Of a stretch of 64,000 bases of DNA, positions 1 through 64,000 are shown one piece after another (within the stretch, counting starts at the first letter, position 1; each line of letters opens with the position of its first letter). Origin of the DNA: Sedimentisphaerales bacterium (lineage in GTDB: Bacteria; Planctomycetota; Phycisphaerae; Sedimentisphaerales; UBA12454); the NCBI GenBank assembly GCA_016930635.1, contig JAFGGI010000015.1, positions 1 through 64,000 on the forward strand. The letters are read 5' to 3'. Both the position numbers and the translations under genes were made by a program. The notes under the pieces are model-generated. The model was not told the origin of the DNA, ran no database searches, and saw nothing but the letters and a program-made list of their open reading frames with translations.

Positions 1-95
1 AGGCTTCGAGCCGATTCATAAGTAATGTCCGCAAAAAGGCTTACAAGTCCCAGAAGTATGATAAATTTTACTGCTCTTGAGCGATTATTTTCCAT
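1..95 (-). CDS. MFS transporter, N-terminal fragment (runs off the window)
   Basis: Reading leftward from an ATG at 95, 31 codons are open to the window edge. The peptide begins MENNRSRAVKFIILLGLVSL and continues FADITYESARS. The LGLVSLFADITYE.ARS block is the first transmembrane helix and loop of a common major facilitator subfamily, so this is the start of a permease of about 400 residues. The ATG lies inside the last codons of the DUF190 gene (11-nt overlap), so the two are almost certainly co-transcribed and translationally coupled. It would then belong to the fluoride-riboswitch operon. The substrate cannot be judged from this fragment. Confidence 0.75.
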   Translation of the reverse strand, partial: MENNRSRAVKFIILLGLVSLFADITYESARS

Positions 96-432
96 TCTTC
101 GGATTATATCTATAAGCGATTACTTCGGCCTTTTCAAGAGTAACCAATCCTTCTTTAATCATTTTGTCCAGTTCTGGCAGAAAATCCTTTATTCTTTCAG
201 GCTTGTCAACAATTTCAATTACAATAGGCAAATCTTCCGAAAGCCTGAGAATTTTGGCTGAGTGCATTCTGCTGTCGGCGCCGAAACCCATTACACCTTT
301 CAGCACAGTAGCACCGGCCATCCCCTTTTGCCTTGCAAGATTAACAATTGCCTCATAAAGCGGCTTTCCCTCGAATTTGTCCGCCTCGCCGATAAATATT
401 CTTAACAATTGCGATTCTGACGGGAGTTTCAT
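85..432 (-). CDS. DUF190 domain protein
   Basis: A 115-residue protein of the DUF190 family, recognised from LRIFIGEADKFEGKPLYEAI near the N-terminus followed by the Gly-rich GATVLKGVMGFG segment. The family has a small ferredoxin-like/PII-like alpha-beta fold and is often encoded beside crcB fluoride channels. Its biochemical role is not established. Here it follows crcB by 15 nt and overlaps the next gene (an MFS permease) by 11 nt, so it is the middle gene of a fluoride-responsive operon. The length is normal for the family. A nucleotide- or ion-sensing role is only an inference. Confidence 0.85.
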   Translation of the reverse strand: MKLPSESQLLRIFIGEADKFEGKPLYEAIVNLARQKGMAGATVLKGVMGFGADSRMHSAKILRLSEDLPIVIEIVDKPERIKDFLPELDKMIKEGLVTLEKAEVIAYRYNPKNGK

Positions 433-447
433 AATTCGACCTTTCCG

Positions 448-825
448 TTAAATATATTTGCCGATTGCAAGTCCGGCGAGCATACCAATTAGTCCGAGAA
501 CGTTTTGCAGAACTATATTTCCCGACGCCCAGAGCCATTGCGACTCGTCGAGCAACTGGGCTGTTTCGAACACAACAGAAGAAAACGTGGTAAACGCCCC
601 GAAAAAACCGACAAAAATTATTATCCGCATCTGCCCGCTGATTGAGAGCCTGTTTTCGAACACTGCCCAGAGCAGGCCGAATACAAGACAGCCGAGAATA
701 TTAACGGCAGCGGTACCGAAAGGAAAAACAACTGTTATATTTTTCTGAACAAATCCGCTGAGCCAATAACGCGCAAGCGTTCCGACGGCGCCGGCAAGAG
801 CAATATATATGATTTTCTGCAGCAT
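448..825 (-). CDS. crcB: fluoride efflux channel CrcB/Fluc
   Basis: A 125-residue, four-helix membrane protein of the CrcB/Fluc family, which works as a dual-topology dimer exporting fluoride. Diagnostic motifs are GTLARYWLSG in helix 1, PFGTAAVNILGCLVFG in helix 2 (including the conserved Asn) and GFFGAFTTFSS at the helix 3 break (family consensus GFCGGxTTFS), with a final hydrophobic helix. The ATG at 825 is preceded on the minus strand by a fluoride riboswitch and terminator (about 872-946), which confirms the assignment. DUF190 and MFS genes follow. A single gene is present, consistent with the homodimeric type. Confidence 0.95.
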   Translation of the reverse strand: MLQKIIYIALAGAVGTLARYWLSGFVQKNITVVFPFGTAAVNILGCLVFGLLWAVFENRLSISGQMRIIIFVGFFGAFTTFSSVVFETAQLLDESQWLWASGNIVLQNVLGLIGMLAGLAIGKYI

Positions 826-871
826 AAAAACTCCATAAATAACGGGAAATTACAGGCCGGAGAGGACATAA

Positions 872-902
872 AAACAACCTCTGCCTTCGCCGGTAGAGGT
901 TA
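872..902 (-). terminator. riboswitch-controlled intrinsic terminator of crcB
   Basis: On the minus strand AACCTCT, a loop containing CCGGCGAAGG, and AGAGGTT form a hairpin followed at once by GTTTTT. Its left arm is the same CCTCT strand that closes the fluoride aptamer, so aptamer and terminator exclude each other. It lies between the aptamer and the crcB ATG at 825. Confidence 0.85.
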
Positions 903-948
903 TCATCCTTTACTATAAAGGCAGTTATTCGGTGAACCTCATCACCTT
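886..948 (-). promoter_or_regulatory. fluoride (crcB) riboswitch aptamer
   Basis: On the minus strand the leader reads GGTGATGAGGTTCACC (946-931), then AACTGCC, a small hairpin closed by GCCTTT/AAAGG, then ATGATAACCTCTACCGG. This matches the crcB-motif architecture: GGxGATGxGGxxCxCC stem-loop, AACxGCC pseudoknot strand, and a (C)TGATxxCCTCTAC 3' strand, as I recall it for the Thermotoga aptamer. The 3' strand CCTCT can pair either with GAGG of the aptamer or with AGAGG of the terminator downstream. That is the expected ligand-controlled switch, with fluoride binding favouring read-through into crcB. Confidence 0.93.
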
Positions 949-967
949 ATATTTATTTATACACATT

Positions 968-996
968 ATGGTATAATGGAATATCAGTATTTTCAA
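968..996 (-). promoter_or_regulatory. possible promoter of the fluoride operon
   Basis: On the minus strand TTGAAA (996-991), a 17-nt spacer and TACCAT (973-968) sit just upstream of the aptamer. The -35 is good and the -10 is a 4/6 match, so this is a weak assignment supported mainly by position. Confidence 0.4.
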
Positions 997-1014
997 CCCA
1001 AAAAAACCGAGATT

Positions 1015-1353
1015 TTATTCCATACCGTCGGCTTCGCTGCCCCCGAATTTACTACCGAGGCAGCACTTGCATACACGTTCATTTTTAACAATTTCATCAG
1101 GAGAACCTGAACCAATGACTTTGCCGTGGTCGATTACATAAATATGACTTGCGACCTCGAACGTTTTTTCAACATTATGGTCTGTAATCAGGATGCTTAT
1201 GCCGAAAGCAGCGAGTTTGCGAATTTCAGTTTGCAAATCCTGTACAACGATGGGGTCAACGCCGCTAAAAGGCTTGTCCAGCAAAATCAGTGAAGGATTG
1301 GTAATCATCGCTCTGGCAACTTTGAGTTTCCTGCCGGAAAACGTTTTTACCAA
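1015..1353 (-). pseudogene. decayed C-terminal half of an LptB-type ABC ATPase
   Basis: The 112 residues match the second half of LptB, the ATPase of the lipopolysaccharide export complex: ITNPSLILLDKPFSGVDPI, then SILITDHNVEKTFEVA and GSPDEIVKNE. The Walker A half is absent. The ABC signature, normally LSGGERRK, reads FSGRKLK and lacks two residues. The Walker B glutamate is lysine (LLDK for LLDE), so it could not hydrolyse ATP. The start in this frame is a TTG with no credible upstream coding sequence. No partner permease is adjacent. A pseudogene fragment is the best reading; a functional lptB should exist elsewhere, since lptD is present at 57185. Confidence 0.8.
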
Positions 1354-1386
1354 CTATCTGGCTTCAAGAATAACCATATCGGAATT

Positions 1387-1602
1387 CTATTTAAAAATAA
1401 AAGGTAAAATTACCGCCAGCAATAATCCCAGGATAAGAAAAACAATAAGAGTAAAACCTGCCGCTTCGAGAGATGTTTTAAAGATCTTTCGCTTATCGAC
1501 ATAATGATGTTTATACTCCTGATAAGTGATTAGAAAAGCCGTTACTGCCGCCAAGAGGCTTAGCACAGCTGTTATACAGAATATTGCTTTTGTTAATCCC
1601 AT
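1387..1602 (-). CDS. small membrane protein, unknown function
   Basis: A 71-residue protein with two hydrophobic segments (about residues 5-25 and 47-70) separated by a charged stretch, YQEYKHHYVDKRKIFK. The ATG at 1602 lies 17 nt after the stop of the truncated permease upstream, so it may be the last gene of that operon. It could also be a separated remnant of the missing second half of the permease; I could not align it convincingly. No family is recognised. Confidence 0.5.
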   Translation of the reverse strand: MGLTKAIFCITAVLSLLAAVTAFLITYQEYKHHYVDKRKIFKTSLEAAGFTLIVFLILGLLLAVILPFIFK

Positions 1603-1619
1603 TTTTCATATCGATTATG

Positions 1620-2090
1620 CTAATGGATTGCCCCGACAGCTCTTGCCAGGCCGAGTTGAAATCCAAGTAATCTGGCGGTAAGAATGATAGCAAGGACGTT
1701 GATGGCAGGGCCTGAGTAAAGAAAAGCAGTTGCGGGGCCGAGGCCTGCGCCCATTTTATATATGCCGGCGAATAGAGGCAGGACGGTGCAGGAACAGACG
1801 GCAAGAATTGTGCCTGATATAGAAGCTACGCCATAGGCGAGAAATTTATTGGCGCCTGCGCCGAGATATTTCATTACAGAAGCCTGGCTGACGAAAACCG
1901 AAATAGCTCCTGCGATGAAAAAGGCAGGGATTAGGCATAAAAGGAAGTGCTCTCTTGCATACCATTTTGCCAGGAGCAGCGATTGTATGACAGCATTGTC
2001 GAAGCGGGCAATGCCGATTGGCAAGAAATACATGCCTAAGAATACAGCGATAATTAAGAGGAATTTTTTGGTTTCAGTTTTTATGCTCAT
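1620..2090 (-). CDS. permease, N-terminal half only (DUF318/ArsP-like)
   Basis: A 156-residue integral membrane protein resembling the first half of SO_0444/ArsP-type permeases: an early helix, then AGAISVFVSQASVMKYLG, a Gly/Ser/Cys-rich SGTILAVCSCTVLPLFAGIY stretch and a FLYSGPAINVLAI helix. Members linked to ArsR regulators export arsenic or thiol-reactive compounds. Family proteins are usually about 300-400 residues, but this frame stops right after the conserved ARAVGAI segment. It is therefore either truncated or a split subunit. It begins 1 nt after the arsR-like gene ends, indicating co-transcription. Confidence 0.65.
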   Translation of the reverse strand: MSIKTETKKFLLIIAVFLGMYFLPIGIARFDNAVIQSLLLAKWYAREHFLLCLIPAFFIAGAISVFVSQASVMKYLGAGANKFLAYGVASISGTILAVCSCTVLPLFAGIYKMGAGLGPATAFLYSGPAINVLAIILTARLLGFQLGLARAVGAIH

Positions 2091-2091
2091 A

Positions 2092-2421
2092 TCAGATAGC
2101 CCTTAGAAGTTTGGAGGTTTCTTTTGCCTGCTGTTTTATGCAGGCTTGAAGACAGGAGAAGAATTTTGAGGTGCAGGGCATCTGAAGTTTGTAGATGACT
2201 TTGAGGCCCTGCTTTTTATATGACAGAACGCCTGCATTTACCATTAAGGCTAAGTGTCTTGAGACGTTCGAGCGTTCGGAGCCTACTTTTTTTGCTATAT
2301 CGCAGACGCATTGTTCGCCATCTTTTAGATAGTCGAGAATGGCAATTCGCAGGGGGTGTGATAAGGCCTTTAGTATCTCGGCCTGTTTATCGTAAAGCAG
2401 TTTTTGTGATCTTTTTGCCAT
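2092..2421 (-). CDS. ArsR-family metalloregulator
   Basis: A 109-residue winged-helix repressor of the ArsR/SmtB family. ALSHPLRIAILDYL and the recognition helix region ERSNVSRHLALMVNAGVLSY are typical. The ELCVCDL-type metal site reads EQCVCDIAKKVG, giving the Cys-x-Cys pair used by arsenite or thiophilic-metal sensors. A further Cys pair (CLQAC) lies near the C-terminus. It is the first gene of an operon with a permease 1 nt downstream, so it likely represses its own export operon until metal binds. An AAGGA ribosome site precedes the ATG. The AT-rich 2430-2470 stretch would be the place for an operator. Confidence 0.88.
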   Translation of the reverse strand: MAKRSQKLLYDKQAEILKALSHPLRIAILDYLKDGEQCVCDIAKKVGSERSNVSRHLALMVNAGVLSYKKQGLKVIYKLQMPCTSKFFSCLQACIKQQAKETSKLLRAI

Positions 2422-2504
2422 TATAGGTCCTTATATTACTATATGATTATATACTCACATAATAATAAATATGTTCAGACGAGCAAGGAAATTTTCAAAA
2501 AAAT

Positions 2505-2533
2505 TTGGCTGATGGTCGTGGTCATATTATAAT
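2505..2533 (+). promoter_or_regulatory. promoter of the GH115 gene
   Basis: TTGGCT (2505-2510), a 17-nt spacer and a perfect TATAAT (2528-2533) lie about 60 nt upstream of the GH115 start. The -35 is a partial match. A GGCC...GGCC hairpin follows at about 2545-2562 in the leader. Confidence 0.6.
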
Positions 2534-2595
2534 ACCCGGAGTTTTGGCCCGAAAAGGCCTTATATTAGAAAAAAAAGAGCAAAATTTTAAAAGCT

Positions 2596-5514
2596 GTGTA
2601 TTCGATATTCAAAAACAACCTTAACTATTTTTTGGTTTTCAATATTATTTTTATATTGAGCCCTTTTGTTTTTCAGGTCTCGGCTGAGGATTCTTATATT
2701 TCGACAAAAGGGGGCCGAAGTTTTTTCCCACTTGTCTGTGAGGATGGATTTTCGCCTCTATGTGTAAGTTCCAAAGATTATCCGGGTGTTTTAAGAGTGG
2801 CCGGGCATTTACAGGCTGATATAAAAAAGGTAACGGGTAGCGAGCCAAGATTAATTAAAGACAAAATAGTTGGAGATGCTGTCGTAATTATCGGCACAAT
2901 TGGTAAAAGTTCGGTTATTGATAAATTAATTGAAGAAAAAAAGATCAATGCTGAAGGGGTGATCGGTCGCTGGGATACATTTGGGCTTCAAACCGTTGAA
3001 AATCCACTGGGCAATGTTAAGCAGGCTTTGGTGATTTTCGGCAGTAACAAGCGAGGTGCGATTTACGGAATGTACGATCTTTCATCCCGAATCGGTGTCT
3101 CGCCCTGGTATTGGTGGGCTGATGTGCCTATTCAAAAAAAGGCAGAGCTTTTTGTTAAGCCGGGTTTTTATTCGTCTGGTGAGCCAAAGGTTAAATATCG
3201 TGGTATTTTTATTAACGATGAGGCACCGGCGTTAAAAAGATGGGCAAAAGAGAAATTCGGCGGATTTAATCATAAATTCTATGAAAAAGTGTTCGAGCTG
3301 ATATTACGCAACAAAGGTAATTATTTATGGCCTGCCATGTGGCGTCCTTCTGCCTTTAATGATGATGCGGAAAATCCGCGTCTTGCGGATGAGTATGGTA
3401 TTATAATGTCAACGAGCCATCACGAGCCAATGATGCGCGCACATGATGAGTGGTATCGTTTTAAAGGCGGGCAATGGAATTATGAAACAAATAAAGAGAA
3501 ATTACAGGAATTTTGGCGCGGCGGTATAGAGCGTATGGGAGATTATGAAAGTGTGGTTACCGTTGGTATGCGTGGAGATGGCGATACAGCTATGGCAAAA
3601 GGGACAGCGATAGATCTCCTAAAGACGATCATTGCTGATCAGCGCAAAATCATTACTGAGACAACCGGAAAACCTGCCGAGTATATACCGCAGGTATGGG
3701 CGGTCTATAAAGAGGTGCAGGATTATTATGACAAGGGTATGCGGGTCGATGATGATATTTTAGTTTTGTTCTGTGATGACAACTGGGGCAATTTACGTAT
3801 ACTTCCGAAGAAGGAAGATCTGCAGCACAAAGGCGGCTACGGTATCTACTATCATGTCGATTATGTCGGTGCTCCCAGGTCTTACAGATGGCTTAATGTT
3901 ACCCAGATAGAACGTGTTTGGGAGCAGATGAATCTTGCTTACCGGTGGGGTGTTCGGGGTCTGTGGATAGTGAACGTCGGCGACATCAAACCGATGGAAT
4001 TGCCTATTAGCTTCTTTATGGATTTTGCCTGGAATCCCGAGGCTATCAGTGCTGGGGATTTGCCGAATTATTATGTGAGCTGGGCGAGACAGCAATTCGG
4101 CGGAAAGTATGCTGAGGAAATTGCTGAGATTTTGTTACTTTATACCAAATACAATTCTCGACGCACGCCGGAGATGCTAACGGAGGAGACTTACAGCCTT
4201 GAGAATTATCGTGAAGCGGACAGGATAGTTGATGAATACAATCAATTGTATGAAAAAGCCCAAAGTATTTATGACAAACTTGGGCAAAGTCATAAATCTG
4301 CGTTTTATCAATTGGTACTTTTCCCGGTGACAGCCTGTAGCAATTTAAATGAGATGTATGTAGCTGCCGGCAAAAGCAAATATTACGGCAAGGGCGGCTA
4401 TGCATCGGCAAATTTCTATGCAGAAAAAGTCAAAGAGTTGTTTGAGAAGGATGCTAAACTCACCAGATACTTTCATAAAGAATTAGAAAACGGTAAATGG
4501 AACCACATGATGTCTCAAACACATATAGGATACACCCGATGGAACCATCCACCTAAGAATAACATGCCTGATGTATCTTTTGTTCGAACCGAAGGGGCTG
4601 GTGAACTTGGTTATCTGATTGAACACGGCACCGGAGGGAAGGGGAGGGAGTCGAGCGTTGAAAGCAACCGGCTTTACAGTAAAGAAATGCCCCGGTTCGA
4701 CCCTGTTAACAACCAGAATTACTATATAGAAATCCTAAATAAAGGTGCTGAAAAATTAAGCTATAACCTAAAGGCAAAAGATGAATGGATAAAACTATCC
4801 TCGGAACGGGGAACAATTCAATTGAGCCAAAAGGTTTATGTCAGTATCGATTGGGAAAAAGCGCCGAAAGGGCGTGCCGCTGGCCAGATCATTATTTCAG
4901 GTTCGGGCCAAGAGCATGTTGTGAAAGTGCCTATTCGTAATGACTTGCCACAGGTATATGGTTTTGTAGAGAATAATGGTGTTGTGTCATTTGAGGCGGC
5001 CAATTATACCAATAAAATTGATTCAAAAGAAATTCGTTGGACGGTAGTGCCGAACCTTGGCCGAACGAGCTCTTCAATTATTGTTGAGCCTGTAAATGCA
5101 GAAAGGCAAAAACCTGGTAATAGTTCACCAAGAGTAGAATATGAATTCACAGTTTTTGATCCAGGCGAACTTGTTGTACATACTTACCTGTCTCCAACCC
5201 AGGACTTTAAAAAACATGACGGATTGAGGTATGCTGTTTCTATAGACGATGAAAAACTGCAAATAATCAACATGAATGAAGGTGAAACAAGACCCGATTG
5301 GAAATATGCCGGGTGGTGGACGAAATCGGTTGGCGACCATATCAAAATAAAAAGGTCAAAACACAAGGTTGACAATCCGGGCAAACATACATTAAAGGTT
5401 TGGATGGTTGATCCGGGGGTTGTTTTTCAAAAATTTGTAATCGATGCAGGCGGCTTAAGGCCGAGTTATCTGGGTCCTGTGGGGAGTGTTTGTATAAAGT
5501 CAGCCACTAATTGA
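2596..5514 (+). CDS. GH115 family xylan alpha-1,2-glucuronidase, secreted
   Basis: A 972-residue protein matching glycoside hydrolase family 115, whose members remove glucuronic or 4-O-methylglucuronic acid from xylan. Family blocks include RGAIYGMYDLSSRIGVSPWY, KYRGIFINDEAPAL, RNKGNYLWPAMWRPSAFNDD and MSTSHHEPMMRAHDEW in the first 300 residues, with a C-terminal beta-rich region. The first about 30 residues form a hydrophobic export signal ending near VSAED. The start is GTG with a poor ribosome site, so the exact start is uncertain. It stands alone: no other CAZyme, SusC/D pair or sugar transporter adjoins it, and an EamA gene converges from the right. Confidence 0.92.
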   Translation: MYSIFKNNLNYFLVFNIIFILSPFVFQVSAEDSYISTKGGRSFFPLVCEDGFSPLCVSSKDYPGVLRVAGHLQADIKKVTGSEPRLIKDKIVGDAVVIIGTIGKSSVIDKLIEEKKINAEGVIGRWDTFGLQTVENPLGNVKQALVIFGSNKRGAIYGMYDLSSRIGVSPWYWWADVPIQKKAELFVKPGFYSSGEPKVKYRGIFINDEAPALKRWAKEKFGGFNHKFYEKVFELILRNKGNYLWPAMWRPSAFNDDAENPRLADEYGIIMSTSHHEPMMRAHDEWYRFKGGQWNYETNKEKLQEFWRGGIERMGDYESVVTVGMRGDGDTAMAKGTAIDLLKTIIADQRKIITETTGKPAEYIPQVWAVYKEVQDYYDKGMRVDDDILVLFCDDNWGNLRILPKKEDLQHKGGYGIYYHVDYVGAPRSYRWLNVTQIERVWEQMNLAYRWGVRGLWIVNVGDIKPMELPISFFMDFAWNPEAISAGDLPNYYVSWARQQFGGKYAEEIAEILLLYTKYNSRRTPEMLTEETYSLENYREADRIVDEYNQLYEKAQSIYDKLGQSHKSAFYQLVLFPVTACSNLNEMYVAAGKSKYYGKGGYASANFYAEKVKELFEKDAKLTRYFHKELENGKWNHMMSQTHIGYTRWNHPPKNNMPDVSFVRTEGAGELGYLIEHGTGGKGRESSVESNRLYSKEMPRFDPVNNQNYYIEILNKGAEKLSYNLKAKDEWIKLSSERGTIQLSQKVYVSIDWEKAPKGRAAGQIIISGSGQEHVVKVPIRNDLPQVYGFVENNGVVSFEAANYTNKIDSKEIRWTVVPNLGRTSSSIIVEPVNAERQKPGNSSPRVEYEFTVFDPGELVVHTYLSPTQDFKKHDGLRYAVSIDDEKLQIINMNEGETRPDWKYAGWWTKSVGDHIKIKRSKHKVDNPGKHTLKVWMVDPGVVFQKFVIDAGGLRPSYLGPVGSVCIKSATN

Positions 5515-5529
5515 TTAAGAAACTAAACT

Positions 5530-6447
5530 TTAAGTTTTATTGAGGTGTTCCTGTGCCCAGATGGCCAGGGCAGCTCCTGCAACGAGGATTATTCCGCAAA
5601 CCCACTGGGCAGGGGTTAGTGTTTCAGCAAAGAGGATTCGTGATACCACAAGGACTAAAAACGGCTGGGCCAGGGTAACGAGCGAGGGGATAGTGGCTCC
5701 TATACGTTTTATAGCGGCATAATAAAAGCTGTGCGAAAGGGCAAGACTTGTGCATGCTGAAAATATTATAACTAACCAGCCGGCAGGCGGCATAGACAGG
5801 CAGTCGGATGGTTTGCCGAACAGGACCGCGACAATGGTAAGTGCGACGGTGGTATAGAGTGAAACAATTGCAAAGCTTACCCGGCTGTCATAGTTAGCCA
5901 ACAGTGCTTTTATGCCTACGGTATAAATACTCCAGGCGAAAGACGCACTGAAGACAAAGACCAGACCAATAAGGGTTGCTTTTGTTGTAAAAGTCGGATT
6001 TAAGACGGTTACTCCTGTCAGGCCTATTATCATCGCGGCCGAGGCGGTCCAGAAGCGGGTGCTTTTTAGCAGATTTCTTTCATCAAGAAAAAAAACCATT
6101 GAAAAAAGAATAGTCCAGAGGATTGAACTTTTTGCGATTAATGTTAAGAGGGCAGGGTTGATGTAATAAAAACCTGCTGCCCATAAGGACTGCATAAAGA
6201 TATTCGGTATGGTAATAATGAGGGCATTTTTCCATATTAGGCGGTCGACTTTTTTTTGTTTTATTGAAACAAGCAGAAACGGCAGCAATAAAAAGGCAGC
6301 GAACAAATAGCGGAGCATATTCTGCGTCCAGAAATCGAGCCAGCCTGAAAGCTGCTTTATGCACAACGGGCCTATTATCCAGCAGGCAAGGGCGCCGAGA
6401 GAATACGCTGTTGCGGTTATGTCGAATTTACTGTGGTCTGTTTTCAC
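5530..6447 (-). CDS. EamA/DMT-family transporter
   Basis: About 305 residues with ten predicted hydrophobic helices arranged as two EamA repeats, the drug/metabolite transporter fold. The second repeat contains AAIKRIGATIPSLVTLAQPF and ends LVAGAALAIWAQ. The substrate is unknown; relatives export amino acids or other metabolites. The frame is open to a TTG at 6543, but the first 32 codons are polar and unlike the family. GTG at 6447 (VKTDHSK) gives normal length. That GTG lies exactly where a transcript from the TATAAT at 6459-6454 should begin, so the mRNA may be leaderless. It is divergent from accB. Confidence 0.85.
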   Translation of the reverse strand: MKTDHSKFDITATAYSLGALACWIIGPLCIKQLSGWLDFWTQNMLRYLFAAFLLLPFLLVSIKQKKVDRLIWKNALIITIPNIFMQSLWAAGFYYINPALLTLIAKSSILWTILFSMVFFLDERNLLKSTRFWTASAAMIIGLTGVTVLNPTFTTKATLIGLVFVFSASFAWSIYTVGIKALLANYDSRVSFAIVSLYTTVALTIVAVLFGKPSDCLSMPPAGWLVIIFSACTSLALSHSFYYAAIKRIGATIPSLVTLAQPFLVLVVSRILFAETLTPAQWVCGIILVAGAALAIWAQEHLNKT

Positions 6448-6453
6448 GGCTGG

Positions 6454-6481
6454 ATTATAACGCTGTTTGGTCAAAAAGCAA
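6454..6481 (-). promoter_or_regulatory. promoter of the EamA gene, possibly leaderless
   Basis: On the minus strand TTGCTT (6481-6476), a 16-nt spacer and TATAAT (6459-6454) are followed 7 nt later by the GTG start at 6447. The predicted transcription start coincides with the first base of the start codon. Confidence 0.5.
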
Positions 6482-6537
6482 AAGAACTGTTGGTAGTTTA
6501 CGTTATATTTGTCGGAAAAAGCGCTTTTAAAAATAAT

Positions 6538-6565
6538 TTGCAAAAACGGCCATTTTTACTATACT
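6538..6565 (+). promoter_or_regulatory. promoter of accB-accC
   Basis: TTGCAA (6538-6543), a 16-nt spacer and TATACT (6560-6565) precede accB by about 40 nt. An AAAGGA ribosome site lies at 6594-6599, 8 nt from the ATG. Confidence 0.6.
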
Positions 6566-6607
6566 TATTTACCAGTCAAACAGGAACCATTTTAAAGGAT
6601 TTGGTAA

Positions 6608-7081
6608 ATGGGAGATGGAAAAAAATCTGATTTGAAAAAAATCGAAGAACTTGTGCAGCTTATGCACGACAAAGGTCTTGTTGAGATCGAAATAGTTGAC
6701 GGCGATAACAAGATACATTTGAAACGACCCGGTGCTGAGCCGCAGGCGGTAGTAGTGCCGGCAGCAACACCTGCTGCGCCGGTGAGGAACGGTACTGCTA
6801 ACGGCACAGCTCAACCGGCAGCGCCGGCAGTTGATGAAGGATTGGTCGACATAAAATCACCTATCGTTGGAACGTATTATGCGGCGCCGAGTCCGGATGC
6901 GGAGCCTTACGTCAAGGCGGGTGACCATGTGACAAATGATACGGTGGTCTGTATCGTCGAAGCAATGAAGGTTATAAACGAGATAAAGGCTGAGACGGCC
7001 GGAACGATCGAAAAAATTATGGTCTCTAACGGGCAGGCTGTCGAGTTCGGCCAGGTGCTTTTCAAGATAAAGCCTGATTAA
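6608..7081 (+). CDS. accB: biotin carboxyl carrier protein of acetyl-CoA carboxylase
   Basis: A 157-residue carrier that holds biotin for acetyl-CoA carboxylase, the first committed step of fatty acid synthesis. It has an N-terminal helical segment (LKKIEELVQLMHDKGLVEIE), a flexible Ala/Pro-rich linker at about 43-76, and a C-terminal biotinyl domain with the IVEAMKV motif, in which Lys121 is the biotin site. The order and length are typical of AccB. accC follows after a 33-nt gap, giving the standard accBC operon. The carboxyltransferase genes accA and accD are not in the window. Confidence 0.95.
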   Translation: MGDGKKSDLKKIEELVQLMHDKGLVEIEIVDGDNKIHLKRPGAEPQAVVVPAATPAAPVRNGTANGTAQPAAPAVDEGLVDIKSPIVGTYYAAPSPDAEPYVKAGDHVTNDTVVCIVEAMKVINEIKAETAGTIEKIMVSNGQAVEFGQVLFKIKPD

Positions 7082-7114
7082 TCTGCATGTCAATTTCATT
7101 AACAAGGAACGGTT

Positions 7115-8455
7115 GTGTTCTCAAAAATACTTATAGCTAACAGAGGCGAAATAGCACTGCGGATAATTCGAGCCTGCAAGGAGCTGGGCGTCGAGTCGGT
7201 CGTTGTTTATTCCGAGGCAGACAGAGGCAGTTCCTATATCGAACTTGCTGATGAGGCTATTTGTATCGGGCCTGCGAGTCCTGCGCAAAGTTATCTTAAT
7301 ATTCCAGCTATTATAAGTGCCGCGGAAGTTACAGATGTCGAAGCGATCCATCCGGGTTATGGCTTTTTGGCGGAGAACGCACACTTTGCAGAGATATGCA
7401 ATGATTGCGGTATAACTTTTATTGGGCCAAGACCTGAGTCGATGAAACTTCTGGGTGATAAAGTCGCGGCGAGAGAACTTGTCAAGAAAGCTCATGTCCC
7501 TGTTGTGCCGGGCTCGGAAGGAAAGCTTAAAGATGAGGAAGAAGCGATAAAACTCGCCAATAAGATCGGCTATCCGGTGATAATAAAGGCAGCGGCGGGC
7601 GGAGGCGGCAGGGGGATGCGTGTTGCGCATAATGATATTAGTCTGCGAGGTGCGTTTGCCACCGCCAAGACCGAAGCCCATGCAGCTTTTAAGGATGATG
7701 CTATCTACCTGGAAAAATATATAGTTGACCCGAGGCATGTGGAGGTGCAGGTTGTCGCTGACAAGGCAGGGAATACGCTGCATTTTTATGAGCGCGACTG
7801 TTCGATACAGAGGCGACATCAGAAACTTATTGAAGAATCGCCTTGCCCGGTTATCGATGAGCGAATTCGTGAGGAGTTGTGCAGGGCGGCGATCAAAGTG
7901 GTAAAGCAGGCTAAGTATGAAAATGCCGCGACGGTCGAGTTTCTTTTGGATAAAGGTAAGAATTTTTATTTTATCGAAGTCAATACGAGGATACAGGTTG
8001 AACATCCGGTTAGTGAGATGGTTACCGGCCACGATCTGATAAAGATGCAGCTTCAGGTCGCAAGCGGACAGAATATTAAATTAAAACAGAGGGATATCAA
8101 GCATAAAGGTGTTGCGATAGAGTGCAGGATTAATGCCGAAGATACGGACCGTAATTTTGCGCCGTCGCCGGGCAAGATAAAAAAGTTCCTTCTGCCCGGC
8201 GGGATGGGCGTAAGGGTCGATACTCATCTGTTCCAGGATGCGGTTGTTACGCCTTATTACGATTCGATGATAGCAAAGCTTATCGTGCACCGGCCGACAA
8301 GGAGCGAGGCGATAACCACGATGAAGAGGGCACTTAGAGAGTTTCGGATAGAACCGATAAAGACAACCATCGGCGTCTGTGAAAAGATCCTGTCACACAA
8401 TATGTATCTTCAAAATAAAGTCGATACAAGCTTCATCGAACAGCATATCGGATAG
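7115..8455 (+). CDS. accC: biotin carboxylase subunit of acetyl-CoA carboxylase
   Basis: A 446-residue ATP-grasp enzyme that carboxylates the biotin on AccB using bicarbonate and ATP. The N-terminal biotin carboxylase domain begins [16 protein letters not shown]. The ATP-grasp glycine loop is [13 protein letters not shown] (about residues 159-171), and the catalytic region has [18 protein letters not shown] and [16 protein letters not shown]-terminal biotin carboxylase domain ([11 protein letters not shown] to the end) completes it. Length is normal. The start is GTG at 7115, with AAGGA at 7104-7108. It is the second gene of accBC. Confidence 0.97.
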
Positions 8456-8598
8456 TTATCAGTTATCGGTTATCGGTTTGTTTAAACGCTGAATCTTTTT
8501 TGTTTATGTTTTTTCACCGGCATAGTTAAACTCATCTTTGTTATCGAGACAGGTACTTTTAGAGGGTCGATTTAATTATTGTTCTGTTAAAGGGAATA

Positions 8599-8997
8599 AT
8601 GATTAAGTATTTGAAGCCAACAAGGCTCAAAATCATAGGGATGGTTATAGTTTTGGCATCGATCTGGTGCGCAGATATACTTGAAGATGTCATTACAGAT
8701 CCCCTTACCAGAAATATCTCCCCTGAATTCCATAACATTCTTGAAGATGCTAAAAAACAGCTTGGTGAATCAAATGAATTCCGGGACATCGTTAAAAGCG
8801 TTGACAAACAGATTGATGAATCAGAAGGTAATGAAGAGACAATCTATGTCAAAGTAGGTATTGCGGTAATCCTTGCTAAGATAGTTAGTAAGGGATTTGT
8901 TTCATATCTATGTGCATGTGTTATCATAGGATTAGCAGAGAGGAAGAAATCACAGAACAAGATTCATGATGAGATTGCTTCGCTTTGCTCGCAATGA
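8599..8997 (+). CDS. membrane-associated protein, unknown function, C-terminus in a repeat
   Basis: A 132-residue protein with an N-terminal hydrophobic helix (about 11-25), an acidic central segment (EFHNILEDAKKQLGESNEF, KQIDESEGNEE) and a second hydrophobic segment near 83-111. No family is recognised. The last nine codons (DEIASLCSQ and stop) fall in a dispersed GAGATTGCTTCG...GCAATGAC repeat at 8971-8998, so the native C-terminus may have been replaced by repeat insertion. It stands alone between accC and the converging lysA. The start ATG at 8599 is reasonable, but its ribosome site is weak. Confidence 0.55.
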   Translation: MIKYLKPTRLKIIGMVIVLASIWCADILEDVITDPLTRNISPEFHNILEDAKKQLGESNEFRDIVKSVDKQIDESEGNEETIYVKVGIAVILAKIVSKGFVSYLCACVIIGLAERKKSQNKIHDEIASLCSQ

Positions 8998-8998
8998 C
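8971..8998 (+). repeat. dispersed GATTGCTTCG...GCAATGAC repeat, short copy
   Basis: The sequence GAGATTGCTTCG, CTTTGCTCGCAATGAC is a half-copy of the element seen in longer form at 33277-33368. It contains the stop codon of the hypothetical gene to its left. Directly after it (9010-9029) lies another palindrome, ATTCCCGATCAGGTCGGGAAT. Confidence 0.65.
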
Positions 8999-9065
8999 GG
9001 TGACATAGATTCCCGATCAGGTCGGGAATGACAAAGGAAATCTTGGCGTTGTTCAGAATGACAAT

Positions 9066-9089
9066 GCCCCCCGGCACAGGTCCGGGGGC
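9066..9089. terminator. GC-rich hairpin between convergent genes
   Basis: CCCCCGG, a short loop (CACAGGT) and CCGGGGG form a strong 7-bp stem between the convergent gene at 8599-8997 and lysA, followed on the plus strand by an AT-rich run (AAACATTTTATTTTT). It may end transcription from the left, or be another interspersed palindrome. Confidence 0.5.
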
Positions 9090-9097
9090 TAAACATT

Positions 9098-10378
9098 TTA
9101 TTTTTCCAGTGTAATCATATCCTCGTAGGTTTGGCGTTTGCGGATGACTTTGAAGTTTTTGCCATCGACGAGTACCTCGGGTGGGGTGGGTCTTGCGTTA
9201 TAGTTACTTGCCATTGTAAAGCCATACGCGCCCGCGGTGAAAATCGCAAGCAGATCATTTCGATTTACCGGGGGAATGGCGCGGTCTTTGGCGAAGAAAT
9301 CAGAGGCTTCGCAGATCGGGCCGACAACATCTACGGATTCCAGGCCCTTTAAACCAATTTCTTCGGTTCGTTTGACGTTGGCATATTTTTCGTCCACCTT
9401 TGCGGGCCAAATGAAATGGAAGGCATCGTATAAAGGCGGCCTGATAAGGTCGTTCATACCCGCATCGACGATGACGAATTTCTTTTTGCCGCTTTGCTTG
9501 AGATATAAAACCTTTGTAAGTAGTATCCCTGCGTTTGCGATGATGCTTTTGCCGGGCTCTAATATCAGGGTTAGGTCTTTATCTTTCAGCAGGGGCACGA
9601 TTCCTTCGGCATATTGGGCGGCAGAAGGGACGGTATCACTTTGATAGTCGGCGCCGTATCCGCCTCCTAAATCGAGGGCTTCGATGGTAAAGCCTTTTTC
9701 TCTTAGAGAATCGATTAACGGCAGGATCTTTTCGACGGCCTGGCAGTAGGGGGCGATAGTCTTTCCGCCTGAACCGAGGTGGACATGGATGGCGCACAGG
9801 TTGACGAATTTACTTTTGCCTGCGTATTGCTCGAAGATGCTTTGGGCGCGTTCGATATCTACGCCGAACTTTGTTTCTTTTTTGCCGGTGGTTATAAATG
9901 TGTGTGTCTGCGGGTCGACGTCGGGATTTACACGAAGGGCAGCCTTTGTTTGTTTGCCGGTCTTTTCGGCAAGAGCGATAAGATTTTCAAGCTCGGCTTC
10001 AGATTCGATATTGAAATAACCGATGCCTGCTTTTAGTGCTGCGATGATTTCTTCATCTGTTTTGCCGACGCCTGCGTAGACGACTTTTTTCATGTCACCT
10101 TTGGCTTTTTGGGCGCGGAAAAGTTCTCCGCCGCTGACGATATCAAAGCCGCTGCCGTTTTCAGCGAGGATTTTCAGGATGTTTATATTGCCGCAGGCCT
10201 TTACCGAATAGCATATGATAGTGTTAAGCTCGGCGTAGGAATTTTTTATCTTGTTGAAGTGGTCGAGTATCGTGGCCTTGCTGTAGATATAAGCAGGGGT
10301 GCCGACCTTTTGAGCGATCTGGTCGATACTGACGTCTTCGGCGAATAATTTTCCTTCTTTGTAGTTAAAAGAATCCAT
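9098..10378 (-). CDS. lysA: diaminopimelate decarboxylase
   Basis: A 426-residue PLP enzyme that converts meso-diaminopimelate to L-lysine, the last step of lysine synthesis. It has the alanine-racemase-like barrel with PLP lysine in YSVKACGN (Lys60), HVHLGSGG, the ALDLGGGYG phosphate loop, LEPGKSIIANAG and the C-terminal GPICEASDFFAKDR and GAYGFTMASNYN blocks that include the substrate-binding Cys-Glu pair. Length is normal. It begins 10 nt after the hypB stop, so it appears to be the last gene of the hyp operon, an unusual pairing. A GC-rich hairpin lies just downstream. Confidence 0.96.
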   Translation of the reverse strand: MDSFNYKEGKLFAEDVSIDQIAQKVGTPAYIYSKATILDHFNKIKNSYAELNTIICYSVKACGNINILKILAENGSGFDIVSGGELFRAQKAKGDMKKVVYAGVGKTDEEIIAALKAGIGYFNIESEAELENLIALAEKTGKQTKAALRVNPDVDPQTHTFITTGKKETKFGVDIERAQSIFEQYAGKSKFVNLCAIHVHLGSGGKTIAPYCQAVEKILPLIDSLREKGFTIEALDLGGGYGADYQSDTVPSAAQYAEGIVPLLKDKDLTLILEPGKSIIANAGILLTKVLYLKQSGKKKFVIVDAGMNDLIRPPLYDAFHFIWPAKVDEKYANVKRTEEIGLKGLESVDVVGPICEASDFFAKDRAIPPVNRNDLLAIFTAGAYGFTMASNYNARPTPPEVLVDGKNFKVIRKRQTYEDMITLEK

Positions 10379-10388
10379 ATTTATCCTT

Positions 10389-11033
10389 TTATTTTTTTGT
10401 TTTTGTGAGCCAGTTTAACCAATCTTCGAAACCATCGCCGGTTTTAGCAGATATTTCAAATATTTTCAAATCTTTCTTCAGCTTCAAGGCGTCTTTTTTA
10501 ATCCTGTTTACGTCAAAATCGAGATGCTCCAAAAGATCAATTTTATTTATCAAAAGCACATCGGCTTTTGCAAAAGCCTTTGGATATTTGGCGCATTTTT
10601 CATCACCTTCGGGGACGGAAACCAGGACGACTCTTTTTTCCTCGCCGAGGTCGAAATCGGAAGGGCAGACAAGGTTGCCGACATTTTCTATTATGATGAT
10701 ATCAATTTGGTCAATATTTAGCGTATGTATTGCGTTTGTGACTTGGGCTGCGCTTAGATGGCAGGCGCCTTTGGTTTCTATTTGGATGGCCTGGGCGCCG
10801 GTTGCACGGATCCTTTCCGCATCGAGTTGAGTCTGGAGGTCGCCTTCGATGACGGCGATGTTAACTTTGCCTTTTAACATATTGATCGTTTTTTCAAGTG
10901 TTGTAGTTTTGCCGCTTCCGGGTGAGGAAATCATATTGATACAGAGGATGTTTTTATCTTTGAGGAATTTGCGATTGGCAGCGGCGCAATCTTCATTCTT
11001 TGCGAGTATTTTCTTATTTATTTTCAGTTTCAT
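10389..11033 (-). CDS. hypB: hydrogenase nickel incorporation GTPase HypB
   Basis: A 214-residue SIMIBI GTPase that with HypA delivers nickel to [NiFe]-hydrogenase. The P-loop is SSPGSGKTT (about 36-44). The metal site GACHLSAAQV holds the conserved adjacent Cys-His, followed by IIENVGNLVCPSDFDLG and the guanine-specificity motif NKID. The N-terminus lacks the His-rich nickel store found in some HypB proteins. It starts 2 nt after hypA ends. No hydrogenase structural subunits lie in the window, so the client enzyme must be encoded elsewhere. Confidence 0.96.
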   Translation of the reverse strand: MKLKINKKILAKNEDCAAANRKFLKDKNILCINMISSPGSGKTTTLEKTINMLKGKVNIAVIEGDLQTQLDAERIRATGAQAIQIETKGACHLSAAQVTNAIHTLNIDQIDIIIIENVGNLVCPSDFDLGEEKRVVLVSVPEGDEKCAKYPKAFAKADVLLINKIDLLEHLDFDVNRIKKDALKLKKDLKIFEISAKTGDGFEDWLNWLTKTKK

Positions 11034-11035
11034 CT

Positions 11036-11380
11036 TTAATCTTCTTCAAATTCTATTTCTTCCAGCAGCAGCGGGGCATCTTCGCCGAGTGTGCAGTCAC
11101 TTTTGCCGCATTTGGGACAGTTAGGATTATACAGGTCAAACTCGAATTCGCCAGAGCAGTTTTTGCAGGTTGCTTTCAATGGTATGTGTTTTATTTCGAG
11201 TTTTGCACCCTGACAGATGGTATCGGCGGTTGCTGCTTCAAAGGCGAACTGCATTACTTCATCGTTGAGTGCGTTTATCTGGCCGCAGCTTACAAGGACA
11301 CGGGTAACTTTGCCGGGCTGGTTTTTGGCCTCAGCCAGGATGGAGTTGACAATATCATGTGCTACGGCAGATTCGTGCAT
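11036..11380 (-). CDS. hypA: hydrogenase nickel metallochaperone HypA
   Basis: A nickel-binding chaperone that works with HypB. The N-terminal MHE motif supplies the nickel ligands, so ATG at 11380 (MHESAVAHDIV) is the right start, not the in-frame TTG six bases earlier. The C-terminal zinc ribbon has CKNC and CPKC. Length is 114 residues, typical of the family. The ATG overlaps the hypE stop (TGATG) and GAGGA lies just upstream, indicating translational coupling. Confidence 0.95.
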   Translation of the reverse strand: MHESAVAHDIVNSILAEAKNQPGKVTRVLVSCGQINALNDEVMQFAFEAATADTICQGAKLEIKHIPLKATCKNCSGEFEFDLYNPNCPKCGKSDCTLGEDAPLLLEEIEFEED

Positions 11381-12396
11381 CAGCAAATCCTCGGCAATTC
11401 TCTTCCGTAAGGCATCTGCACGATGCGCCTGCCTTTTATTTTTGTGATGAGCTCTACCAAGGGCTCATCAGATTTTATGACCTGGCCTATCAGTGCGGCA
11501 TCTTTTCCGTTTTTGCAGCTTTGGCAAATTTTGAGGCAGTCATCTGCTTTTTTTTCGGATACTATTATGACAACTTTACCTTCGTTGGCGATATTCAGAA
11601 TGTCAAAGCCCAGCATTTCTGCGGCCGCTCTTACGGTTGTATTTGCTGGGATGGTTTCTTCGTCTATTTCAATGCCGCAGTTTGCCTGGCCGGTAATTTC
11701 ATTTAAAGTTGCCGCCAGTCCACCGCGAGTCGGGTCTCTCATAAATTTTATATCGCTGCCGATGGATTCAATCACTTTTTCACATATCTGTGCGACTGAG
11801 GCGCAATCGCTTTTCAAATCGGATTCGAATTTCATACCTTCTCTTTGCGACATAATGGTCATACCGTGGTCGCCGATGGTTCCGCTGATAATGATTTTAT
11901 CGCTGGGAGTGATTTTGTCGAAACCGAGACTGGCTTTTGGTAATTTTACTCCCACACCTGCGGTGTTGATGAAAATTTTATCTGCTGCACCTGCGTTCAC
12001 AGTTTTTGTGTCGCCGCAGACGATAGGGGTATTTTCTTCTTTCGCAGCGGCTGAGGCACTGTTTATTATTTTTTTCAGGGTATCAATTTCCAGGCCTTCT
12101 TCGATTATCAGCGACATACTCAGTGCCAATGGCTTTGCACCGCTTACGACGAGGTCATTTATCGTGCCGCAGACGGCGAGTTTTCCGATGTCTCCGCCGT
12201 TGAAAAATAACGGCTTTATTACATAGCTGTCGGTTGTAAAGCAGATATTGTCTTTGTCGGTTGTCAGCTCGGCAGAATCGGTTAGTTTGGATAGAGTAGT
12301 ATTATCAAAGGCGGGAACGATTATACTCTGGATAAGTTCGTCGGTTAGTCTGCCTCCTCCGCCGTGTGCGAGCAGTATCTTATTATTAGCGGCCAT
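11380..12396 (-). CDS. hypE: hydrogenase maturation protein HypE
   Basis: A 338-residue PurM/ThiL-like ATPase that dehydrates the carbamoyl group passed on by HypF to make the cyanide ligands of the hydrogenase Fe. The start has the family's AHGGGGRLTDELI and TTDSYVIKPLFFNGGDIGKL. The protein ends PRIC, leaving the essential C-terminal cysteine that carries the thiocarbamate/thiocyanate. FMRDPTRGGLAATLNEI is the second PurM signature. Its ATG overlaps the hypD stop by one base, and its own stop overlaps the hypA start. Confidence 0.97.
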   Translation of the reverse strand: MAANNKILLAHGGGGRLTDELIQSIIVPAFDNTTLSKLTDSAELTTDKDNICFTTDSYVIKPLFFNGGDIGKLAVCGTINDLVVSGAKPLALSMSLIIEEGLEIDTLKKIINSASAAAKEENTPIVCGDTKTVNAGAADKIFINTAGVGVKLPKASLGFDKITPSDKIIISGTIGDHGMTIMSQREGMKFESDLKSDCASVAQICEKVIESIGSDIKFMRDPTRGGLAATLNEITGQANCGIEIDEETIPANTTVRAAAEMLGFDILNIANEGKVVIIVSEKKADDCLKICQSCKNGKDAALIGQVIKSDEPLVELITKIKGRRIVQMPYGRELPRIC

Positions 12397-13475
12397 TAGT
12401 TTTGCCTCTTCTTTCGTGTGTATTTAAACCATGCCGCACAGGCGCCTTCGCTGCTTACCATACATGGGCCTATAGGTGTGTCAGGAGTACAGCTGGTTGA
12501 GAACAATCCACAATCGGGCGGGTCCATCAGGCCGCAGAGGATTTGACCGCAGCAGCAGCCGGGTATGTCTTCTTCTGGCATGGGTTTAATATAGAGCTGT
12601 TTTTCGGCATCGATTTCGCTGAACTTTTCTTTCAGTTTTAATGTGCTGTTTTCGATATCTCCCAGTCCTCGCCAGCAGCCGGTAGTGATATCGAAAGCCT
12701 CTTCGATTATTTTTTGCGCGGTCTTATTGCCTTGTTCTGTTACAGCGGCGTGATAGAGCGATGCGACCTGCGGGGTGTTCTCTGCGATCTGTCGGCATAT
12801 CTCGGAAATAGCCTCGATGATCTGCATTGGTTCAAAGCCTGCCACGACGCAAGGCTTTTTGAATTTTTCCACGATAGGTTTATAGGCGTCGGAACCGATT
12901 ATAACGCTTACGTGGCCGGGGCAGAGAAATGCATCGATTCTGTGATTTTTCTGGGTTAGCAGGGCGTTCATTGCTGGTATGACGAGTTTATGATTGCTGA
13001 ATATGAGGAGATTTTTTATCTCCTGCTGTATTGCTTCGTTGGCGACTACGGCTGTGGCCGGAGCGGTTGTTGAAAAACCGACTGCAATGAAAACGACTTT
13101 TTTATCAGGATTTTCTTTTGCCAATCTTAAAGCATCTTCTGCACTTGAGACTATTTTTATATTGCCCTTGTTACTTTTGGTTTCCAGAGAGCCTTTTTTG
13201 CCGGGTACGCGGATCATATCTCCATAGGTTGCGATCATGCAATCGTCCCTGTCGGCGATTGTTAAAACTGCATCGATATAACCCTGGTCAGTGATGCAGA
13301 CCGGACAGCCCGGGCCGCTTAACAGTTTGAGTCCATCAGGGAAAGCGGTCTTGAGACCTGCGCGAAAGATACTTACTGTATGTGTGCCGCAGACCTCCAT
13401 GATATTTATCTTTCGGCCGAGTGTTTTCTGTGCCCTTGCAATTTCTTTATAAGCTCTGTTAATTCTTTCGAGCAT
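12396..13475 (-). CDS. hypD: hydrogenase Fe(CN)2CO assembly protein HypD
   Basis: A 359-residue iron-sulfur scaffold protein on which, with HypC, the Fe(CN)2CO unit is assembled. Landmarks are MEVCGTHTVSIFRAGL (about 26-41), SGPGCPVCITDQGYID with the CPVC pair, FIAVGFSTTAPATA, and a Cys-rich C-terminus (IPGCCCGQILCG, CGLFSTSCTPDTPIGPCMVS) that binds a [4Fe-4S] cluster. Length is normal. It follows hypC by 3 nt and overlaps hypE by one base. Confidence 0.97.
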   Translation of the reverse strand: MLERINRAYKEIARAQKTLGRKINIMEVCGTHTVSIFRAGLKTAFPDGLKLLSGPGCPVCITDQGYIDAVLTIADRDDCMIATYGDMIRVPGKKGSLETKSNKGNIKIVSSAEDALRLAKENPDKKVVFIAVGFSTTAPATAVVANEAIQQEIKNLLIFSNHKLVIPAMNALLTQKNHRIDAFLCPGHVSVIIGSDAYKPIVEKFKKPCVVAGFEPMQIIEAISEICRQIAENTPQVASLYHAAVTEQGNKTAQKIIEEAFDITTGCWRGLGDIENSTLKLKEKFSEIDAEKQLYIKPMPEEDIPGCCCGQILCGLMDPPDCGLFSTSCTPDTPIGPCMVSSEGACAAWFKYTRKKRQN

Positions 13476-13478
13476 TTT

Positions 13479-13721
13479 CTATCCTGAATCTGTATTATCG
13501 TTTCTGGAAAAGTTTTCCAAATCAGCCAGTAATTGCCAGGTTTTTTTTGCCTCTTCTTCATCGAGAATTGTTATAGCGAAACCTGCATGGATGAGAATAA
13601 TGTCGCCGAGTTTTACGTGCGGAATGAGCGTAGTTTTAGTCTCGATGCGATTGCCCATACAATCGGCAATTGCCTCGTCGCCTTTTAATTCAATTATCCT
13701 CGCAGGTACCGCAAGGCACAT
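13479..13721 (-). CDS. hypC: hydrogenase assembly chaperone HypC
   Basis: An 80-residue member of the HypC/HupF/HybG family. It begins MCLAVPARI, so that after Met removal Cys2 is the iron ligand shared with HypD and the large subunit. GDIILIHAGFAITILDEEEA is the conserved OB-fold core. It lies 3 nt from both hypF and hypD in a compact hypFCDEAB cluster. Confidence 0.95.
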   Translation of the reverse strand: MCLAVPARIIELKGDEAIADCMGNRIETKTTLIPHVKLGDIILIHAGFAITILDEEEAKKTWQLLADLENFSRNDNTDSG

Positions 13722-13724
13722 TTT

Positions 13725-16010
13725 TTATCCTTTCGCTACGGCTTTTGCTGCTATTGCTGCCTGGCCCAGCGCGATACCGCCATCATTGCTGGGGACCGAA
13801 CGGTTAAATAATACCTCGAAACCGTTATTTTGCAATAGCCCAATCAATCTTTTGGTCAAAAACCTGTTGCAAAACACCCCTCCGCTTATTGCTGTGGTAT
13901 TCAGGCTGGTTTGCTTGCGGGTCTGTTTGGCCAGGGCCAGGAAAAATTGTGCTATTGTGTTATGGAATTTTGCTGAGATGACAGATTTGTCGGATTTATC
14001 TTTTAAGATATTTTCAAGCATATTTTTGATATCGACTGTAACAATGCCGCTTTGTTCTTTCAGTTCGAAAGGATAATATTCGGTTATCTTTTCATCGGCG
14101 ATTGCTTCAAATGCCATCGGCAGTTGTGCTTCGAAATTATTACGGCTCCCGAGTCCACAGATTGCGCTGGCCGCGTCGAATAATCTGCCAAGGCTGGAGG
14201 TTTGTATGGTATTTACATTTTTTTCGATCTGCTGAGTGATAGCGGATATTTTTTCTTTGTCCGGCTCGATCTGCTTTAGCAATTTATCATCAATGGGAAG
14301 ATTATATTTTTTTATCAGGCCAATTACCGAGCAGATAGCTTCTTTAGCGGCTAAATCACCGCCGGGCAGCGGATAATAAGCTAATTGTCCAAAACGTTGG
14401 AAATCATCGAGCGAGGCTATCAAACATTCACAACCCCAGATAGTACCGTCTGTGCCGTAACCTGTGCCATCAGCGACAAGACCAATCACCTTTTTGTTGA
14501 TATTATGTTCAGCAAGGACCGAGGCGATGTGAGCCCAGTGGTGCTGGACTTCGATTAGTTTGTCCTTCTTTAATTTTCTGGTGTGTTGGCTCGAAAGATA
14601 ACCTGGGTGCATATCGCAAACGACTACAGAAGGGTCGGCCTGAATGAGCTGCTTGAGATGATCGATAGAGCTTAACCAGTGTTTGTAAACGCTTGCATCG
14701 GCCAAATCGCCGATGTGTTCGCTGAGGATGAAACGGTTCTGTTTTACAAAGCAGAAGGTGTTTTTTAAATCCGCGCCTGCTGCGAATATATCTGTCGGGG
14801 TAGAATTTTCCAGAATAAATGCCTGGGGCACAAATCCTCTTGCACGTCTCAATAAAACAGGATCATTTCCAATAATATGCACAATAGAATCATCAACTTG
14901 TCTGTGAATTATCCTGTTATGTATTAAAAATGCATCAGCTATATTTGCCAGTTTTTCAAAAGCCTGGTCATCTTTGCAGATCAACGGTTCATCGGAGATG
15001 TTACCGCTGGTCATTACAAGGACGTTTAACTTTTTTTCGGCAAATATAAGATGATGCAATGGCGTATAAGGCAGCATAAAGCCGAAGGTGTTTACGTCCT
15101 GGGCAGCGGACGGAGCGATCGTATTTGGATTTTTTTTAGGCAATAAAACTATCGGGGCCTGGATACCTGTCAGCATAAGTTCTGCTGTTTTATCGACACA
15201 GGCGAACTGTTTAATCTTTTCTATATTTGCTGCCATCATTGCAAATGGTTTGCGGTCCCGCATCTTACGTTCTCGAAGATTTTGTACGGCCTGGGCATTT
15301 TCGGCATTACAGGCCAGGTGGAATCCGCCGAGCCCTTTTATCGCGAGGATCTTTCCTTCGAACAGGAGCTGGACTGTTTTCGAGATAGCTTTGTCCGAAT
15401 CTGTTTCAATTTCTTTACCTTGATTATCGCAGAGTTTTATTTTCGGGCCGCAGTCAGGACAGGCCACCGGTTGAGCGTGAAAGCGTCTGTCTTCGAGATT
15501 TTCGTATTGGGCCTTGCATTTATCGCACATTGAAAAGACTGACATTGTTGTGTTTGGTCTGTCATAAGGTATTGATCTTACTATTGAATATCTCGGCCCG
15601 CAGTTAGTGCAGTTGATAAATGGATAGCGGCAGCGAAAGTCTTTTTCATTAAACATCTCGGACAGGCAGTCTTTGCAGGTTGCGATATCAGCGGTAACTT
15701 CTGCGATTATAAAGCCTGCCGGGTCGCTTTGTTTGATTGTGAAGGTTTTTTCGCCGACGATAAGTTCGGTATCAGCTAAATCGAGAGATGTGATTTTCAA
15801 TAGAGGATTTGTTTTAGGAGCTTTTTTTAGTTCGTCAACAAACTTTTTTATGTCGCCCTTTTTGCCCTGGATCTCTATTGTTACCCCCTGCGTGTAATTA
15901 TAAACAAAGCCTGTCAGATACGATTCTGCAGCGAGTCTGTAAACAAAAGGCCGAAATCCTATGCCTTGTACCTGTCCCTGTACGGTAATTTTTTTTCTTA
16001 TGTTCTGCAT
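13725..16010 (-). CDS. hypF: carbamoyltransferase HypF
   Basis: A 761-residue enzyme that uses carbamoyl phosphate and ATP to carbamoylate the C-terminal Cys of HypE. Domain order is an N-terminal acylphosphatase domain (VQGQVQGIGFRPFVYRLA, about 9-26), two zinc fingers (CKDCLSEMF, CTNCGPRYS, MCDKCKAQY, CPDCG, about 112-192), a YrdC-like domain (IKGLGGFHLACNA, RKMRDRKPFAMM), then a Kae1-like domain (QHHWAHIASVLAEH, VADGTGYGTDGTIWGCE, ISGGVFCNRFL). Full length. The ATG overlaps the stop of the glycosylase gene (TAATG), so that gene heads the same transcript. Confidence 0.97.
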   Translation of the reverse strand: MQNIRKKITVQGQVQGIGFRPFVYRLAAESYLTGFVYNYTQGVTIEIQGKKGDIKKFVDELKKAPKTNPLLKITSLDLADTELIVGEKTFTIKQSDPAGFIIAEVTADIATCKDCLSEMFNEKDFRCRYPFINCTNCGPRYSIVRSIPYDRPNTTMSVFSMCDKCKAQYENLEDRRFHAQPVACPDCGPKIKLCDNQGKEIETDSDKAISKTVQLLFEGKILAIKGLGGFHLACNAENAQAVQNLRERKMRDRKPFAMMAANIEKIKQFACVDKTAELMLTGIQAPIVLLPKKNPNTIAPSAAQDVNTFGFMLPYTPLHHLIFAEKKLNVLVMTSGNISDEPLICKDDQAFEKLANIADAFLIHNRIIHRQVDDSIVHIIGNDPVLLRRARGFVPQAFILENSTPTDIFAAGADLKNTFCFVKQNRFILSEHIGDLADASVYKHWLSSIDHLKQLIQADPSVVVCDMHPGYLSSQHTRKLKKDKLIEVQHHWAHIASVLAEHNINKKVIGLVADGTGYGTDGTIWGCECLIASLDDFQRFGQLAYYPLPGGDLAAKEAICSVIGLIKKYNLPIDDKLLKQIEPDKEKISAITQQIEKNVNTIQTSSLGRLFDAASAICGLGSRNNFEAQLPMAFEAIADEKITEYYPFELKEQSGIVTVDIKNMLENILKDKSDKSVISAKFHNTIAQFFLALAKQTRKQTSLNTTAISGGVFCNRFLTKRLIGLLQNNGFEVLFNRSVPSNDGGIALGQAAIAAKAVAKG

Positions 16011-16672
16011 TAATCTTCTATTGTGACATGGTGTGGTAGTTTTTCAAGGGGGCAATTTTCACACCTGGCTTTTGGACGGCAAAATTCCTTGCCGATGCGA
16101 ACAAGCAAAGCATGATATTCGTTAAAAAGTCTTACATTATCTTCGAGATTATCCTCGAAAAAACTTCTTAACTGTTCGTAATCACATTCCGGCTCGATTA
16201 ATTGGTGTCTTGTCATAATTCTATATGTGTAGGCATCTACGACAAATACAAGGCGACCGAAGGCATAAAGCAAAATCGAATCTGCAGTTTCGGGACCGAT
16301 GCCGTTTATCTCTAAAAGTTCAGCCCGCAGAGATTGGGTATCCATGGCTTCGACTTCTTCCAGTGAGCCGTTATGGTTTTCAAAGAGCCAGTTTAAAAAC
16401 GATTTTAGCCTTTTTGCCTTGATATTGTAATAGCCTGCAGGCCTGATAAGCTCGGCAAGGGCGCATTGTTCAAGTGAATAGAGTTTGTCGAGGCTCATTA
16501 CAGATGCTTTTTTCAAGTTGGCGATAGCTTTTTCGACATTTTGCCAGTTTGTGTTCTGGGTCAGGATGGCACCGGTTATAATTTCATCTCTCGTATCGCC
16601 GGGCCACCAGTGCTGCGGGCCGAGGCGCTCGAATAATAACTCGTAAATATGTTTAATATTCTGAACTGTCAT
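16010..16672 (-). CDS. HhH-GPD DNA glycosylase (endonuclease III/MagIII-like)
   Basis: About 220 residues of the endonuclease III superfamily, which excises damaged bases. It has GAILTQNTNWQNVEKAI, the helix-hairpin-helix INGIGPETADSILLYAF with the catalytic Asp in FVVDAYTYR, and a C-terminal iron-sulfur motif CRPKARCENCPL. The lyase Lys of true Nth (GxGRKTA) is Glu here (GIGPETA), so a monofunctional glycosylase such as MagIII is likely rather than an AP lyase. ATG at 16672 (MTVQNIKH) is preferred to the TTG at 16693. It overlaps hypF by one base, an odd head for a hydrogenase operon. Confidence 0.85.
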   Translation of the reverse strand: MTVQNIKHIYELLFERLGPQHWWPGDTRDEIITGAILTQNTNWQNVEKAIANLKKASVMSLDKLYSLEQCALAELIRPAGYYNIKAKRLKSFLNWLFENHNGSLEEVEAMDTQSLRAELLEINGIGPETADSILLYAFGRLVFVVDAYTYRIMTRHQLIEPECDYEQLRSFFEDNLEDNVRLFNEYHALLVRIGKEFCRPKARCENCPLEKLPHHVTIED

Positions 16673-16711
16673 ATCACTTGCAGCATTATTCAATATCTTC
16701 TTATCTGCGTC

Positions 16712-16823
16712 AACCCCGCACCTATTGTACTATACTAAAATTCGAAAAACAGGCAATTAGATAAAAAGTTTATCGAAATGGTTTAAAGTCCCGGCGTGAG
16801 CACGGAACAATAGGTGCGGGGTT
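16712..16823. repeat. 112-bp inverted-repeat (MITE-like) element, copy 1
   Basis: AACCCCGCACCTATTGT (16712-16728) and its perfect 17-bp inverted copy (16807-16823) bound an AT-rich interior with no open frame. The element fills the divergent gap between the glycosylase-hyp operon and the CPBP protease, so both promoters must lie in or beside it. A second copy with the same ends is at 21190-21299. Confidence 0.75.
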
Positions 16824-16863
16824 TTGTTTTGCCTTTTTTGGGTGGTCAGGGTAAGATTTTGAA

Positions 16864-17790
16864 ATGATGGCGACAAAAAAGTCAGATGGAACTGATAACC
16901 AATTGCAGAATATTGCCCTGGCAGCGAGGTCGGGATATTTTGTCAGAACCGCCCGGGCAGTTTATGCGATGGTCTTTCTTTTGCCTTTCATCGTCCTTTA
17001 TGAAATTCTTGTTCTTATGGTCAATCCGCAGCTTCTCAATGAACCTGCAGGCAATGTCCGCGGGGCGGTAGTGTCTTTTGTGTGGGTGCAGAATTTTCTG
17101 TATTATCTCGGTATGGATACGAAGCTGGCCTGGATTTTTGCGCCCGTTGTTATCATTGTGATACTTTTGATGATCCAGATAGTGTCGCGGCAAAGCTGGA
17201 AGATTAATCTTAGAGATATTCCTGTTATGGCTTGTGAGTGTCTGGTCTTTGCGGTACCTCTTGTTATTCTTGCACTTGTTTTTAACAGGGTCCCAAATCA
17301 ACAGGCAGCAGTTGCTGGAAATATCGACACAGTTATAACCTGTGTTGCTGATGGAAATCAACAGGATCAAACGACCGACGAAAGTCAGAAAGGGCATATC
17401 AATTCATATCGGGAAAATATGGCGATGGACCTGCTAACCGGTATAGGGGCAGGGATTTATGAAGAGTTGATCTTCAGGCTTATACTCATAGGCCTGTCGA
17501 TGATATTCTTCGAGACGGTACTCGGCGTCCGCCATGTCAATGCTGTGATCATATCGGTAGTCATATCTTCTGTGCTGTTCAGTCTTCATCATCATTTTGT
17601 ATTTATCAACGGCCAATTCACAAAAACTGCAGATATGCTGACTTTAACACGGTTTGCTTTTCGTACTGTTGCGGGGATATTCTTCGCGATAATTTTTGCT
17701 ATCAGAGGTTTTGGTATTGCTGCAGGTACACATGCATTTTACGATATAATCGCAACACTGTTAAATGCGCTGCTGTTTGGGCAGTGTTGA
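16864..17790 (+). CDS. CPBP-family intramembrane metalloprotease
   Basis: A 308-residue multi-pass membrane protein of the CPBP (CAAX protease, Rce1-like) family. The catalytic motifs are present in order: YEELIFRLILIG (EExxxR, about residues 199-210), SLHHHF (about 240-245) and GTHAFYD (HxxxD/N type, near 291), each within hydrophobic helices. A polar loop of about 40 residues rich in Gln and Asp precedes the first motif. In bacteria such proteins are linked to peptide maturation, immunity or envelope tasks; no substrate gene is adjacent. Start ATG ATG at 16864. Confidence 0.9.
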   Translation: MMATKKSDGTDNQLQNIALAARSGYFVRTARAVYAMVFLLPFIVLYEILVLMVNPQLLNEPAGNVRGAVVSFVWVQNFLYYLGMDTKLAWIFAPVVIIVILLMIQIVSRQSWKINLRDIPVMACECLVFAVPLVILALVFNRVPNQQAAVAGNIDTVITCVADGNQQDQTTDESQKGHINSYRENMAMDLLTGIGAGIYEELIFRLILIGLSMIFFETVLGVRHVNAVIISVVISSVLFSLHHHFVFINGQFTKTADMLTLTRFAFRTVAGIFFAIIFAIRGFGIAAGTHAFYDIIATLLNALLFGQC

Positions 17791-18009
17791 GCAGGAAAAA
17801 ATTTTTGACTATTAGCGGACCTTGTTAAAAAAACACAAAAATTTTTCAAATCTTTAGCTCAGCCGATTTCTGGACTTGTGTTACATTCGTCCCATAACAG
17901 TCCAAAACCGCATTATCAGTACTGGCAGAGGCCTTGAATCAGAAGGGTGTTTTTGATAGAATTACAACATAACGAGTAACCAAAATTTTTTCTTAAAGTG
18001 GGATTTTTG

Positions 18010-18555
18010 ATGGATTCACCGAAAACAAATATTACTATCAGCGAATTAACTTTTGCCCTTTACCAGAGACCTCTGCATCCGGAGCTTTTCAACATCTACA
18101 AAAAGCATACTATCAAGACAGATAAGTATGAAGCGATTATCTGGGCAACAGGCGCTTCACATGTAGCGAGCGTTTTCGTTCATGATCTTTGTCTTTCGGA
18201 ACTGATAAGTACACCGACACAGCTTCTGCCTCGCCGTGGCCTGATCGAGAGATTCAGATTCACCGGCCAGAGAAGTCATAAATGCACATTGGCCAAGGGC
18301 CTGAGCTATATGATGGATTTCCAGGTCGAAAAGATGAGCGCAAATCTCTACCGTCAAAGTCATGCTGACCTTGAGAAATTTGCTCGTAACCGCGGCCTGT
18401 TCGTAAAGTTCCCGAAACTTGCTGTCGGCGGTCTTGAGCCTTTCAGCTATATTGATTTCGAGGCCAGGCAGAACGAGCTGCATATTCACACGTTCCACGC
18501 ATATCCTGACCAGGTGACGATTATCAAGACTCAGTCCCTGTTCGATATGAACTAA
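18010..18555 (+). CDS. DUF2617-like conserved protein
   Basis: About 181 residues, soluble, with no signal peptide. The pattern LYQRPLHPELFNIY near the start, GASHVASVFVHDLCLSEL, LPRRGLIERFRF, and a C-terminal PFSYIDFEAR, ELHIHTFHAYPDQ block ending KTQSLFD resemble what I recall of the DUF2617 family of planctomycetes and actinobacteria. Its function is unknown. A GTG twelve bases upstream is in frame, but ATG at 18010 is better spaced from GTGGGA. It stands alone, 94 nt before nupC, which has its own promoter. Confidence 0.6.
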   Translation: MDSPKTNITISELTFALYQRPLHPELFNIYKKHTIKTDKYEAIIWATGASHVASVFVHDLCLSELISTPTQLLPRRGLIERFRFTGQRSHKCTLAKGLSYMMDFQVEKMSANLYRQSHADLEKFARNRGLFVKFPKLAVGGLEPFSYIDFEARQNELHIHTFHAYPDQVTIIKTQSLFDMN

Positions 18556-18584
18556 ACCTATTTGCCGGCACAATTCATAAGTAA

Positions 18585-18613
18585 TTGACGCAGAGAGACA
18601 GTCTGTCTATACT
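18585..18613 (+). promoter_or_regulatory. promoter of nupC with a candidate operator
   Basis: TTGACG (18585-18590), a 17-nt spacer and TATACT (18608-18613) precede nupC. The spacer holds a perfect dyad, AGACAG-T-CTGTCT (18596-18608), placed where a repressor could block RNA polymerase. Confidence 0.65.
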
Positions 18614-18648
18614 ATTATCCGTTATTTATCCTTTTGGAGACCGGATAT

Positions 18649-19851
18649 ATGCCCAGACTGATAAGTCTCGCGGGTCTTTTGGTTATGCTGCTTTTGGCCT
18701 GGCTTGGTTCAGAAAATAAGAAAAAGATGAACTGGCGGCTGATAATCAGCGGGCTTGGCCTGCAGATTGTCCTGGCAGTTATCATCCTGTGTACCGGACC
18801 GGGCCAATATATCTTCGACAAACTCAGAATCCTTATAACAAGTCTGATCAGTTATTCCGAAGCTGGCTCAGCATTCGTATTTGGCGAGGGTTTCAAGGAA
18901 CATGCCTTTGCGTTTGCGGTTTTGCCGACAATAATTTTCGTCTCTTCCCTTATGACGGTTCTTTTCCATCTGGGGGTTTTGCAAAAAATCGTTGAGTTTA
19001 TGGCGAAGGTAATGGTTTATATTATGGATACTGCAGGCTCAGAATCTCTGGCTTCAGCGGCGAATGTTTTTTTAGGGATGGCTGAAGCTCCGTTGGTAAT
19101 CAGGCCTTATATAAAGACAATGACCCGTTCTGAAATAATGGCGATGATGACCGGCGGGATGGCTACGATTTCCGGTGCCCTTTTAGTTGCTTACACAGGT
19201 TTCGGCGCAGATGCCGGGCATTTGCTTACGGCCTCGATAATATCTGCCCCCGCTGCGATGGTTATTGCCAAGATAATGGTTCCTGAAACCGAAGTTTCCC
19301 AGACCAAAGGTGTGGTCAAAGTCAAGATACCCAAAGAGGATATAAATGTTCTTGATGCTGCCTGTCGGGGCGCTATTGACGGTGCCAAGCTGGCCATCAG
19401 TATTGCCGCTGTGCTGATATGCTTCATAGCTTTTGTTGCCCTTATAAATGGTGTGCTTGATAAGGCTCTGCCGGACCTGGACGGTCAGCCTTTTACGCTC
19501 GAAAGGATTCTTGGCTGGTTCTGCTCGCCTCTGGCATGGATTATGGGTGTTGAGTGGAAAGATGCCCTGGTAGTCGGCGAGATCCTGGGCAAAAGAACGG
19601 TGCTCAATGAATTTATTGCTTATCTTGACCTTGCCAGGGTCAAAGATGTGATCTCGCCCCGTTCATTTGCGATAACAACATATGCTCTTTGCGGCTTTGC
19701 TAATTTGGGTTCGATAGCAATTCTTATCGGGGGTTTGAGTACACTTGTGCCGGAAAGACGAAAAGAGTTTGCTACTCTTGGTTTCAAATCGATGATAGCC
19801 GGCATGCTTGCCTGTTTTATGACCGCTACGATCGCGGGGATTCTTGTATAG
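18649..19851 (+). CDS. CNT-family nucleoside transporter (NupC-like)
   Basis: About 400 residues of the concentrative nucleoside transporter family, which imports nucleosides with H+ or Na+. Family signatures are FLGMAEAPLVIRPYIKTM (usual GQTEAPL), MTGGMATISGALLVAY, VLNEFIAYLDLA (LNEF motif), and YALCGFANLGSIAILIGGL near the end. The Gln of GQTEAP is Met here, which may affect substrate contact. An in-frame TTG at 18634 exists, but the ATG at 18649 with GGAG nine bases upstream is the evident start. Monocistronic with its own promoter. Confidence 0.93.
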   Translation: MPRLISLAGLLVMLLLAWLGSENKKKMNWRLIISGLGLQIVLAVIILCTGPGQYIFDKLRILITSLISYSEAGSAFVFGEGFKEHAFAFAVLPTIIFVSSLMTVLFHLGVLQKIVEFMAKVMVYIMDTAGSESLASAANVFLGMAEAPLVIRPYIKTMTRSEIMAMMTGGMATISGALLVAYTGFGADAGHLLTASIISAPAAMVIAKIMVPETEVSQTKGVVKVKIPKEDINVLDAACRGAIDGAKLAISIAAVLICFIAFVALINGVLDKALPDLDGQPFTLERILGWFCSPLAWIMGVEWKDALVVGEILGKRTVLNEFIAYLDLARVKDVISPRSFAITTYALCGFANLGSIAILIGGLSTLVPERRKEFATLGFKSMIAGMLACFMTATIAGILV

Positions 19852-19908
19852 GAAGTACATTAAATAAGGAAATAGAGAAGCAAAGAATAGTTATGTCATT
19901 CGTCCATC

Positions 19909-19994
19909 GGTTGCGAGGCTCGTTTCGTTTTTCGTGAAGACGTTATACGGATAATTCAGCTTTGACGAGCGGCGTAACCGCAACTGTTTAACGA
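19909..19994. repeat. GGTTGCGAGGCTCGT palindromic repeat, copy 1
   Basis: GGTTGCGAGGCTCGT followed by TCGTTTTTCGT, and an inverted partner around ACGAGCGGCGTAACCGCAAC, occupy the gap between nupC and the MCE gene. A related copy with the same left end lies at 29333-29425. Confidence 0.5.
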
Positions 19995-20000
19995 TTATCC

Positions 20001-20927
20001 CTAAAAGACCTTTACCTGTATGCCCTTTTCACTGGTCTTTTTAAGGGTCTTTTTCATATTCTCAAGAGATGCCTTCAGTTCTTCACTGCTGTCGATCAGG
20101 TTCTGGTATAGTTTATCGTCGTTGATAAGTTTCCCTACGGTGCCCTGGCCGTTGTTGATCTTGTTGATTACCCTCCGCATCTCAATTAATGTTTCACCAA
20201 GTTCTTCACTGGTCTGTAATACTGAATCTGAGACTTTTGCAATTCGTTGGTTGGCAGTAGCGGAGAGTTCTTTTATCTGCTCCATAGTTGCAACCGCTTC
20301 TTCGGATACCTTAGAGACATTAGCAAGTGAGGTTTTCAGATTTTCTCTGTTTTCAGGGTCACCTATGATCGCATCGGTGTTATCAACCAGTTTTGTAATC
20401 TTTGCAAAGAAGGTTTCCATTTTATCCTGAAGTTCGGCCGGTAGTATTTCGCTTGCCGCCCCGCTTTGGCCCTGTAGTTCCATACCATCCTTCAGGAATT
20501 TGGGGTCAAGCTTATCAAAGTCTTTTGCTAACATTGGTATGGTATCGAGTTCGATATAGCTGCTGCCCATTCCCCGCCTGAAGAGTTTGACTTCCACGTT
20601 AGAAGGAATGGTAGCATAGTCTCTGGATATGGCAATTGTTACCATTACCTGGTGGATAAATCTGCCGTCTTCATCCTCAGACGGTATTGGAGGCGCGACA
20701 TAGGTTACCCTGCCTACCTGATAGCCGCAATATCTTACGGGAGTGTTTTGCTCAACCCCGGGGGCGAACGGGAATTTTACCCTGATTTCATATGAGGTAA
20801 ATTTGGTCATCACCACAGGCAGTTCTCCGAAGAGAAAGACCATATATGCAAAAATGACAACACCGATAACAACAAAAGCACCAACGATCATGTTCCGTCT
20901 GTTTTGTATGCAATCATAATCATTCAT
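20001..20927 (-). CDS. MCE-domain (MlaD-like) lipid-transport substrate-binding protein
   Basis: A 308-residue inner-membrane-anchored protein: one transmembrane helix (about 12-33), an MCE domain (about 42-125, with the typical VRYCGYQVGRVTYV), then a long helical, coiled-coil C-terminus (about 165-300) ending with GTVGKLINDDKLYQNL. MlaD/MCE proteins form hexameric rings that shuttle lipids between inner and outer membranes. The usual permease (MlaE) and ATPase (MlaF) genes are absent here. It lies 21 nt behind a small MerR-type gene on the same strand. Confidence 0.9.
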   Translation of the reverse strand: MNDYDCIQNRRNMIVGAFVVIGVVIFAYMVFLFGELPVVMTKFTSYEIRVKFPFAPGVEQNTPVRYCGYQVGRVTYVAPPIPSEDEDGRFIHQVMVTIAISRDYATIPSNVEVKLFRRGMGSSYIELDTIPMLAKDFDKLDPKFLKDGMELQGQSGAASEILPAELQDKMETFFAKITKLVDNTDAIIGDPENRENLKTSLANVSKVSEEAVATMEQIKELSATANQRIAKVSDSVLQTSEELGETLIEMRRVINKINNGQGTVGKLINDDKLYQNLIDSSEELKASLENMKKTLKKTSEKGIQVKVF

Positions 20928-20948
20928 CGCGGAGTTCCTTAAATGTCG

Positions 20949-21185
20949 TCATTTACCTTTAAGAAAAAGCTCCCGTATCGCACGAAGCGGATAGCCGGTT
21001 TTATTAAGTTTTTTTACGAGTTTTATTCTTTCGACAGCCTTTTTGTCGAATAGTCTTCTATTCGTTTTCGTTACCGATGTCGGCTTTATCAGGCCGACCA
21101 TTATATAATATTGAAGCGACTGTGTCGAAATACCCGCCTCTTTGGCGGCTTGGCCTATAGACATTAACTTTGTTTTTGCCTTCAT
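20949..21185 (-). CDS. short MerR-family regulator
   Basis: About 78 residues with a MerR winged-helix domain: MSIGQAAKEAGISTQSLQYY, then TNRRLFDKKAVERIKLVKKL and GYPLRAIRELF. No effector-binding domain or dimerisation helix follows. An in-frame GTG/TTG-type extension upstream (QIGAGLT) is encoded by the inverted-repeat element at 21190-21299, so ATG at 21185 (MKAKTKL) is the natural start. The GGTGCGGGG of that element's left arm sits where a ribosome site would be. It precedes the MCE gene by 21 nt and may regulate it. Confidence 0.8.
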   Translation of the reverse strand: MKAKTKLMSIGQAAKEAGISTQSLQYYIMVGLIKPTSVTKTNRRLFDKKAVERIKLVKKLNKTGYPLRAIRELFLKGK

Positions 21186-21189
21186 AGTC

Positions 21190-21299
21190 AACCCCGCACC
21201 TATTTGCACAGTGCTCTGACATAGTTAGATTGCAGGGAACTTTTCATAACCACCTAATTTTTACAGCTCTTATGTACAATACAAACAGGTGCGGGGTCA
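21190..21299. repeat. 110-bp inverted-repeat (MITE-like) element, copy 2
   Basis: AACCCCGCACCTATTTG (21190-21206) and CAAACAGGTGCGGGGTC (21283-21299) form a 15/17 inverted repeat with ends like those of 16712-16823. The interior differs from copy 1. The right arm contains the stop codon of yidD and the left arm abuts the merR start. Confidence 0.7.
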
Positions 21300-21527
21300 A
21301 TAACTTTTTTCGGCTTTATCGGTTGGACTGTCATATCCTCCCTGGCTGAAAGGATGACATCTTAAGATTCGCTTTACCGCCATGATGCTGCCTTTGACTG
21401 CGCCGAAATGCTGGATGGCCTCAATGGCATATTGGCTGCAGCTGGGTACGAATTTGCAATGCCCGCCTAATATTCGTCCCAGGGTTACCTGATATAGCCT
21501 TATTAAATAGATAATCAGCTTGCCCAT
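21297..21527 (-). CDS. yidD: membrane protein insertion efficiency factor YidD
   Basis: A small YidD-family protein with LIRLYQVTLGRILGGHCKF, the invariant VPSCSQYAIEAIQHFG and the C-terminal GSIMAVKRILRCHPFSQGGYD. It assists YidC-dependent insertion of inner-membrane proteins. The frame is open to a TTG at 21566 inside rnpA, but ATG at 21527 (MGKLIIY) gives normal length (76 residues) and follows the rnpA stop by 13 nt. rnpA-yidD order is standard; rpmH and yidC are not adjacent here. Confidence 0.92.
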   Translation of the reverse strand: MGKLIIYLIRLYQVTLGRILGGHCKFVPSCSQYAIEAIQHFGAVKGSIMAVKRILRCHPFSQGGYDSPTDKAEKSY

Positions 21528-21540
21528 AAGTTTACTTATT

Positions 21541-21936
21541 TTAACTTTTAGCCCGTCTTTTTTCAAACAGCTTGTGCCCTTTGTCGGCCAGTTCGATAAA
21601 ACTCTTCTCTACACTGGTCAGGGCTGTTTTTCTTATATCACAGCAGGCCTTTTTAGACAACATTCTGGAAAAAATTACCAGATAATCCAGGCCGGGGGTA
21701 GTTTTGTCTTTATTCAGTCTAAATGCCTCTCTGGCGAGCCTTTTTAGTTTGTTCCTCCCGGAGGCGGGGGCGATTTTTGCATTTACAGAGATGCCCAGCC
21801 GAGCCCTTTTAGAATCGTTCGGGGCTATATATAGTGCCATTAAGCTGTTTTTAACACAGAGCTTATATTTCAAAACCTTTTCAAAGTCAGATTTTGAGGT
21901 CAGTTTCGCAGATTTTGGGAAATCACACTTTGCCAT
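21541..21936 (-). CDS. rnpA: ribonuclease P protein component
   Basis: A 131-residue basic protein, the protein subunit of RNase P, which matures tRNA 5' ends. N-terminal LTSKSDFEKVLK, central ARLGISVNAKI, and the RNR-like motif GRNKLKRLAREAFRLNK (family GRNRxKR) are diagnostic. The normal partner rpmH is missing upstream. A TATAAT at 21948-21943 places the predicted transcription start on the A of the ATG, so the message may be leaderless. Confidence 0.93.
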   Translation of the reverse strand: MAKCDFPKSAKLTSKSDFEKVLKYKLCVKNSLMALYIAPNDSKRARLGISVNAKIAPASGRNKLKRLAREAFRLNKDKTTPGLDYLVIFSRMLSKKACCDIRKTALTSVEKSFIELADKGHKLFEKRRAKS

Positions 21937-21996
21937 ACAGATATTATATCGGCGGATAGATATGAAGGCATATAAAAACTGTGGATTAGTGAATGG

Positions 21997-23694
21997 TTAG
22001 GCGTTCATTGCGGCCATTTCGTCGGCCTCTTCGTGCTTGCGGATGACCTCGGCGCTGATCTTGCGGTTTACCGTTCGTTCATCAATTATTCCCAACAGCT
22101 TATCATCGTCGCCTGAGACTATGGGCAGGTATTCGAGGTCATATTTTCTCATCCTGTCCAGTGCCTCGGACAGCGGTGTATTCCAGGTGGTCTTGTCGAG
22201 TACGGGCTGGGCGACATCACAGGCAAGCAGCCAGGAAGCGACATTTTGATATGCAAAAGTTTCCCTGATACTATTGATGGATATAACGCCCGTCAGTTTC
22301 GACTGGTTATCGATCACAGGATAATAAACGGCATTGGTTGTGCTGAAAATATTCAAAATCTCGTCCAAAGGTGTGTCTTCTTTTATAGTAGCAGGATTTG
22401 AGTCCATAACATCTTTTACGGTGTATTTAGCTATGAGGTCCTCTTCGGTTACGTTCATGCCGACTTCTTTCGCTTTTTTCAGGCCGATTTTTACAAAGAC
22501 CGGGCCGATGAGCTGGAAGACGAAAACGCCTGCGATAATTACTGAAAGCATCATCTCACGGACCGGGCCTTCGAATCGGGAACTTGCCATAATCAATAAC
22601 GCTATAGCGATAGTGCCCTGCTGGTATAGGCAAAAACCCAGGTACTTTCTTACGGTAGTTGCTGCCTTTGAATAAGATGCTCCCCAGTATGCCCCGAGAG
22701 CTTTGCCGACTGCACAGCCTGTAATATAAGCTAAGGTAACGACCCAGACGTATTTACCAACTGCGGTGAGGTTCAGCCTTGCGCCGATGATAACAAAGAA
22801 CAGTACATAAATAGGCGCTGAGAATTTATGTATTAATTCGAAGCTGGTTACACTTCGCCGGGGCGAGATATTTATCAGCGTAACTCCAAAGGCCATAGAT
22901 GCGAGAATTACGTCGAATTTAAAGGTTGTAGCCAGACCTATACATAAAATTATCGCGCTGATAGTAAATACAAGGATTTTTTCATTGTCTTTGATCTGTT
23001 CGATTATCCATTTAAGAAGCAGACCGACTAACAGGCCCAGTATTATAGAACCGAAAATTTCGTGACCTGCGCTAACTACCATCATTGCAAGGCCTTCCTC
23101 GCCTGTACTTCCGGTAAATACTGAAGCGACGCTTACGCTGATAATATAAAGTATCATCGCAAGAGCATCATCCAGCGCAACTATTGTGGTAAGCAATGTA
23201 GTCAAAGGCCCGCGTGTTTTGTACTCCCACAATACCGCAACGGTAGATGCAGGATCTGTTGCTGCACATATCGCGCCGAAGATAATGCCGGCAGCGACAG
23301 CCGTTTGCCATTCGAAAATGAGCAGTAAAGCCAGCGTGCAAAGAATAGTAGATAAAACAAATGCAGTCAGACCCTCGAACAGGAGGATGTAGAATACCTG
23401 TTTACCATATTGGATGAAGATACTTTTTTTCAATTCGCCCCCGATAAGAAAGCCGATTATGCCCAGGGCGAAAAGATTAAAAGGCTCGAAAATTTCCACA
23501 GTCTTGGGAGAGATAATTCCCAGTGCCGGGCCGAGGATTATGCCTATAGTGATATAACCGATTATCTGCGGTATGTGCAGGTGCTGGAACAGCCTGGCGC
23601 CAATGGTGCCCAAAAATATAGCTATGCCGATTATCAGCAAGCTGTTTAAATGATGGATATCAATTTCAATTAGAATATTGTGAATAGCAATCAT
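21997..23694 (-). CDS. CPA-type monovalent cation/H+ antiporter with CBS pair, copy 1
   Basis: A 565-residue protein: about 400 residues of membrane domain with 12-13 helices, then a cytoplasmic CBS-domain pair (about 425-550). Antiporter motifs are HIPQIIGYITIGIILGP near the start, GAICAATDPASTVAVLWEY (TDP in the unwound helix) and IVALDDALAMILY (the paired acidic site). CBS pairs sense adenine nucleotides or ionic state. It is the last of three tandem paralogues. Its CBS tail differs from that of copy 2 at only about 15 of 155 residues, while the membrane domains are much more diverged. Confidence 0.88.
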   Translation of the reverse strand: MIAIHNILIEIDIHHLNSLLIIGIAIFLGTIGARLFQHLHIPQIIGYITIGIILGPALGIISPKTVEIFEPFNLFALGIIGFLIGGELKKSIFIQYGKQVFYILLFEGLTAFVLSTILCTLALLLIFEWQTAVAAGIIFGAICAATDPASTVAVLWEYKTRGPLTTLLTTIVALDDALAMILYIISVSVASVFTGSTGEEGLAMMVVSAGHEIFGSIILGLLVGLLLKWIIEQIKDNEKILVFTISAIILCIGLATTFKFDVILASMAFGVTLINISPRRSVTSFELIHKFSAPIYVLFFVIIGARLNLTAVGKYVWVVTLAYITGCAVGKALGAYWGASYSKAATTVRKYLGFCLYQQGTIAIALLIMASSRFEGPVREMMLSVIIAGVFVFQLIGPVFVKIGLKKAKEVGMNVTEEDLIAKYTVKDVMDSNPATIKEDTPLDEILNIFSTTNAVYYPVIDNQSKLTGVISINSIRETFAYQNVASWLLACDVAQPVLDKTTWNTPLSEALDRMRKYDLEYLPIVSGDDDKLLGIIDERTVNRKISAEVIRKHEEADEMAAMNA

Positions 23695-23866
23695 TAATTA
23701 TTTTCATTAATAGATTCACTGGATATTGCACCTGTCTTTTTCGGTATAAATTTTGCACAAATATACCTTTTAATCGCAGAATATACAGGTTGATGTAATA
23801 GTCGTCAATACTGAGATTTCTATCTTTAAAATGGGAGATTTTTTGGGGGAAACGGTTAATCTGGAT

Positions 23867-25546
23867 TTAGGCGTTCATTGCTGCCATTTCGTCAGCCTCT
23901 TCGTGCTTGCGGATAACCTCGGCGCTGATCTTGCGGTTGACCGTTCGTTCATCAATGATACCGAGGAGCTTATTATCATCACCTGAGACAACAGGGAGAT
24001 ATTCAAGATCGTATTTTTTCATGCGGTCCAGTGCTGCGGTCAAAGGTGTGTTCCATGTGGTCTTATCGAGTGCCGGCTGAGCAATATCACAGGCAAGCAG
24101 CCAGGAGGCAGTATTTTGATATGCAAAAGTTTCCTTGATACTGTTAATAGAAATGATACCGGTCAGTTTGGACTGGTCATCAATTACAGGATAATAAACA
24201 GCATCGGTTGTACTGAAGACATTAAGTATTTCATCCAAAGTTGTGTCCTCTCTTATAGTTGCAGGATTTGAGTCCATAACATCTTTTACGGTATATTTAG
24301 CGATGAGGTCTTCTTCAGTTACGTTCATACCGACTTCGCCGGCAAGTTTGACGCCAAGCTTAACAAAAGGCGGCCCGATTATCTGAACCAGAAATGTAGT
24401 TGATGTAACAACAAGTATTATAATCTGGCCGACAGGTCCTTCAAATTTCTGGCTGGCAAGAATGGCTAATCCTATTGCTACACCGGCCTGGCTGAAGAGA
24501 CAAAACCCCAGATATTTTCTAAGAACCATTGGCGATTTGGAAACAACGGCCCCAAGCCATGAACCGCTCATTTTTCCTGCCGTTCTGCCAATAACATATG
24601 ATACCGCCAGCAGAATTGCCCACAATTGCATACTTGCTATCTGCAGCTGGGCTCCGACAAGAACGAAGAACAGCACATAAATAGGCGGAGCAAATTTTTC
24701 AATCATTTTAAAAGTGTCCAGACTCATTCGAGGGCGAAAGTTTGCAATTACCGCTCCAAAAACCATCGCAGCAAGAATTGAATCGACATTTAAAGCTATT
24801 GAAAGGCCGATGATCAGCAGAACCGACGACAATGTAAAGGTCAGGATTTTGTCGTGTTCGATAATGAACTTCATCAATATCACGAGTACCGCGGCGGTAA
24901 CAATTCCGATGCCGGCTGCGCCGAATATTTCATAAGCCGGCATAAAAATAGCTTTAATAAGGCTATTATGGCTGGTGCCCGTAAGTATACCTGCTATGCT
25001 GGCTACTACTCCGTATAAAAGCAGAGCAAGGCCGTCATCGAGCGCAACTATTGCGAGGACCGCTCTCGTCAATACGCCGCGTGTTTTATATTCCCACAGA
25101 ACATCGACAGTAGCTGCGGGTGCGGTGGCGGAAGATATTGCCCCTAATAATAGTCCTAATGCAAGTGAGAAATGCCACGAAACATCGGGCATAAATATCT
25201 TACAGATAACCGTACAGAGCACTGAGACGAAAAAGAAAGCGAAAAGGCCTTCTGCCAGGAGGATGGTAATGAATTGAGTGCCGTACTTTTTGAATACATC
25301 TATCTTCAGTTCCCCCCCTATCATAAATCCGATTATGCCGAGAGCGAACATATTGAACGGAGCCAGAAACTGTACAGTTTGAGCGTCAATCAGTTTCAGA
25401 CCTGAACTTCCGAACAGAATACCGATAAATATGTATCCGACCACCTGCGGGATACGCAGCTTCTGGAAAATTTTTGCGCCGATAGTACCGCCGAAAGCGG
25501 CGATGCCGAGTAGCAGGAGTATATTTAAATGTCCAAAAGTATTCAT
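23867..25546 (-). CDS. CPA-type cation/H+ antiporter with CBS pair, copy 2 (altered TDP motif)
   Basis: A 559-residue paralogue of the genes on both sides. The membrane domain starts with HLNILLLLGIAAFGGTIGAK and RIPQVVGYIFIGILFG. The second motif is SSATAPAATVDVLWEY, so the Asp of TDP is Ala, although the acidic pair IVALDDGLALLLY is kept. This suggests changed ion specificity or activity. The C-terminal CBS pair, ending EEADEMAAMNA, is nearly identical to that of copy 1. A 172-nt gap separates it from copy 1; copy 3 is 20 nt upstream, so copies 3 and 2 are probably co-transcribed. Confidence 0.88.
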   Translation of the reverse strand: MNTFGHLNILLLLGIAAFGGTIGAKIFQKLRIPQVVGYIFIGILFGSSGLKLIDAQTVQFLAPFNMFALGIIGFMIGGELKIDVFKKYGTQFITILLAEGLFAFFFVSVLCTVICKIFMPDVSWHFSLALGLLLGAISSATAPAATVDVLWEYKTRGVLTRAVLAIVALDDGLALLLYGVVASIAGILTGTSHNSLIKAIFMPAYEIFGAAGIGIVTAAVLVILMKFIIEHDKILTFTLSSVLLIIGLSIALNVDSILAAMVFGAVIANFRPRMSLDTFKMIEKFAPPIYVLFFVLVGAQLQIASMQLWAILLAVSYVIGRTAGKMSGSWLGAVVSKSPMVLRKYLGFCLFSQAGVAIGLAILASQKFEGPVGQIIILVVTSTTFLVQIIGPPFVKLGVKLAGEVGMNVTEEDLIAKYTVKDVMDSNPATIREDTTLDEILNVFSTTDAVYYPVIDDQSKLTGIISINSIKETFAYQNTASWLLACDIAQPALDKTTWNTPLTAALDRMKKYDLEYLPVVSGDDNKLLGIIDERTVNRKISAEVIRKHEEADEMAAMNA

Positions 25547-25566
25547 TAATTAACTCAAAAAAGCGT

Positions 25567-27282
25567 TTAATGCGTCTGGTGAGCTTTGAGGTCATACATA
25601 CGATCGGCTTCCTTTTGCTTGGCGAGGACTTCTGCATCGATGTGACGGATTACTTTACGATTGTCAAGAATGCCGGCATATCTGTTATCTGCGGTACAGA
25701 CCAGTAAAAAGTCGACGTCGAGTTGTTTCATTTTTTCAAGTGCCTCGGTGAGCATGCTTTTTTCATCAATGGTTCCGTGAACAGGCTCCATTATATCGAG
25801 GGCGACCAGCCAGTCATTAATTTCCTGGCTCGAAATGGCATTTCTTATGCCGTTAAGGGTAATCGAGCCGATCGGTTTGTTTTCGTCATTCAGTACGGGA
25901 TAAAAATTATCTGCGGTTGAACTTATAATCTGCAGTAATTGGCCGAGCTGAGTTCCGGCGTTAATAGCAGTTACATTCTTATCCATCATCTCGGATGTAG
26001 TATGAATTTTAATGAGGTCTTCTGCTGTTACATTAAGGCCGAGCTCCCCTGCCCAGTGGGCGCCTACTTTTACAAATATTGGTCCAATCAACTGCAGAAT
26101 CAGTGCCCCGGCAATTACTACCAGAAGCATAATCGATGCCAGCTCATGGTTGAATCTGCTGCTGGCGATAATCAGCAAAGCCACCGCGATACCGCCCTGC
26201 GGGTAGAGACAGAATCCGAGATATTTTCTTATTGTCGGTACCGAATTGCTTACGATGGCTCCGATATACGACCCCAGAGTTTTACCGACTATACTGCCTA
26301 CCACATATGCGGCGGTGAGCAGAATAATTACTGTATTGACATGAGAAATATTCAGTCTTGCCCCTGCAAGAACAAAAAACAGGACATAGATCGGAGCACT
26401 TAACTGGTGCATATGCTTGAAGCAGTCTTCAGCACGCCGATTATTCGTATTTGTCAGAGTAAGACCTAAAGTCATTGACGCCAGAATCACATCCAGGTGA
26501 AAAGTAATTGCTATTCCAATAATCAGAAGCGCAAAACTGAACGTAAAAACGAGCGTCTGTTCGGCATCATCGATCCACTTGAGAACTTTATTCAGAACCA
26601 CTCCTGCGATTACACCTATGACGACTGAGCCGAAAATTTCCATAAAAGAAGAGGTTATAGCGGCCAAAAATCCTTCTCCACCTTCACCTGTGATAACACC
26701 GGCGATACTTACACTGATGGCATACAGCATCATAGCGAGTGCATCATCAAGAGCGACAATAGCCGTAAGCATTGTCGTAAGAGGACCTCTGGCTTTACAT
26801 TCCCACAGCACACTCACCGTTGAAGCCGGGTCGGTAGCTGAGCAAATTGCGCCGAATACGACGGCTACTGCCACCGCATGCTGCCAGCCGAAGAAATACA
26901 TCATTACCACGAAACTGAAAATACCGACCAGCAGAAATGCCGTCATTCCCTCGAAGAACAAAACGTAAAAGACCTGTTTGCCCAGCCGGGTAAACACATC
27001 TTTTTTGAGTTCGCCCCCTATCAAAAAGCCTATCACGCCCAGGGCGAAAATGTTGAACAATTCAAGTTTCTCGACGGTTTCAGGAGTGATGATATGAGCT
27101 ATCGGCCCTATGATGATTCCTATAACAAGGTAGCCGACTATTTTAGGTATGTGCAGTTTTTGAAACAATCTTGCCCCGACGGTGGCAAAAAATATTGCCA
27201 GGCCTACCAGAAGCAGGATATTCAGGTGATGAATATCAGTACCCGTAAAATTTTCAAAAAGCGAAGACATCTGTCTATCCAC
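25567..27282 (-). CDS. CPA-type cation/H+ antiporter with CBS pair, copy 3
   Basis: A 571-residue paralogue and first gene of the tandem set. It carries the intact GAICSATDPASTVSVLWE and IVALDDALAMMLYAISV motifs, IPKIVGYLVIGIIIGP near the start and a C-terminal CBS pair (about 430-560) that is clearly divergent from the other two. The start ATG at 27282 gives MDRQMSSLFE; a second ATG four codons later is also possible. It probably maintains pH or Na+/K+ balance. The divergent intergenic region (27283-27508) holds its promoter. Confidence 0.87.
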   Translation of the reverse strand: MDRQMSSLFENFTGTDIHHLNILLLVGLAIFFATVGARLFQKLHIPKIVGYLVIGIIIGPIAHIITPETVEKLELFNIFALGVIGFLIGGELKKDVFTRLGKQVFYVLFFEGMTAFLLVGIFSFVVMMYFFGWQHAVAVAVVFGAICSATDPASTVSVLWECKARGPLTTMLTAIVALDDALAMMLYAISVSIAGVITGEGGEGFLAAITSSFMEIFGSVVIGVIAGVVLNKVLKWIDDAEQTLVFTFSFALLIIGIAITFHLDVILASMTLGLTLTNTNNRRAEDCFKHMHQLSAPIYVLFFVLAGARLNISHVNTVIILLTAAYVVGSIVGKTLGSYIGAIVSNSVPTIRKYLGFCLYPQGGIAVALLIIASSRFNHELASIMLLVVIAGALILQLIGPIFVKVGAHWAGELGLNVTAEDLIKIHTTSEMMDKNVTAINAGTQLGQLLQIISSTADNFYPVLNDENKPIGSITLNGIRNAISSQEINDWLVALDIMEPVHGTIDEKSMLTEALEKMKQLDVDFLLVCTADNRYAGILDNRKVIRHIDAEVLAKQKEADRMYDLKAHQTH

Positions 27283-27508
27283 TATTAGGTTGAACTTTAA
27301 CTTTGCTAAACAAAGCGGGCAATTCTATCTGTGTGCCCTATCTGTTGCAAGAGGAATTATAATATGCGTAATTTAGCCCGGCCAGTCCATAAAAAAGGAT
27401 AATTTAAGGTAATTTTAGCAGTTTTGGCGTAAAAACAATGGCAAAACATGACAGACCAGCCTTCAAAAAAGAATGGCGAGGTCGAAAAAACACGGTATAA
27501 TCATTAAT

Positions 27509-27778
27509 ATGATTACAGAAAAAGATAAAAAGACGATACAGGAAGTGTCAGAAAAATACCGTGTAAAAAAGGTCTTGCTTTTCGGCTCCAGCCTGGATCC
27601 TGCACAGGAAGGACGTGATATTGATATTGCCGTGGAAGGTATTCATCCTCGCGATTTTTTCGATTACTATGGCGACCTTTTGCTGAAACTTTCTAAACCG
27701 GTTGATTTAATTGACCTTTCCATAGCTTCAAAATTCGTAACGTTGATTAAAAAGGAAGGTATGCCTATCTATGGCTGA
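27509..27778 (+). CDS. MNT-type minimal nucleotidyltransferase (antitoxin)
   Basis: About 89 residues of the MntA/minimal nucleotidyltransferase family: [20 protein letters not shown] has Gly-Ser followed nine residues later by Asp-x-Asp, the metal-binding site. Such proteins neutralise HEPN toxins by AMPylating them. The frame extends to an ATG at 27473, but ATG at 27509 (MITEKDKK) fits the family and lies 8 nt after a TATAAT (27496-27501), so the mRNA may be nearly leaderless. It overlaps the HEPN gene by 8 nt. Confidence 0.85.
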
Positions 27779-28187
27779 TTATAAGGAACGGATTGAGGCC
27801 GAATATGAGGCCATAGAAAAAACGCTTGCTGCTATGCCCGCCGAATCACTTTCGCAGTTATCCGAACTCGAAATAGCTGGAGTGTCAACTTTACTGAACA
27901 ATTTCTATAACGGTATCGAAAATATTTTGAAGCAGGTCTTTAAAAAACGATCGATCGCTTTACCTGACGGCCCTTCCTGGCATCAGCATCTCATAAATTC
28001 AGCGGTAAAAGAAGGCGTTATTTCGGAAAGCTTAGCGGTTGAACTCAAGCGATACCTTGGCTTTAGACATTATGCCTTGCACGGCTATGCCTTTAACCTC
28101 GAACCTGAGAGGATAGAAAAATTAACAGAGACTATCAAGCCGGTCTTTGAAAAATTCAGAGAAGAAATCAATAAAATAATCATCTGA
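27771..28187 (+). CDS. HepT-like HEPN-domain toxin
   Basis: A 138-residue all-alpha protein of the HEPN/HepT group. The RNase motif Rx4HxY is present as RHYALHGY (about residues 103-110), with [15 protein letters not shown] as the family's first long helix. HepT proteins are RNA-cutting toxins controlled by the neighbouring MNT protein. The 8-nt overlap with the MNT gene gives a standard MNT/HepT module. No mobile-element genes adjoin it. Confidence 0.85.
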
Positions 28188-28257
28188 TTTTAGTGTTTTC
28201 GCCGCAAAATCGCATTAAAATATGCAAATCTGATGCTATAATACTCCCAAATCGGTG

Positions 28258-29103
28258 ATGCGTAGCAGAGAGAAGAGTTTAGATAAGATATTAGATTTGA
28301 AAAGGGATTTTATCTTGGTTAAGTACAAATGTTGGTTTTTGATACTCTTTGTTCTTGTCTTGATCTATATCCTTATTCCATTTTTTCATTGTTACTGTTG
28401 TGGTAGACCGTATACCCTTCCAATAAGCATTCTTGTTGTAGATTCAACAACTAAGGAACCTGCATCTAATGTATATGTATCTTGGAAATGTACAAATCCC
28501 AGGTCTGGTTTCTGGTGGTTGGAAGATATTGGTCTAACTGATAAATTAGGATTGCTCAAGTGCGAACAAACATCAACCCAATTTTCAGTTTTTAGTCTTG
28601 GGAATTATGACTTTTCAAGGGACACGTTGCATTTCGAATCGGATGTATATCAGGAGACCTATATTTCACTTTCAGAACATGTAGGCGAAGTTCCTTTTTC
28701 ATCGCTTGGTATTTCAATTAATGTGCAATTGTCAAAAAGACGAAAACCAAAGCCTAAATCTACATTCTCTAAAGGTTTATTTGTACCGGGATCCGATTGG
28801 ACAACCCCCATTTACAAAACACAACTTGAGGCAAATAATGTTGCAACTCAAGCAGTTGCCAAGTTAGTTGATATTGGGATTAATGCTAAAATAGTAAGTC
28901 CCTCTCCAGATCTTCGTGGGAGAGGATTTGAACCAATTCTTGAAACGGATCAACAGCGGCATATTTATGTTTGGGTAGATCCAGAAGGAGTTCCAAAGGG
29001 TGTTAATTTCACTGGGCCAAATATTATAAACAATAATGTTGAAACTGATCGGTCATGGCTGGTGGATTTCAGTGGAAATGTAATATATCTTGAACCTGAA
29101 TAA
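28258..29103 (+). CDS. membrane-anchored protein, unknown function
   Basis: About 281 residues with a basic N-terminus, one strong transmembrane helix (about 28-46), a CYCCGRPY cysteine cluster right after it, then an extracytoplasmic region. Residues of about 55-75 (ISILVVDSTTKEPASNVYVSW) resemble the first strands of a carboxypeptidase-regulatory-like beta-sandwich. No family is assigned for the rest. The ATG at 28258 follows a TATAAT at 28237-28242 with a very short leader. Base composition is AT-richer than the flanking housekeeping genes, which would fit accessory DNA. A terminator hairpin follows. Confidence 0.55.
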   Translation: MRSREKSLDKILDLKRDFILVKYKCWFLILFVLVLIYILIPFFHCYCCGRPYTLPISILVVDSTTKEPASNVYVSWKCTNPRSGFWWLEDIGLTDKLGLLKCEQTSTQFSVFSLGNYDFSRDTLHFESDVYQETYISLSEHVGEVPFSSLGISINVQLSKRRKPKPKSTFSKGLFVPGSDWTTPIYKTQLEANNVATQAVAKLVDIGINAKIVSPSPDLRGRGFEPILETDQQRHIYVWVDPEGVPKGVNFTGPNIINNNVETDRSWLVDFSGNVIYLEPE

Positions 29104-29106
29104 ATA

Positions 29107-29136
29107 CCGCGTTTTTGGTCTAAAAACCGCGGTTTT
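29107..29136 (+). terminator. intrinsic terminator after the 28258 gene
   Basis: CCGCGTTTTT, a GGTCT loop and AAAAACCGCGG form a stem with one bulged base, followed by TTTTA. Confidence 0.7.
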
Positions 29137-29332
29137 ATGGGGCTTTGGTGGGATTTTTAGAGCTAGGGTGAAAAATTTTAAAAAAATTCAAATTTTCTGC
29201 TTGACAAATTGTTAGTATATATATAGTTTGTATATGAACAATCAATATGGTTATTGAAAAGTTGATAAGTGAGCAGATCAGTAAATGAGTCAAAGCGTTG
29301 AAGGGTTCCTCCTTCGTTAAAACTATGGAGGA

Positions 29333-29425
29333 CGGTTGCGAGGCTCGTATCGTATTTCGTTAGGCGGTTATGTCTTAGTTTAACGATTTACGATTAACGC
29401 AGCCGAAACGAGTAGCGCAACCGCA
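29333..29425. repeat. CGGTTGCGAGGCTCGT palindromic repeat, copy 2
   Basis: ACGGTTGCGAGGCTCGT at the left and an inverted, imperfect ACGAGTAGCGCAACCG at 29409-29424 bound an AT-rich interior. The left end matches the copy at 19909. A right-end-like segment (AGCAGCGCAACCG) also occurs at 30154-30166, at the end of the next gene. Confidence 0.5.
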
Positions 29426-29470
29426 AAACGAATAACGGGAGTAAATTATGTCACTAAAAGAAGAATTAAA
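29411..29470 (+). repeat. 60-bp direct repeat, left copy (marR start duplicated)
   Basis: 29411-29470 and 30154-30213 match at 56 of 60 positions. The right copy is the true 5' end of marR with its ribosome site GGGAG and ATG. The left copy keeps the same ATG and first codons, then runs into a stop. Confidence 0.85.
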
Positions 29471-29473
29471 ATG
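29447..29473 (+). CDS. short leader peptide MSLKEELK, truncated copy of the MarR start
   Basis: ATG TCA CTA AAA GAA GAA TTA AAA TGA with GGGAG upstream, the same ribosome site and first eight codons as marR at 30191. Its TGA overlaps the ATG of the 29471 gene (ATGA), so it could couple translation of that gene. It is a duplication remnant; whether it is translated is inferred. Confidence 0.5.
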
Positions 29474-30178
29474 AAAAAAATAATTATTATAATTTCTGCA
29501 CTATTTGTTGCGTTCTATCTTTTTGCCTCAAGGCCTCATTGGTTTTCAGAATTGGAACAGCAAATAGATATTGGGAAAGATTTCATTACAAGTGAAACTG
29601 TTGATGTATCAAGGCCGAATACTTTTCGATGGGTTATCCCCAAGGAAGAATGGAATTATAAAGAAGGTAGAGCTTGTCTCAATATCATTTTCGATCGCAA
29701 AGATGATATTCCGGTCGATAACTATGACAAGGAAGTTACTCCTCTGAGAGTAAGAGTTGCTGCATATGGTATCCTGGATAACAATGAAGAGGCGAATCGC
29801 TTAATTAAAAATTGGTATTATTTATCGAATGAACCTTTTTCGCCGGGATTGAGGATAGGTGTATCGTGGGGCACAAAAGTCGTTGAATATATGTTAGCTG
29901 GGATAGACGTATATATTCATGAAAAAATGGTAATTGAGCTTGAAGTATTAACTCCTGATGAAAAACTTGCAAAAGCTAATCCAAGATTACAACTTGTAGG
30001 AGAACATGATTATGCGGTATTTGGGCACATAGGAGTATTTAGAATAATGCGCGATGGGGGACTTTTTATTAGTATTATCGCATTATTATATTTAGTCGTT
30101 AATGCAATAAAAGACAGTTATAAAAACGCAACCGACGGACGCTGGACGACACAAGCAGCGCAACCGGGAAACGAATGA
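29471..30178 (+). CDS. two-TM protein of unknown function, inserted upstream of marR
   Basis: A 235-residue protein with an N-terminal hydrophobic anchor (about 3-20), a soluble middle, and a C-terminal transmembrane helix (about 197-212). No family is recognised. The last 15-18 residues (ATDGRWTTQAAQPGNE) are encoded by repeat DNA that includes the right 60-bp direct repeat. The gene sits exactly between the two copies of that repeat, so it looks like a unit inserted at the marR start. Its ATG overlaps the stop of the duplicated MSLKEELK leader. Confidence 0.6.
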   Translation: MKKIIIIISALFVAFYLFASRPHWFSELEQQIDIGKDFITSETVDVSRPNTFRWVIPKEEWNYKEGRACLNIIFDRKDDIPVDNYDKEVTPLRVRVAAYGILDNNEEANRLIKNWYYLSNEPFSPGLRIGVSWGTKVVEYMLAGIDVYIHEKMVIELEVLTPDEKLAKANPRLQLVGEHDYAVFGHIGVFRIMRDGGLFISIIALLYLVVNAIKDSYKNATDGRWTTQAAQPGNE

Positions 30179-30213
30179 CGGGAGTAAATTATGTCACTAA
30201 AAGAAGAATTAAA
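30154..30213 (+). repeat. 60-bp direct repeat, right copy
   Basis: Partner of 29411-29470, 743 bp apart, with four mismatches. It covers the last residues of the 29471 gene and the marR ribosome site and first eight codons. Confidence 0.85.
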
Positions 30214-30661
30214 GCTGAAAAAGGGATTCGACCTTGTGGAGCATGAGGCCTTGCTGAATATCTATTATACAACTACATCTTTAAAGAAACGGGCCGATGG
30301 GCTTTTTAAGACGCTTGGCCTGACAGATGTCCAGTTTAACGTTTTAATGCTCCTGCATTACCAGTCGGAAGGCCTGGGCGGTCTTAGCCAGGCACAGTTG
30401 AGCGAGATGATGCTGGTCAATCGTGCCAATATTACGACGCTTATAGACAGGATGGAAAAAGCCTCTCTTGTTATACGAGAAAATGATCCAGCCGACAGGC
30501 GGACGAATATTGTAAAGATGACTGCTAAGGGTAAGAAGCTGTTTGCAAAGGCAGAACCTTTATACGCCGGGCTCGTAGGAAAAGTGATGAGAGGCTTTAA
30601 ACAAAACGAATTGAAACAACTGATAAAGGCCCTTGAAAAGGTAAGAGGTAGTATCAATTAA
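30191..30661 (+). CDS. MarR-family transcriptional regulator
   Basis: A 156-residue winged-helix regulator. The DNA-binding core is TLGLTDVQFNVLMLLHY, LSQAQLSEMMLVNRANITTLIDRMEKASLV (recognition helix) and the wing DPADRRTNIVKMTAKGKKLF. MarR proteins usually repress adjacent export or lipid genes and respond to small aromatic or lipophilic ligands. It heads a run of membrane and lipid genes (31459-40143). The start ATG with GGGAG upstream is secure; the same start is duplicated 744 nt upstream. Confidence 0.92.
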   Translation: MSLKEELKLKKGFDLVEHEALLNIYYTTTSLKKRADGLFKTLGLTDVQFNVLMLLHYQSEGLGGLSQAQLSEMMLVNRANITTLIDRMEKASLVIRENDPADRRTNIVKMTAKGKKLFAKAEPLYAGLVGKVMRGFKQNELKQLIKALEKVRGSIN

Positions 30662-30759
30662 GCTGCAGAGGTCACAGAAATATGTTTTTAAAAACGAATA
30701 AAAAATTTTTTGGCACAATAGTTAATATATTAACAATATACATAATAACGAAAGTCAAA

Positions 30760-31395
30760 ATGAAAAGACGAGAGATTACAGTTTATTTGGTTTTAGTAAG
30801 CCTGTTTTTGGTGGGATATAATCCTTGTTTGTCTGAGGCGATAGCAAAAAGTGAGGCCAAAAACAATGCTGCTCGTACAAAAGCATTAGCCAAACTGGAG
30901 CAAAAGCTATTAAAACTGAAAGCTGGCTCAACGATTCAAGCTACTAAGAAAGCATTTGGTTCACAAGGTATGTATCTATTCACAATTCAAAAAAATGAGC
31001 ATGATTACTTATGCATACGTTTTTCGGTTGGCGATAATTTTGATAGAGACTGTGTCGGCTACCCGTATTATAGTGTTTTTGAAGATAAAAAATTATACTC
31101 AATTATGGAAGAACTGCCATGTAACTGGGCAAAGAAAGATGAACAAGGTTATTGGATATCGGATATAACACCGGTTGATCCAAACATTATTTTTTCTACG
31201 AGAGGATTATTTGGACAGGACCTTGTTAATTCAATCCGAAAAAATTTCCCGAAGGAAAAATGTGAATCCAACCTTCCATTACCAATTCCAGTTTTAATAA
31301 TTTGGTATCCTGCCAGCCAGTTAATTGAATCCATAATGCCAAAACCATCAAATTCGAAAGGACAAGTTTTACCGGAAGATTGCAATTTTAAGTAG
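30760..31395 (+). CDS. exported protein of unknown function
   Basis: About 211 residues starting MKRREITVYLVLVSLFLVGY, a clear signal peptide ending near LSEA, followed by a Lys/Ala-rich helix (AKSEAKNNAARTKALAKLEQ) and a soluble domain. The frame opens at 30682, but the first 26 codons are AT-rich non-signal sequence, so ATG at 30760 is chosen. No family is recognised. The 25 nt around 30718-30742 match those upstream of the next gene (31417-31441) at 21 of 25 positions, which hints at insertion with leader duplication. Confidence 0.6.
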   Translation: MKRREITVYLVLVSLFLVGYNPCLSEAIAKSEAKNNAARTKALAKLEQKLLKLKAGSTIQATKKAFGSQGMYLFTIQKNEHDYLCIRFSVGDNFDRDCVGYPYYSVFEDKKLYSIMEELPCNWAKKDEQGYWISDITPVDPNIIFSTRGLFGQDLVNSIRKNFPKEKCESNLPLPIPVLIIWYPASQLIESIMPKPSNSKGQVLPEDCNFK

Positions 31396-31458
31396 AGTTT
31401 AAAGTAACTTTCTGCAAATAATTAATATGTTAATAATATATAAAGAAGGGACGAGAAA

Positions 31459-31896
31459 ATGAAAACTACATCTATTAAAACAAGAAATATTATTTTTGGA
31501 TTGCTGGTTGTATATTTTATTGTGCTGAATGTCTGTCTTATGAGTTGCTGGAGGTTTTGGGGATACCGGCCGCCTGTCTGGAGTATCGCGGCTTTTATAA
31601 TTACCTTCGGTATTATGGGAGTGATACTGGCGATACAAACCGTAAAACTAAAAGGGCCTCTTGTGCAGAGGATATTTTTCATATTGACCGGCATCTCGGC
31701 CGCGGCCGTTCCGGTCTGTGCCATTCTGCATAATGTAATTTACGGCCTGTTCTTCCACGGCAAAGGTGGAGAGGATGAGGTTGTTTTCTTTGTCCTGGCA
31801 GTTCTGGTCTTTCCTGCATTGTTTATTCTCGGCTCGCTGGGAGGGATAATATCAGGGATAACTGGCCGATTGAGAAAAAAGGATATTGCCTGTTAA
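31459..31896 (+). CDS. four-TM membrane protein, unknown function
   Basis: A 145-residue protein with four hydrophobic helices (about 10-30, 39-60, 72-92 and 109-134) and a charged loop HGKGGEDEV between helices 3 and 4. No family is recognised. It lies in the marR-headed run, 38 nt before the next membrane gene. Start ATG at 31459 with AAGGGAC upstream. Confidence 0.6.
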   Translation: MKTTSIKTRNIIFGLLVVYFIVLNVCLMSCWRFWGYRPPVWSIAAFIITFGIMGVILAIQTVKLKGPLVQRIFFILTGISAAAVPVCAILHNVIYGLFFHGKGGEDEVVFFVLAVLVFPALFILGSLGGIISGITGRLRKKDIAC

Positions 31897-31949
31897 ATTC
31901 GGAAAGGTTTAGTATCATATAAGGATGCAAATTTTTGAAAGGAGAAAAA

Positions 31950-32342
31950 ATGTTTATTACACTATTAGTTGCGACTTTTGTTATTGCCTTTGTCGTTTCG
32001 ACTATTGTGGTTTTATTCTTCAGCAAGCCGGCGGACAAAATCCTCAACCGTATTATCTCAGATGCGATAAGCACTGCGTGGTCGAAGTATCTTAAGTTCG
32101 CCATATACGTAACCGGCATCTCCAGCGGCGTGAGGATCTGGGATCTTGAAAAATACATTACCAGGCAGAACTTCGAAGGCAGTGAGGTGATTCAGCTTAC
32201 CGCCGAGCGCTGGGTATTCGAGATCTATCGAACAGTGATCGGCACGCTCAGTGGTATTGCATGGATGCTTCTGGTCTTCTTTATCTTTGCACTGGTGGCC
32301 TATGTCGTCGTCCGCGCTTTTGAATTGAAAAAACAAGGTTAA
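31950..32342 (+). CDS. two-TM membrane protein, unknown function
   Basis: About 130 residues with an N-terminal helix (about 2-24), an amphipathic middle containing ISSGVRIWDLEKYI, and a second helix near 99-121. A perfect AAAGGAG lies before ATG 31950; the in-frame TTG at 31935 is unlikely. No family is recognised. It ends 2 nt before the alpha/beta hydrolase start, so the two are co-transcribed and perhaps function together at the membrane. Confidence 0.65.
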   Translation: MFITLLVATFVIAFVVSTIVVLFFSKPADKILNRIISDAISTAWSKYLKFAIYVTGISSGVRIWDLEKYITRQNFEGSEVIQLTAERWVFEIYRTVIGTLSGIAWMLLVFFIFALVAYVVVRAFELKKQG

Positions 32343-32344
32343 GA

Positions 32345-33235
32345 ATGATTGATAACGACTACTTTGATTCGGCCCGGGATTATTTAGAGTTTTATGATTT
32401 GACCGACGCTAATGTCAGTTATGAACTTGTGCCGTTTGAGTCTGGCCAGTTTAAACTGGCGGGGCATATATTTAATCCCGGCGATTATAAGGCAACGGTT
32501 ATTCTTATTCACGGCTTTATGGGTCATACAGGCCTGATGAGTAAGCTTATCAGGTATCTTATAGAAGCTGGATACGCAGTTGCAGCTTTCGATCTACCCG
32601 GCCATGGCCTGTCCAGCGGGGAGCGTACCGCTATTGACGATTTTTCGCAATACAGCGATTCGCTAAGTGATTTTGTTGATGTTGTAAAGGAACGGCTCGA
32701 TGGGCCTTATCATTTAATAGGTTTCAGTACCGGAGCCTCGACGATAATGGAATATCTCTCTTCAGGTAAAAAAGACTGCTTTGATAAGATGATCTTTGCT
32801 GTCCCTCTGGTCAGAAGTACACACTGGTTCAAGGCGAAGATCAGCTATCAGATGTACAAACTGTTTTTTGATGATGTTGCCAGGCCCTATCGCAAGATAT
32901 CGTCGGATAAGGATTTTATACGATTCGTCCAGTATGAAGATCCGATGAGTGCGAGAAAAGTTTCTCTAAAATGGGTGAAAGCACTTTTCAAATGGAACAG
33001 GAAAATGGCGGATGTGCCGACTGTTAATAGAGAGATACTGATAGTTCAGGGCAAAAAAGACAAGACCGTAGCGTGGGAATATAACGTAGAATTTATCCAG
33101 TCGAAATTCAATAATGCCCAAATAAAATTTATTCCAAAAGCACGACACGAAATATTCAACGAATCAGAAAAAATAAGACAGGAAGTATTTTTAACAATAG
33201 GCAATTATCTTGAGAATAAAGGCAGCAGTGATTAA
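32345..33235 (+). CDS. alpha/beta hydrolase, lysophospholipase/monoacylglycerol lipase type
   Basis: A 296-residue cytoplasmic hydrolase of the serine aminopeptidase S33/Hydrolase_4 group. The oxyanion HGFMGHTG follows a beta strand (LIHG, about 54-57). The nucleophile elbow is GFSTG (Ser128), the acid probably Asp in GKKDKTVAW (near 240), and the base His in ARHEIF (near 263). DLPGHGLSSGER is typical of monoacylglycerol lipases and lysophospholipase PldB. It sits directly before the acyltransferase/acyl-ACP synthetase fusion, so it may supply or remove acyl chains in the same lipid pathway. Confidence 0.87.
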   Translation: MIDNDYFDSARDYLEFYDLTDANVSYELVPFESGQFKLAGHIFNPGDYKATVILIHGFMGHTGLMSKLIRYLIEAGYAVAAFDLPGHGLSSGERTAIDDFSQYSDSLSDFVDVVKERLDGPYHLIGFSTGASTIMEYLSSGKKDCFDKMIFAVPLVRSTHWFKAKISYQMYKLFFDDVARPYRKISSDKDFIRFVQYEDPMSARKVSLKWVKALFKWNRKMADVPTVNREILIVQGKKDKTVAWEYNVEFIQSKFNNAQIKFIPKARHEIFNESEKIRQEVFLTIGNYLENKGSSD

Positions 33236-33276
33236 AATTAAAATCCGGAGATTTATAGAAAAGATGTCCAATTGTG

Positions 33277-33368
33277 TCATTGCGAGCTTGCCCCTTAGGG
33301 GCGGGCGAAGCAATCTCAGGACTCAGAATTGGGATTGCCGCAGTCGCCTCCGGCTTCTTCGCAATGAC
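33277..33368. repeat. 92-bp dispersed palindromic repeat (GTCATTGCGA...TCGCAATGAC)
   Basis: GTCATTGCGA (33277-33286) and TCGCAATGAC (33359-33368) are perfect inverted ends. Inside are GCCCCTTAGGGGC and GAAGCAATCTC. The family half-copy is at 8971-8998. The element lies immediately before the LplT-PlsC-Aas fusion gene and creates a spurious in-frame extension at its N-terminus. Confidence 0.75.
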
Positions 33369-33411
33369 AATGGTAATGTTTTCTACAAAGCAAGATATGG
33401 AGATTTGTGGG

Positions 33412-36400
33412 ATGAATTCGATGGGAACGAAGACAGGTATCTCGTTTAAGTGGCTCAACGCTACACAGTTTCTCGGTGCGCTTAACGATAATATTTTCAA
33501 GCTTTTGACGATTCTGTTTTTGATAAAGCTGCAGGGTGCATCGTCGGCGAGCAATATAACGGCACTTGCCGGGGCGATTTTTGTTGTGCCTTTCCTGCTT
33601 TTCGCAGCATTTGCGGGCAAATTAGCTGACCAGTTCAGTAAACGGAACATAATTATCTGGACTAAAGGCACAGAAGTTGGGGTAATGACCCTCGGCTGTA
33701 TTGCATTTCTTATGGGAAGTACATTCGGTCTTTATGCGGTATTATTTTTGATGGCTGCGCAGAGCACGTTTTTCGCACCGGCCAAATATGGAGTTATCCC
33801 CGAACTGGTCGAAACCGAACAATTGTCAAAGGCAAACGGTTCGCTGGAGGCTCTGACGTATTTAGCTATTGTCATAGGAACCGCACTGGGGCCGTTTTTG
33901 TCGCAGGTAACAGATGGCAATTTCATATTGATGGGAACGATCTGCATTGTGGTTGCGGCTTTGGGTTTTGCGACAAGTTTTCTGATAGAACGAACACCTG
34001 CGGCCGGGGCCAGCGGAAAAGCATCGATATTTTTCCTTCGCGACATCTGGCAAACGATGCGGAGTATCCGCAAGGATAGGGACCTGTTCTTAGCTGTAAT
34101 TGCATCGGCATATTTTTTGCTGATAGGCGGCTTTATCTATTCGAATCTCATTCCTTACGGGATAAGACACCTTGGGCTGTCTGAGGTGCAAAGCGGATAT
34201 TTGTTTGTCATCACGGCAACGGGTATCGGTATCGGTGCATTGCTGGCGGGCAGGCTCTCAGGCAGGAATGTAGAATTCGGTGTCGTACCTTTAGGGGCAA
34301 TTGGAATGACGGCGGCATCGGTCTGGCTTGGTTTCATACCGGGGCTTTATGTTACCTTTGTGCTGGTCTTTATAATGGGGGCAAGTGCTGGATTATTCAT
34401 TGTTCCTATTCATACCTTTATTCAGTTCCAAAGTCCCGCTGCCCAGCGAGGCCAGATACTTGCTGCATCGAACTTTTTAGGCTGGGTTGGCGTGCTTTTC
34501 GCTTCCGGCCTGATCTATTTATTTGCCAGCGTTTGGAAGTTGTCGGCATCACAGATGTTTGTGATTTTGGGCCTGATGACGGTTATACCAACACTTGCGA
34601 CGATTACCCTGCTGCCGGACTTTCTTGTTCGTTTCCTGTGCATACTGCTTACGCGGTTCTGCTATAGCATTAAAATCTACGGCATTGAAAATGTTCCTAT
34701 TAATAAGAGCGCTCTGCTGGTCTGCAATCATGTCTCCTGGGTAGATGCGCTGATAGTGGCATCGACTCAGCAAAGGCGTGTCCGTTTTATTATGGAAAAG
34801 CGCTTTTACAATAAATGGTGGCTAAAGCCCATCGTTAAACTGATGAGAGTTATCCCTATATCAGCCAAGGATTCACCCAAAAAGATCGTTGCCTCGCTTA
34901 GAGATGCCCGCTCAGCGATGGATGAGGGATATCTGGTATGCATATTTGCAGAGGGTATGGTGACCCGCAGCGGTATGATGGGAAGATTCAAAAGCGGATT
35001 CGAGCGGATAATAAAAAACAGCGATTATGAGATCATCCCCGTTTACCTGGGCGGGCTATGGGGCAGTATCTTCAGCTATTACAGCGGCAAGATTTTATCG
35101 ACACTGCCCAGAAGATTTCCATATCCTGTGTCGATTCATTTCGGCAGGCCCTTACCTACGAATTCATCAGCCAGTGAAATAAGACAAAAAGTTGCTGAGC
35201 TTTCCTGTGATTATTTTGACAGTTTAAAATCGCCGCAGAGGTCACTGGTCTATTATTTTATCAAAGCGGCTCGGGCGAATTGGCGAAAAAGATGTCTGTC
35301 AGATTCTATCGGCAAACGTCTTAACTACGGCCAGACATTTACAGCAGGTCTTGCACTTGCTGAAGAAGTAAACAAACTTACAGAAGCCGGTGAGAACGTG
35401 GGAATACTTCTGCCGTCATCTGTAGGCGGAGCACTTGCCAATTTAGCAGTAACTATGTCGAACAGGGTTTCGGTCAATCTGAACTATACCGCCTCTGAAG
35501 AGATAATGAAGTACTCCGTCGAACAGTGCGGCATAAAGTGCATTATATCGTCGCGAAAATTTATAGAAAAAATAGGATTGACCGGCAAGTTAGATAATGT
35601 AGTTTTTCTCGAAGACCTTGCAGCTAAAATCGATAAGCAGGCAAAAATCAAAGCGTATTTAAAAGCGAGATTTTTGCCGGTGCCGCTTTTGACCGGGAAT
35701 ATGCGATGCAATGATGAACTTGCAACAATTATCTTTTCTTCCGGCTCCAGCGGCAGGCCGAAAGGCATTATGCTCAGCCATCATAATATTATTTCGAACA
35801 GCCAGGCTGTACGTATGATAGTTCGAATAAAGCCTGACGACAACCTCTGCGGCGTGCTGCCTTTCTTCCACTCCTTCGGATTCAACTGCAGTTTATGGCT
35901 GCCTCTTATCAGCGGTGTCTCTGTCAGCTATATAGTCAATCCGCTCGATGCACCGGCGGTAGGTAAAAGCGTGCGGGAAAATCACTCGACGATTTTGTTT
36001 GCGCCGCCGACGTTTCTTTCAAAATATGTCAGGCGTGTTGAAAAGGAAGACTTTACCTCTCTGCGGCTGGTAGCTGTAGGAGCGGAAAAACTCAAGGAGA
36101 CCCTTGCCGATGCGTTCGAAGAAAAATTCGGCATCAAATTGATGGAAGGTTACGGAGCTACGGAGCTTTCGCCGGTGGCGTCTTTGAATATTCCTGACGT
36201 TCAGATCGGCAGTGTGCGTCAGAAAGGTACTAAGGAAAGCTCTGTTGGCAGTCCCATTCCGGGTGTAGCGGCAAAGATAGTTAATCCTGAGACACGGCAG
36301 CCCTTGCCGCCTGGCGAAGAAGGCCTGATATTGGTAAAAGGACCGAACGTTATGCAGGGCTATCTTAATATGGAAGAAAAAACCAGCGAAGTGCTAAAGG

Positions 36401-36825
36401 ACGGCTGGTACGACTCCGGCGATATAGGTTATATCGATGCCAACGGCTTTTTAACCATTACCGACAGGCTGTCGCGATTCAGCAAAATAGGCGGCGAAAT
36501 GGTTCCGCACATCGGCGTCGAAGAAGCGTTCGGCAATGCTCTTGGCACAAGCGAACAGTTAGTTGCCATAACATCTGTGCCGGATGAAAAAAAAGGCGAA
36601 GAACTTGTTGTACTTCATCTGCCCAAGGCAGGTTCTGCTAAAGAACTGCATAAGCTTATCTCGCAAAGCTCTGTACCGAACCTCTGGAAACCCAAAGCAG
36701 ATAACTATATCGAAATAGAAGAAATGCCCACGCTCGGCAGCGGAAAATTAGATATATGCAAACTGAAAGAAATCGCATTAGAGGCGAAAAAGTCTAAGCG
36801 AAAATGGTTTGGCCTGAGGAAATAG
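33412..36825 (+). CDS. MFS (LplT-like) - PlsC acyltransferase - acyl-ACP synthetase (Aas) fusion
   Basis: About 1137 residues with three parts. First an MFS domain (about 1-395, QFLGALNDNIFKLL at the start), related to LplT lysophospholipid flippases. Next a PlsC acyltransferase (NHVSWVDALI, the HX4D site near 437, and FAEGMVTRSG). Last an AMP-forming synthetase (IIFSSGSSGRPKGIMLSHHN near 770, GYGATELSP, DSGDIGYIDANGFL). This is the LplT-Aas lysophospholipid re-acylation route in a single chain. Upstream in-frame codons from 33274 come from a repeat; ATG 33412 has GGAG upstream. It ends KWFGLRK, echoed at the end of the next protein. Confidence 0.92.
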   Translation: MNSMGTKTGISFKWLNATQFLGALNDNIFKLLTILFLIKLQGASSASNITALAGAIFVVPFLLFAAFAGKLADQFSKRNIIIWTKGTEVGVMTLGCIAFLMGSTFGLYAVLFLMAAQSTFFAPAKYGVIPELVETEQLSKANGSLEALTYLAIVIGTALGPFLSQVTDGNFILMGTICIVVAALGFATSFLIERTPAAGASGKASIFFLRDIWQTMRSIRKDRDLFLAVIASAYFLLIGGFIYSNLIPYGIRHLGLSEVQSGYLFVITATGIGIGALLAGRLSGRNVEFGVVPLGAIGMTAASVWLGFIPGLYVTFVLVFIMGASAGLFIVPIHTFIQFQSPAAQRGQILAASNFLGWVGVLFASGLIYLFASVWKLSASQMFVILGLMTVIPTLATITLLPDFLVRFLCILLTRFCYSIKIYGIENVPINKSALLVCNHVSWVDALIVASTQQRRVRFIMEKRFYNKWWLKPIVKLMRVIPISAKDSPKKIVASLRDARSAMDEGYLVCIFAEGMVTRSGMMGRFKSGFERIIKNSDYEIIPVYLGGLWGSIFSYYSGKILSTLPRRFPYPVSIHFGRPLPTNSSASEIRQKVAELSCDYFDSLKSPQRSLVYYFIKAARANWRKRCLSDSIGKRLNYGQTFTAGLALAEEVNKLTEAGENVGILLPSSVGGALANLAVTMSNRVSVNLNYTASEEIMKYSVEQCGIKCIISSRKFIEKIGLTGKLDNVVFLEDLAAKIDKQAKIKAYLKARFLPVPLLTGNMRCNDELATIIFSSGSSGRPKGIMLSHHNIISNSQAVRMIVRIKPDDNLCGVLPFFHSFGFNCSLWLPLISGVSVSYIVNPLDAPAVGKSVRENHSTILFAPPTFLSKYVRRVEKEDFTSLRLVAVGAEKLKETLADAFEEKFGIKLMEGYGATELSPVASLNIPDVQIGSVRQKGTKESSVGSPIPGVAAKIVNPETRQPLPPGEEGLILVKGPNVMQGYLNMEEKTSEVLKDGWYDSGDIGYIDANGFLTITDRLSRFSKIGGEMVPHIGVEEAFGNALGTSEQLVAITSVPDEKKGEELVVLHLPKAGSAKELHKLISQSSVPNLWKPKADNYIEIEEMPTLGSGKLDICKLKEIALEAKKSKRKWFGLRK

Positions 36826-36848
36826 AAAACCTGGATTGAAGATAAAAT

Positions 36849-37877
36849 ATGAAAATACAAAAAACAACTTTGGTTTTAGCTGCTTTATGTCTGATGATAT
36901 TTTCGTGCAGCAAAATCTTTGCCGATGTGGAGATTAATCAAAAAGTTGCCGACATTCTCGAATCTTCCGGTTTAAACGAATGGTTGTCTTCACCAATAAA
37001 TGTCTCAAAAGAAGAAAGCGGAATTATCTCTATTGTTGATAAGAGCAATTTTCTCAAGCAATATCTCGTCTCTGACCAAAATGCGATTGCAGAACCCAAT
37101 ATAATAATAGATCCGAATGTACAAATACCATCAACCTGTGACAAAATTGTGATAATAACTCATGGCTGGGTGGAAAAAGCTGAGGATGAAATATCGGCCA
37201 AAATCGCTGACGCAATAAATTCCAAAACCGATCCGAATGAATGGGTCTGCGGATATTTCGACTGGCGGGGTGGCTCGAGATCTGCAAGTCCCGTTAGTTC
37301 ATCTATGTACGCCAGAGATGTTGCCGGGCCTCGATTAGCCGGAGCTGTTTTGAAACTCGGCAAATTCAAACATATCCATTTAATCAGTTTTTCTGCCGGA
37401 AGCTGGGTAATAGATAGTGCTGCAAAAATGATTGCCAAAGAAACAGATGCACAGATTCACTTAACTTTTCTCGATGCGTATGTGCCGATAGAATGGGACG
37501 AATCCGAACTTGGAAATTTTGGAAAATCAAAATCCTGCTGGGTCGAACATTATTACGCTAAAGACATAACTCTTGATTGTACCGAAGTAAATCTTACAAA
37601 TGCATACAATGTTAACATAACAAAAATCGATCCGGGAATATCGGGACATAAATTTCCATTGTTTTGGTATTTAGCAACTATAAATGGTAAATATAGAGCC
37701 GATGGCTTAAGAAGATGGGGCAAATTATTTAATGAGCACAAGGGATTAAAGTATGGTTTTGCCAGGAGCCTGGAATCAGGTCAGGAAAATTGGACCGAGA
37801 GCCTGACTCTGCAAAGAGGCAGTAAAGCGGTAGAACTAAAAAAACCTGGCAAAAAATGGTTTGGTCTGAAAAAATGA
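36849..37877 (+). CDS. exported lipase-like alpha/beta hydrolase
   Basis: A 342-residue protein with an export signal (about 1-25) whose IFSC could be a lipobox. The lipase-type features are IIITHGWVEKAED (oxyanion region, near 101), the nucleophile elbow SFSAGSW (Ser near 181), a following Asp in FLDAYVP (near 210) and His in GHKFPLFWYL (near 266), like the lipase class with HGW. It may act on envelope lipids. The C-terminus KKWFGLKK repeats the end of the preceding fusion protein (KRKWFGLRK), suggesting this gene was added by a duplication of that 3' end. Confidence 0.7.
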   Translation: MKIQKTTLVLAALCLMIFSCSKIFADVEINQKVADILESSGLNEWLSSPINVSKEESGIISIVDKSNFLKQYLVSDQNAIAEPNIIIDPNVQIPSTCDKIVIITHGWVEKAEDEISAKIADAINSKTDPNEWVCGYFDWRGGSRSASPVSSSMYARDVAGPRLAGAVLKLGKFKHIHLISFSAGSWVIDSAAKMIAKETDAQIHLTFLDAYVPIEWDESELGNFGKSKSCWVEHYYAKDITLDCTEVNLTNAYNVNITKIDPGISGHKFPLFWYLATINGKYRADGLRRWGKLFNEHKGLKYGFARSLESGQENWTESLTLQRGSKAVELKKPGKKWFGLKK

Positions 37878-37900
37878 CAATTTTACTATGGTGATGTGCC

Positions 37901-38497
37901 ATGATTTACGGCAAAGAACTTTTAGTGATATTTTTGAGCTATGTGCTTGGATGTATTTCCACGGGTTATTATTTAACATTACTCATCGCCGGCAAGGATA
38001 TCAGGGTCTGCGGTAGCAGCAGTACCGGAGCCAGGAATGTCGGACGAGTATTAGGTAAAAAAGGTTTCGTTCTCGTATTTTTTATCGATGTGGTCAAGGG
38101 TATGTTTGTTGCATGGCTGGGAACGGTTACGCAGATTTGCCATTGGGCAGTATTGGCCTGTCTGGTTGCCGTTTTGCTTGGACATATCCGGCCGATTCAA
38201 TTGAATTTTCACGGCGGTAAAGGATTAGCCATTGCGATCGGTTTTTTACTGGTATTCGATTATTGGATAATCATATGGGCAGGAGTGATTTTCTGTTTAT
38301 GCATGTTTGTTTTAAAGAAGTATGAATTAAGCGCCTTTATTGCCATAGCAATATCACCTTTGATTACTATTTTAACGGGACATTCGCCTATGGATATTTT
38401 AGGGGTTACAATTGCTGCTGTTGTTATATTGCAGGCTCACAGGCGAAATGTAATCAGGTTTCTGCAGGAAATTTCTGCAAAGAAGGTGGGGTTATGA
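37901..38497 (+). CDS. plsY: acyl-phosphate glycerol-3-phosphate acyltransferase PlsY-like
   Basis: A 198-residue multi-pass membrane protein with the three PlsY motifs: GSSSTGARNVGRVLGKKGF (family GSGNPGATNVxR), LGHIRPIQLNFHGGKGLA (the acyl-phosphate/G3P loop) and the C-terminal QAHRRNVIRFLQ. It transfers acyl groups to glycerol-3-phosphate, starting phospholipid synthesis. Motif 1 is divergent (STGAR for NPGAT), so it may be a specialised paralogue. It overlaps the GNAT-aminotransferase gene by 4 nt and follows the lipase-like gene closely. Confidence 0.85.
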   Translation: MIYGKELLVIFLSYVLGCISTGYYLTLLIAGKDIRVCGSSSTGARNVGRVLGKKGFVLVFFIDVVKGMFVAWLGTVTQICHWAVLACLVAVLLGHIRPIQLNFHGGKGLAIAIGFLLVFDYWIIIWAGVIFCLCMFVLKKYELSAFIAIAISPLITILTGHSPMDILGVTIAAVVILQAHRRNVIRFLQEISAKKVGL

Positions 38498-40143
38498 GTA
38501 ATTCGCTTGAGTTTAAAATCGCAACAGAGGGTTGGGAATTTGACCAAATCCATAGGCTTAATTATGAAACATTTGTTGAGGAGATACCTCATTACAATTC
38601 GGAGACGCAGGGGAAAAAAGTTGACAGGTTTCATAATGATAATATTTATGTGATATGTATTAGTAAAGATAAACTTGTAGGAATGCTTGCTGTGCGAAGT
38701 AAAAGACCGTTTTCGCTCGATCAAAAAGTTAGTAATATAGACTCGTATTTGCCGAAGGCAAAATCCATATGTGAGATAAGGCTCCTTGCAGTCAAAAAAG
38801 AATTTCGCCGCAGCAGAGTTCCCTATAAACTTCTTTTGACCGCGGCCCAATATTGCCAAGCCCAGGGACACGATTTGGCGATTATTTCCGGGATACTCAA
38901 TCAGCAGAAGTTGTATAAGCATATGGGATTTGTACCTTTTGGCCCGGTGGTAGGCAAACCAGGCGCCGCTTTTCAGCCAATGTATTTAACAGTTGGAAAA
39001 TATCATGATTCTATTAAACATTCCTGTGATATTGTCCCGCTGGATTATGGAACAAATCTTTTGCCTGGACCGGTTCAAATATCACCTGATGTAAAGGATG
39101 CCTTTAGTACACCGGCCATTTCTCACAGGTCACAGAGCTTTTTGAAAATTCATAAGGATACTCAAAAACATCTTTGCAGACTGGTCAATTCAAAATATGT
39201 TGAAATATTTATGGGTTCCGGCACGTTGGCCAATGATGTAATAGCCGGGCAGTTATCCTTAATCAAAGCAAAAGGATTAATTTTAAGTAATGGAGAATTT
39301 GGCCAGAGGCTTATTAATCAGGCAAAATCCTTTAAGCTTAATTTTGATACTTTATCCCTGTCGTGGGGACAAAAGTTTGATATTGAGGGTATTGCAGAGA
39401 TTTTAGAAAATAATTCCGATGTCGAATGGTTATGGGCAGTTCACTGCGAAACATCAACAGGAATGCTAAATGACTTAGAAATGCTGAAAAGACTCTGCCA
39501 CGATAATAATATATTACTTTGCCTTGATTGTGTCAGTTCTATTGGGACTACTGAGATAGATTTAAGTGATGTTTACTTGGCTTCTGGAGTAAGTGGGAAG
39601 GCATTAGGAGCGTATCCAGGGTTGTCAATGGTCTTTTATAATCATAAACTGCCGCCTTCTACAGGTAGTTTACCGGTATATTTAGATTTAGCCTTGTATT
39701 CTGAAAGAAATGGGGTTCCGTTTACCGTTTCTTCAAATCTTGTCTATGCCTTAAATATTGCTTTGAAAAACTATAACCTTAAAAAAAAGCTGGAGCATGT
39801 TTCTGCAGTTTCCTTGTGGTTTAGAGAAGAACTTGACAAAATCGGGGCACAAGTTGTTGTTCCTCCCCAATATGCCAGCCCGTTCGTAATTACGATCAGT
39901 TTATCTAACAGACTGAATTCTGAAGAGATAGGCAGGCAACTTGAGACTAAAGGGTTTTTGATGAGTTACAAAAGCTCATACCTGCTAAAAAGGAACTGGG
40001 TGCAGATTTGCCTGATGGGGGAATTTTCAAAAGAGAATCTCAGACGCCTATTAGAGACTTTACAGTATGTTTTGATCCCTAAAGTTGAAGTTAAAGAAAT
40101 CCCATTAAAATTACAAAAAGCTGACAGTGTTATTAATCAATAA
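38494..40143 (+). CDS. fusion of GNAT-type acyltransferase and class V aminotransferase
   Basis: A 549-residue two-domain protein. Residues of about 1-180 form a GNAT-like domain with LNYETFVEEIPHYN near the start and EIRLLAVKKEFRRSRVPYKLL, resembling N-acyl amino acid or acyl-homoserine-lactone-type synthases. Residues of about 185-540 are a class V PLP aminotransferase related to alanine-glyoxylate or 2-aminoethylphosphonate aminotransferases: LLPGPVQISPDV, GSGTLANDV, CLDCVSSIG and the PLP lysine in SGVSGKALGAYPG (near 369). It overlaps plsY by 4 nt (ATGA). Joint function in making or attaching an amino-containing lipid head group is an inference. Confidence 0.85.
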   Translation: MSNSLEFKIATEGWEFDQIHRLNYETFVEEIPHYNSETQGKKVDRFHNDNIYVICISKDKLVGMLAVRSKRPFSLDQKVSNIDSYLPKAKSICEIRLLAVKKEFRRSRVPYKLLLTAAQYCQAQGHDLAIISGILNQQKLYKHMGFVPFGPVVGKPGAAFQPMYLTVGKYHDSIKHSCDIVPLDYGTNLLPGPVQISPDVKDAFSTPAISHRSQSFLKIHKDTQKHLCRLVNSKYVEIFMGSGTLANDVIAGQLSLIKAKGLILSNGEFGQRLINQAKSFKLNFDTLSLSWGQKFDIEGIAEILENNSDVEWLWAVHCETSTGMLNDLEMLKRLCHDNNILLCLDCVSSIGTTEIDLSDVYLASGVSGKALGAYPGLSMVFYNHKLPPSTGSLPVYLDLALYSERNGVPFTVSSNLVYALNIALKNYNLKKKLEHVSAVSLWFREELDKIGAQVVVPPQYASPFVITISLSNRLNSEEIGRQLETKGFLMSYKSSYLLKRNWVQICLMGEFSKENLRRLLETLQYVLIPKVEVKEIPLKLQKADSVINQ

Positions 40144-40149
40144 AAAACC

Positions 40150-40176
40150 CCGGCAGTTAACCAGGGTTTTAAAATC
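40150..40176. terminator. terminator between the convergent GNAT-AT and pckG genes
   Basis: AAAACCC, a loop (CGGCAGTTAACCA) and GGGTTTT form an A/T-flanked stem that can act in both directions. Directly to its right, 40181-40206, are telomere-like CCCTAAA units in tandem. Confidence 0.6.
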
Positions 40177-40179
40177 TAT

Positions 40180-40206
40180 ACCCTAAACCCTAAACCCTAC
40201 ACCCTA
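40180..40206. repeat. short CCCTAAA tandem repeat
   Basis: ACCCTAAACCCTAAACCCTA followed by CACCCTAT gives about four heptamer-like units downstream of pckG. It is only seen here in the window. Confidence 0.6.
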
Positions 40207-40216
40207 TATCCTGATA

Positions 40217-42103
40217 TTATTTTTTCTCAAGGTCCAGTGGTGAGATGTAATCGCCATACTTTTTCTGAGCTTCCTGCAGCCGTTTTCTTTGCGCATCTAA
40301 TACCTTAAAAACTTGCGAAGGTGCCTGGGCAACATGCTCCTTATGAAACTTCTCGATACGCTCTATCTTGGCCAGGTTCTCCTTAACGCGGATAGTAAAC
40401 TGATTTATATAATCTTGTTCGCTGTAGTCTTTATTAAGGAGTTCCTTGAACAGTTCCTTGAGGTCCTCGTAACAAGGGATTAGCCCTGTCGGCCCAACTC
40501 TGCAGGCTGCCTCACCGTGAACTCTGCGTTCCATCCACTTTACCCAGACGTGTTTATCACGGACGCCGTTGACGAATTTGCCGTCCTTATCGCGGAGGAA
40601 ATAATTGACGCCGAAAACCAAAGGCTGCTTTTTGAGCTTTTTGCCGAAGTCGAGGTTATTTTTTACATATTTACCCAGTGAAATAGCTACAAAGTCCTGG
40701 ATACTCATCAGGTTGATTTCCGGCACACCCTCTTTCCCAACGGTTGCGAAAGTTGTTTCGGTCTCAAGTGATGCACCGTAAGCAATGATGCCATGGTCCC
40801 AATCGAAACTTTGTTGACACGGAACATATGATTTTGCATCCCGCCCGCCGTACATAATACCGGACAGTTCCACACCTTTAGGATTATCCAATTCCGGGTC
40901 ACAGTTTTTCAGTGCCGGCAGCACAACTGCATAACGGGCATTTTTATGTGCACAGGGAATCTCATTTCCTTTTGCGTCTTTTTTGCCTTGCATCCAGTGG
41001 CCGGAGTAATTTTCGCCCTCTTTAGGGATATCTTCACCCATACCGAGCCAGTATGGTTTGCCGTCTTTTACGAGCACATTGGAGAAAATCACTTCGCCCG
41101 GTTTTGTCAGTATATCCCAAATCGCCGGGTCATCTTTGGCGTTGACGTTCTGGATAATCCCGAAAATACCGAATTCAGCATTGACAGCCATACATTTGCC
41201 GTCAATCGCGCGGAAATAAGCAATATCGTCGCCGAGGATCGTCTCGCCGGGCAGCATTGCTGTAGAGGTCTTGCCGCAGGCACTTGGGAAAGCACCGGCC
41301 AGATAGGTCTTCCTGCCGCCTTTGCCAAAGACGCCCGAAAGAAACATATGCTCTGCCAGCCAGCCCTCGCGGTCAGCTTTGCGGATAGTCAGCCGAAGTG
41401 CGAGCTTTTTAAGACCTATAGTGTTTCCGCCGTATTGTGAATTCACCGAATAAACGACATCGGTGGTATAGTCCATGTAAGTACGTTTTTTTTCGATATC
41501 GCAGCTTATCATACGGTCATCCATTTTGCCGCAGGAATGCAGTGTGGCAAAAAATTCTGCTTTGGAGCCTAATCTCTTGAATTCCTCATAGCCCAGGCGG
41601 TACAGCAGGTTCATACTGTGTGAGACATAGAATGAATCGGTACACTCGACACATGGGATACTGAACTCTGAGTTATTAGGTCCAAGCGTCATAAAGCGGA
41701 CAATCATTGTTCTGTCCTGCATTGAACCGTCAAGATAACCGCGAATTTCAGCCAGTCCTTCCTCGCGTTCTATCTGATTAAGGGCCTTGCTGAGTGTATC
41801 GCCTTTGGGAACGAGGTATTTGGTAACTTCTCTATCCCGACCCTGGTCTGTTATTCCGTCAAAATGAATAGTATGTCCATTTATATTAAGAGCCTTTTCT
41901 TCTTTGGTTTCTATAGCTTGAGTGCGTGTATATTCGACATCCTCCGGCGAATCGGTAGAAATAAATACCTTTGCCGGTTTTGTCAGGTCAATAGCATCGG
42001 CGATAAACTTGTAGAGCTTATCATTTCCAATGGCCGATAATTTCAAAAAATTTTCCTTGTCCAGCTTCTCCTGCAGGTACTGTTTGGCGTTTTTTATGGC
42101 CAT
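40217..42103 (-). CDS. pckG: phosphoenolpyruvate carboxykinase (GTP)
   Basis: A 628-residue GTP-dependent PEP carboxykinase, which interconverts oxaloacetate and PEP and can work in gluconeogenesis or anaplerotic CO2 fixation. Signatures are the P-loop GAFPSACGKTSTAM, metal-site and substrate segments YGGNTIGLKKLALRL, EHMFLSGV, ETILGDDIAYFR, and NAEFGIFG, with GVELSGIMYGGRD later. The length matches the GTP family, not the ATP family (about 530). Start ATG at 42103. Monocistronic, convergent with the lipid locus. Confidence 0.96.
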   Translation of the reverse strand: MAIKNAKQYLQEKLDKENFLKLSAIGNDKLYKFIADAIDLTKPAKVFISTDSPEDVEYTRTQAIETKEEKALNINGHTIHFDGITDQGRDREVTKYLVPKGDTLSKALNQIEREEGLAEIRGYLDGSMQDRTMIVRFMTLGPNNSEFSIPCVECTDSFYVSHSMNLLYRLGYEEFKRLGSKAEFFATLHSCGKMDDRMISCDIEKKRTYMDYTTDVVYSVNSQYGGNTIGLKKLALRLTIRKADREGWLAEHMFLSGVFGKGGRKTYLAGAFPSACGKTSTAMLPGETILGDDIAYFRAIDGKCMAVNAEFGIFGIIQNVNAKDDPAIWDILTKPGEVIFSNVLVKDGKPYWLGMGEDIPKEGENYSGHWMQGKKDAKGNEIPCAHKNARYAVVLPALKNCDPELDNPKGVELSGIMYGGRDAKSYVPCQQSFDWDHGIIAYGASLETETTFATVGKEGVPEINLMSIQDFVAISLGKYVKNNLDFGKKLKKQPLVFGVNYFLRDKDGKFVNGVRDKHVWVKWMERRVHGEAACRVGPTGLIPCYEDLKELFKELLNKDYSEQDYINQFTIRVKENLAKIERIEKFHKEHVAQAPSQVFKVLDAQRKRLQEAQKKYGDYISPLDLEKK

Positions 42104-42814
42104 AATGTATCAGGTCCTTTCAAAATTAAGGATTATCCAATGATTTTAACGATGGTTTTGCTCCAATGTGCGCAAAAACCGCCGGATACTAAGTGCTTTG
42201 CTGGGAAATGTCAAATATTTTATAAATATTTTGTATTTGGTGGTATTATGTCCGATAACAAATTTCTAAAAAAGGACTAAAACGTCAAATCCGTCCGGAT
42301 TAATGCGGTATTACAACCCTTTATGAGGTCGGTTTTTAAATCCTGCCTGTTAAATTGTGTATTTCCTATGTCTTTTTTATTTTATTTTTTGCCTTATTTT
42401 TTCCTTGACAGAACGCCGATACATTGTTATCGTAGTAATATAAGAAAGAGCCTTGAAAAGGTAGGGCAAGAATCATAACTAAATAACGCTATTATATTTT
42501 TTGAGTTTTTTTCATACCATTTTCAGCCCACCTTTACTCAGCATTCTTTTTAGATACAGTTTTTTGATTTAGAGCATCTTGTTTGGTTTCAATTGTATCC
42601 AGTATCTTTGGCAGATTAACGATTTGTTTGGTAATTTGGAAAAAATACGTAATAGAAGTGTTGCTTTCCGGCTGTAATATATTATTGACGGAAAGATTTT
42701 CGCGAAACCGACCGAAGACCGAATTGTGAAGTTAATTGTTCTTATAAAATTTTAGAACCGTTGCCGAGGGCAGCACTTTAGCGAATATCTTGGCACATTT
42801 GAAAGGGAAAAGTA
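42104..42814. other. 711-bp divergent intergenic region between pckG and the pseudopilin gene
   Basis: No credible gene is seen. A promoter-like TTGACA/TATCGT pair lies at 42405-42433 pointing right, which would give the pseudopilin mRNA a leader of about 370 nt. The region is AT-rich with several T-tracts. A TTTTCGCGAAA palindrome occurs near 42700. The pckG promoter should lie in the leftmost part; I see no strong match there. Confidence 0.5.
42405..42433 (+). promoter_or_regulatory. promoter candidate for the pseudopilin gene
   Basis: A perfect TTGACA (42405-42410), a 17-nt spacer and TATCGT (42428-42433, 4/6). It implies a long untranslated leader before the ATG at 42815. Confidence 0.5.
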
Positions 42815-43801
42815 ATGAAAAAGAAAGGTTTTACACTTGTTGAACTGCTGGTGGTTATCGCGATTATCGCGATGTTGCTGGCGATTCTGATGCCTGCTCT
42901 TGGTAAGGTTAGGCAGCTTGCTCAGCGTATTATGTGCGCTACAAATCTGGGTGGTATCAGCAAGGCAATGCTTACCTATGCCACAGATGACGAGTACGAA
43001 TCTGTTCCGATTGCAGGTGGCGGTTGTGCTGTATGGGATGTTGGTAGTGAGGACCACGAAGGTGAATGTTCATGGGATTGGTATGACAAAGAGGCAAGGC
43101 CTCCAGGAGTTGATGGTTGTGGCACAACGACTTTGAGTGCCAATCTTTATCTTACTGTAAAGTATGGTAATGTAACCCCTGAACAGTTTGTTTGTCCGGG
43201 CTCAGGAGAAACAAAGTTTGAATTACCGCGATATGATACTTATGATCGTGCAGACAATATACTTGAGGTATGGGACTTTGGTTATTGGGAAGACATCACG
43301 TTAGGAGAGCGTGGAAGAGGGCACAATAGTTATGCTTATCAGCTTCCAAATCCTGTAATCGAAGGCGGAAAAAAATTCCCTATCTCTATAGCTTCAAGTC
43401 CGTCGATGGCAGTTCTTGCTGACAGAAGTCCTTACTGGGATGCTATGAAGAGAATAAATGCGGGTTTATATGAATGGGATACTGAAGTAAGAGATTTAGT
43501 GACTACAGGTGACAGTGTTACTCGAGGCAACTCTGAGAATCATCAGCAGGATGGTCAGAATGTTGCTTTTAATGACCAGCATGTAAGTTTTCAAAAGACC
43601 GCAAATTGCGGAATTGACAAGGATAATGTTTATACCGTTTGGAATACTGAAACTCTTAGGGGTTTAACTAACGAACAAGCTGAACAGGTAAGACAGGTAG
43701 CAGGTCCGTTAAATACGGATATAATGCCTGGACCGAAGACGAACCCGCTTCAGTATCCAAAGAATAAGGAAGATAATTTCCTTGTTAATGACTACAACTA
43801 A
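42815..43801 (+). CDS. type II secretion/type IV pilin-like pseudopilin
   Basis: A 328-residue protein with a short basic leader and the prepilin peptidase site KKKGFTLVELLVVIAIIA (cut after Gly, N-methylated Phe), then the amphipathic helix continuing to MCATNLGGISKAMLTYA. The rest is a planctomycete-type globular head with paired cysteines and, near residue 240, NHQQDGQNVAFNDQHVSFQ, the H-x-G-x-N-x-x-F/D-H-V motif common in these proteins. Planctomycete genomes carry many such pseudopilins; their roles are mostly unknown. AAAGGGAAAAG precedes the ATG, and a strong terminator follows. Monocistronic. Confidence 0.9.
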   Translation: MKKKGFTLVELLVVIAIIAMLLAILMPALGKVRQLAQRIMCATNLGGISKAMLTYATDDEYESVPIAGGGCAVWDVGSEDHEGECSWDWYDKEARPPGVDGCGTTTLSANLYLTVKYGNVTPEQFVCPGSGETKFELPRYDTYDRADNILEVWDFGYWEDITLGERGRGHNSYAYQLPNPVIEGGKKFPISIASSPSMAVLADRSPYWDAMKRINAGLYEWDTEVRDLVTTGDSVTRGNSENHQQDGQNVAFNDQHVSFQKTANCGIDKDNVYTVWNTETLRGLTNEQAEQVRQVAGPLNTDIMPGPKTNPLQYPKNKEDNFLVNDYN

Positions 43802-43838
43802 AAAACTAAAAAACAGACTGTAATCAGGCTGCAGTCGT

Positions 43839-43878
43839 ACCGGCCTTTCGCCCTTAAGCGGAAGGTCGGTTTTTTTTT
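43839..43878 (+). terminator. intrinsic terminator of the pseudopilin gene
   Basis: ACCGGCCTTTCGC, a CCTTAA loop and GCGGAAGGTCGGT form a long stem with few mismatches followed by TTTTTTTTT. Confidence 0.9.
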
Positions 43879-43905
43879 ATAGATACACAACGTTATTTAA
43901 AACCA

Positions 43906-43934
43906 TTGCAAAGCTGGTAAATTACTATTAAAAT
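43906..43934 (+). promoter_or_regulatory. promoter of the acn-LOG-hisD operon
   Basis: TTGCAA (43906-43911), a 17-nt spacer and TAAAAT (43929-43934, 5/6) lie about 40 nt before the aconitase start. AGGAG at 43964-43968 is the ribosome site. Confidence 0.6.
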
Positions 43935-43974
43935 TACTCCTTAGAGTTAATTTTTGGACAAATAGGAGTTACTT

Positions 43975-45930
43975 TTGACGGCTAAAACCCTTACTTACAA
44001 AATCCTCGAGAACCACCTTGTAAGTGGTAACTTAGAGAAGAATCAATCTGTTGGCATTAGAATCGACCAGACTCTTACTCAGGATGCTACAGGTACGACG
44101 GCATTTTTGCTGTTTGAGTCTATGGATATAGAACGGGTAAAAACCGACCTTTCGGTAAGCTACGTTGACCATAATATGAGCCAGTTCGGCCCGGAGAACC
44201 ACAACGACCACATCTATCTGCAGACTGTTGCTGCGAGCAAGGGTGTGTATTTTTCCCGGCCGGGCAATGGGATTTGTCATCAGGTCCATCTTGAGCGTTT
44301 TGGCAAGTCCGGTGCGACTTTACTGGGAAGCGATTCGCACACGCCGACCGGCGGCGGGATAGGAATGCTTGCTATCGGCGCAGGCGGGCTGGATGTGGCC
44401 GTAGCGATGGGAGGGGGGGCATTTTACCTTACATGCCCCAAAATCATCGGTGTCAGGCTCTCAGGGGTACTGTCGGACTGGACAGCAAGCAAGGATATAA
44501 TACTCAAACTGCTGAGTATTCTTACGACCAAAGGTAATGTCGGTTGTGTAGTCGAATATTTCGGCCCCGGTGTAGAATCTCTAACGGTGCCGCAGCGGGC
44601 AACTGTTACTAATATGGGAGCAGAACTCGGTGTTACGACTAGCATTTTTCCTTCCGATGAGCAGACAAGAAAATTCTTAGCTGCTCAGGATAGAGAAGAA
44701 GATTATCAGCCTTTGGCTGCTGACGAGGATTGTCAATATGATGAGGTTATTGAAATTGACCTTTCAAAACTTGAGCCGCTGGCGGCCTGTTCACCTTCGC
44801 CGGACAATATAAAGACGATAAAGTCACTTAGCGGTACAAAGGTTAGCCAGGTTGTTATCGGAAGCTGTACGAACTCGAGTTTTACCGATTTGATGATGGT
44901 GGCTGAAGTTTTAAAAGGCCAAACGATTCATCCATCAGTCGAATTTGCGATTGCTCCGGGCAGCAGGCAGGTTATGAATATGCTCGCGCAAAATGGTGCA
45001 CTGGCGGATATAGTGGGGGCAGGGGCGAGGATTTTGGAATCGTCCTGCGGGCCTTGTATAGGTCAGGGCTTTTCACCTGCGGATGGAACGGTTTCTATCA
45101 GGACGTTTAACAGAAATTTTGCCGGCAGAACCGGTACGAAAAATGACAATGTCTTTTTGACCAGTCCTGAGGTTGCAGTTATCGCAGCACTGAAAGGTGA
45201 AGTCATAGAGCCGCAAAAGAGCGGAATCGAATATCCTAAAATAAATATGCCCCGCAAGTTTGTTGTTGATGATAATATGATTCAGGCACCTTTGCTGCTT
45301 AAAGAAGCAAAGAAGGTAAAGATCCTTCGCGGGCCGACAATTGTTGTTCCTGAAGCAGCTAAAAAGTTACCGGATAATATGAACGGCAAAGTCCTGCTCA
45401 AGTGCGGCGACAAGATCACTACTGACCATATTATGCCGGCAGGAGCGTTTTTGAAATACCGTTCGAATGTACCGGAATATTCGAAATGTGTCTTCAATTG
45501 TTTTAATACCCAGGACAAGCCTACTTTTGCGCAAAAAGCTCTTGAATTGAAGGATAAAAAAATCGGTGGTATCGTAGTAGCATCTGAAAGTTACGGCCAG
45601 GGTTCCAGCAGGGAGCATGCTGCCCTTTGTCCAATGTATCTCGGCGTGAAAATGGTGATTGCAAAGAGTATCGAGCGAATCCACAAAGCCAATCTGATAA
45701 ATTTTGCCGTGCTGCCTATCGAATTTGAAAACGGTGCCGATTACGACAAGATAAATCCGGATGATGAGCTTGAAGTAAAGAACATAAACGATGCGATAAA
45801 TTCTGCTGATAGTATTACTGTAAAAGATAAAACGGCTGATTTTGAATTTGCGTGCAGTCTGAAGCTGTCCGACAGGGACAGGAAAATTCTCCTTGCCGGC
45901 GGATTACTTAACTATACTAAAAGTAAATGA
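43975..45930 (+). CDS. acnA: aconitate hydratase
   Basis: A 651-residue aconitase, isomerising citrate and isocitrate through a [4Fe-4S] cluster. DHNMSQFGPENHNDH and LLGSDSHTPTGGGIGMLAIG are N-terminal active-site blocks. The cluster ligands are Cys in GSCTNSS and the pair in SSCGPCIGQG. The C-terminal swivel domain has KITTDHIMPAGAFLKYRSN and ASESYGQGSSREHAAL. It is of the shorter, mitochondrial/anaerobe-like type. TTG at 43975 is supported by AGGAG six bases upstream; no ATG fits. It overlaps the LOG gene by 4 nt. Confidence 0.93.
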   Translation: MTAKTLTYKILENHLVSGNLEKNQSVGIRIDQTLTQDATGTTAFLLFESMDIERVKTDLSVSYVDHNMSQFGPENHNDHIYLQTVAASKGVYFSRPGNGICHQVHLERFGKSGATLLGSDSHTPTGGGIGMLAIGAGGLDVAVAMGGGAFYLTCPKIIGVRLSGVLSDWTASKDIILKLLSILTTKGNVGCVVEYFGPGVESLTVPQRATVTNMGAELGVTTSIFPSDEQTRKFLAAQDREEDYQPLAADEDCQYDEVIEIDLSKLEPLAACSPSPDNIKTIKSLSGTKVSQVVIGSCTNSSFTDLMMVAEVLKGQTIHPSVEFAIAPGSRQVMNMLAQNGALADIVGAGARILESSCGPCIGQGFSPADGTVSIRTFNRNFAGRTGTKNDNVFLTSPEVAVIAALKGEVIEPQKSGIEYPKINMPRKFVVDDNMIQAPLLLKEAKKVKILRGPTIVVPEAAKKLPDNMNGKVLLKCGDKITTDHIMPAGAFLKYRSNVPEYSKCVFNCFNTQDKPTFAQKALELKDKKIGGIVVASESYGQGSSREHAALCPMYLGVKMVIAKSIERIHKANLINFAVLPIEFENGADYDKINPDDELEVKNINDAINSADSITVKDKTADFEFACSLKLSDRDRKILLAGGLLNYTKSK

Positions 45931-46451
45931 GCGAAAAAATTGTAACAATTTTCGGCACAAGCAGGACTGCCCCGGGTGAGGAAGTTTTCGATCTTGCTTA
46001 TGAACTTGGCCGATTATGCGCCCAAACAGGTTTTACAATCGCCAATGGCGGTTATGCCGGGACGATGCTGGCTGCGGCAAAGGGGGCAAAACAGGCGGGA
46101 GGCAAGACAATTGGTGTAACCTGCAGGGCTTTTAACAGAGGCGGGCCCAATGAGTTTGTCAGCGAGGAGATAGAGACAGCAAATCTTACAGAGCGGGTAG
46201 AAAAGCTGATAATAATAGGCGATGGGTATGTTGTTTTGCCCGGCGGAACGGGCACATTGCTTGAACTGGCCGATATCTGGGAACGTACAAACAAAGGCTT
46301 TATAAATCCGCCTAAACCGATTATACTATTAACCGGCTTTTTCAGGCCTTTGGTTGATATTATCGCAACCGAAGATGAACGAAGCAGTAATTTTATAACT
46401 ATTGCAGCAACGGCTAAAGAGACCGTAGAAATTCTAAAGGAAAAAATTTGA
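45927..46451 (+). CDS. LOG-family protein (nucleoside 5'-monophosphate phosphoribohydrolase-like)
   Basis: A 174-residue Rossmann-fold protein of the LOG/TIGR00725 type. The signature PGGTGTLLELADIWE (PGGxGTxxE) and the earlier ANGGYAGTMLAAAKGA are present. Characterised LOG proteins release free bases from nucleoside monophosphates (cytokinin activation in plants, YgdH/PpnN in E. coli). Here it is the second gene of an operon with aconitase (4-nt overlap) and is followed, with the stop codon overlapping the next open frame, by an exported protein and hisD. Confidence 0.88.
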   Translation: MSEKIVTIFGTSRTAPGEEVFDLAYELGRLCAQTGFTIANGGYAGTMLAAAKGAKQAGGKTIGVTCRAFNRGGPNEFVSEEIETANLTERVEKLIIIGDGYVVLPGGTGTLLELADIWERTNKGFINPPKPIILLTGFFRPLVDIIATEDERSSNFITIAATAKETVEILKEKI

Positions 46452-46453
46452 CT

Positions 46454-47224
46454 ATGAAAAGGACTGTAACACTAATTTTGCTTTTGATTTTTTCAGTTGC
46501 AGGGAATGCTCTTGCTAAAAATCCTTCGAGAACACATCCCTTGCGGGATGGTTTTATGCTCGATGGTGTTGACGGCAGGGTAATACCGGACAGCGGCGTC
46601 TGGTTTTTCCAGAGTTTTGAGCCTTTGACCGATGGGAAAAGCTCTTTAGCTGCCGGCGTCGATATTCAAATCCTGCCTTCGAGTATGCTCGAAAAATTCA
46701 TCAGCACCTATTCAAAAGAGAAAAATACCTATCGGATCTGGGGCAAGTTTACGAGATATGGAGATAAGAATTATATTTACCTGTCGTATTTTCTGCCTAT
46801 CACGGCCAACGATGTTAATGAGCCGAACGAAGTACTTCCTGTAACTGATGCAAATGAAGAAAAGATTATTCCTGATAATGTTCTGGCTCTGCTTCGGCCT
46901 GCGCGGAAGATAAATCTTACAGAGCTTAAAAAACCCATTTCGACAGAGGCTGATGGTGTGTTAGCTGACAGGACCGGGTTTCTCAGAGAAGATGGCAGCG
47001 GGATCTATTTTGATTTTGACGGATTAGGAAGAAAATTCGGCACTCTTTCTCTGCCGCTGCTTCATTGCGAATCTCTCGAAATTATGCAGAAACGGCAGAA
47101 TAATTCGCCTGTTCCGCTGCGATTTAAGATTTCTGCTATTGTAACAAGTTATAAAGGCAAAAACTATCTGCTCCTCCAGCGGGCGATAAGGGCATACAGC
47201 CACGGTAATTTTATTGCAAGATAA
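46454..47224 (+). CDS. exported protein of unknown function
   Basis: About 256 residues beginning MKRTVTLILLLIFSVAGNAL, a signal peptide ending at ALA-K. The mature part starts KNPSRTHPLRDGFMLDG and has a beta-rich pattern in two similar-sized halves, each with a KGKNYLLL- or GDKNYIYL-type strand (near 114-120 and 236-243), which may be repeats. No family is recognised. ATG at 46454 is preferred to the TTG six bases upstream. It sits between the LOG gene and hisD with gaps of 2 nt, so it is in the same transcript. Confidence 0.65.
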   Translation: MKRTVTLILLLIFSVAGNALAKNPSRTHPLRDGFMLDGVDGRVIPDSGVWFFQSFEPLTDGKSSLAAGVDIQILPSSMLEKFISTYSKEKNTYRIWGKFTRYGDKNYIYLSYFLPITANDVNEPNEVLPVTDANEEKIIPDNVLALLRPARKINLTELKKPISTEADGVLADRTGFLREDGSGIYFDFDGLGRKFGTLSLPLLHCESLEIMQKRQNNSPVPLRFKISAIVTSYKGKNYLLLQRAIRAYSHGNFIAR

Positions 47225-47226
47225 CT

Positions 47227-48564
47227 ATGATAAAGGAACTGCAGAAAATAATTATTTCACAAACATCGAGGGGTTTTGCCAAATCCATCGAAGATTATCG
47301 AAACCAATTAACAAGTCTGGCCAGATTCGATGGTAGAGCGGAACAGACGAAGATTGTCTGGGAAGTTCTCAGAGAAATTGATGCAGATACTGACGAAAAA
47401 GCCGATAGGGCTGTTATAAAATACACCAAAAAATTCGACGGAGTCAATCTAACACCGGATAAGATCAGAGTATCAAGAAGAGAACTGCAGGCTGCTCACA
47501 AGAAAATCGACAAAAAGCTTTTAAGCTCAATAAAACGGTCTATTGCCAATGTAAGAAAGTATCAAAAAGGCATATTTGTCCCAAATAAGAGCAAATCTTT
47601 TAAGAATGGGACGGCTATTAAGTGCATGCCATTGAAAAGTGTTGGCGTATATGTACCTGCCGGGACTGCGCCTTTGCCTTCGACTGTGATTATGGCTGTA
47701 GTGCCTGCACAGGTTGCGGGAGTAAAAAGAATAGTAGTTGTTTCACCGCCTCGATGTAATAGTGACATTCATCCGGTCATCAAAGCGGTATGTTTTGAAC
47801 TCGGAGTTATCGAAGTTTATCGTGTTGGAGGCGTCCAGGCGATTGGTGCACTTGCTTCGAAAAGAGGAACAATACCATTGGTAGATAAAATCGTTGGGCC
47901 GGGCAGCCGATGGGTACAGACGGCTAAAAAAGCTGTTGCATCTTCTTATGCTGCGATTGAATCTATTGCAGGCCCCAGTGAAGTACTGATAATTGCAAAT
48001 GAAAGTGCTGATCCAGCCTGGGTTGCAGCGGATATGTTGAGCCAGGCGGAACATAATATTGGATGCGGTATTGTATTTACTACTTCTAAAAAACTTGTTC
48101 ACCAGATAATAAGTCAGCTTAAAGTTCAGATAACTAAACTCGGCAGATCGAAAGAGACGGCCGATTGCATAAAGAAATACAGCCGGGTGGTTGTCTTCAA
48201 AAATATGAAAGACCTTATTATCTGGGCAAACGAATTTGCGCCGGAACATTTACAAATCCAGTGTGGAAAGAAAAGTATGCAAATTGCTTCAAAGATAGAA
48301 AACGCAGGAGCGATTTTTGTCGGCGAATATACACCGGTGGCAATAGGTGATTATTGGGCAGGGCCGAGCCATATCCTTCCTACCGGCGGATGTGCGAGGT
48401 TTTCAAGTGCATTGACCAGCAATGATTTTGTAAAATCCATCAGCATTATCAGGTATGGCAGGAACATGCTGAAAAAAAGTGCGGATGATATCATTCGTTT
48501 GGCCGAGGCAGAAGGACTTGATGCGCACGCGAAAAGTGTTAAAATGAGGCTAAAAGAGGGGTGA
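47227..48564 (+). CDS. hisD: histidinol dehydrogenase
   Basis: A 445-residue zinc- and NAD-dependent enzyme that performs the last two steps of histidine synthesis. Motifs: YVPAGTAPLPSTVIM, VDKIVGPGSRWVQTAK, AGPSEVLIIANESADP, the zinc-site SQAEHNIGCG, GDYWAGPSHILPTGG and EAEGLDAHAKSVKMR. Slightly longer than the usual 430 residues, with about 20 extra N-terminal residues. It starts 2 nt after the exported-protein gene and is the last gene of the acn operon; no other his genes are nearby. Confidence 0.95.
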   Translation: MIKELQKIIISQTSRGFAKSIEDYRNQLTSLARFDGRAEQTKIVWEVLREIDADTDEKADRAVIKYTKKFDGVNLTPDKIRVSRRELQAAHKKIDKKLLSSIKRSIANVRKYQKGIFVPNKSKSFKNGTAIKCMPLKSVGVYVPAGTAPLPSTVIMAVVPAQVAGVKRIVVVSPPRCNSDIHPVIKAVCFELGVIEVYRVGGVQAIGALASKRGTIPLVDKIVGPGSRWVQTAKKAVASSYAAIESIAGPSEVLIIANESADPAWVAADMLSQAEHNIGCGIVFTTSKKLVHQIISQLKVQITKLGRSKETADCIKKYSRVVVFKNMKDLIIWANEFAPEHLQIQCGKKSMQIASKIENAGAIFVGEYTPVAIGDYWAGPSHILPTGGCARFSSALTSNDFVKSISIIRYGRNMLKKSADDIIRLAEAEGLDAHAKSVKMRLKEG

Positions 48565-48615
48565 AATTCATTCGTCTCTTTTTAATTTCAGATTAATTTA
48601 ATTTGGAGGAACAAA

Positions 48616-49629
48616 ATGAATAATGATAAAAAGTACTCTCAATTTGCTCTGGTCAGGGAGATGCTCCAGACGACTGATATTCTGCGTAATTTCAGTCTGA
48701 AAGATGCGGATAAAGTCATTGAATCTATCAAGCAACAGGGAAGGTTGTTTTTCACCGGTGAAGGTTCGAGCAGAATCTTCCCAGCCAAGAATGCGATGTA
48801 TTGTGCAAAGAGGGCCGGCTATAAGCTGGATTTGGCGACTGAAGGCGGGCTTCAGGCATGCAGCTATGATTTAAGTGACTCGGTTGTCTTTGGCGCTTCG
48901 AACAGCGGCCAGACAAAGGAAGTTATTCGCCTGTTTGACAGGCTCAAAGGCGTTGGTCATAAACATCTTTATGCACTTACCGCAAATAAAGATACCAAGC
49001 TGGAGTCTCTTTCTGCCCAGGCCTTTATCTTAAGCTGCGGCAAGGAAGATGCGGTAGCTGCTACCAAGAGTGTTGCCGAGCAGGCCCTGTTTTATCAGGT
49101 GCTTCTTGCTGCGACGCAGGGCGTTGATATTACCGGCAAAATCGGTGCTCTTGCCGATGCGGTTAATACTGCTCTTACGATGTCGATAGATCCGGGAATT
49201 ACCAAGGCGATAGCTTCAGCCGGGACGATTTACTTTGCAGGCAAAAATGACGGTGTCGCTGAGGAATTGACTTTGAAGACTAACGAAATTACCCGCAAAA
49301 AGAGTGATTTCCTTGAGGGTACTTATGCAGTTCACGGGGTCGAGGAAGTTATGAATGCCGATGATGTTGTTATCCTGATGGACCCATTCAAGAGTGAGCT
49401 TGAGAAAATAAAGCAGACTCTCGTCGAAGGTGTCGGCCTGCAAGTTTTTGCTGTATGTGATGAAGATACTATTTTCCCGACTATTAAGGTTCCTGATATT
49501 GGCGAGATGAATAATTATGTTTACTTAGCTGCCGGCTGGAACATTCTTGTTGAAGTGGGCGTATCATTGGGTATTAATCTTGATAAACCTGAGCGGGCCA
49601 GAAAAGTAGGCAATGAGTTTATAGAGTAA
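48616..49629 (+). CDS. SIS-domain sugar isomerase/deglycase-like protein
   Basis: A 337-residue protein with two SIS domains (about 30-170 and 195-330), as in the C-terminal isomerase half of GlmS and in AgaS/FrlB-type proteins. Phosphosugar-binding motifs are FTGEGSSRIFPAKNA and GASNSGQTKEVIRLF in domain 1. The glutaminase domain of GlmS is absent. Substrate unknown; amino-sugar phosphates are likely. A strong GGAGGA ribosome site precedes the ATG, and an intrinsic terminator follows, so it may end the hisD transcript or be independent. Confidence 0.85.
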   Translation: MNNDKKYSQFALVREMLQTTDILRNFSLKDADKVIESIKQQGRLFFTGEGSSRIFPAKNAMYCAKRAGYKLDLATEGGLQACSYDLSDSVVFGASNSGQTKEVIRLFDRLKGVGHKHLYALTANKDTKLESLSAQAFILSCGKEDAVAATKSVAEQALFYQVLLAATQGVDITGKIGALADAVNTALTMSIDPGITKAIASAGTIYFAGKNDGVAEELTLKTNEITRKKSDFLEGTYAVHGVEEVMNADDVVILMDPFKSELEKIKQTLVEGVGLQVFAVCDEDTIFPTIKVPDIGEMNNYVYLAAGWNILVEVGVSLGINLDKPERARKVGNEFIE

Positions 49630-49651
49630 ATTTCATCGCTGATTTTCCAAA

Positions 49652-49677
49652 AGCCCCCGCATATCGGGGGCTTTTTT
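49652..49677 (+). terminator. intrinsic terminator of the SIS gene
   Basis: AGCCCCCG, CATAT loop, CGGGGGCT, then TTTTTT: a classical Rho-independent terminator. Confidence 0.95.
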
Positions 49678-49702
49678 ATGCGATAAAACAGGATATTTTT
49701 AT

Positions 49703-49731
49703 TTGATAAAATCGATAATTCCTGATATACT
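49703..49731 (+). promoter_or_regulatory. promoter of ATPase/CvpA-like module 1
   Basis: TTGATA (49703-49708), a 17-nt spacer and TATACT (49726-49731). The first ten bases, TTGATAAAAT, recur in the promoter of the duplicated module at 52092. Confidence 0.7.
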
Positions 49732-49788
49732 AAATACTTGGTAGATATTCTTTAACTGCTGTTTTTAGCAGTCAGGAGATTTAAGAAT

Positions 49789-51351
49789 ATGCAATTATCT
49801 GACATAGAGTTATTTTTCAATCCTCTGAGGGTCGTTTTTCTGATTTTCTGGTTTTTCCTGTGTATGTATCTGGTTCAGCGCTTTGAGTACAGCCCGATAA
49901 TTCCTGATAAAATAAGGGCAAGTGTGAATGTTCTGATATTAATTTTCGGGCCGATTGTCCTTTTTATTTTTCTCGTACTTGAAGTGTTCCAGAAAGTACA
50001 GGGCTATGGGATGCCTTTTTTTGAGGCGATTAAAAGAGCCCTGAGCAGAGCAAATGAAATTGTGGATCTCAGTCATGTTACCGGTGCACGCGGCAAGGAA
50101 TCTATAGTTTTAGTTGATTTGATGGGCAGAAATCTATTTGAAGTATATGGCAGCGACAAAGAACACGAGAACGATAAATATACAGTTGAAGATACTCTTA
50201 AGCATACCCAGAGCGTAATAGCAGGCGCTGTTGAACGTCTTGCCAGTGATATTCTAATAGACCCTGTCAGCAGTGATAATTATGTGGTCAGATATAGAAT
50301 CGATGGTATGTTGAGAACCATTGAAGATGTGGATTTCAAACGCTGTATGGCAATAGTTAACAGCATCAAGGCTATTTCCGGTATGGATATTGCCGAACGC
50401 CGTCGCCCGCAGGATGGTGCTTTTATAGCCAGGACTTCCCAGAACGATATTTCATTCAGAGTGGCAAGTGCCGGTGTTTTAAATGGTGAAAAGCTTTCAA
50501 TAAGAATCCTTAATCAGCCCGTTATGCAATTGACGCTTGAAGATCTTGGTATGAGTGAAAAATACCAGAAACTTGCAAAAGAAAAGAGCAATCATCAGTC
50601 TGGAATGATTCTTGTCTGCGGTCCGACCGGCAGCGGCAAGAGTACCACTATGCAGGCAATGCTCAGAGAGCTGGATTTCTTCACGCGCAACGTAATAACT
50701 ATCGAAGATCCGATAGAATATGTTTTACCCAAAGCCAGTCAGATAGAGATAAATACCAAGGCCGGCATAACGTTTGCGAAAACACTGCGAAGTGTTCTCC
50801 GTCAGGACCCTGATGTGATATTTGTAGGTGAAATAAGAGATGAAGAGACCGCTTCGATAGCTTTAGGTGCTGCTCAAACAGGTCATCTTGTCTTCGCAAC
50901 AATTCACAGCAGCAGCAATGCGGCATCTATTGTTCGTCTGACAGATCTTGGTATAAAACCGCTTCTTATTACATCAGCCATCAGTTTGATCATTTCTCAA
51001 AGACTTATACGCAGGCTGTGTCCTAAATGCAAAATGTCAGTAAAACTTGATGATACCCAGATGGCAAAACTCCAAAGCAAAAAAGTGGATACAAGTAAAA
51101 TGATGCGAGCGATCGGCTGTGGTTACTGCGGCGAGACGGGATATAAAGGCAGAATAGCTATCTTTGACATGATGATTCTTAATGATAGTGATAAAGCCAA
51201 GATTCTTTCGTCTGATTTTTCAGTTAGCAATTTTAAGAATGCCGGTGATGAGCAGTATAGGGCAAATCTGAAAAAACAGGCGATGAAACTTGCGCTGACA
51301 GGTGTGACAAGTATCGAAGAAGTAAAGAGAGTAACTTCCAATCTTGGATAA
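49789..51351 (+). CDS. membrane-anchored GspE/PilB-type ATPase, module 1
   Basis: A 520-residue secretion-type ATPase. Unlike classical GspE it opens with two transmembrane helices (about 12-32 and 44-66) in place of the soluble N-terminal domain. The GspE core follows: DIAERRRPQDGAF (arginine fingers), Walker A GPTGSGKST (about 280-288), Asp box and Walker B RQDPDVIFVGEIRDEETA, His box GHLVFATIHSSSN, and a zinc-binding pair CPKC/CGYC near 420-455. All catalytic motifs are intact. It powers a pseudopilus or pilus-like machine or a derived system. A CvpA-like gene follows after 6 nt. Confidence 0.9.
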   Translation: MQLSDIELFFNPLRVVFLIFWFFLCMYLVQRFEYSPIIPDKIRASVNVLILIFGPIVLFIFLVLEVFQKVQGYGMPFFEAIKRALSRANEIVDLSHVTGARGKESIVLVDLMGRNLFEVYGSDKEHENDKYTVEDTLKHTQSVIAGAVERLASDILIDPVSSDNYVVRYRIDGMLRTIEDVDFKRCMAIVNSIKAISGMDIAERRRPQDGAFIARTSQNDISFRVASAGVLNGEKLSIRILNQPVMQLTLEDLGMSEKYQKLAKEKSNHQSGMILVCGPTGSGKSTTMQAMLRELDFFTRNVITIEDPIEYVLPKASQIEINTKAGITFAKTLRSVLRQDPDVIFVGEIRDEETASIALGAAQTGHLVFATIHSSSNAASIVRLTDLGIKPLLITSAISLIISQRLIRRLCPKCKMSVKLDDTQMAKLQSKKVDTSKMMRAIGCGYCGETGYKGRIAIFDMMILNDSDKAKILSSDFSVSNFKNAGDEQYRANLKKQAMKLALTGVTSIEEVKRVTSNLG

Positions 51352-51357
51352 CAAAAT

Positions 51358-52008
51358 ATGATGTTCAACCTGATGATATTAGTTGGTCTTATTTTTGCTC
51401 TTCTGGGCTATAAAAAAGCCTGGTATCCCAGCTGGGCCTTTTTGTTCAACATCCTGATTTCTGTCTATATAAGTATAATGGCTGTCCCGCAAATTGTTGA
51501 TAATATCCCGGATATACGGAAATATTTGGGTGATTTTTCCTATGCGGCAGGGATGTTCACAGCGGCTGTTGTTATATTTGCTGTCACACATTTTCTGACA
51601 GTGAGATTTTTAATATCAGGCTATCGCGCATCTTTTCCGAAATTGTTTAACATCGCCGGTGCCGCAGTTCTCGGATTTTTCGCGGGACTGATATTAGCAG
51701 GCTTTTTGCTTTTTCTGGTAACAATACTTCCACTGGAGGATTGCCCGGCTGCTGAGTATCTTACAAAAATCGACCAAACTTCCACCGAACCAGGGATCGT
51801 TGTACGCCACAGCTGTAATGTCATACACAGTCTTTCCTTTCATGCCTATACGGTAGGGGTTGACAGACAAATCAGTAAAATCAGGGATGATTGGAGAGGT
51901 CCTGAGATTAAGCCGGAACCGGCAGATCCAAATTCTGACCCGAACAGTATAGAGGTTATCAATAAATTTGTAGTTGAAGCTAATGAAAGTGAATTCCGAA
52001 GAAAATAA
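51358..52008 (+). CDS. CvpA-like membrane protein, module 1
   Basis: A 216-residue protein with about four transmembrane helices (about 3-20, 25-45, 63-86 and 99-127) and a soluble C-terminal tail rich in Pro, Asp and Glu (about 180-205). GYKKAWYPSWAFLFNI is strictly conserved with its duplicate at 53734. The helix pattern resembles CvpA (colicin V production) proteins, but assignment is tentative. Its gene lies 6 nt after the ATPase, so they likely act together at the inner membrane. Confidence 0.65.
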   Translation: MMFNLMILVGLIFALLGYKKAWYPSWAFLFNILISVYISIMAVPQIVDNIPDIRKYLGDFSYAAGMFTAAVVIFAVTHFLTVRFLISGYRASFPKLFNIAGAAVLGFFAGLILAGFLLFLVTILPLEDCPAAEYLTKIDQTSTEPGIVVRHSCNVIHSLSFHAYTVGVDRQISKIRDDWRGPEIKPEPADPNSDPNSIEVINKFVVEANESEFRRK

Positions 52009-52091
52009 TCCTTCAAAGAGGGGACCTGTCATACTTTGCAATATTAATAAATATGCGGGTTTTATGGATAATGAAATAAAAGTGTTTTTTC

Positions 52092-52120
52092 TTGATAAAA
52101 TCCCGATTTATTGCTATGTT
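52092..52120 (+). promoter_or_regulatory. promoter of ATPase/CvpA-like module 2
   Basis: TTGATA (52092-52097), 17-nt spacer, TATGTT (52115-52120). It shares the TTGATAAAATC start with the module 1 promoter, so the duplication included regulatory DNA. Confidence 0.55.
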
Positions 52121-52170
52121 TAAACTGTCCTATAGTCGCTTATATCTCGGCACGCAGGAGTTTTAGAAAT

Positions 52171-53724
52171 ATGGAATTATGTGGTTTAGAGTTATTCTAC
52201 AGTCCCTTTAGAGTCATTTTTCTTGTTTTGTGGTTCTATCTGTGTATGTATCTGGTTCAGCGCTTTGAGTTTAGCCCGATCATTCCTGAAAAGTTAAAAA
52301 TGGGCGGCATAAATGTCCTGATACTTATTTTCGGTCCTATTGTTATTTTCATTTTTGTCATACTCGACTCATTCGAAAAGGTCCAGCAGTACGGCATGCC
52401 CTTTTTAGAAGCTTTCAAAAGAGCGATAGGCAGAGCACGCGAGGTCGTGGATATCAGCTATCTTGCCGGTGCCAGGGGTAAACATGCTGTTCTTATAGTG
52501 GACGCATTAGGCAGAAATCTTTCTGAAGTCTATGGAGATGCAGAACGCAACAAAGATGACAGAGAGACTATTGAACATACCCAGAATATAATAGCAATTG
52601 CTATCGAGCAGCTTGCCAGTGATATAATAATAGAGCCCACAGGCAATGATAAATATATAGTACGATATAAAATCGATGGAACATTGAGAGATATTGAGGA
52701 TGTGGAAAACAGGCGCTGCGCGGAAATCATTAACAGCATCAAGGCTATTTCCAGTATGGATATTGCCGAGCATGGCCCGCAGGAAGGTGCTTTTGTGGGC
52801 AGGACCCCAGGAAATGACATTTCCTTTCGTGTGACAAGCAGGCCAATTAGAGAAAGAGAAAAAATCTTAATACGGATTCTTAATCAGGCTATCAGAAAGT
52901 TCACACTTGCCGACATTGGTATGGATGAAAAATATCAGCAGGTCGTCAGAGAAGCTGTTTCCAAAAAATCGGGAATGATTATTGTTTGCGGTTCTTCCGG
53001 AAGCGGAAAGAGTACTACTATACAGGCTATGCTTATGGAACTGGACTTTACATCACGTAATGTGGTAACTATCGAAAATCCGCTGGAGTATATTTTGCCG
53101 GGAGTTAACCAGATAGAAATTAAGGCCAGTGCCGGTATGACAGTTGAGAAGACACTGAAAAGTGTTTTAACCCAGAGTCCTGACGTGATATGTGTTGGTG
53201 AAATAGCGAATAAAGAAATTGCTTCCCTGGCTCTCGGAGCTTCTCAGGCAGGCCATCTTGTTTTTGCAACGCTGAATAGTGATAACAGTGCCACTGCAAT
53301 TATTCGTTTGATAAAGTTCGGTATCAAGCCGATCCTGATTTCTTCGGCAATTGATATGATTATCTCACAAAAGCTTGTTCGCAGACTCTGTCCGCAATGT
53401 AAGACAGTTGCGGTTCTTGATGAAGCTCAGCTTGAAAAACTCAAAGATAAAGAGGTGAATATCAATAAAATAATGCAATCGACAGGCTGCGGCTATTGCG
53501 GTGATACGGGATATAAAGGCAAAACGGGAGTCTTTGACATAATGATTCACGGTGATGATGTTAAGGCTAAGATACTTTCGTCTAATTTTTCGGTAAGTAA
53601 ATTTGAGAATACCGGCAATGAGCAGCACAAGATAAACTTGAAAAAACAGGCGATAAGGCTTGCTCTTAACGGAGTTACGAGCCTGGAGGAAATAAAAAGA
53701 ATGACCCAGGACCTTGAGCGATAA
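52171..53724 (+). CDS. degenerate membrane-anchored GspE-type ATPase, module 2
   Basis: About 517 residues, a close paralogue of the 49789 ATPase with the same two N-terminal helices. ATG at 52171 (MELCGLELFYSPF) aligns with its start; 20 upstream codons are excluded. Walker A is kept (GSSGSGKST), but other sites are changed: AERRRPQDGAF became AEHGPQEGAF (arginines lost), RQDPDV became TQSPDV, GEIRDEETA became GEIANKEIA, and the His box GHLVFATIHS became GHLVFATLNS. The zinc pairs remain. It may bind ATP without hydrolysing it, as a regulatory or structural partner of the first ATPase. Confidence 0.88.
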   Translation: MELCGLELFYSPFRVIFLVLWFYLCMYLVQRFEFSPIIPEKLKMGGINVLILIFGPIVIFIFVILDSFEKVQQYGMPFLEAFKRAIGRAREVVDISYLAGARGKHAVLIVDALGRNLSEVYGDAERNKDDRETIEHTQNIIAIAIEQLASDIIIEPTGNDKYIVRYKIDGTLRDIEDVENRRCAEIINSIKAISSMDIAEHGPQEGAFVGRTPGNDISFRVTSRPIREREKILIRILNQAIRKFTLADIGMDEKYQQVVREAVSKKSGMIIVCGSSGSGKSTTIQAMLMELDFTSRNVVTIENPLEYILPGVNQIEIKASAGMTVEKTLKSVLTQSPDVICVGEIANKEIASLALGASQAGHLVFATLNSDNSATAIIRLIKFGIKPILISSAIDMIISQKLVRRLCPQCKTVAVLDEAQLEKLKDKEVNINKIMQSTGCGYCGDTGYKGKTGVFDIMIHGDDVKAKILSSNFSVSKFENTGNEQHKINLKKQAIRLALNGVTSLEEIKRMTQDLER

Positions 53725-53733
53725 GGATCAAAA

Positions 53734-54324
53734 ATGGTTAAGCTGATAGTAGTTATAATTGGATTTGTTTTTGCCTTCTTAGGTTACAAAAAAGCCTGGT
53801 ACCCAAGCTGGGCCTTTCTGTTCAATATCCTCGTTTCTCTTTATATAGGCATAATGACTGCTCCGCAAATTGTGGATAAGATACCGGTAATCAGGCAATA
53901 TATTGGTGATTATTCTTACTCAGCAGGCATTCTCGTATTAACCGCTATTGTTTTTGCAATAGTTCAGTTCCTGTCTGTCAGGTTTTTGATAACCGGCTAC
54001 CGTGCCTCTTTTCCGAAAATTGTAAATATTGCCGGTGCTGCCTTTCTCGGATTCATGGCCGGTTTAACAATAGGAGGATTCTTATTTTTCCTGATATATA
54101 TAACCCCTCTGCCGAAATATCAGGTTGTAGGCAAATTCCTCGCAGCAGATGACCCGAATTCTCCACAGGGCAGTAGTTTTGTGCGAAGCAGATGTAATTT
54201 CATCCACGGCGTCTCTTTGCATGCCCAGACTATAGGGGTTGAAAAACAGATAAACAAGATTTTAACCGGCTGGAAAGGCACAGGAACCCAGCCGGGCAAA
54301 AAACCTGCCGAGACTATTAAATAG
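53734..54324 (+). CDS. CvpA-like membrane protein, module 2
   Basis: A 196-residue paralogue of the 51358 product with the same helices and GYKKAWYPSWAFLFNILVSL near the start, FLSVRFLITGYRASFPKI in the middle and GVSLHAQTIGVEKQINKI near the end. The Asp/Pro tail of the first copy is shorter here. AAGGA lies before the ATG, 9 nt after the degenerate ATPase gene. Confidence 0.65.
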   Translation: MVKLIVVIIGFVFAFLGYKKAWYPSWAFLFNILVSLYIGIMTAPQIVDKIPVIRQYIGDYSYSAGILVLTAIVFAIVQFLSVRFLITGYRASFPKIVNIAGAAFLGFMAGLTIGGFLFFLIYITPLPKYQVVGKFLAADDPNSPQGSSFVRSRCNFIHGVSLHAQTIGVEKQINKILTGWKGTGTQPGKKPAETIK

Positions 54325-54588
54325 CGAATCCTCAATATTGCCCGCCAATTTGAGCATATCATAAGTTTTTGCCTAAAAAGAAGTTACACTAAATTGCCCA
54401 CATATTTTCTCAAATCTGCTAATTTTACCTATTTTAACTAAAGCTTTTTTATGTCCTTTCCCGATACAAATTATAGATTGCCTAATTTAACAAATGGCAA
54501 AAATAGCGGAAGTAAATAAAAGTGATTTACGAGTCGGCAATGGACTCTGATTTAAATGGATCGAACAGGTGATTTTGGAGATTAGCAG

Positions 54589-55320
54589 ATGATAGATGAA
54601 ATTTTCTTACAGCGGTATCTTGAAGCGCTTTTAGCAGGTGACAGAAGGCGGTGCAGAGAGGTGATTGAGGATATTCTTCATCACAACAGTGCCTCCATAA
54701 CCGGCGTTTACAGCGATGTGATCTGGCCGATAATGGTAGAGATAGATATGCTCTATCGTGCTGAAAGGATCACCTCTGCCCAGGAGCACCTTGCATCCCG
54801 CATCAATCGTACTATTGTCGACCAGCTCCAGAACAAACTTCCCCGCCAGCCGAGAACGGAAAGGAAGGTTGTCATTTGCAGCTCTCTTCGGGAGATAAGC
54901 GAGCTCGGCAGTCAGATTATAGCCGATATGTTTGAAAGTGCCGGCTGGGATGTAAGATTTCTCGGCGGCGGTCTCAGCAATGATGATATTCTCTCGTATG
55001 TCCATCAGTTCTGCCCGGAGGTGCTTGTGATTTACGGTACCGAGCCGGCCGAAACACCTCAGATCAGGAGTATAATTGACCGCATAAAGGAAGTAAACGC
55101 CTATCCCGATATGAGAATAATGCTGTCGGGCGGCATCTTCTCCAGGGCTGAAGGTCTGTGGGAAGAGATCGGCGCAGACCTTTTTGCGCCTAATGCCATA
55201 GAGGCCGTACAGCTTGCTTCGGACGAAAATCAGACACTGTGCAGACCTGTAAGGACTATAAATCAAAGAAAGCGAAAACAGCTTGCCGCCGTTGCGGAAG
55301 ATAGAGAAGACGAAGAATAA
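54589..55320 (+). CDS. B12-binding-fold (cobalamin-dependent-like) regulatory protein
   Basis: A 243-residue soluble protein: an N-terminal helical cap (about 1-85, with AQEHLASRINRTIVDQL, like the ExHxxS caps of CarH and methionine synthase) and a Rossmann-like B12-binding domain (about 92-215). The cobalt-coordinating DxHxxG motif is not evident: the matching loop reads SSLREISELGSQI, without His. The following GWDVRFLGGGLSNDDI and LSGGIF match the fold. It may bind cobalamin differently, or not at all. GGAG precedes the ATG; a terminator follows. The partner is unknown. Confidence 0.75.
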   Translation: MIDEIFLQRYLEALLAGDRRRCREVIEDILHHNSASITGVYSDVIWPIMVEIDMLYRAERITSAQEHLASRINRTIVDQLQNKLPRQPRTERKVVICSSLREISELGSQIIADMFESAGWDVRFLGGGLSNDDILSYVHQFCPEVLVIYGTEPAETPQIRSIIDRIKEVNAYPDMRIMLSGGIFSRAEGLWEEIGADLFAPNAIEAVQLASDENQTLCRPVRTINQRKRKQLAAVAEDREDEE

Positions 55321-55362
55321 AAATTTTCTTTTTTGCGTTTTACATTTATAGATGAGGGGGAA

Positions 55363-55391
55363 AAATCCGTCCCTTAGGGACGGATTTTTTT
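55363..55391 (+). terminator. intrinsic terminator of the B12-fold gene
   Basis: TCCGTCCC, TTA loop, GGGACGGA, then TTTTTTT, with matching A-run on the left, so it may act in both directions. Confidence 0.93.
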
Positions 55392-55518
55392 GCACACGTA
55401 AACCACCATTTAAGCTGATAATACAAGCTTTAAACCCGGTTTTTCTTGTTTTTACGTACTTTTAAAGGTAAAATACCATGCTATTAGTTAGGTATAGAGA
55501 GCTGATTTTCGAAAATCT

Positions 55519-56589
55519 ATGAGAATTATGAGGAAGAAGATATTTATAATACTCGTGTCAATTTCTGCAGTTTCTCTGTTTTACTGGGCATGCGATAAAA
55601 TCTTAACGAAGGATCCGGCCCAATACAGACATTTAGTTGAATTATGGCAGCAGGTGAAGGAGGAAAAAATCGAGAGTATTAAATTTATCCCTGCGATAAA
55701 CTCAGATACCCGGGCAGTTAATAATGAAATCTTCCTTGAGGAAATGCTCACCCACTGCGGATCATATATAGTTGACGTTAATACTTTGAAATGCTTAAGT
55801 TCTGGTATTCAGGTGCCCAAAGCAAGCCTGCCGGAGTGTATAGAGGTAATTGACAAGTTAATTAAAAGCAAAAGTCCTGATTGGGTGCGTCAGCGAGGTC
55901 AGGTCTGGTTAGAAAAAATGCTGATTGTTACAAACAGGGGCCAATATATGGCTCAAATAGGAATGGATTCTTCTGAAATATCAGGACCGATGATTTATGG
56001 AGAGGAGTGGAAATCCAATGAGTTGGGCAAATTTCTTGCGAAACATTGTTTTCCCGACCTTGAATATGAATATACTATTCCACCGAAAGAACAGGTCGTG
56101 GCTATTTTGCTATATGCAGCTGAGTCCTCTTTGCCTTTAGCGATCTTCGGTGACAAAAAACTGGCAGAAGAAATCTTATTTGACACCGATTTCTCGGATG
56201 ATCCTAATGGATTTGGAGGAATCAAGAAGCTGTACAAGCTGATACGACTGTATAGGTTCGGAGTTGAAGTTGAAATTGGAAAAGAAGGAACTATTACTAA
56301 CAATAAACTTGAATCCCAAAGGTTGTTTGAAGATTATGAATGGCTGGAAAAAATAATGGATGCGTATGAAATCGCGGTTGAGAACGCCAAAGGGAGAGAA
56401 AAATATTATCCCGGCCTTAAATCTTTCGATGCCAGGATAGTATTTATGACTCTATATAAGGATTACTGGAAGGAGATTGTAATTACTGAAAATACAGTCA
56501 GTGATGACTATATGAGATCGCCACAACTCAAAGGATATTTCGACGAACTGGGCTTAACAGAAGAATTATTAGCGGCCAAATCACAGTAA
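55519..56589 (+). CDS. membrane-anchored or exported protein, unknown function
   Basis: A 356-residue protein with a hydrophobic N-terminal segment (about 8-25, ILVSISAVSLFYWAC); the Cys at its end is not in a canonical lipobox. The rest is alpha-helical and rich in charged residues, with no cofactor motifs. No family is recognised. It stands alone between terminators and repeats. A second possible ATG lies three codons into the frame. Confidence 0.55.
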   Translation: MRIMRKKIFIILVSISAVSLFYWACDKILTKDPAQYRHLVELWQQVKEEKIESIKFIPAINSDTRAVNNEIFLEEMLTHCGSYIVDVNTLKCLSSGIQVPKASLPECIEVIDKLIKSKSPDWVRQRGQVWLEKMLIVTNRGQYMAQIGMDSSEISGPMIYGEEWKSNELGKFLAKHCFPDLEYEYTIPPKEQVVAILLYAAESSLPLAIFGDKKLAEEILFDTDFSDDPNGFGGIKKLYKLIRLYRFGVEVEIGKEGTITNNKLESQRLFEDYEWLEKIMDAYEIAVENAKGREKYYPGLKSFDARIVFMTLYKDYWKEIVITENTVSDDYMRSPQLKGYFDELGLTEELLAAKSQ

Positions 56590-56643
56590 GATTTTGGTAA
56601 GAACCATGAAACCACCTCTATAAATAAAAGTTATTTCATCCAG

Positions 56644-56702
56644 TCCCGTTAGAGACAGGTTGTCCGAGACAACCGATATTCTTATGAGTATCTCTAACGG
56701 GA
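56644..56702. repeat. CCCGTTAGAGA palindromic repeat, copy 1
   Basis: TCCCGTTAGAGA (56644-56655) and TCTCTAACGGGA (56691-56702) are perfect 12-bp inverted ends. Inside is a second hairpin, GGTTGTC-CGA-GACAACC. The right arm contains the end of the 56694 gene (stop codon). A related element enters the lptD reading frame at 57195-57277. Confidence 0.8.
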
Positions 56703-56954
56703 CCAGTCGTTTATATTTTTTGCGAGTATTTCAGGACTGCGAGACTTGATTATGTGCTGTGCGATTTTTGGTGGGACTTTTAATTTCTTCAAATCAGAAG
56801 CAACCTGTTTCCACAATGTATCCTTTTTCGATTCACTCTCGGCCAAATAAATTTTACTCACAAGCTCGCCGAGCCTGGCCAAAGCGATCTTGTCCAGATT
56901 CCTGTAATAGTCCTTTATCAATTGCTTTTGATGATTGCTGTACGTTTTAGCCAT
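56694..56954 (-). CDS. small conserved-looking protein, unknown function
   Basis: An 86-residue, strongly basic, all-helical protein beginning MAKTYSNHQKQLIKDYYRNL. It has no cysteine or signal peptide. The composition (many Lys, regularly spaced Leu/Ile) suggests nucleic-acid or ribosome association, but no family is assigned. Its last codons (DWSR and stop) lie in the right arm of a palindromic repeat, so the extreme C-terminus could be recent. ATG at 56954 is followed upstream by GGCGCAAATGG-type context; GGAAGG provides a ribosome site. Confidence 0.6.
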   Translation of the reverse strand: MAKTYSNHQKQLIKDYYRNLDKIALARLGELVSKIYLAESESKKDTLWKQVASDLKKLKVPPKIAQHIIKSRSPEILAKNINDWSR

Positions 56955-57184
56955 TTGCGCCTTCCTGTTGTATCATTTTATCGTATAAGAACTTATATTC
57001 CCTGCAAAGTCAGCAAAAAAACACCCGTCTCAAATTACTGAACTTACAGCCAGTTGCTTTGCCCGGCATTTTATCGGACTGAGAATTATTTATCCCCATT
57101 ATCAGTATAAATACAAGGTTTTTTCTGGCTTTACATATCGTTAAAGCTATAATCACTGGCGGTTAAGGATGACGAATAGTTGAT

Positions 57185-60100
57185 ATGCGTAATAATACCC
57201 CGTTAGAGAAAACCGCGAACGTTGATTCGCATTATAGGTCGGCAGTCGTTAGAGAACGGAGTTCTCTAACGGGGTATATACTTTTTCTGCTGATAATTTT
57301 ATCAACTCTATGCAGGGTCTTTGCTGTTGAGCCGAGCGGTGCAAGCTTGTTCGGGGCGGATGATTTGTATCTCAACGGCGAGGTAATAAAAACCTTCCAG
57401 TCGCCTACCGGGGAAAATGTTCTCATTTTTGAAGACGGTTTCGAGCTTTTGATCGGCGACAATAAACTCACCAGCGACGAGGCCGTAGTCTGGCTCAAAA
57501 GCCGGGTCACTGAATATCTCGGCGATGTAAGTGTCGAATATAAAATTTCTGTTTATCTCCAGGGCAAAGTGAAAGTCGATAGAGGCCCCGGTGCTATGAC
57601 CAGCGGACTCGATATTGATGAAACAACTGCCGAGGGCCTTGAAGCAATGGTGGCTGAATTTATTGTGGCCGGCGAAATTTTTGCAACAGCAGAAAAAAGA
57701 ATTGTTGAAGACCTTCGCACTACACAGCTTTACCGCAACGGACTTGTTGCGACAGGCAGAGTTAAGCTTGTACCGGTACCGGCACAAGAAACACCTGCGG
57801 TTGTTGTAGAAGCGGAGAAGCCCAACATTCTTGAAAGAATTTTCCCGTCTGAACCGAAAGATCAGGCAGCGGGGTTTGAACCTTTACCTGTGCCCGAACC
57901 TGGTGTACCGCGATTCCAGTATCCTGTCAACATCAGCGCAATGGGTACAGAACAGGTACAGTATGCAAAGGAAACTCTGCCTGACGGCAGTGTTGTCGAT
58001 ATGATTTTGAACAGGTTTTATCTGTGGCAAAAACAGGATGAATCTGGAGGTCTGCTTGAGTTCCAGGCTGATTCTGCTGTTTTGTTTTATGCCCAGGGAC
58101 AGGGCGACTCATCCGGCCTTGCCAAAAGCAGCAGTATAAAAGCGATTTATATCCGCGGCGACATAATCATGACCGAAGGCCAGCGGACGATACGTGCCGA
58201 TGAGATTTATTATGATTTCCAGAAAAAGCAGTGCCTTGCTGTAAATGCTGTTATGAGGCACTATGAGCCTTCCAGGGGTATCCCCATATACTTAAGGGCG
58301 GTAAAGCTCAGGCAGGTTACGGAAAATACATTCCACGGCAATGATATAATACTTTCAAGCAGCGAATTCTATATCCCCCGACTGGCATTGACTGCGTCGG
58401 AAGTTGTTATTACAGATAGGGTTACCGTTGACCAGCGGTCCGGCAGGCTCGGCCCTCACAGCTATGATACGCTGATGGAAGATGTTAAGCTCAAGCTTGA
58501 CAACAGAACGGTATTTTACTGGCCCAGGCTACGCGGTGATTTTGTAAAACCTGATATACCGCTTAAAGCACTGGAGATTAGCAAAGATGGTACTTTCGGC
58601 ACATCAATCGAATCCGAATGGTATCTTGCCAGGATTCTTGGTCTTAAAGAACCTGAAGGTGTAGATTCATCTCTTATGGTGGACTACTATTCTAAACGCG
58701 GCACAGCAGCCGGTGTTGACATAACATATACAAAAGAAGATTACTTCGGTGGTATTAACGGTTACATAATTAAAGACAGAGGTGAGGACGACCTCAGCAG
58801 GAACAGACAGGATATTGAGCCTGAAAGAGGTTTAAGGGGTATGCTCAATTTTAGTCACAGGCATTTTCTGCCGTATAATTGGCAACTTACCCTGGGCTAC
58901 AGTTATCTTTCTGACGAGACTTATCTGGAATCTTTCCACCGTGAGCAGTACTTTGCCGGCAGGGGGCAGGAAACCTATATGCATTTGAAATGGCTCAAGG
59001 ATAACCAGGGCGTTTCAATACTCGGCAAATGGCGGATAAACGACTTTGCCGACCAGCTCGAAGAACTTCCTTCAATACAATACCATTTGGCAGGAAAGTC
59101 TCTGTTTAACGACAGGTTTACATTATACAGCAATAATACTTTAAGCAGGCTTCGTCAGCGGGTCGGAGAAAATCATATACTTAATGTTTCTAATGAGATG
59201 TTCCTGTTCGGTTCGTCAAGAACTGAATTGGATATGCCGATTAAATTCGGCCCCAGTGCCAAAATTGTGCCTTATATAGCCGGCACATTTGGCCATGACG
59301 AAAGAAACGGCTTTAACCGTAACAGTTCTATCGGCCTTAGCACAGCATTTGGCCAAGAGAATATCTTTATCGGTGAAATTGGTGCACGTGCCTCGACTCA
59401 GTACTGGAAATTATATAAAAATATGCGTTCTAAATTCTGGGATATCAACGGCCTTCGCCATATTGTAAAGCCTTATGCAACTGCCGCGGCATTTTTTGAA
59501 AGTGATGATGTGGTTGACCAGAGAGATATCTTTACCTTTGGTCTTTTGCAGAGGTGGCAGACTAAACGCGGTATCGGAGACAGGGAAAGGATCCTCGACT
59601 GGATGAGGCTTAATATAGAATACACGATGGTTGAAAATGAGTCCGAAGAACCGGTCCGGGCTGACAAAACTATCTGGAACAATCCGTTTGTACCGCTTGG
59701 TGTTACTCTGGCACCGGGTATTTTCAATGGCGATTTAAGCCAGTACAGAAGATTCGAGCTTTTCGGACCCCAGAGAGACAGTATTAATGCTGATTATATC
59801 TGGCGGATCAGTGACACAATGGCGTTTTTAAGTGACTTTAATTACGATATGAAGAACAAGGATATTGAGCAGTACAATATAGGCATATCCCGCCTTTGCT
59901 GGCCAAACCTGAGTTATTATGTCGGCATTAGGTATCTAAGGAGCGTAGAAATTGATAATGAGAAGGGCTCACAGGCCCTTACGTTTTCTGCTACCTATAA
60001 GATCAATCCCAGATATACCCTTACATTTGCCAACCAGTATGATTTCAAACGTGATGGAAGGATAACCAACCAGATATCGCTTATCAGGCAGTATCACAGG

Positions 60101-60244
60101 CTTTTTTACGGTTTTACCTACACTATGGACGAATCACTTGACAGGCAGACGATAGTTTTTAGTATATGGCCACAGGGAATAGGCGAGATGGGCACAGGCT
60201 CGAGAATATTCGAAAGCGAAGAGTCTGAGCCGGACCGTAATTAG
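57185..60244 (+). CDS. lptD: LPS-assembly outer-membrane protein LptD (OstA)
   Basis: A 1019-residue outer-membrane protein. After a long 30-residue N-region comes a hydrophobic export signal (about 31-50, YILFLLIILSTLCRVFA), an OstA-like beta-jellyroll region (about 240-450), then a large beta-barrel with LptD features (about 470-1000), such as SKRGTAAGVDITYTKEDYFG and HIVKPYATAAAFF. LptD inserts lipopolysaccharide into the outer leaflet. No start codon exists after residue 1 before the signal helix, so the N-region must come from the palindromic repeat at 57195-57277. The export complex (lptA/B/C/F/G) is not nearby; only an lptB relic lies at 1015. Confidence 0.85.
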   Translation: MRNNTPLEKTANVDSHYRSAVVRERSSLTGYILFLLIILSTLCRVFAVEPSGASLFGADDLYLNGEVIKTFQSPTGENVLIFEDGFELLIGDNKLTSDEAVVWLKSRVTEYLGDVSVEYKISVYLQGKVKVDRGPGAMTSGLDIDETTAEGLEAMVAEFIVAGEIFATAEKRIVEDLRTTQLYRNGLVATGRVKLVPVPAQETPAVVVEAEKPNILERIFPSEPKDQAAGFEPLPVPEPGVPRFQYPVNISAMGTEQVQYAKETLPDGSVVDMILNRFYLWQKQDESGGLLEFQADSAVLFYAQGQGDSSGLAKSSSIKAIYIRGDIIMTEGQRTIRADEIYYDFQKKQCLAVNAVMRHYEPSRGIPIYLRAVKLRQVTENTFHGNDIILSSSEFYIPRLALTASEVVITDRVTVDQRSGRLGPHSYDTLMEDVKLKLDNRTVFYWPRLRGDFVKPDIPLKALEISKDGTFGTSIESEWYLARILGLKEPEGVDSSLMVDYYSKRGTAAGVDITYTKEDYFGGINGYIIKDRGEDDLSRNRQDIEPERGLRGMLNFSHRHFLPYNWQLTLGYSYLSDETYLESFHREQYFAGRGQETYMHLKWLKDNQGVSILGKWRINDFADQLEELPSIQYHLAGKSLFNDRFTLYSNNTLSRLRQRVGENHILNVSNEMFLFGSSRTELDMPIKFGPSAKIVPYIAGTFGHDERNGFNRNSSIGLSTAFGQENIFIGEIGARASTQYWKLYKNMRSKFWDINGLRHIVKPYATAAAFFESDDVVDQRDIFTFGLLQRWQTKRGIGDRERILDWMRLNIEYTMVENESEEPVRADKTIWNNPFVPLGVTLAPGIFNGDLSQYRRFELFGPQRDSINADYIWRISDTMAFLSDFNYDMKNKDIEQYNIGISRLCWPNLSYYVGIRYLRSVEIDNEKGSQALTFSATYKINPRYTLTFANQYDFKRDGRITNQISLIRQYHRLFYGFTYTMDESLDRQTIVFSIWPQGIGEMGTGSRIFESEESEPDRN
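57195..57277. repeat. CCCCGTTAGAGAA palindromic repeat inside the lptD reading frame
   Basis: ATACCCCGTTAGAGAA (57195-57210) and TTCTCTAACGGGGTAT (57262-57277) are perfect 16-bp inverted ends. An extra CGTTAGAGAAC-GGA-GTTCTCTAACG hairpin overlaps the right end. The element is in frame with lptD and encodes residues of about 4-31. Its ends match the copy at 56644. Confidence 0.85.
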
Positions 60245-60337
60245 TTAGTCCAGAATCAGCCGTTGCTGGAGCTGTCAGCACCCTATTTTGAGTATATTTA
60301 AGCTGTTAACCGGGTTTTTTTTAAGGAAAGTACGATT

Positions 60338-61288
60338 ATGCCATTAGTTGATACGAAAAAAATGTTTGAAATGGCCTATAAAAACGGCTATGCGGTTGGA
60401 GCGTTCAATGTAAATAATATGGAAATCACGCAGGGTATTATTGAAGCAGCTGCTGAGAAAAAGGCACCCCTTATTCTGCAGATATCGAGAGGCGCAAGAA
60501 AGTATGCGTCAATGAGCTACCTGCGGGCTATTATTGACGTTGCTGTTGCAGAAAACCCCGATATTCCGATTGCTATGCATCTCGACCACGGTGATACGTT
60601 TGAAGTCTGCAAGCAATGTGTTGATGATGGTTTTACTTCAGTGATGATTGACGCCTCACATCTTCCTTTTGAGGAAAACATTAAGCTCACAAAAAAAGTT
60701 GTCGAATATGCTCATTGGAACAACGTTGTTGTTGAGGCAGAACTGGGACAGCTTGGCGGAATTGAGGAAGATGTCGTCGGTGTTTCACATGATGACCTGG
60801 AAAGCCACCTGACCGATCCCGACCAGGCGGTTGAATTTGTTCAGAAAACCGAATGTGATTCTCTCGCGGTTGCCTGCGGCACAAGCCATGGTGCCTATAA
60901 GTTTAAATCTGAACCGAAGCTTGCTTTTGACGTAATACAAAAGGTTGCTGATAAGCTTCCCGGTTTTCCACTGGTAATGCATGGTTCCAGCAGTGTTTTG
61001 AAGGAATTTAAAGACCTGATTAACAAATATGGCGGCCAGATGCCGGATGCAATGGGTGTGCCGGAAGATGCCATACAGAAAGCTTCTAAGATGGCTGTAT
61101 GCAAAGTGAATATTGATACCGACCTTCGTATGGCTATGACTGCTAAGATTCGCCAGGTGTTTGCTGAAAGTCCTGCTGAGTTTGACCCGCGAAAGTACCT
61201 TGGACCGGCCAGAGAAGCTATTAAAGCAATGGTGCTGCACAAACTTGATGTTCTCGGTTGTGCAGACAGGGCGGCCCAGTGCCTCTAA
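60338..61288 (+). CDS. fba: class II fructose-bisphosphate aldolase
   Basis: A 316-residue zinc-dependent aldolase of glycolysis and gluconeogenesis. Zinc ligands and active-site motifs are MHLDHGDTFEVCKQC (two His), VEAELGQLGGIEED, CGTSHGAYKF and LVMHGSSSV. Lys/Asn contacts VCKVNIDTDLRMA close the barrel. Length fits the class IIB/FbaA group. AAGGAAA precedes the ATG by 9 nt. The gene stands alone between lptD and the S41 protease. Confidence 0.95.
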   Translation: MPLVDTKKMFEMAYKNGYAVGAFNVNNMEITQGIIEAAAEKKAPLILQISRGARKYASMSYLRAIIDVAVAENPDIPIAMHLDHGDTFEVCKQCVDDGFTSVMIDASHLPFEENIKLTKKVVEYAHWNNVVVEAELGQLGGIEEDVVGVSHDDLESHLTDPDQAVEFVQKTECDSLAVACGTSHGAYKFKSEPKLAFDVIQKVADKLPGFPLVMHGSSSVLKEFKDLINKYGGQMPDAMGVPEDAIQKASKMAVCKVNIDTDLRMAMTAKIRQVFAESPAEFDPRKYLGPAREAIKAMVLHKLDVLGCADRAAQCL

Positions 61289-61393
61289 ATTATATGATTG
61301 TTAGTTAAATCCGATTAACGCTGGCCTGTGTGTTTCCTGGCAGATAATAAAGCCGGCAGGTCCTTTTGATTGAGCCTTTTGGGAAAACTACGA

Positions 61394-63547
61394 ATGAAAA
61401 GAGCCGTAATACCTATTCTTGTATTGTTTTTTACTGCCTGGCCGGCATTTGCAATGTCATCTCGTCCCAGGGTTTTTTCCGTACCTAAACCGACTCCGGT
61501 CAAACAAATATCAGATAATGCCGCATCTGTTCTGGTAAAAAATGTTGTACAGGAAATCTGCAGAGGCAAATTCGATGCTGCAGAAAACATCCTTTCAAGG
61601 ACCAATTCAACTGATGCGAAGATCGCGGCACTGGCCGATATAGTTTCACAGTATAAACAGATCGACCTCGACAGAGAAAAGACCAGGCAGCAGAAGCTTG
61701 TTGAACAGCTTGCCGAAATCGAACAGCTCAAAACTCGATATGAGGTAAATGAACCTAATCTTTCAGAAGCTTTTCCTGTAATTATTCGGGCCCATGAATT
61801 TGCAGATGATACACAGAAGGAACAGATACTGGCTGATGAATTTGTCCAGAGAGTATTTACTACTGCCCGGCAAAAGGCTGGGGAATTCGAAGCCAAAGGC
61901 CAGTGGCTTGATTCACTTATCTATTGTTATAGCTGGCTTTCGATAATTTATAAGGATGATAAGGCTATTCTGGCCAAGAAAGAAGAACTGGAAGATAAAG
62001 CGCTTATGCAGGCTTCTCTGGTTGAAAATCCCTGTGAAACAGGCGCCGAACACAATCCGGAAAAGATAAAAGCGGAAATGTTTATTCGCAGTCTTGATGT
62101 TCTTGAGTATGGTTATGTAGAGCCCTTTTATTACAGCAGTATGACCGAAGAAGTGTTTAAGCAGTATCGCTATCTTGCTGATATTTTATACCGCTATGAT
62201 GCTAACGGCAGCGATCTTACAGTTACTTTTTTAAAGGATAAGATCCCTGATTTTGTCGCAGGACTTGATTCGTTGAAAAAAGAGTACAATTCAGAACTTC
62301 CGGGTTTGAGCAGAGACCAGTTCGTAAAATTGTTTAACCAGGTTCTGGAATTAAATTCATCGACAATACAACTGCCTAAACAGACTATGATATCGCACTT
62401 TGCCGGAGCGTCATTGGGAGCACTTGACCCTCATACTACACTTGTCTGGCCAAAGGAAAAGGAAGAGTTTGATAAGAGCTTGACCAATGAATTTACCGGT
62501 ATAGGCGTTGAGATTTCCAAAGCGGATGGTTTTCTGCGTGCAGTAAGTCTTTTGCCCGGCACGCCGGCATATAATTCAGGCATGGATATCGACGATATAA
62601 TCGAAGAAATTAATGGCGAAAAAACACGAGATATGCCAATCACCTGTGCGGTAAGTAAGATTACCGGTCCTGCAGGTACAAAAGTTGTGCTTACAATTCG
62701 TCGAGCCAATGAAGAGAAACCCCGAGAATTTGAAATTACAAGAGCTAAGATCGTAGTTCCGACAACTCGAGGATGGTTGAGAGATGCTTCGAATAACTGG
62801 TTATACTTTGTTGATGACAGGGACAAAGTAGGTTATGTCCGGGTTACGAATTTTTCAGCATCTACAGCTGCCGATGTTGACAAGATCATTAATGACCTTG
62901 AAAGACAGGGTCTTAAAGCATTGATTTTAGACCTGAGATTTAATACAGGCGGTTATCTGCAAAGCGCTGCGGACATAAGCGATATGTTTATCAAGAAAGG
63001 GATTATTGTCAGTATGCAGCCGAGAGTTGGTCTTCCAAGCTGGGAAGCTGCTCACCTCAAGGGTACTCGTCCGGATTACCCTCTTGTTGTTATGATCAAT
63101 TCCTCCTCGGCAAGTGCAGCTGAAATTGTCGCAGGCGCCTTGTCGGATAAAACGTATTCAAGAGCCACTCTCGTCGGCGAGCAGAGTTATGGTAAAGGCA
63201 GTGTTCAGACGGTAACAAGTTATCCCGGCGACGGTTCCCAGTTGAAATATACAATGGCTTATTATCATCTGCCTGACGGCAGCAAGGTTAAGAGCCGTTA
63301 CGCAATGGAAAAACTTGGAAGAACAGACTGGGGGATAATGCCGGATGTGAAAATAGAACTTCGTAGTGACGAAAGTAAAGAAATGCTTGATGTTCAGCGT
63401 GACAATGAAGTACTGGCCTCGGCGGTCCATGATGATACTAAGACAAAACTGGCCAGACATGGTCTTGAGGAAATATTAGAGGCAGATCGTCAGCTTGCAG
63501 TTGCAATTCTGGTTGCAAAGGCGAAATTAATTGGTGCGGAAAATTAA
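61394..63547 (+). CDS. S41-family C-terminal processing protease, exported
   Basis: About 717 residues. MKRAVIPILVLFFTAWPAFA is a signal peptide cut before MSS. A helical N-terminal part (about 30-300) is followed by a PDZ domain (about 370-460, GIGVEISKADGFLRAVSLLP) and the S41 core with the catalytic Ser in INSSSASAAEIVAGAL and Lys in GEQSYGKGSVQT. Such proteases trim C-termini of periplasmic or membrane proteins. TTG at 61370 is in frame, but ATG 61394 starts the signal peptide. It ends 2 nt before lysS. Confidence 0.92.
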   Translation: MKRAVIPILVLFFTAWPAFAMSSRPRVFSVPKPTPVKQISDNAASVLVKNVVQEICRGKFDAAENILSRTNSTDAKIAALADIVSQYKQIDLDREKTRQQKLVEQLAEIEQLKTRYEVNEPNLSEAFPVIIRAHEFADDTQKEQILADEFVQRVFTTARQKAGEFEAKGQWLDSLIYCYSWLSIIYKDDKAILAKKEELEDKALMQASLVENPCETGAEHNPEKIKAEMFIRSLDVLEYGYVEPFYYSSMTEEVFKQYRYLADILYRYDANGSDLTVTFLKDKIPDFVAGLDSLKKEYNSELPGLSRDQFVKLFNQVLELNSSTIQLPKQTMISHFAGASLGALDPHTTLVWPKEKEEFDKSLTNEFTGIGVEISKADGFLRAVSLLPGTPAYNSGMDIDDIIEEINGEKTRDMPITCAVSKITGPAGTKVVLTIRRANEEKPREFEITRAKIVVPTTRGWLRDASNNWLYFVDDRDKVGYVRVTNFSASTAADVDKIINDLERQGLKALILDLRFNTGGYLQSAADISDMFIKKGIIVSMQPRVGLPSWEAAHLKGTRPDYPLVVMINSSSASAAEIVAGALSDKTYSRATLVGEQSYGKGSVQTVTSYPGDGSQLKYTMAYYHLPDGSKVKSRYAMEKLGRTDWGIMPDVKIELRSDESKEMLDVQRDNEVLASAVHDDTKTKLARHGLEEILEADRQLAVAILVAKAKLIGAEN

Positions 63548-63549
63548 GA

Positions 63550-64000
63550 ATGACCGACTCACAGGAAATCAGCAAACTTGAACAGCAAAGAAGGGACAAA
63601 CTCCGGAAAATAAGAGAGCTTGACATTGACCCTTATGGCGGGCGTTTTGATGACGTTGAATCAGCCGATTCGGTTAGAGCAAGGTTTAATGAGAAAGAAC
63701 CTGAGCAGAGGGCGACCTGTGCAGGCAGAATCGTTCTTCTGCGGGATATCGGTAAACTCATATTCATAACCCTTCGCGACAGCAGCGGTACGATTCAGCT
63801 TGGCCTGAGCAAGAAGCTTCTTGGCGAGCAATGGAAACTGGTCAAACTTCTTGAGCTTGGCGACCTTGCCGGCGCCCAGGGCCAGCTCGGACTTACAAAG
63901 ACCGGCGAGCTTACGATATGGGTTGAAAAAATTACTATATTGGCTAAATCCTTACTGCCGCCGCCTGAAAAATTCCACGGTCTTGCCGATATCGACCTTC
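63550..64000 (+). CDS. lysS: lysyl-tRNA synthetase (class II), N-terminal part, cut by the window end
   Basis: 150 codons are visible from ATG 63550. The start MTDSQEISKLEQQRRDKLRK then IRELDIDPYGGRFD is the N-terminal helix of class II LysRS. GRIVLLRDIGKLIFITLRD and GTIQLGLSKKLLGEQWKLVK form the anticodon-binding OB fold, and TLRDSSGTIQ is a typical LysS segment. The catalytic domain lies beyond the window. It follows the S41 protease by 2 nt and is probably co-transcribed with it. Confidence 0.92.
   Translation, partial: MTDSQEISKLEQQRRDKLRKIRELDIDPYGGRFDDVESADSVRARFNEKEPEQRATCAGRIVLLRDIGKLIFITLRDSSGTIQLGLSKKLLGEQWKLVKLLELGDLAGAQGQLGLTKTGELTIWVEKITILAKSLLPPPEKFHGLADIDL

Follow-up and report, generated by a model that had tools for sequence, protein, structure and literature searches.

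A tandem-duplicated unit of a membrane-anchored GspE-family ATPase and a CvpA-like protein in Sedimentisphaerales, with a second ATPase copy that appears to be turning into a pseudo-enzyme

In the accepted picture, GspE/PilB motors form rings in the cytosol that dock on GspF/PilC platforms; what the widespread CvpA family (colicin V production protein, PF02674) does is poorly understood. Paralogous ATPases working as a pair are exemplified by the retraction motors PilT and PilU, PilT-family proteins that are often encoded side by side and of which one depends on the other; the catalytic motifs are retained in PilU, and the same study argues against PilT/PilU hetero-hexamers (PMC6762196). In the literature that we searched, there was no precedent for a link between CvpA and GspE, no description of a Planctomycetota operon of PilT-like, membrane GspE-like, and CvpA-like genes, and nothing relevant on planctomycete GspE/PilT proteins or on pseudo-ATPase secretion motors.

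Here, we analyze a 64,000-nucleotide stretch of contig JAFGGI010000015.1 from a Sedimentisphaerales bacterium (assembly GCA_016930635.1; hereafter, the window), in which such elements are combined and duplicated. As with PilT and PilU, two paralogous ATPases of a related family are encoded together, but both window copies are membrane anchored and have CvpA-like partners, and copy 2 departs from its family at 25 core positions, including the His box and the Arg and Asp of the GEIRD motif. The locus (window positions 49703 to 54324) consists of a head-to-tail duplication of a promoter-like site, an ATPase gene, and a gene for a CvpA-like protein, with the following features.

49650..49679, + strand: terminator-like hairpin (AAAGCCCCCGCATATCGGGGGCTTTTTTAT) 3' of the SIS-domain gene, identified by eye from the sequence and absent from the consensus scan list
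49703..49731, + strand: promoter-like site of unit 1, TTGATA-17-TATACT with extended TG (10/12)
49789..51351, + strand: copy 1 of the membrane-anchored GspE/PilB-type ATPase, 520 aa, active-site residues intact
51358..52008, + strand: copy 1 of the CvpA-like (PF02674-related) four-helix membrane protein, 216 aa
52092..52120, + strand: promoter-like site of unit 2, TTGATA-17-TATGTT with extended TG (9/12)
52171..53724, + strand: copy 2 of the membrane-anchored GspE/PilB-type ATPase, 517 aa, core altered
53734..54324, + strand: copy 2 of the CvpA-like membrane protein, 196 aa

The tandem modules that had been proposed from the sequence are thus borne out: two 2.39-kb units, 70 to 80% identical in DNA and spaced 2370-2389 from start to start, encode ATPases with 60% identity over 520 aa and CvpA-like proteins with 54% identity. 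Copy 2 of the ATPase likely begins at the ATG at 52171, which has AGGAG upstream, rather than at the start of the longer open frame. The promoter that had been assigned to each unit fares less clearly. A promoter-like match does lie at the same relative place in both, with the unit 1 site falling in a 33-nt stretch that is repeated in register ahead of unit 2, but TTGATA-N17-TATRYT matches in the region are no more frequent than in shuffled sequences. The hairpin at 49650..49679 suggests that the unit has its own transcription. Directly 3' of the unit is a gene for a B12-binding domain protein (window positions 54589-55320), which is 77 to 78% conserved beside the unit in two relatives, G005 and G003, and farther downstream is a gene for an LptD-like outer-membrane protein (57185-60244; PF04453, 26 bits).

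Both ATPases are clear members of PF00437 (359.2 bits for copy 1 and 291.5 bits for copy 2, against a gathering score of 24.9), and among solved structures they come closest to Thermus PilF, Vibrio GspE, and Geobacter PilB. Walker A K284, the Mg-binding Asp-box E310, catalytic E348, and the arginine fingers R224 and R239 occur in both (copy 1 numbering is used throughout), as does a tetra-Cys motif (C411/C414/C444/C447). As originally predicted, two N-terminal transmembrane helices stand in for the usual GspE N-domain: by hydropathy, there are two N-terminal hydrophobic segments in copy 1, in copy 2, and in most orthologues, one or both being subthreshold in some. Searched against 392 genomes from the phylum, this N-domain (one sequence plus a profile), which does not detect the more distant N-termini of the second operon described below, had matches only inside the order. 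No viral-contig relative was found, and a mobile or viral origin was rejected.

Family membership, together with the presence of several GspE/PilB-GspF loci in the window's genome, could mean that copies 1 and 2 are additional extension or secretion ATPases of an ordinary type II secretion system or type IV pilus encoded elsewhere. We regard this as very unlikely. Both copies fall under the NCBIfam equivalog cutoffs for GspE and PilB (for copy 1, 380 versus 630.25 bits for TIGR02533 and 379 versus 675.65 bits for TIGR02538; for copy 2, 323 and 313 bits, respectively), and both have two transmembrane helices where a soluble N1 domain is expected. In a core tree, they group with the GspE-like proteins of the second operon and with proteins from another class (Planctomycetia, as judged from kinship) in one clade that is separate (100/99) from four of the ordinary GspE/PilB proteins of the window's genome, a small outgroup sample. 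No GspF/PilC gene adjoins the unit. When we looked for such platforms elsewhere in the genome, as had been recommended, we found five GspF/PilC-like genes, each adjacent to a GspE/PilB gene of its own, leaving no free platform.

What does adjoin the ATPase is the CvpA-like gene, which follows it in 20 of 20 sampled loci; other neighbors are not conserved, and no platform gene recurs beside the unit in these loci. Because of this neighborhood, and because all five GspF/PilC genes sit beside other GspE/PilB genes, the pseudopilus system invoked in the original prediction remains a guess; neither a pilus nor a pseudopilus function is supported at this locus. The assignment of the partner to CvpA holds at the level of the family rather than for the window proteins themselves: the latter score 23.4 and 14.7 bits, below the curated cutoff of 29.3 bits for PF02674, but 17 of 21 family members match the profile at an E value of <0.01 (best E value, 2.6e-10). 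The likeness to the CvpA family consists of this profile similarity and of four transmembrane helices, which hydropathy places in the first ~130 residues; the link to a GspE-type ATPase sets the window proteins apart. An AF2 model of the copy 1 protein (pLDDT, 67) has helices at residues 2-20, 25-49, 51-86, and 95-123, and with a model of only this confidence, fold comparison against the PDB gave no match at an E value of ≤0.001. In one relative, G007, the CvpA-like gene (L094, 9531-10354; the same locus in L051) appears to be interrupted by a stop or frameshift in the assembly.

The original prediction had proposed examining whether the pair is conserved. What is conserved in the order is the single unit: an orthologue is present in 98 of 161 genomes, one per genome (52 of 66 when only high-quality genomes are counted), and two copies occur in the window's genome only. 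Those relatives that bear names are Phycisphaerae and Sedimentisphaerales metagenome-assembled genomes. Two lines of evidence point to a duplication that is specific to this lineage and younger than its split from the nearest sampled relatives. One is gene order, since the nearest synteny-matched relative, G005, has a single unit between the same neighbors (aconitase, LOG-like, unknown, HisD, SIS, ATPase, CvpA-like, and B12-binding). The other is phylogeny, since copies 1 and 2 are sisters both in the ATPase tree (99/96) and in a tree of concatenated ATPase and CvpA-like proteins (100/99). An old duplication followed by loss in relatives does not fit the concatenated data, which reject the grouping of copy 1 with G005 (p-AU, 0.00055); with the ATPase alone, the same test is borderline, falling just short of rejection (P = 0.0575). 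The tandem pair is a young example, for which the ancestral single-copy state is found in relatives. It is known from one genome, the genus offering no second species in which persistence of copy 2 could be seen.

The changes in copy 2 are concentrated in its catalytic core. At 94 near-invariant core positions, copy 2 departs at 25 and retains 69, whereas among the 92 other sequences (91 orthologues and copy 1), 69 show no departure, 13 show one, 7 show two, and the remaining three show 3, 4, and 7, the last being the most distant orthologue sampled. The changes include R205H, R206G, D209E, P279S, T280S, D307N, R338T, D340S, R350A, D351N, T364A, and H373N. Eleven of the altered residues (R205, D209, P279, T280, D307, R338, D340, R350, D351, T364, and H373) are invariant in 92/92 sequences, so the possibility, raised with the original prediction, that active homologues carry changes at the same residues does not apply within this family. 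The predicted loss of conserved core arginines (R205H and R206G) and retention of Walker A (K284) are both confirmed. Other losses were overstated: the Asp-box and GEIRD motifs have indeed lost acidic residues (D307N and D351N, accompanied by R350A, R338T, and D340S), but the catalytic Glu of GEI and the Glu residues of IENPLE are kept, and of the two His-box histidines of copy 1, the second is replaced (H373N) but the first (H366) is not.

Residue roles can be mapped from Geobacter PilB with a constant offset of 47 (PMC5424180). In that protein, E357 binds Mg, E395 is catalytic, R271 and R286 are arginine fingers, H420 contacts the gamma-phosphate, and T327 and T411 make intersubunit contacts (PMC5424180). 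Copy 2 keeps the equivalents of E357 (E310), E395 (E348), R271/R286 (R224/R239), H413 (H366), and R455 (R408), along with E306, and changes those of T327, T411, and H420 (H373). R350, which is Ala in copy 2, corresponds to R206 of PilT, and hyperpiliated V. cholerae MO10 was found to carry a natural R206S substitution there (PMC6762196). Because copy 2 is unchanged at all residues that have been described as fully conserved across the PilT-like superfamily, it may hydrolyze ATP; judged from its residues, "impaired" is a fair description of this ATPase, and one that stops short of "inactive." The AF2 model of copy 2 is poor (pLDDT, 59).

These changes could also be those of a decaying duplicate that is heading toward a pseudogene, in which the core has merely come under relaxed constraint. 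The ATPase-tree branch of copy 2 is the longer one (0.49, compared to 0.18 for copy 1), its changes fall in what is normally the most constrained part of the protein, and it is known from a single genome. Most features of the gene speak against decay, and we consider it unlikely. The frame is intact over 517 codons and is preceded by a ribosome-binding site and a promoter-like site; neutral simulation of similar divergence produced a mean of 17 stops and a minimum of 8, whereas copy 2 has none; and branch dN/dS values, which are approximate because they were obtained by arithmetic from pairwise values with dS of >1.3, near saturation, are ~0.21 for copy 2 and ~0.15 for copy 1. In the window's genome, copy 2 is maintained under purifying selection and is not pseudogenized. 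Nor is divergence spread evenly: relative to G005, the N2 and CTD core is 79 to 82% identical in copy 1 and 59 to 61% in copy 2, but the transmembrane domain (58% and 55%) and the C-terminal part (68% and 62%) differ far less between copies, and the CvpA-like partner of copy 2 diverges no faster than that of copy 1 (44% and 43%). Even in the core, the 69 retained positions include those conserved across the superfamily. The acceleration is local, a pattern that marks a protein whose anchor, interfaces, and partner account for its retention and whose catalytic core has been released from constraint, and copy 2 is best described as undergoing conversion toward a pseudo-enzyme and not as a dead gene.

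Comparative analysis places the pair in a wider clade together with an order-wide pseudo-GspE operon, a context that the original prediction had missed. On contig C59 of the window's genome (L165, 7412-11302), genes encode a PilT-like ATPase (Walker B, LIGDMANKE; first His-box His lost), a membrane-anchored GspE-like protein with a destroyed P-loop lacking Lys (GPKKNGVTST), and a CvpA-like protein. Matches to this GspE-like protein occur in 148 of the 161 order genomes and, at ~30% identity, in Planctomycetia. All 12 order members examined lack its P-loop Lys, as does one other member of the class, whereas the residue is present in all six proteins examined from the other class, the one assigned to Planctomycetia by kinship. 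The second operon resembles the window unit in having a GspE of the same membrane-anchored clade followed by a four-helix CvpA-like protein and in combining an impaired subunit with one that is mostly intact. It differs in usually having an upstream PilT-like gene, which the window unit lacks, and in that its GspE is without the P-loop Lys in every order member sampled, although intact in Planctomycetia, whereas copy 1 of the window is intact. The best-supported account of these sequences is that the clade forms membrane-anchored motors that act with CvpA-like proteins and that the pairing of an unimpaired with an impaired motor, a recurring theme, came about on more than one occasion, most recently in the window's tandem.

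The upstream PilT-like protein is intact in most order members. Partial motif decay occurs in this protein in L208 (G005), L228 (G009), L227 (G012), L225 (G003), and L241/L242 (G021 and G022), with such forms as TLLST, GELQEKE, ISEMRD, and IAEIRD. Since copy 2 and the PilT-like protein of the window's genome both have ANKE after Walker B, gene conversion between them was considered, but nearby codons mostly differ, and we treat the match as coincidence. In G007 (L051), the ATPase-CvpA unit (~7.2-10 kb) and the PilT-like/GspE-like operon (2-5 kb) lie within about 5 kb, a proximity that suggests a functional link between the two modules.

Our tentatively preferred reading, which we hold to be nearly an even call, is that copy 2 is a pseudo-enzyme-like partner of copy 1 and of the CvpA-like proteins in one machine. 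A two-gene unit of a membrane-anchored GspE-family ATPase and a CvpA-like membrane protein was tandemly duplicated in the window's lineage, after which the copy 2 ATPase would have become a pseudo-enzyme-like subunit, keeping its anchor, P-loop Lys, Mg-binding and catalytic Glu, and arginine fingers and losing the network of His-box, Arg, and Asp residues that surrounds the nucleotide and the subunit interface. Copy 2, copy 1, and both CvpA-like proteins would then form one membrane-embedded, ATP-driven machine in which copy 2 acts as a structural or regulatory partner that hydrolyzes ATP slowly or not at all; hypothetically, it might sit in the same ring as copy 1. The sequences themselves show the duplication, the conservation of the unit across the order, the selective change in the core, the frame retained under purifying selection, and the recurrence of unimpaired and impaired motor pairs in the second operon; we infer the reduced ATPase activity of copy 2, the physical association of these proteins, and the role of the CvpA-like protein as membrane partner.

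Alternatively, copy 2 and its own CvpA-like protein may form a separate complex, a slow ATPase or ATP-sensing scaffold with a new role. The entire unit was duplicated, promoter-like site and CvpA-like gene included, such that each ATPase has its own partner, and copy 2 retains its catalytic Glu, Mg-binding Glu, P-loop Lys, and arginine fingers. Loss of the interface and His-box residues T280, T364, and H373 is, however, difficult to reconcile with a normally cycling homohexamer, and the second operon supplies a case in which an impaired GspE stands beside an intact ATPase. We view a separate complex as possible but doubtful.

Taken with the second operon, the preferred reading of copy 2 as a partner within one machine extends to a broader proposal, speculative and in our estimation rather unlikely as it stands: that Planctomycetota have an undescribed, ATP-driven machine of the inner membrane, whose membrane-anchored GspE-family motor acts directly on a CvpA-like membrane protein rather than on a GspF platform and in which conversion of one motor subunit to a pseudo-ATPase has happened repeatedly, across the order in the second operon and again, recently, in copy 2. 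If true, this planctomycete clade would give CvpA a mechanistic context and would provide a natural system for studying the role of a nonhydrolyzing subunit in a hexameric secretion-type motor.
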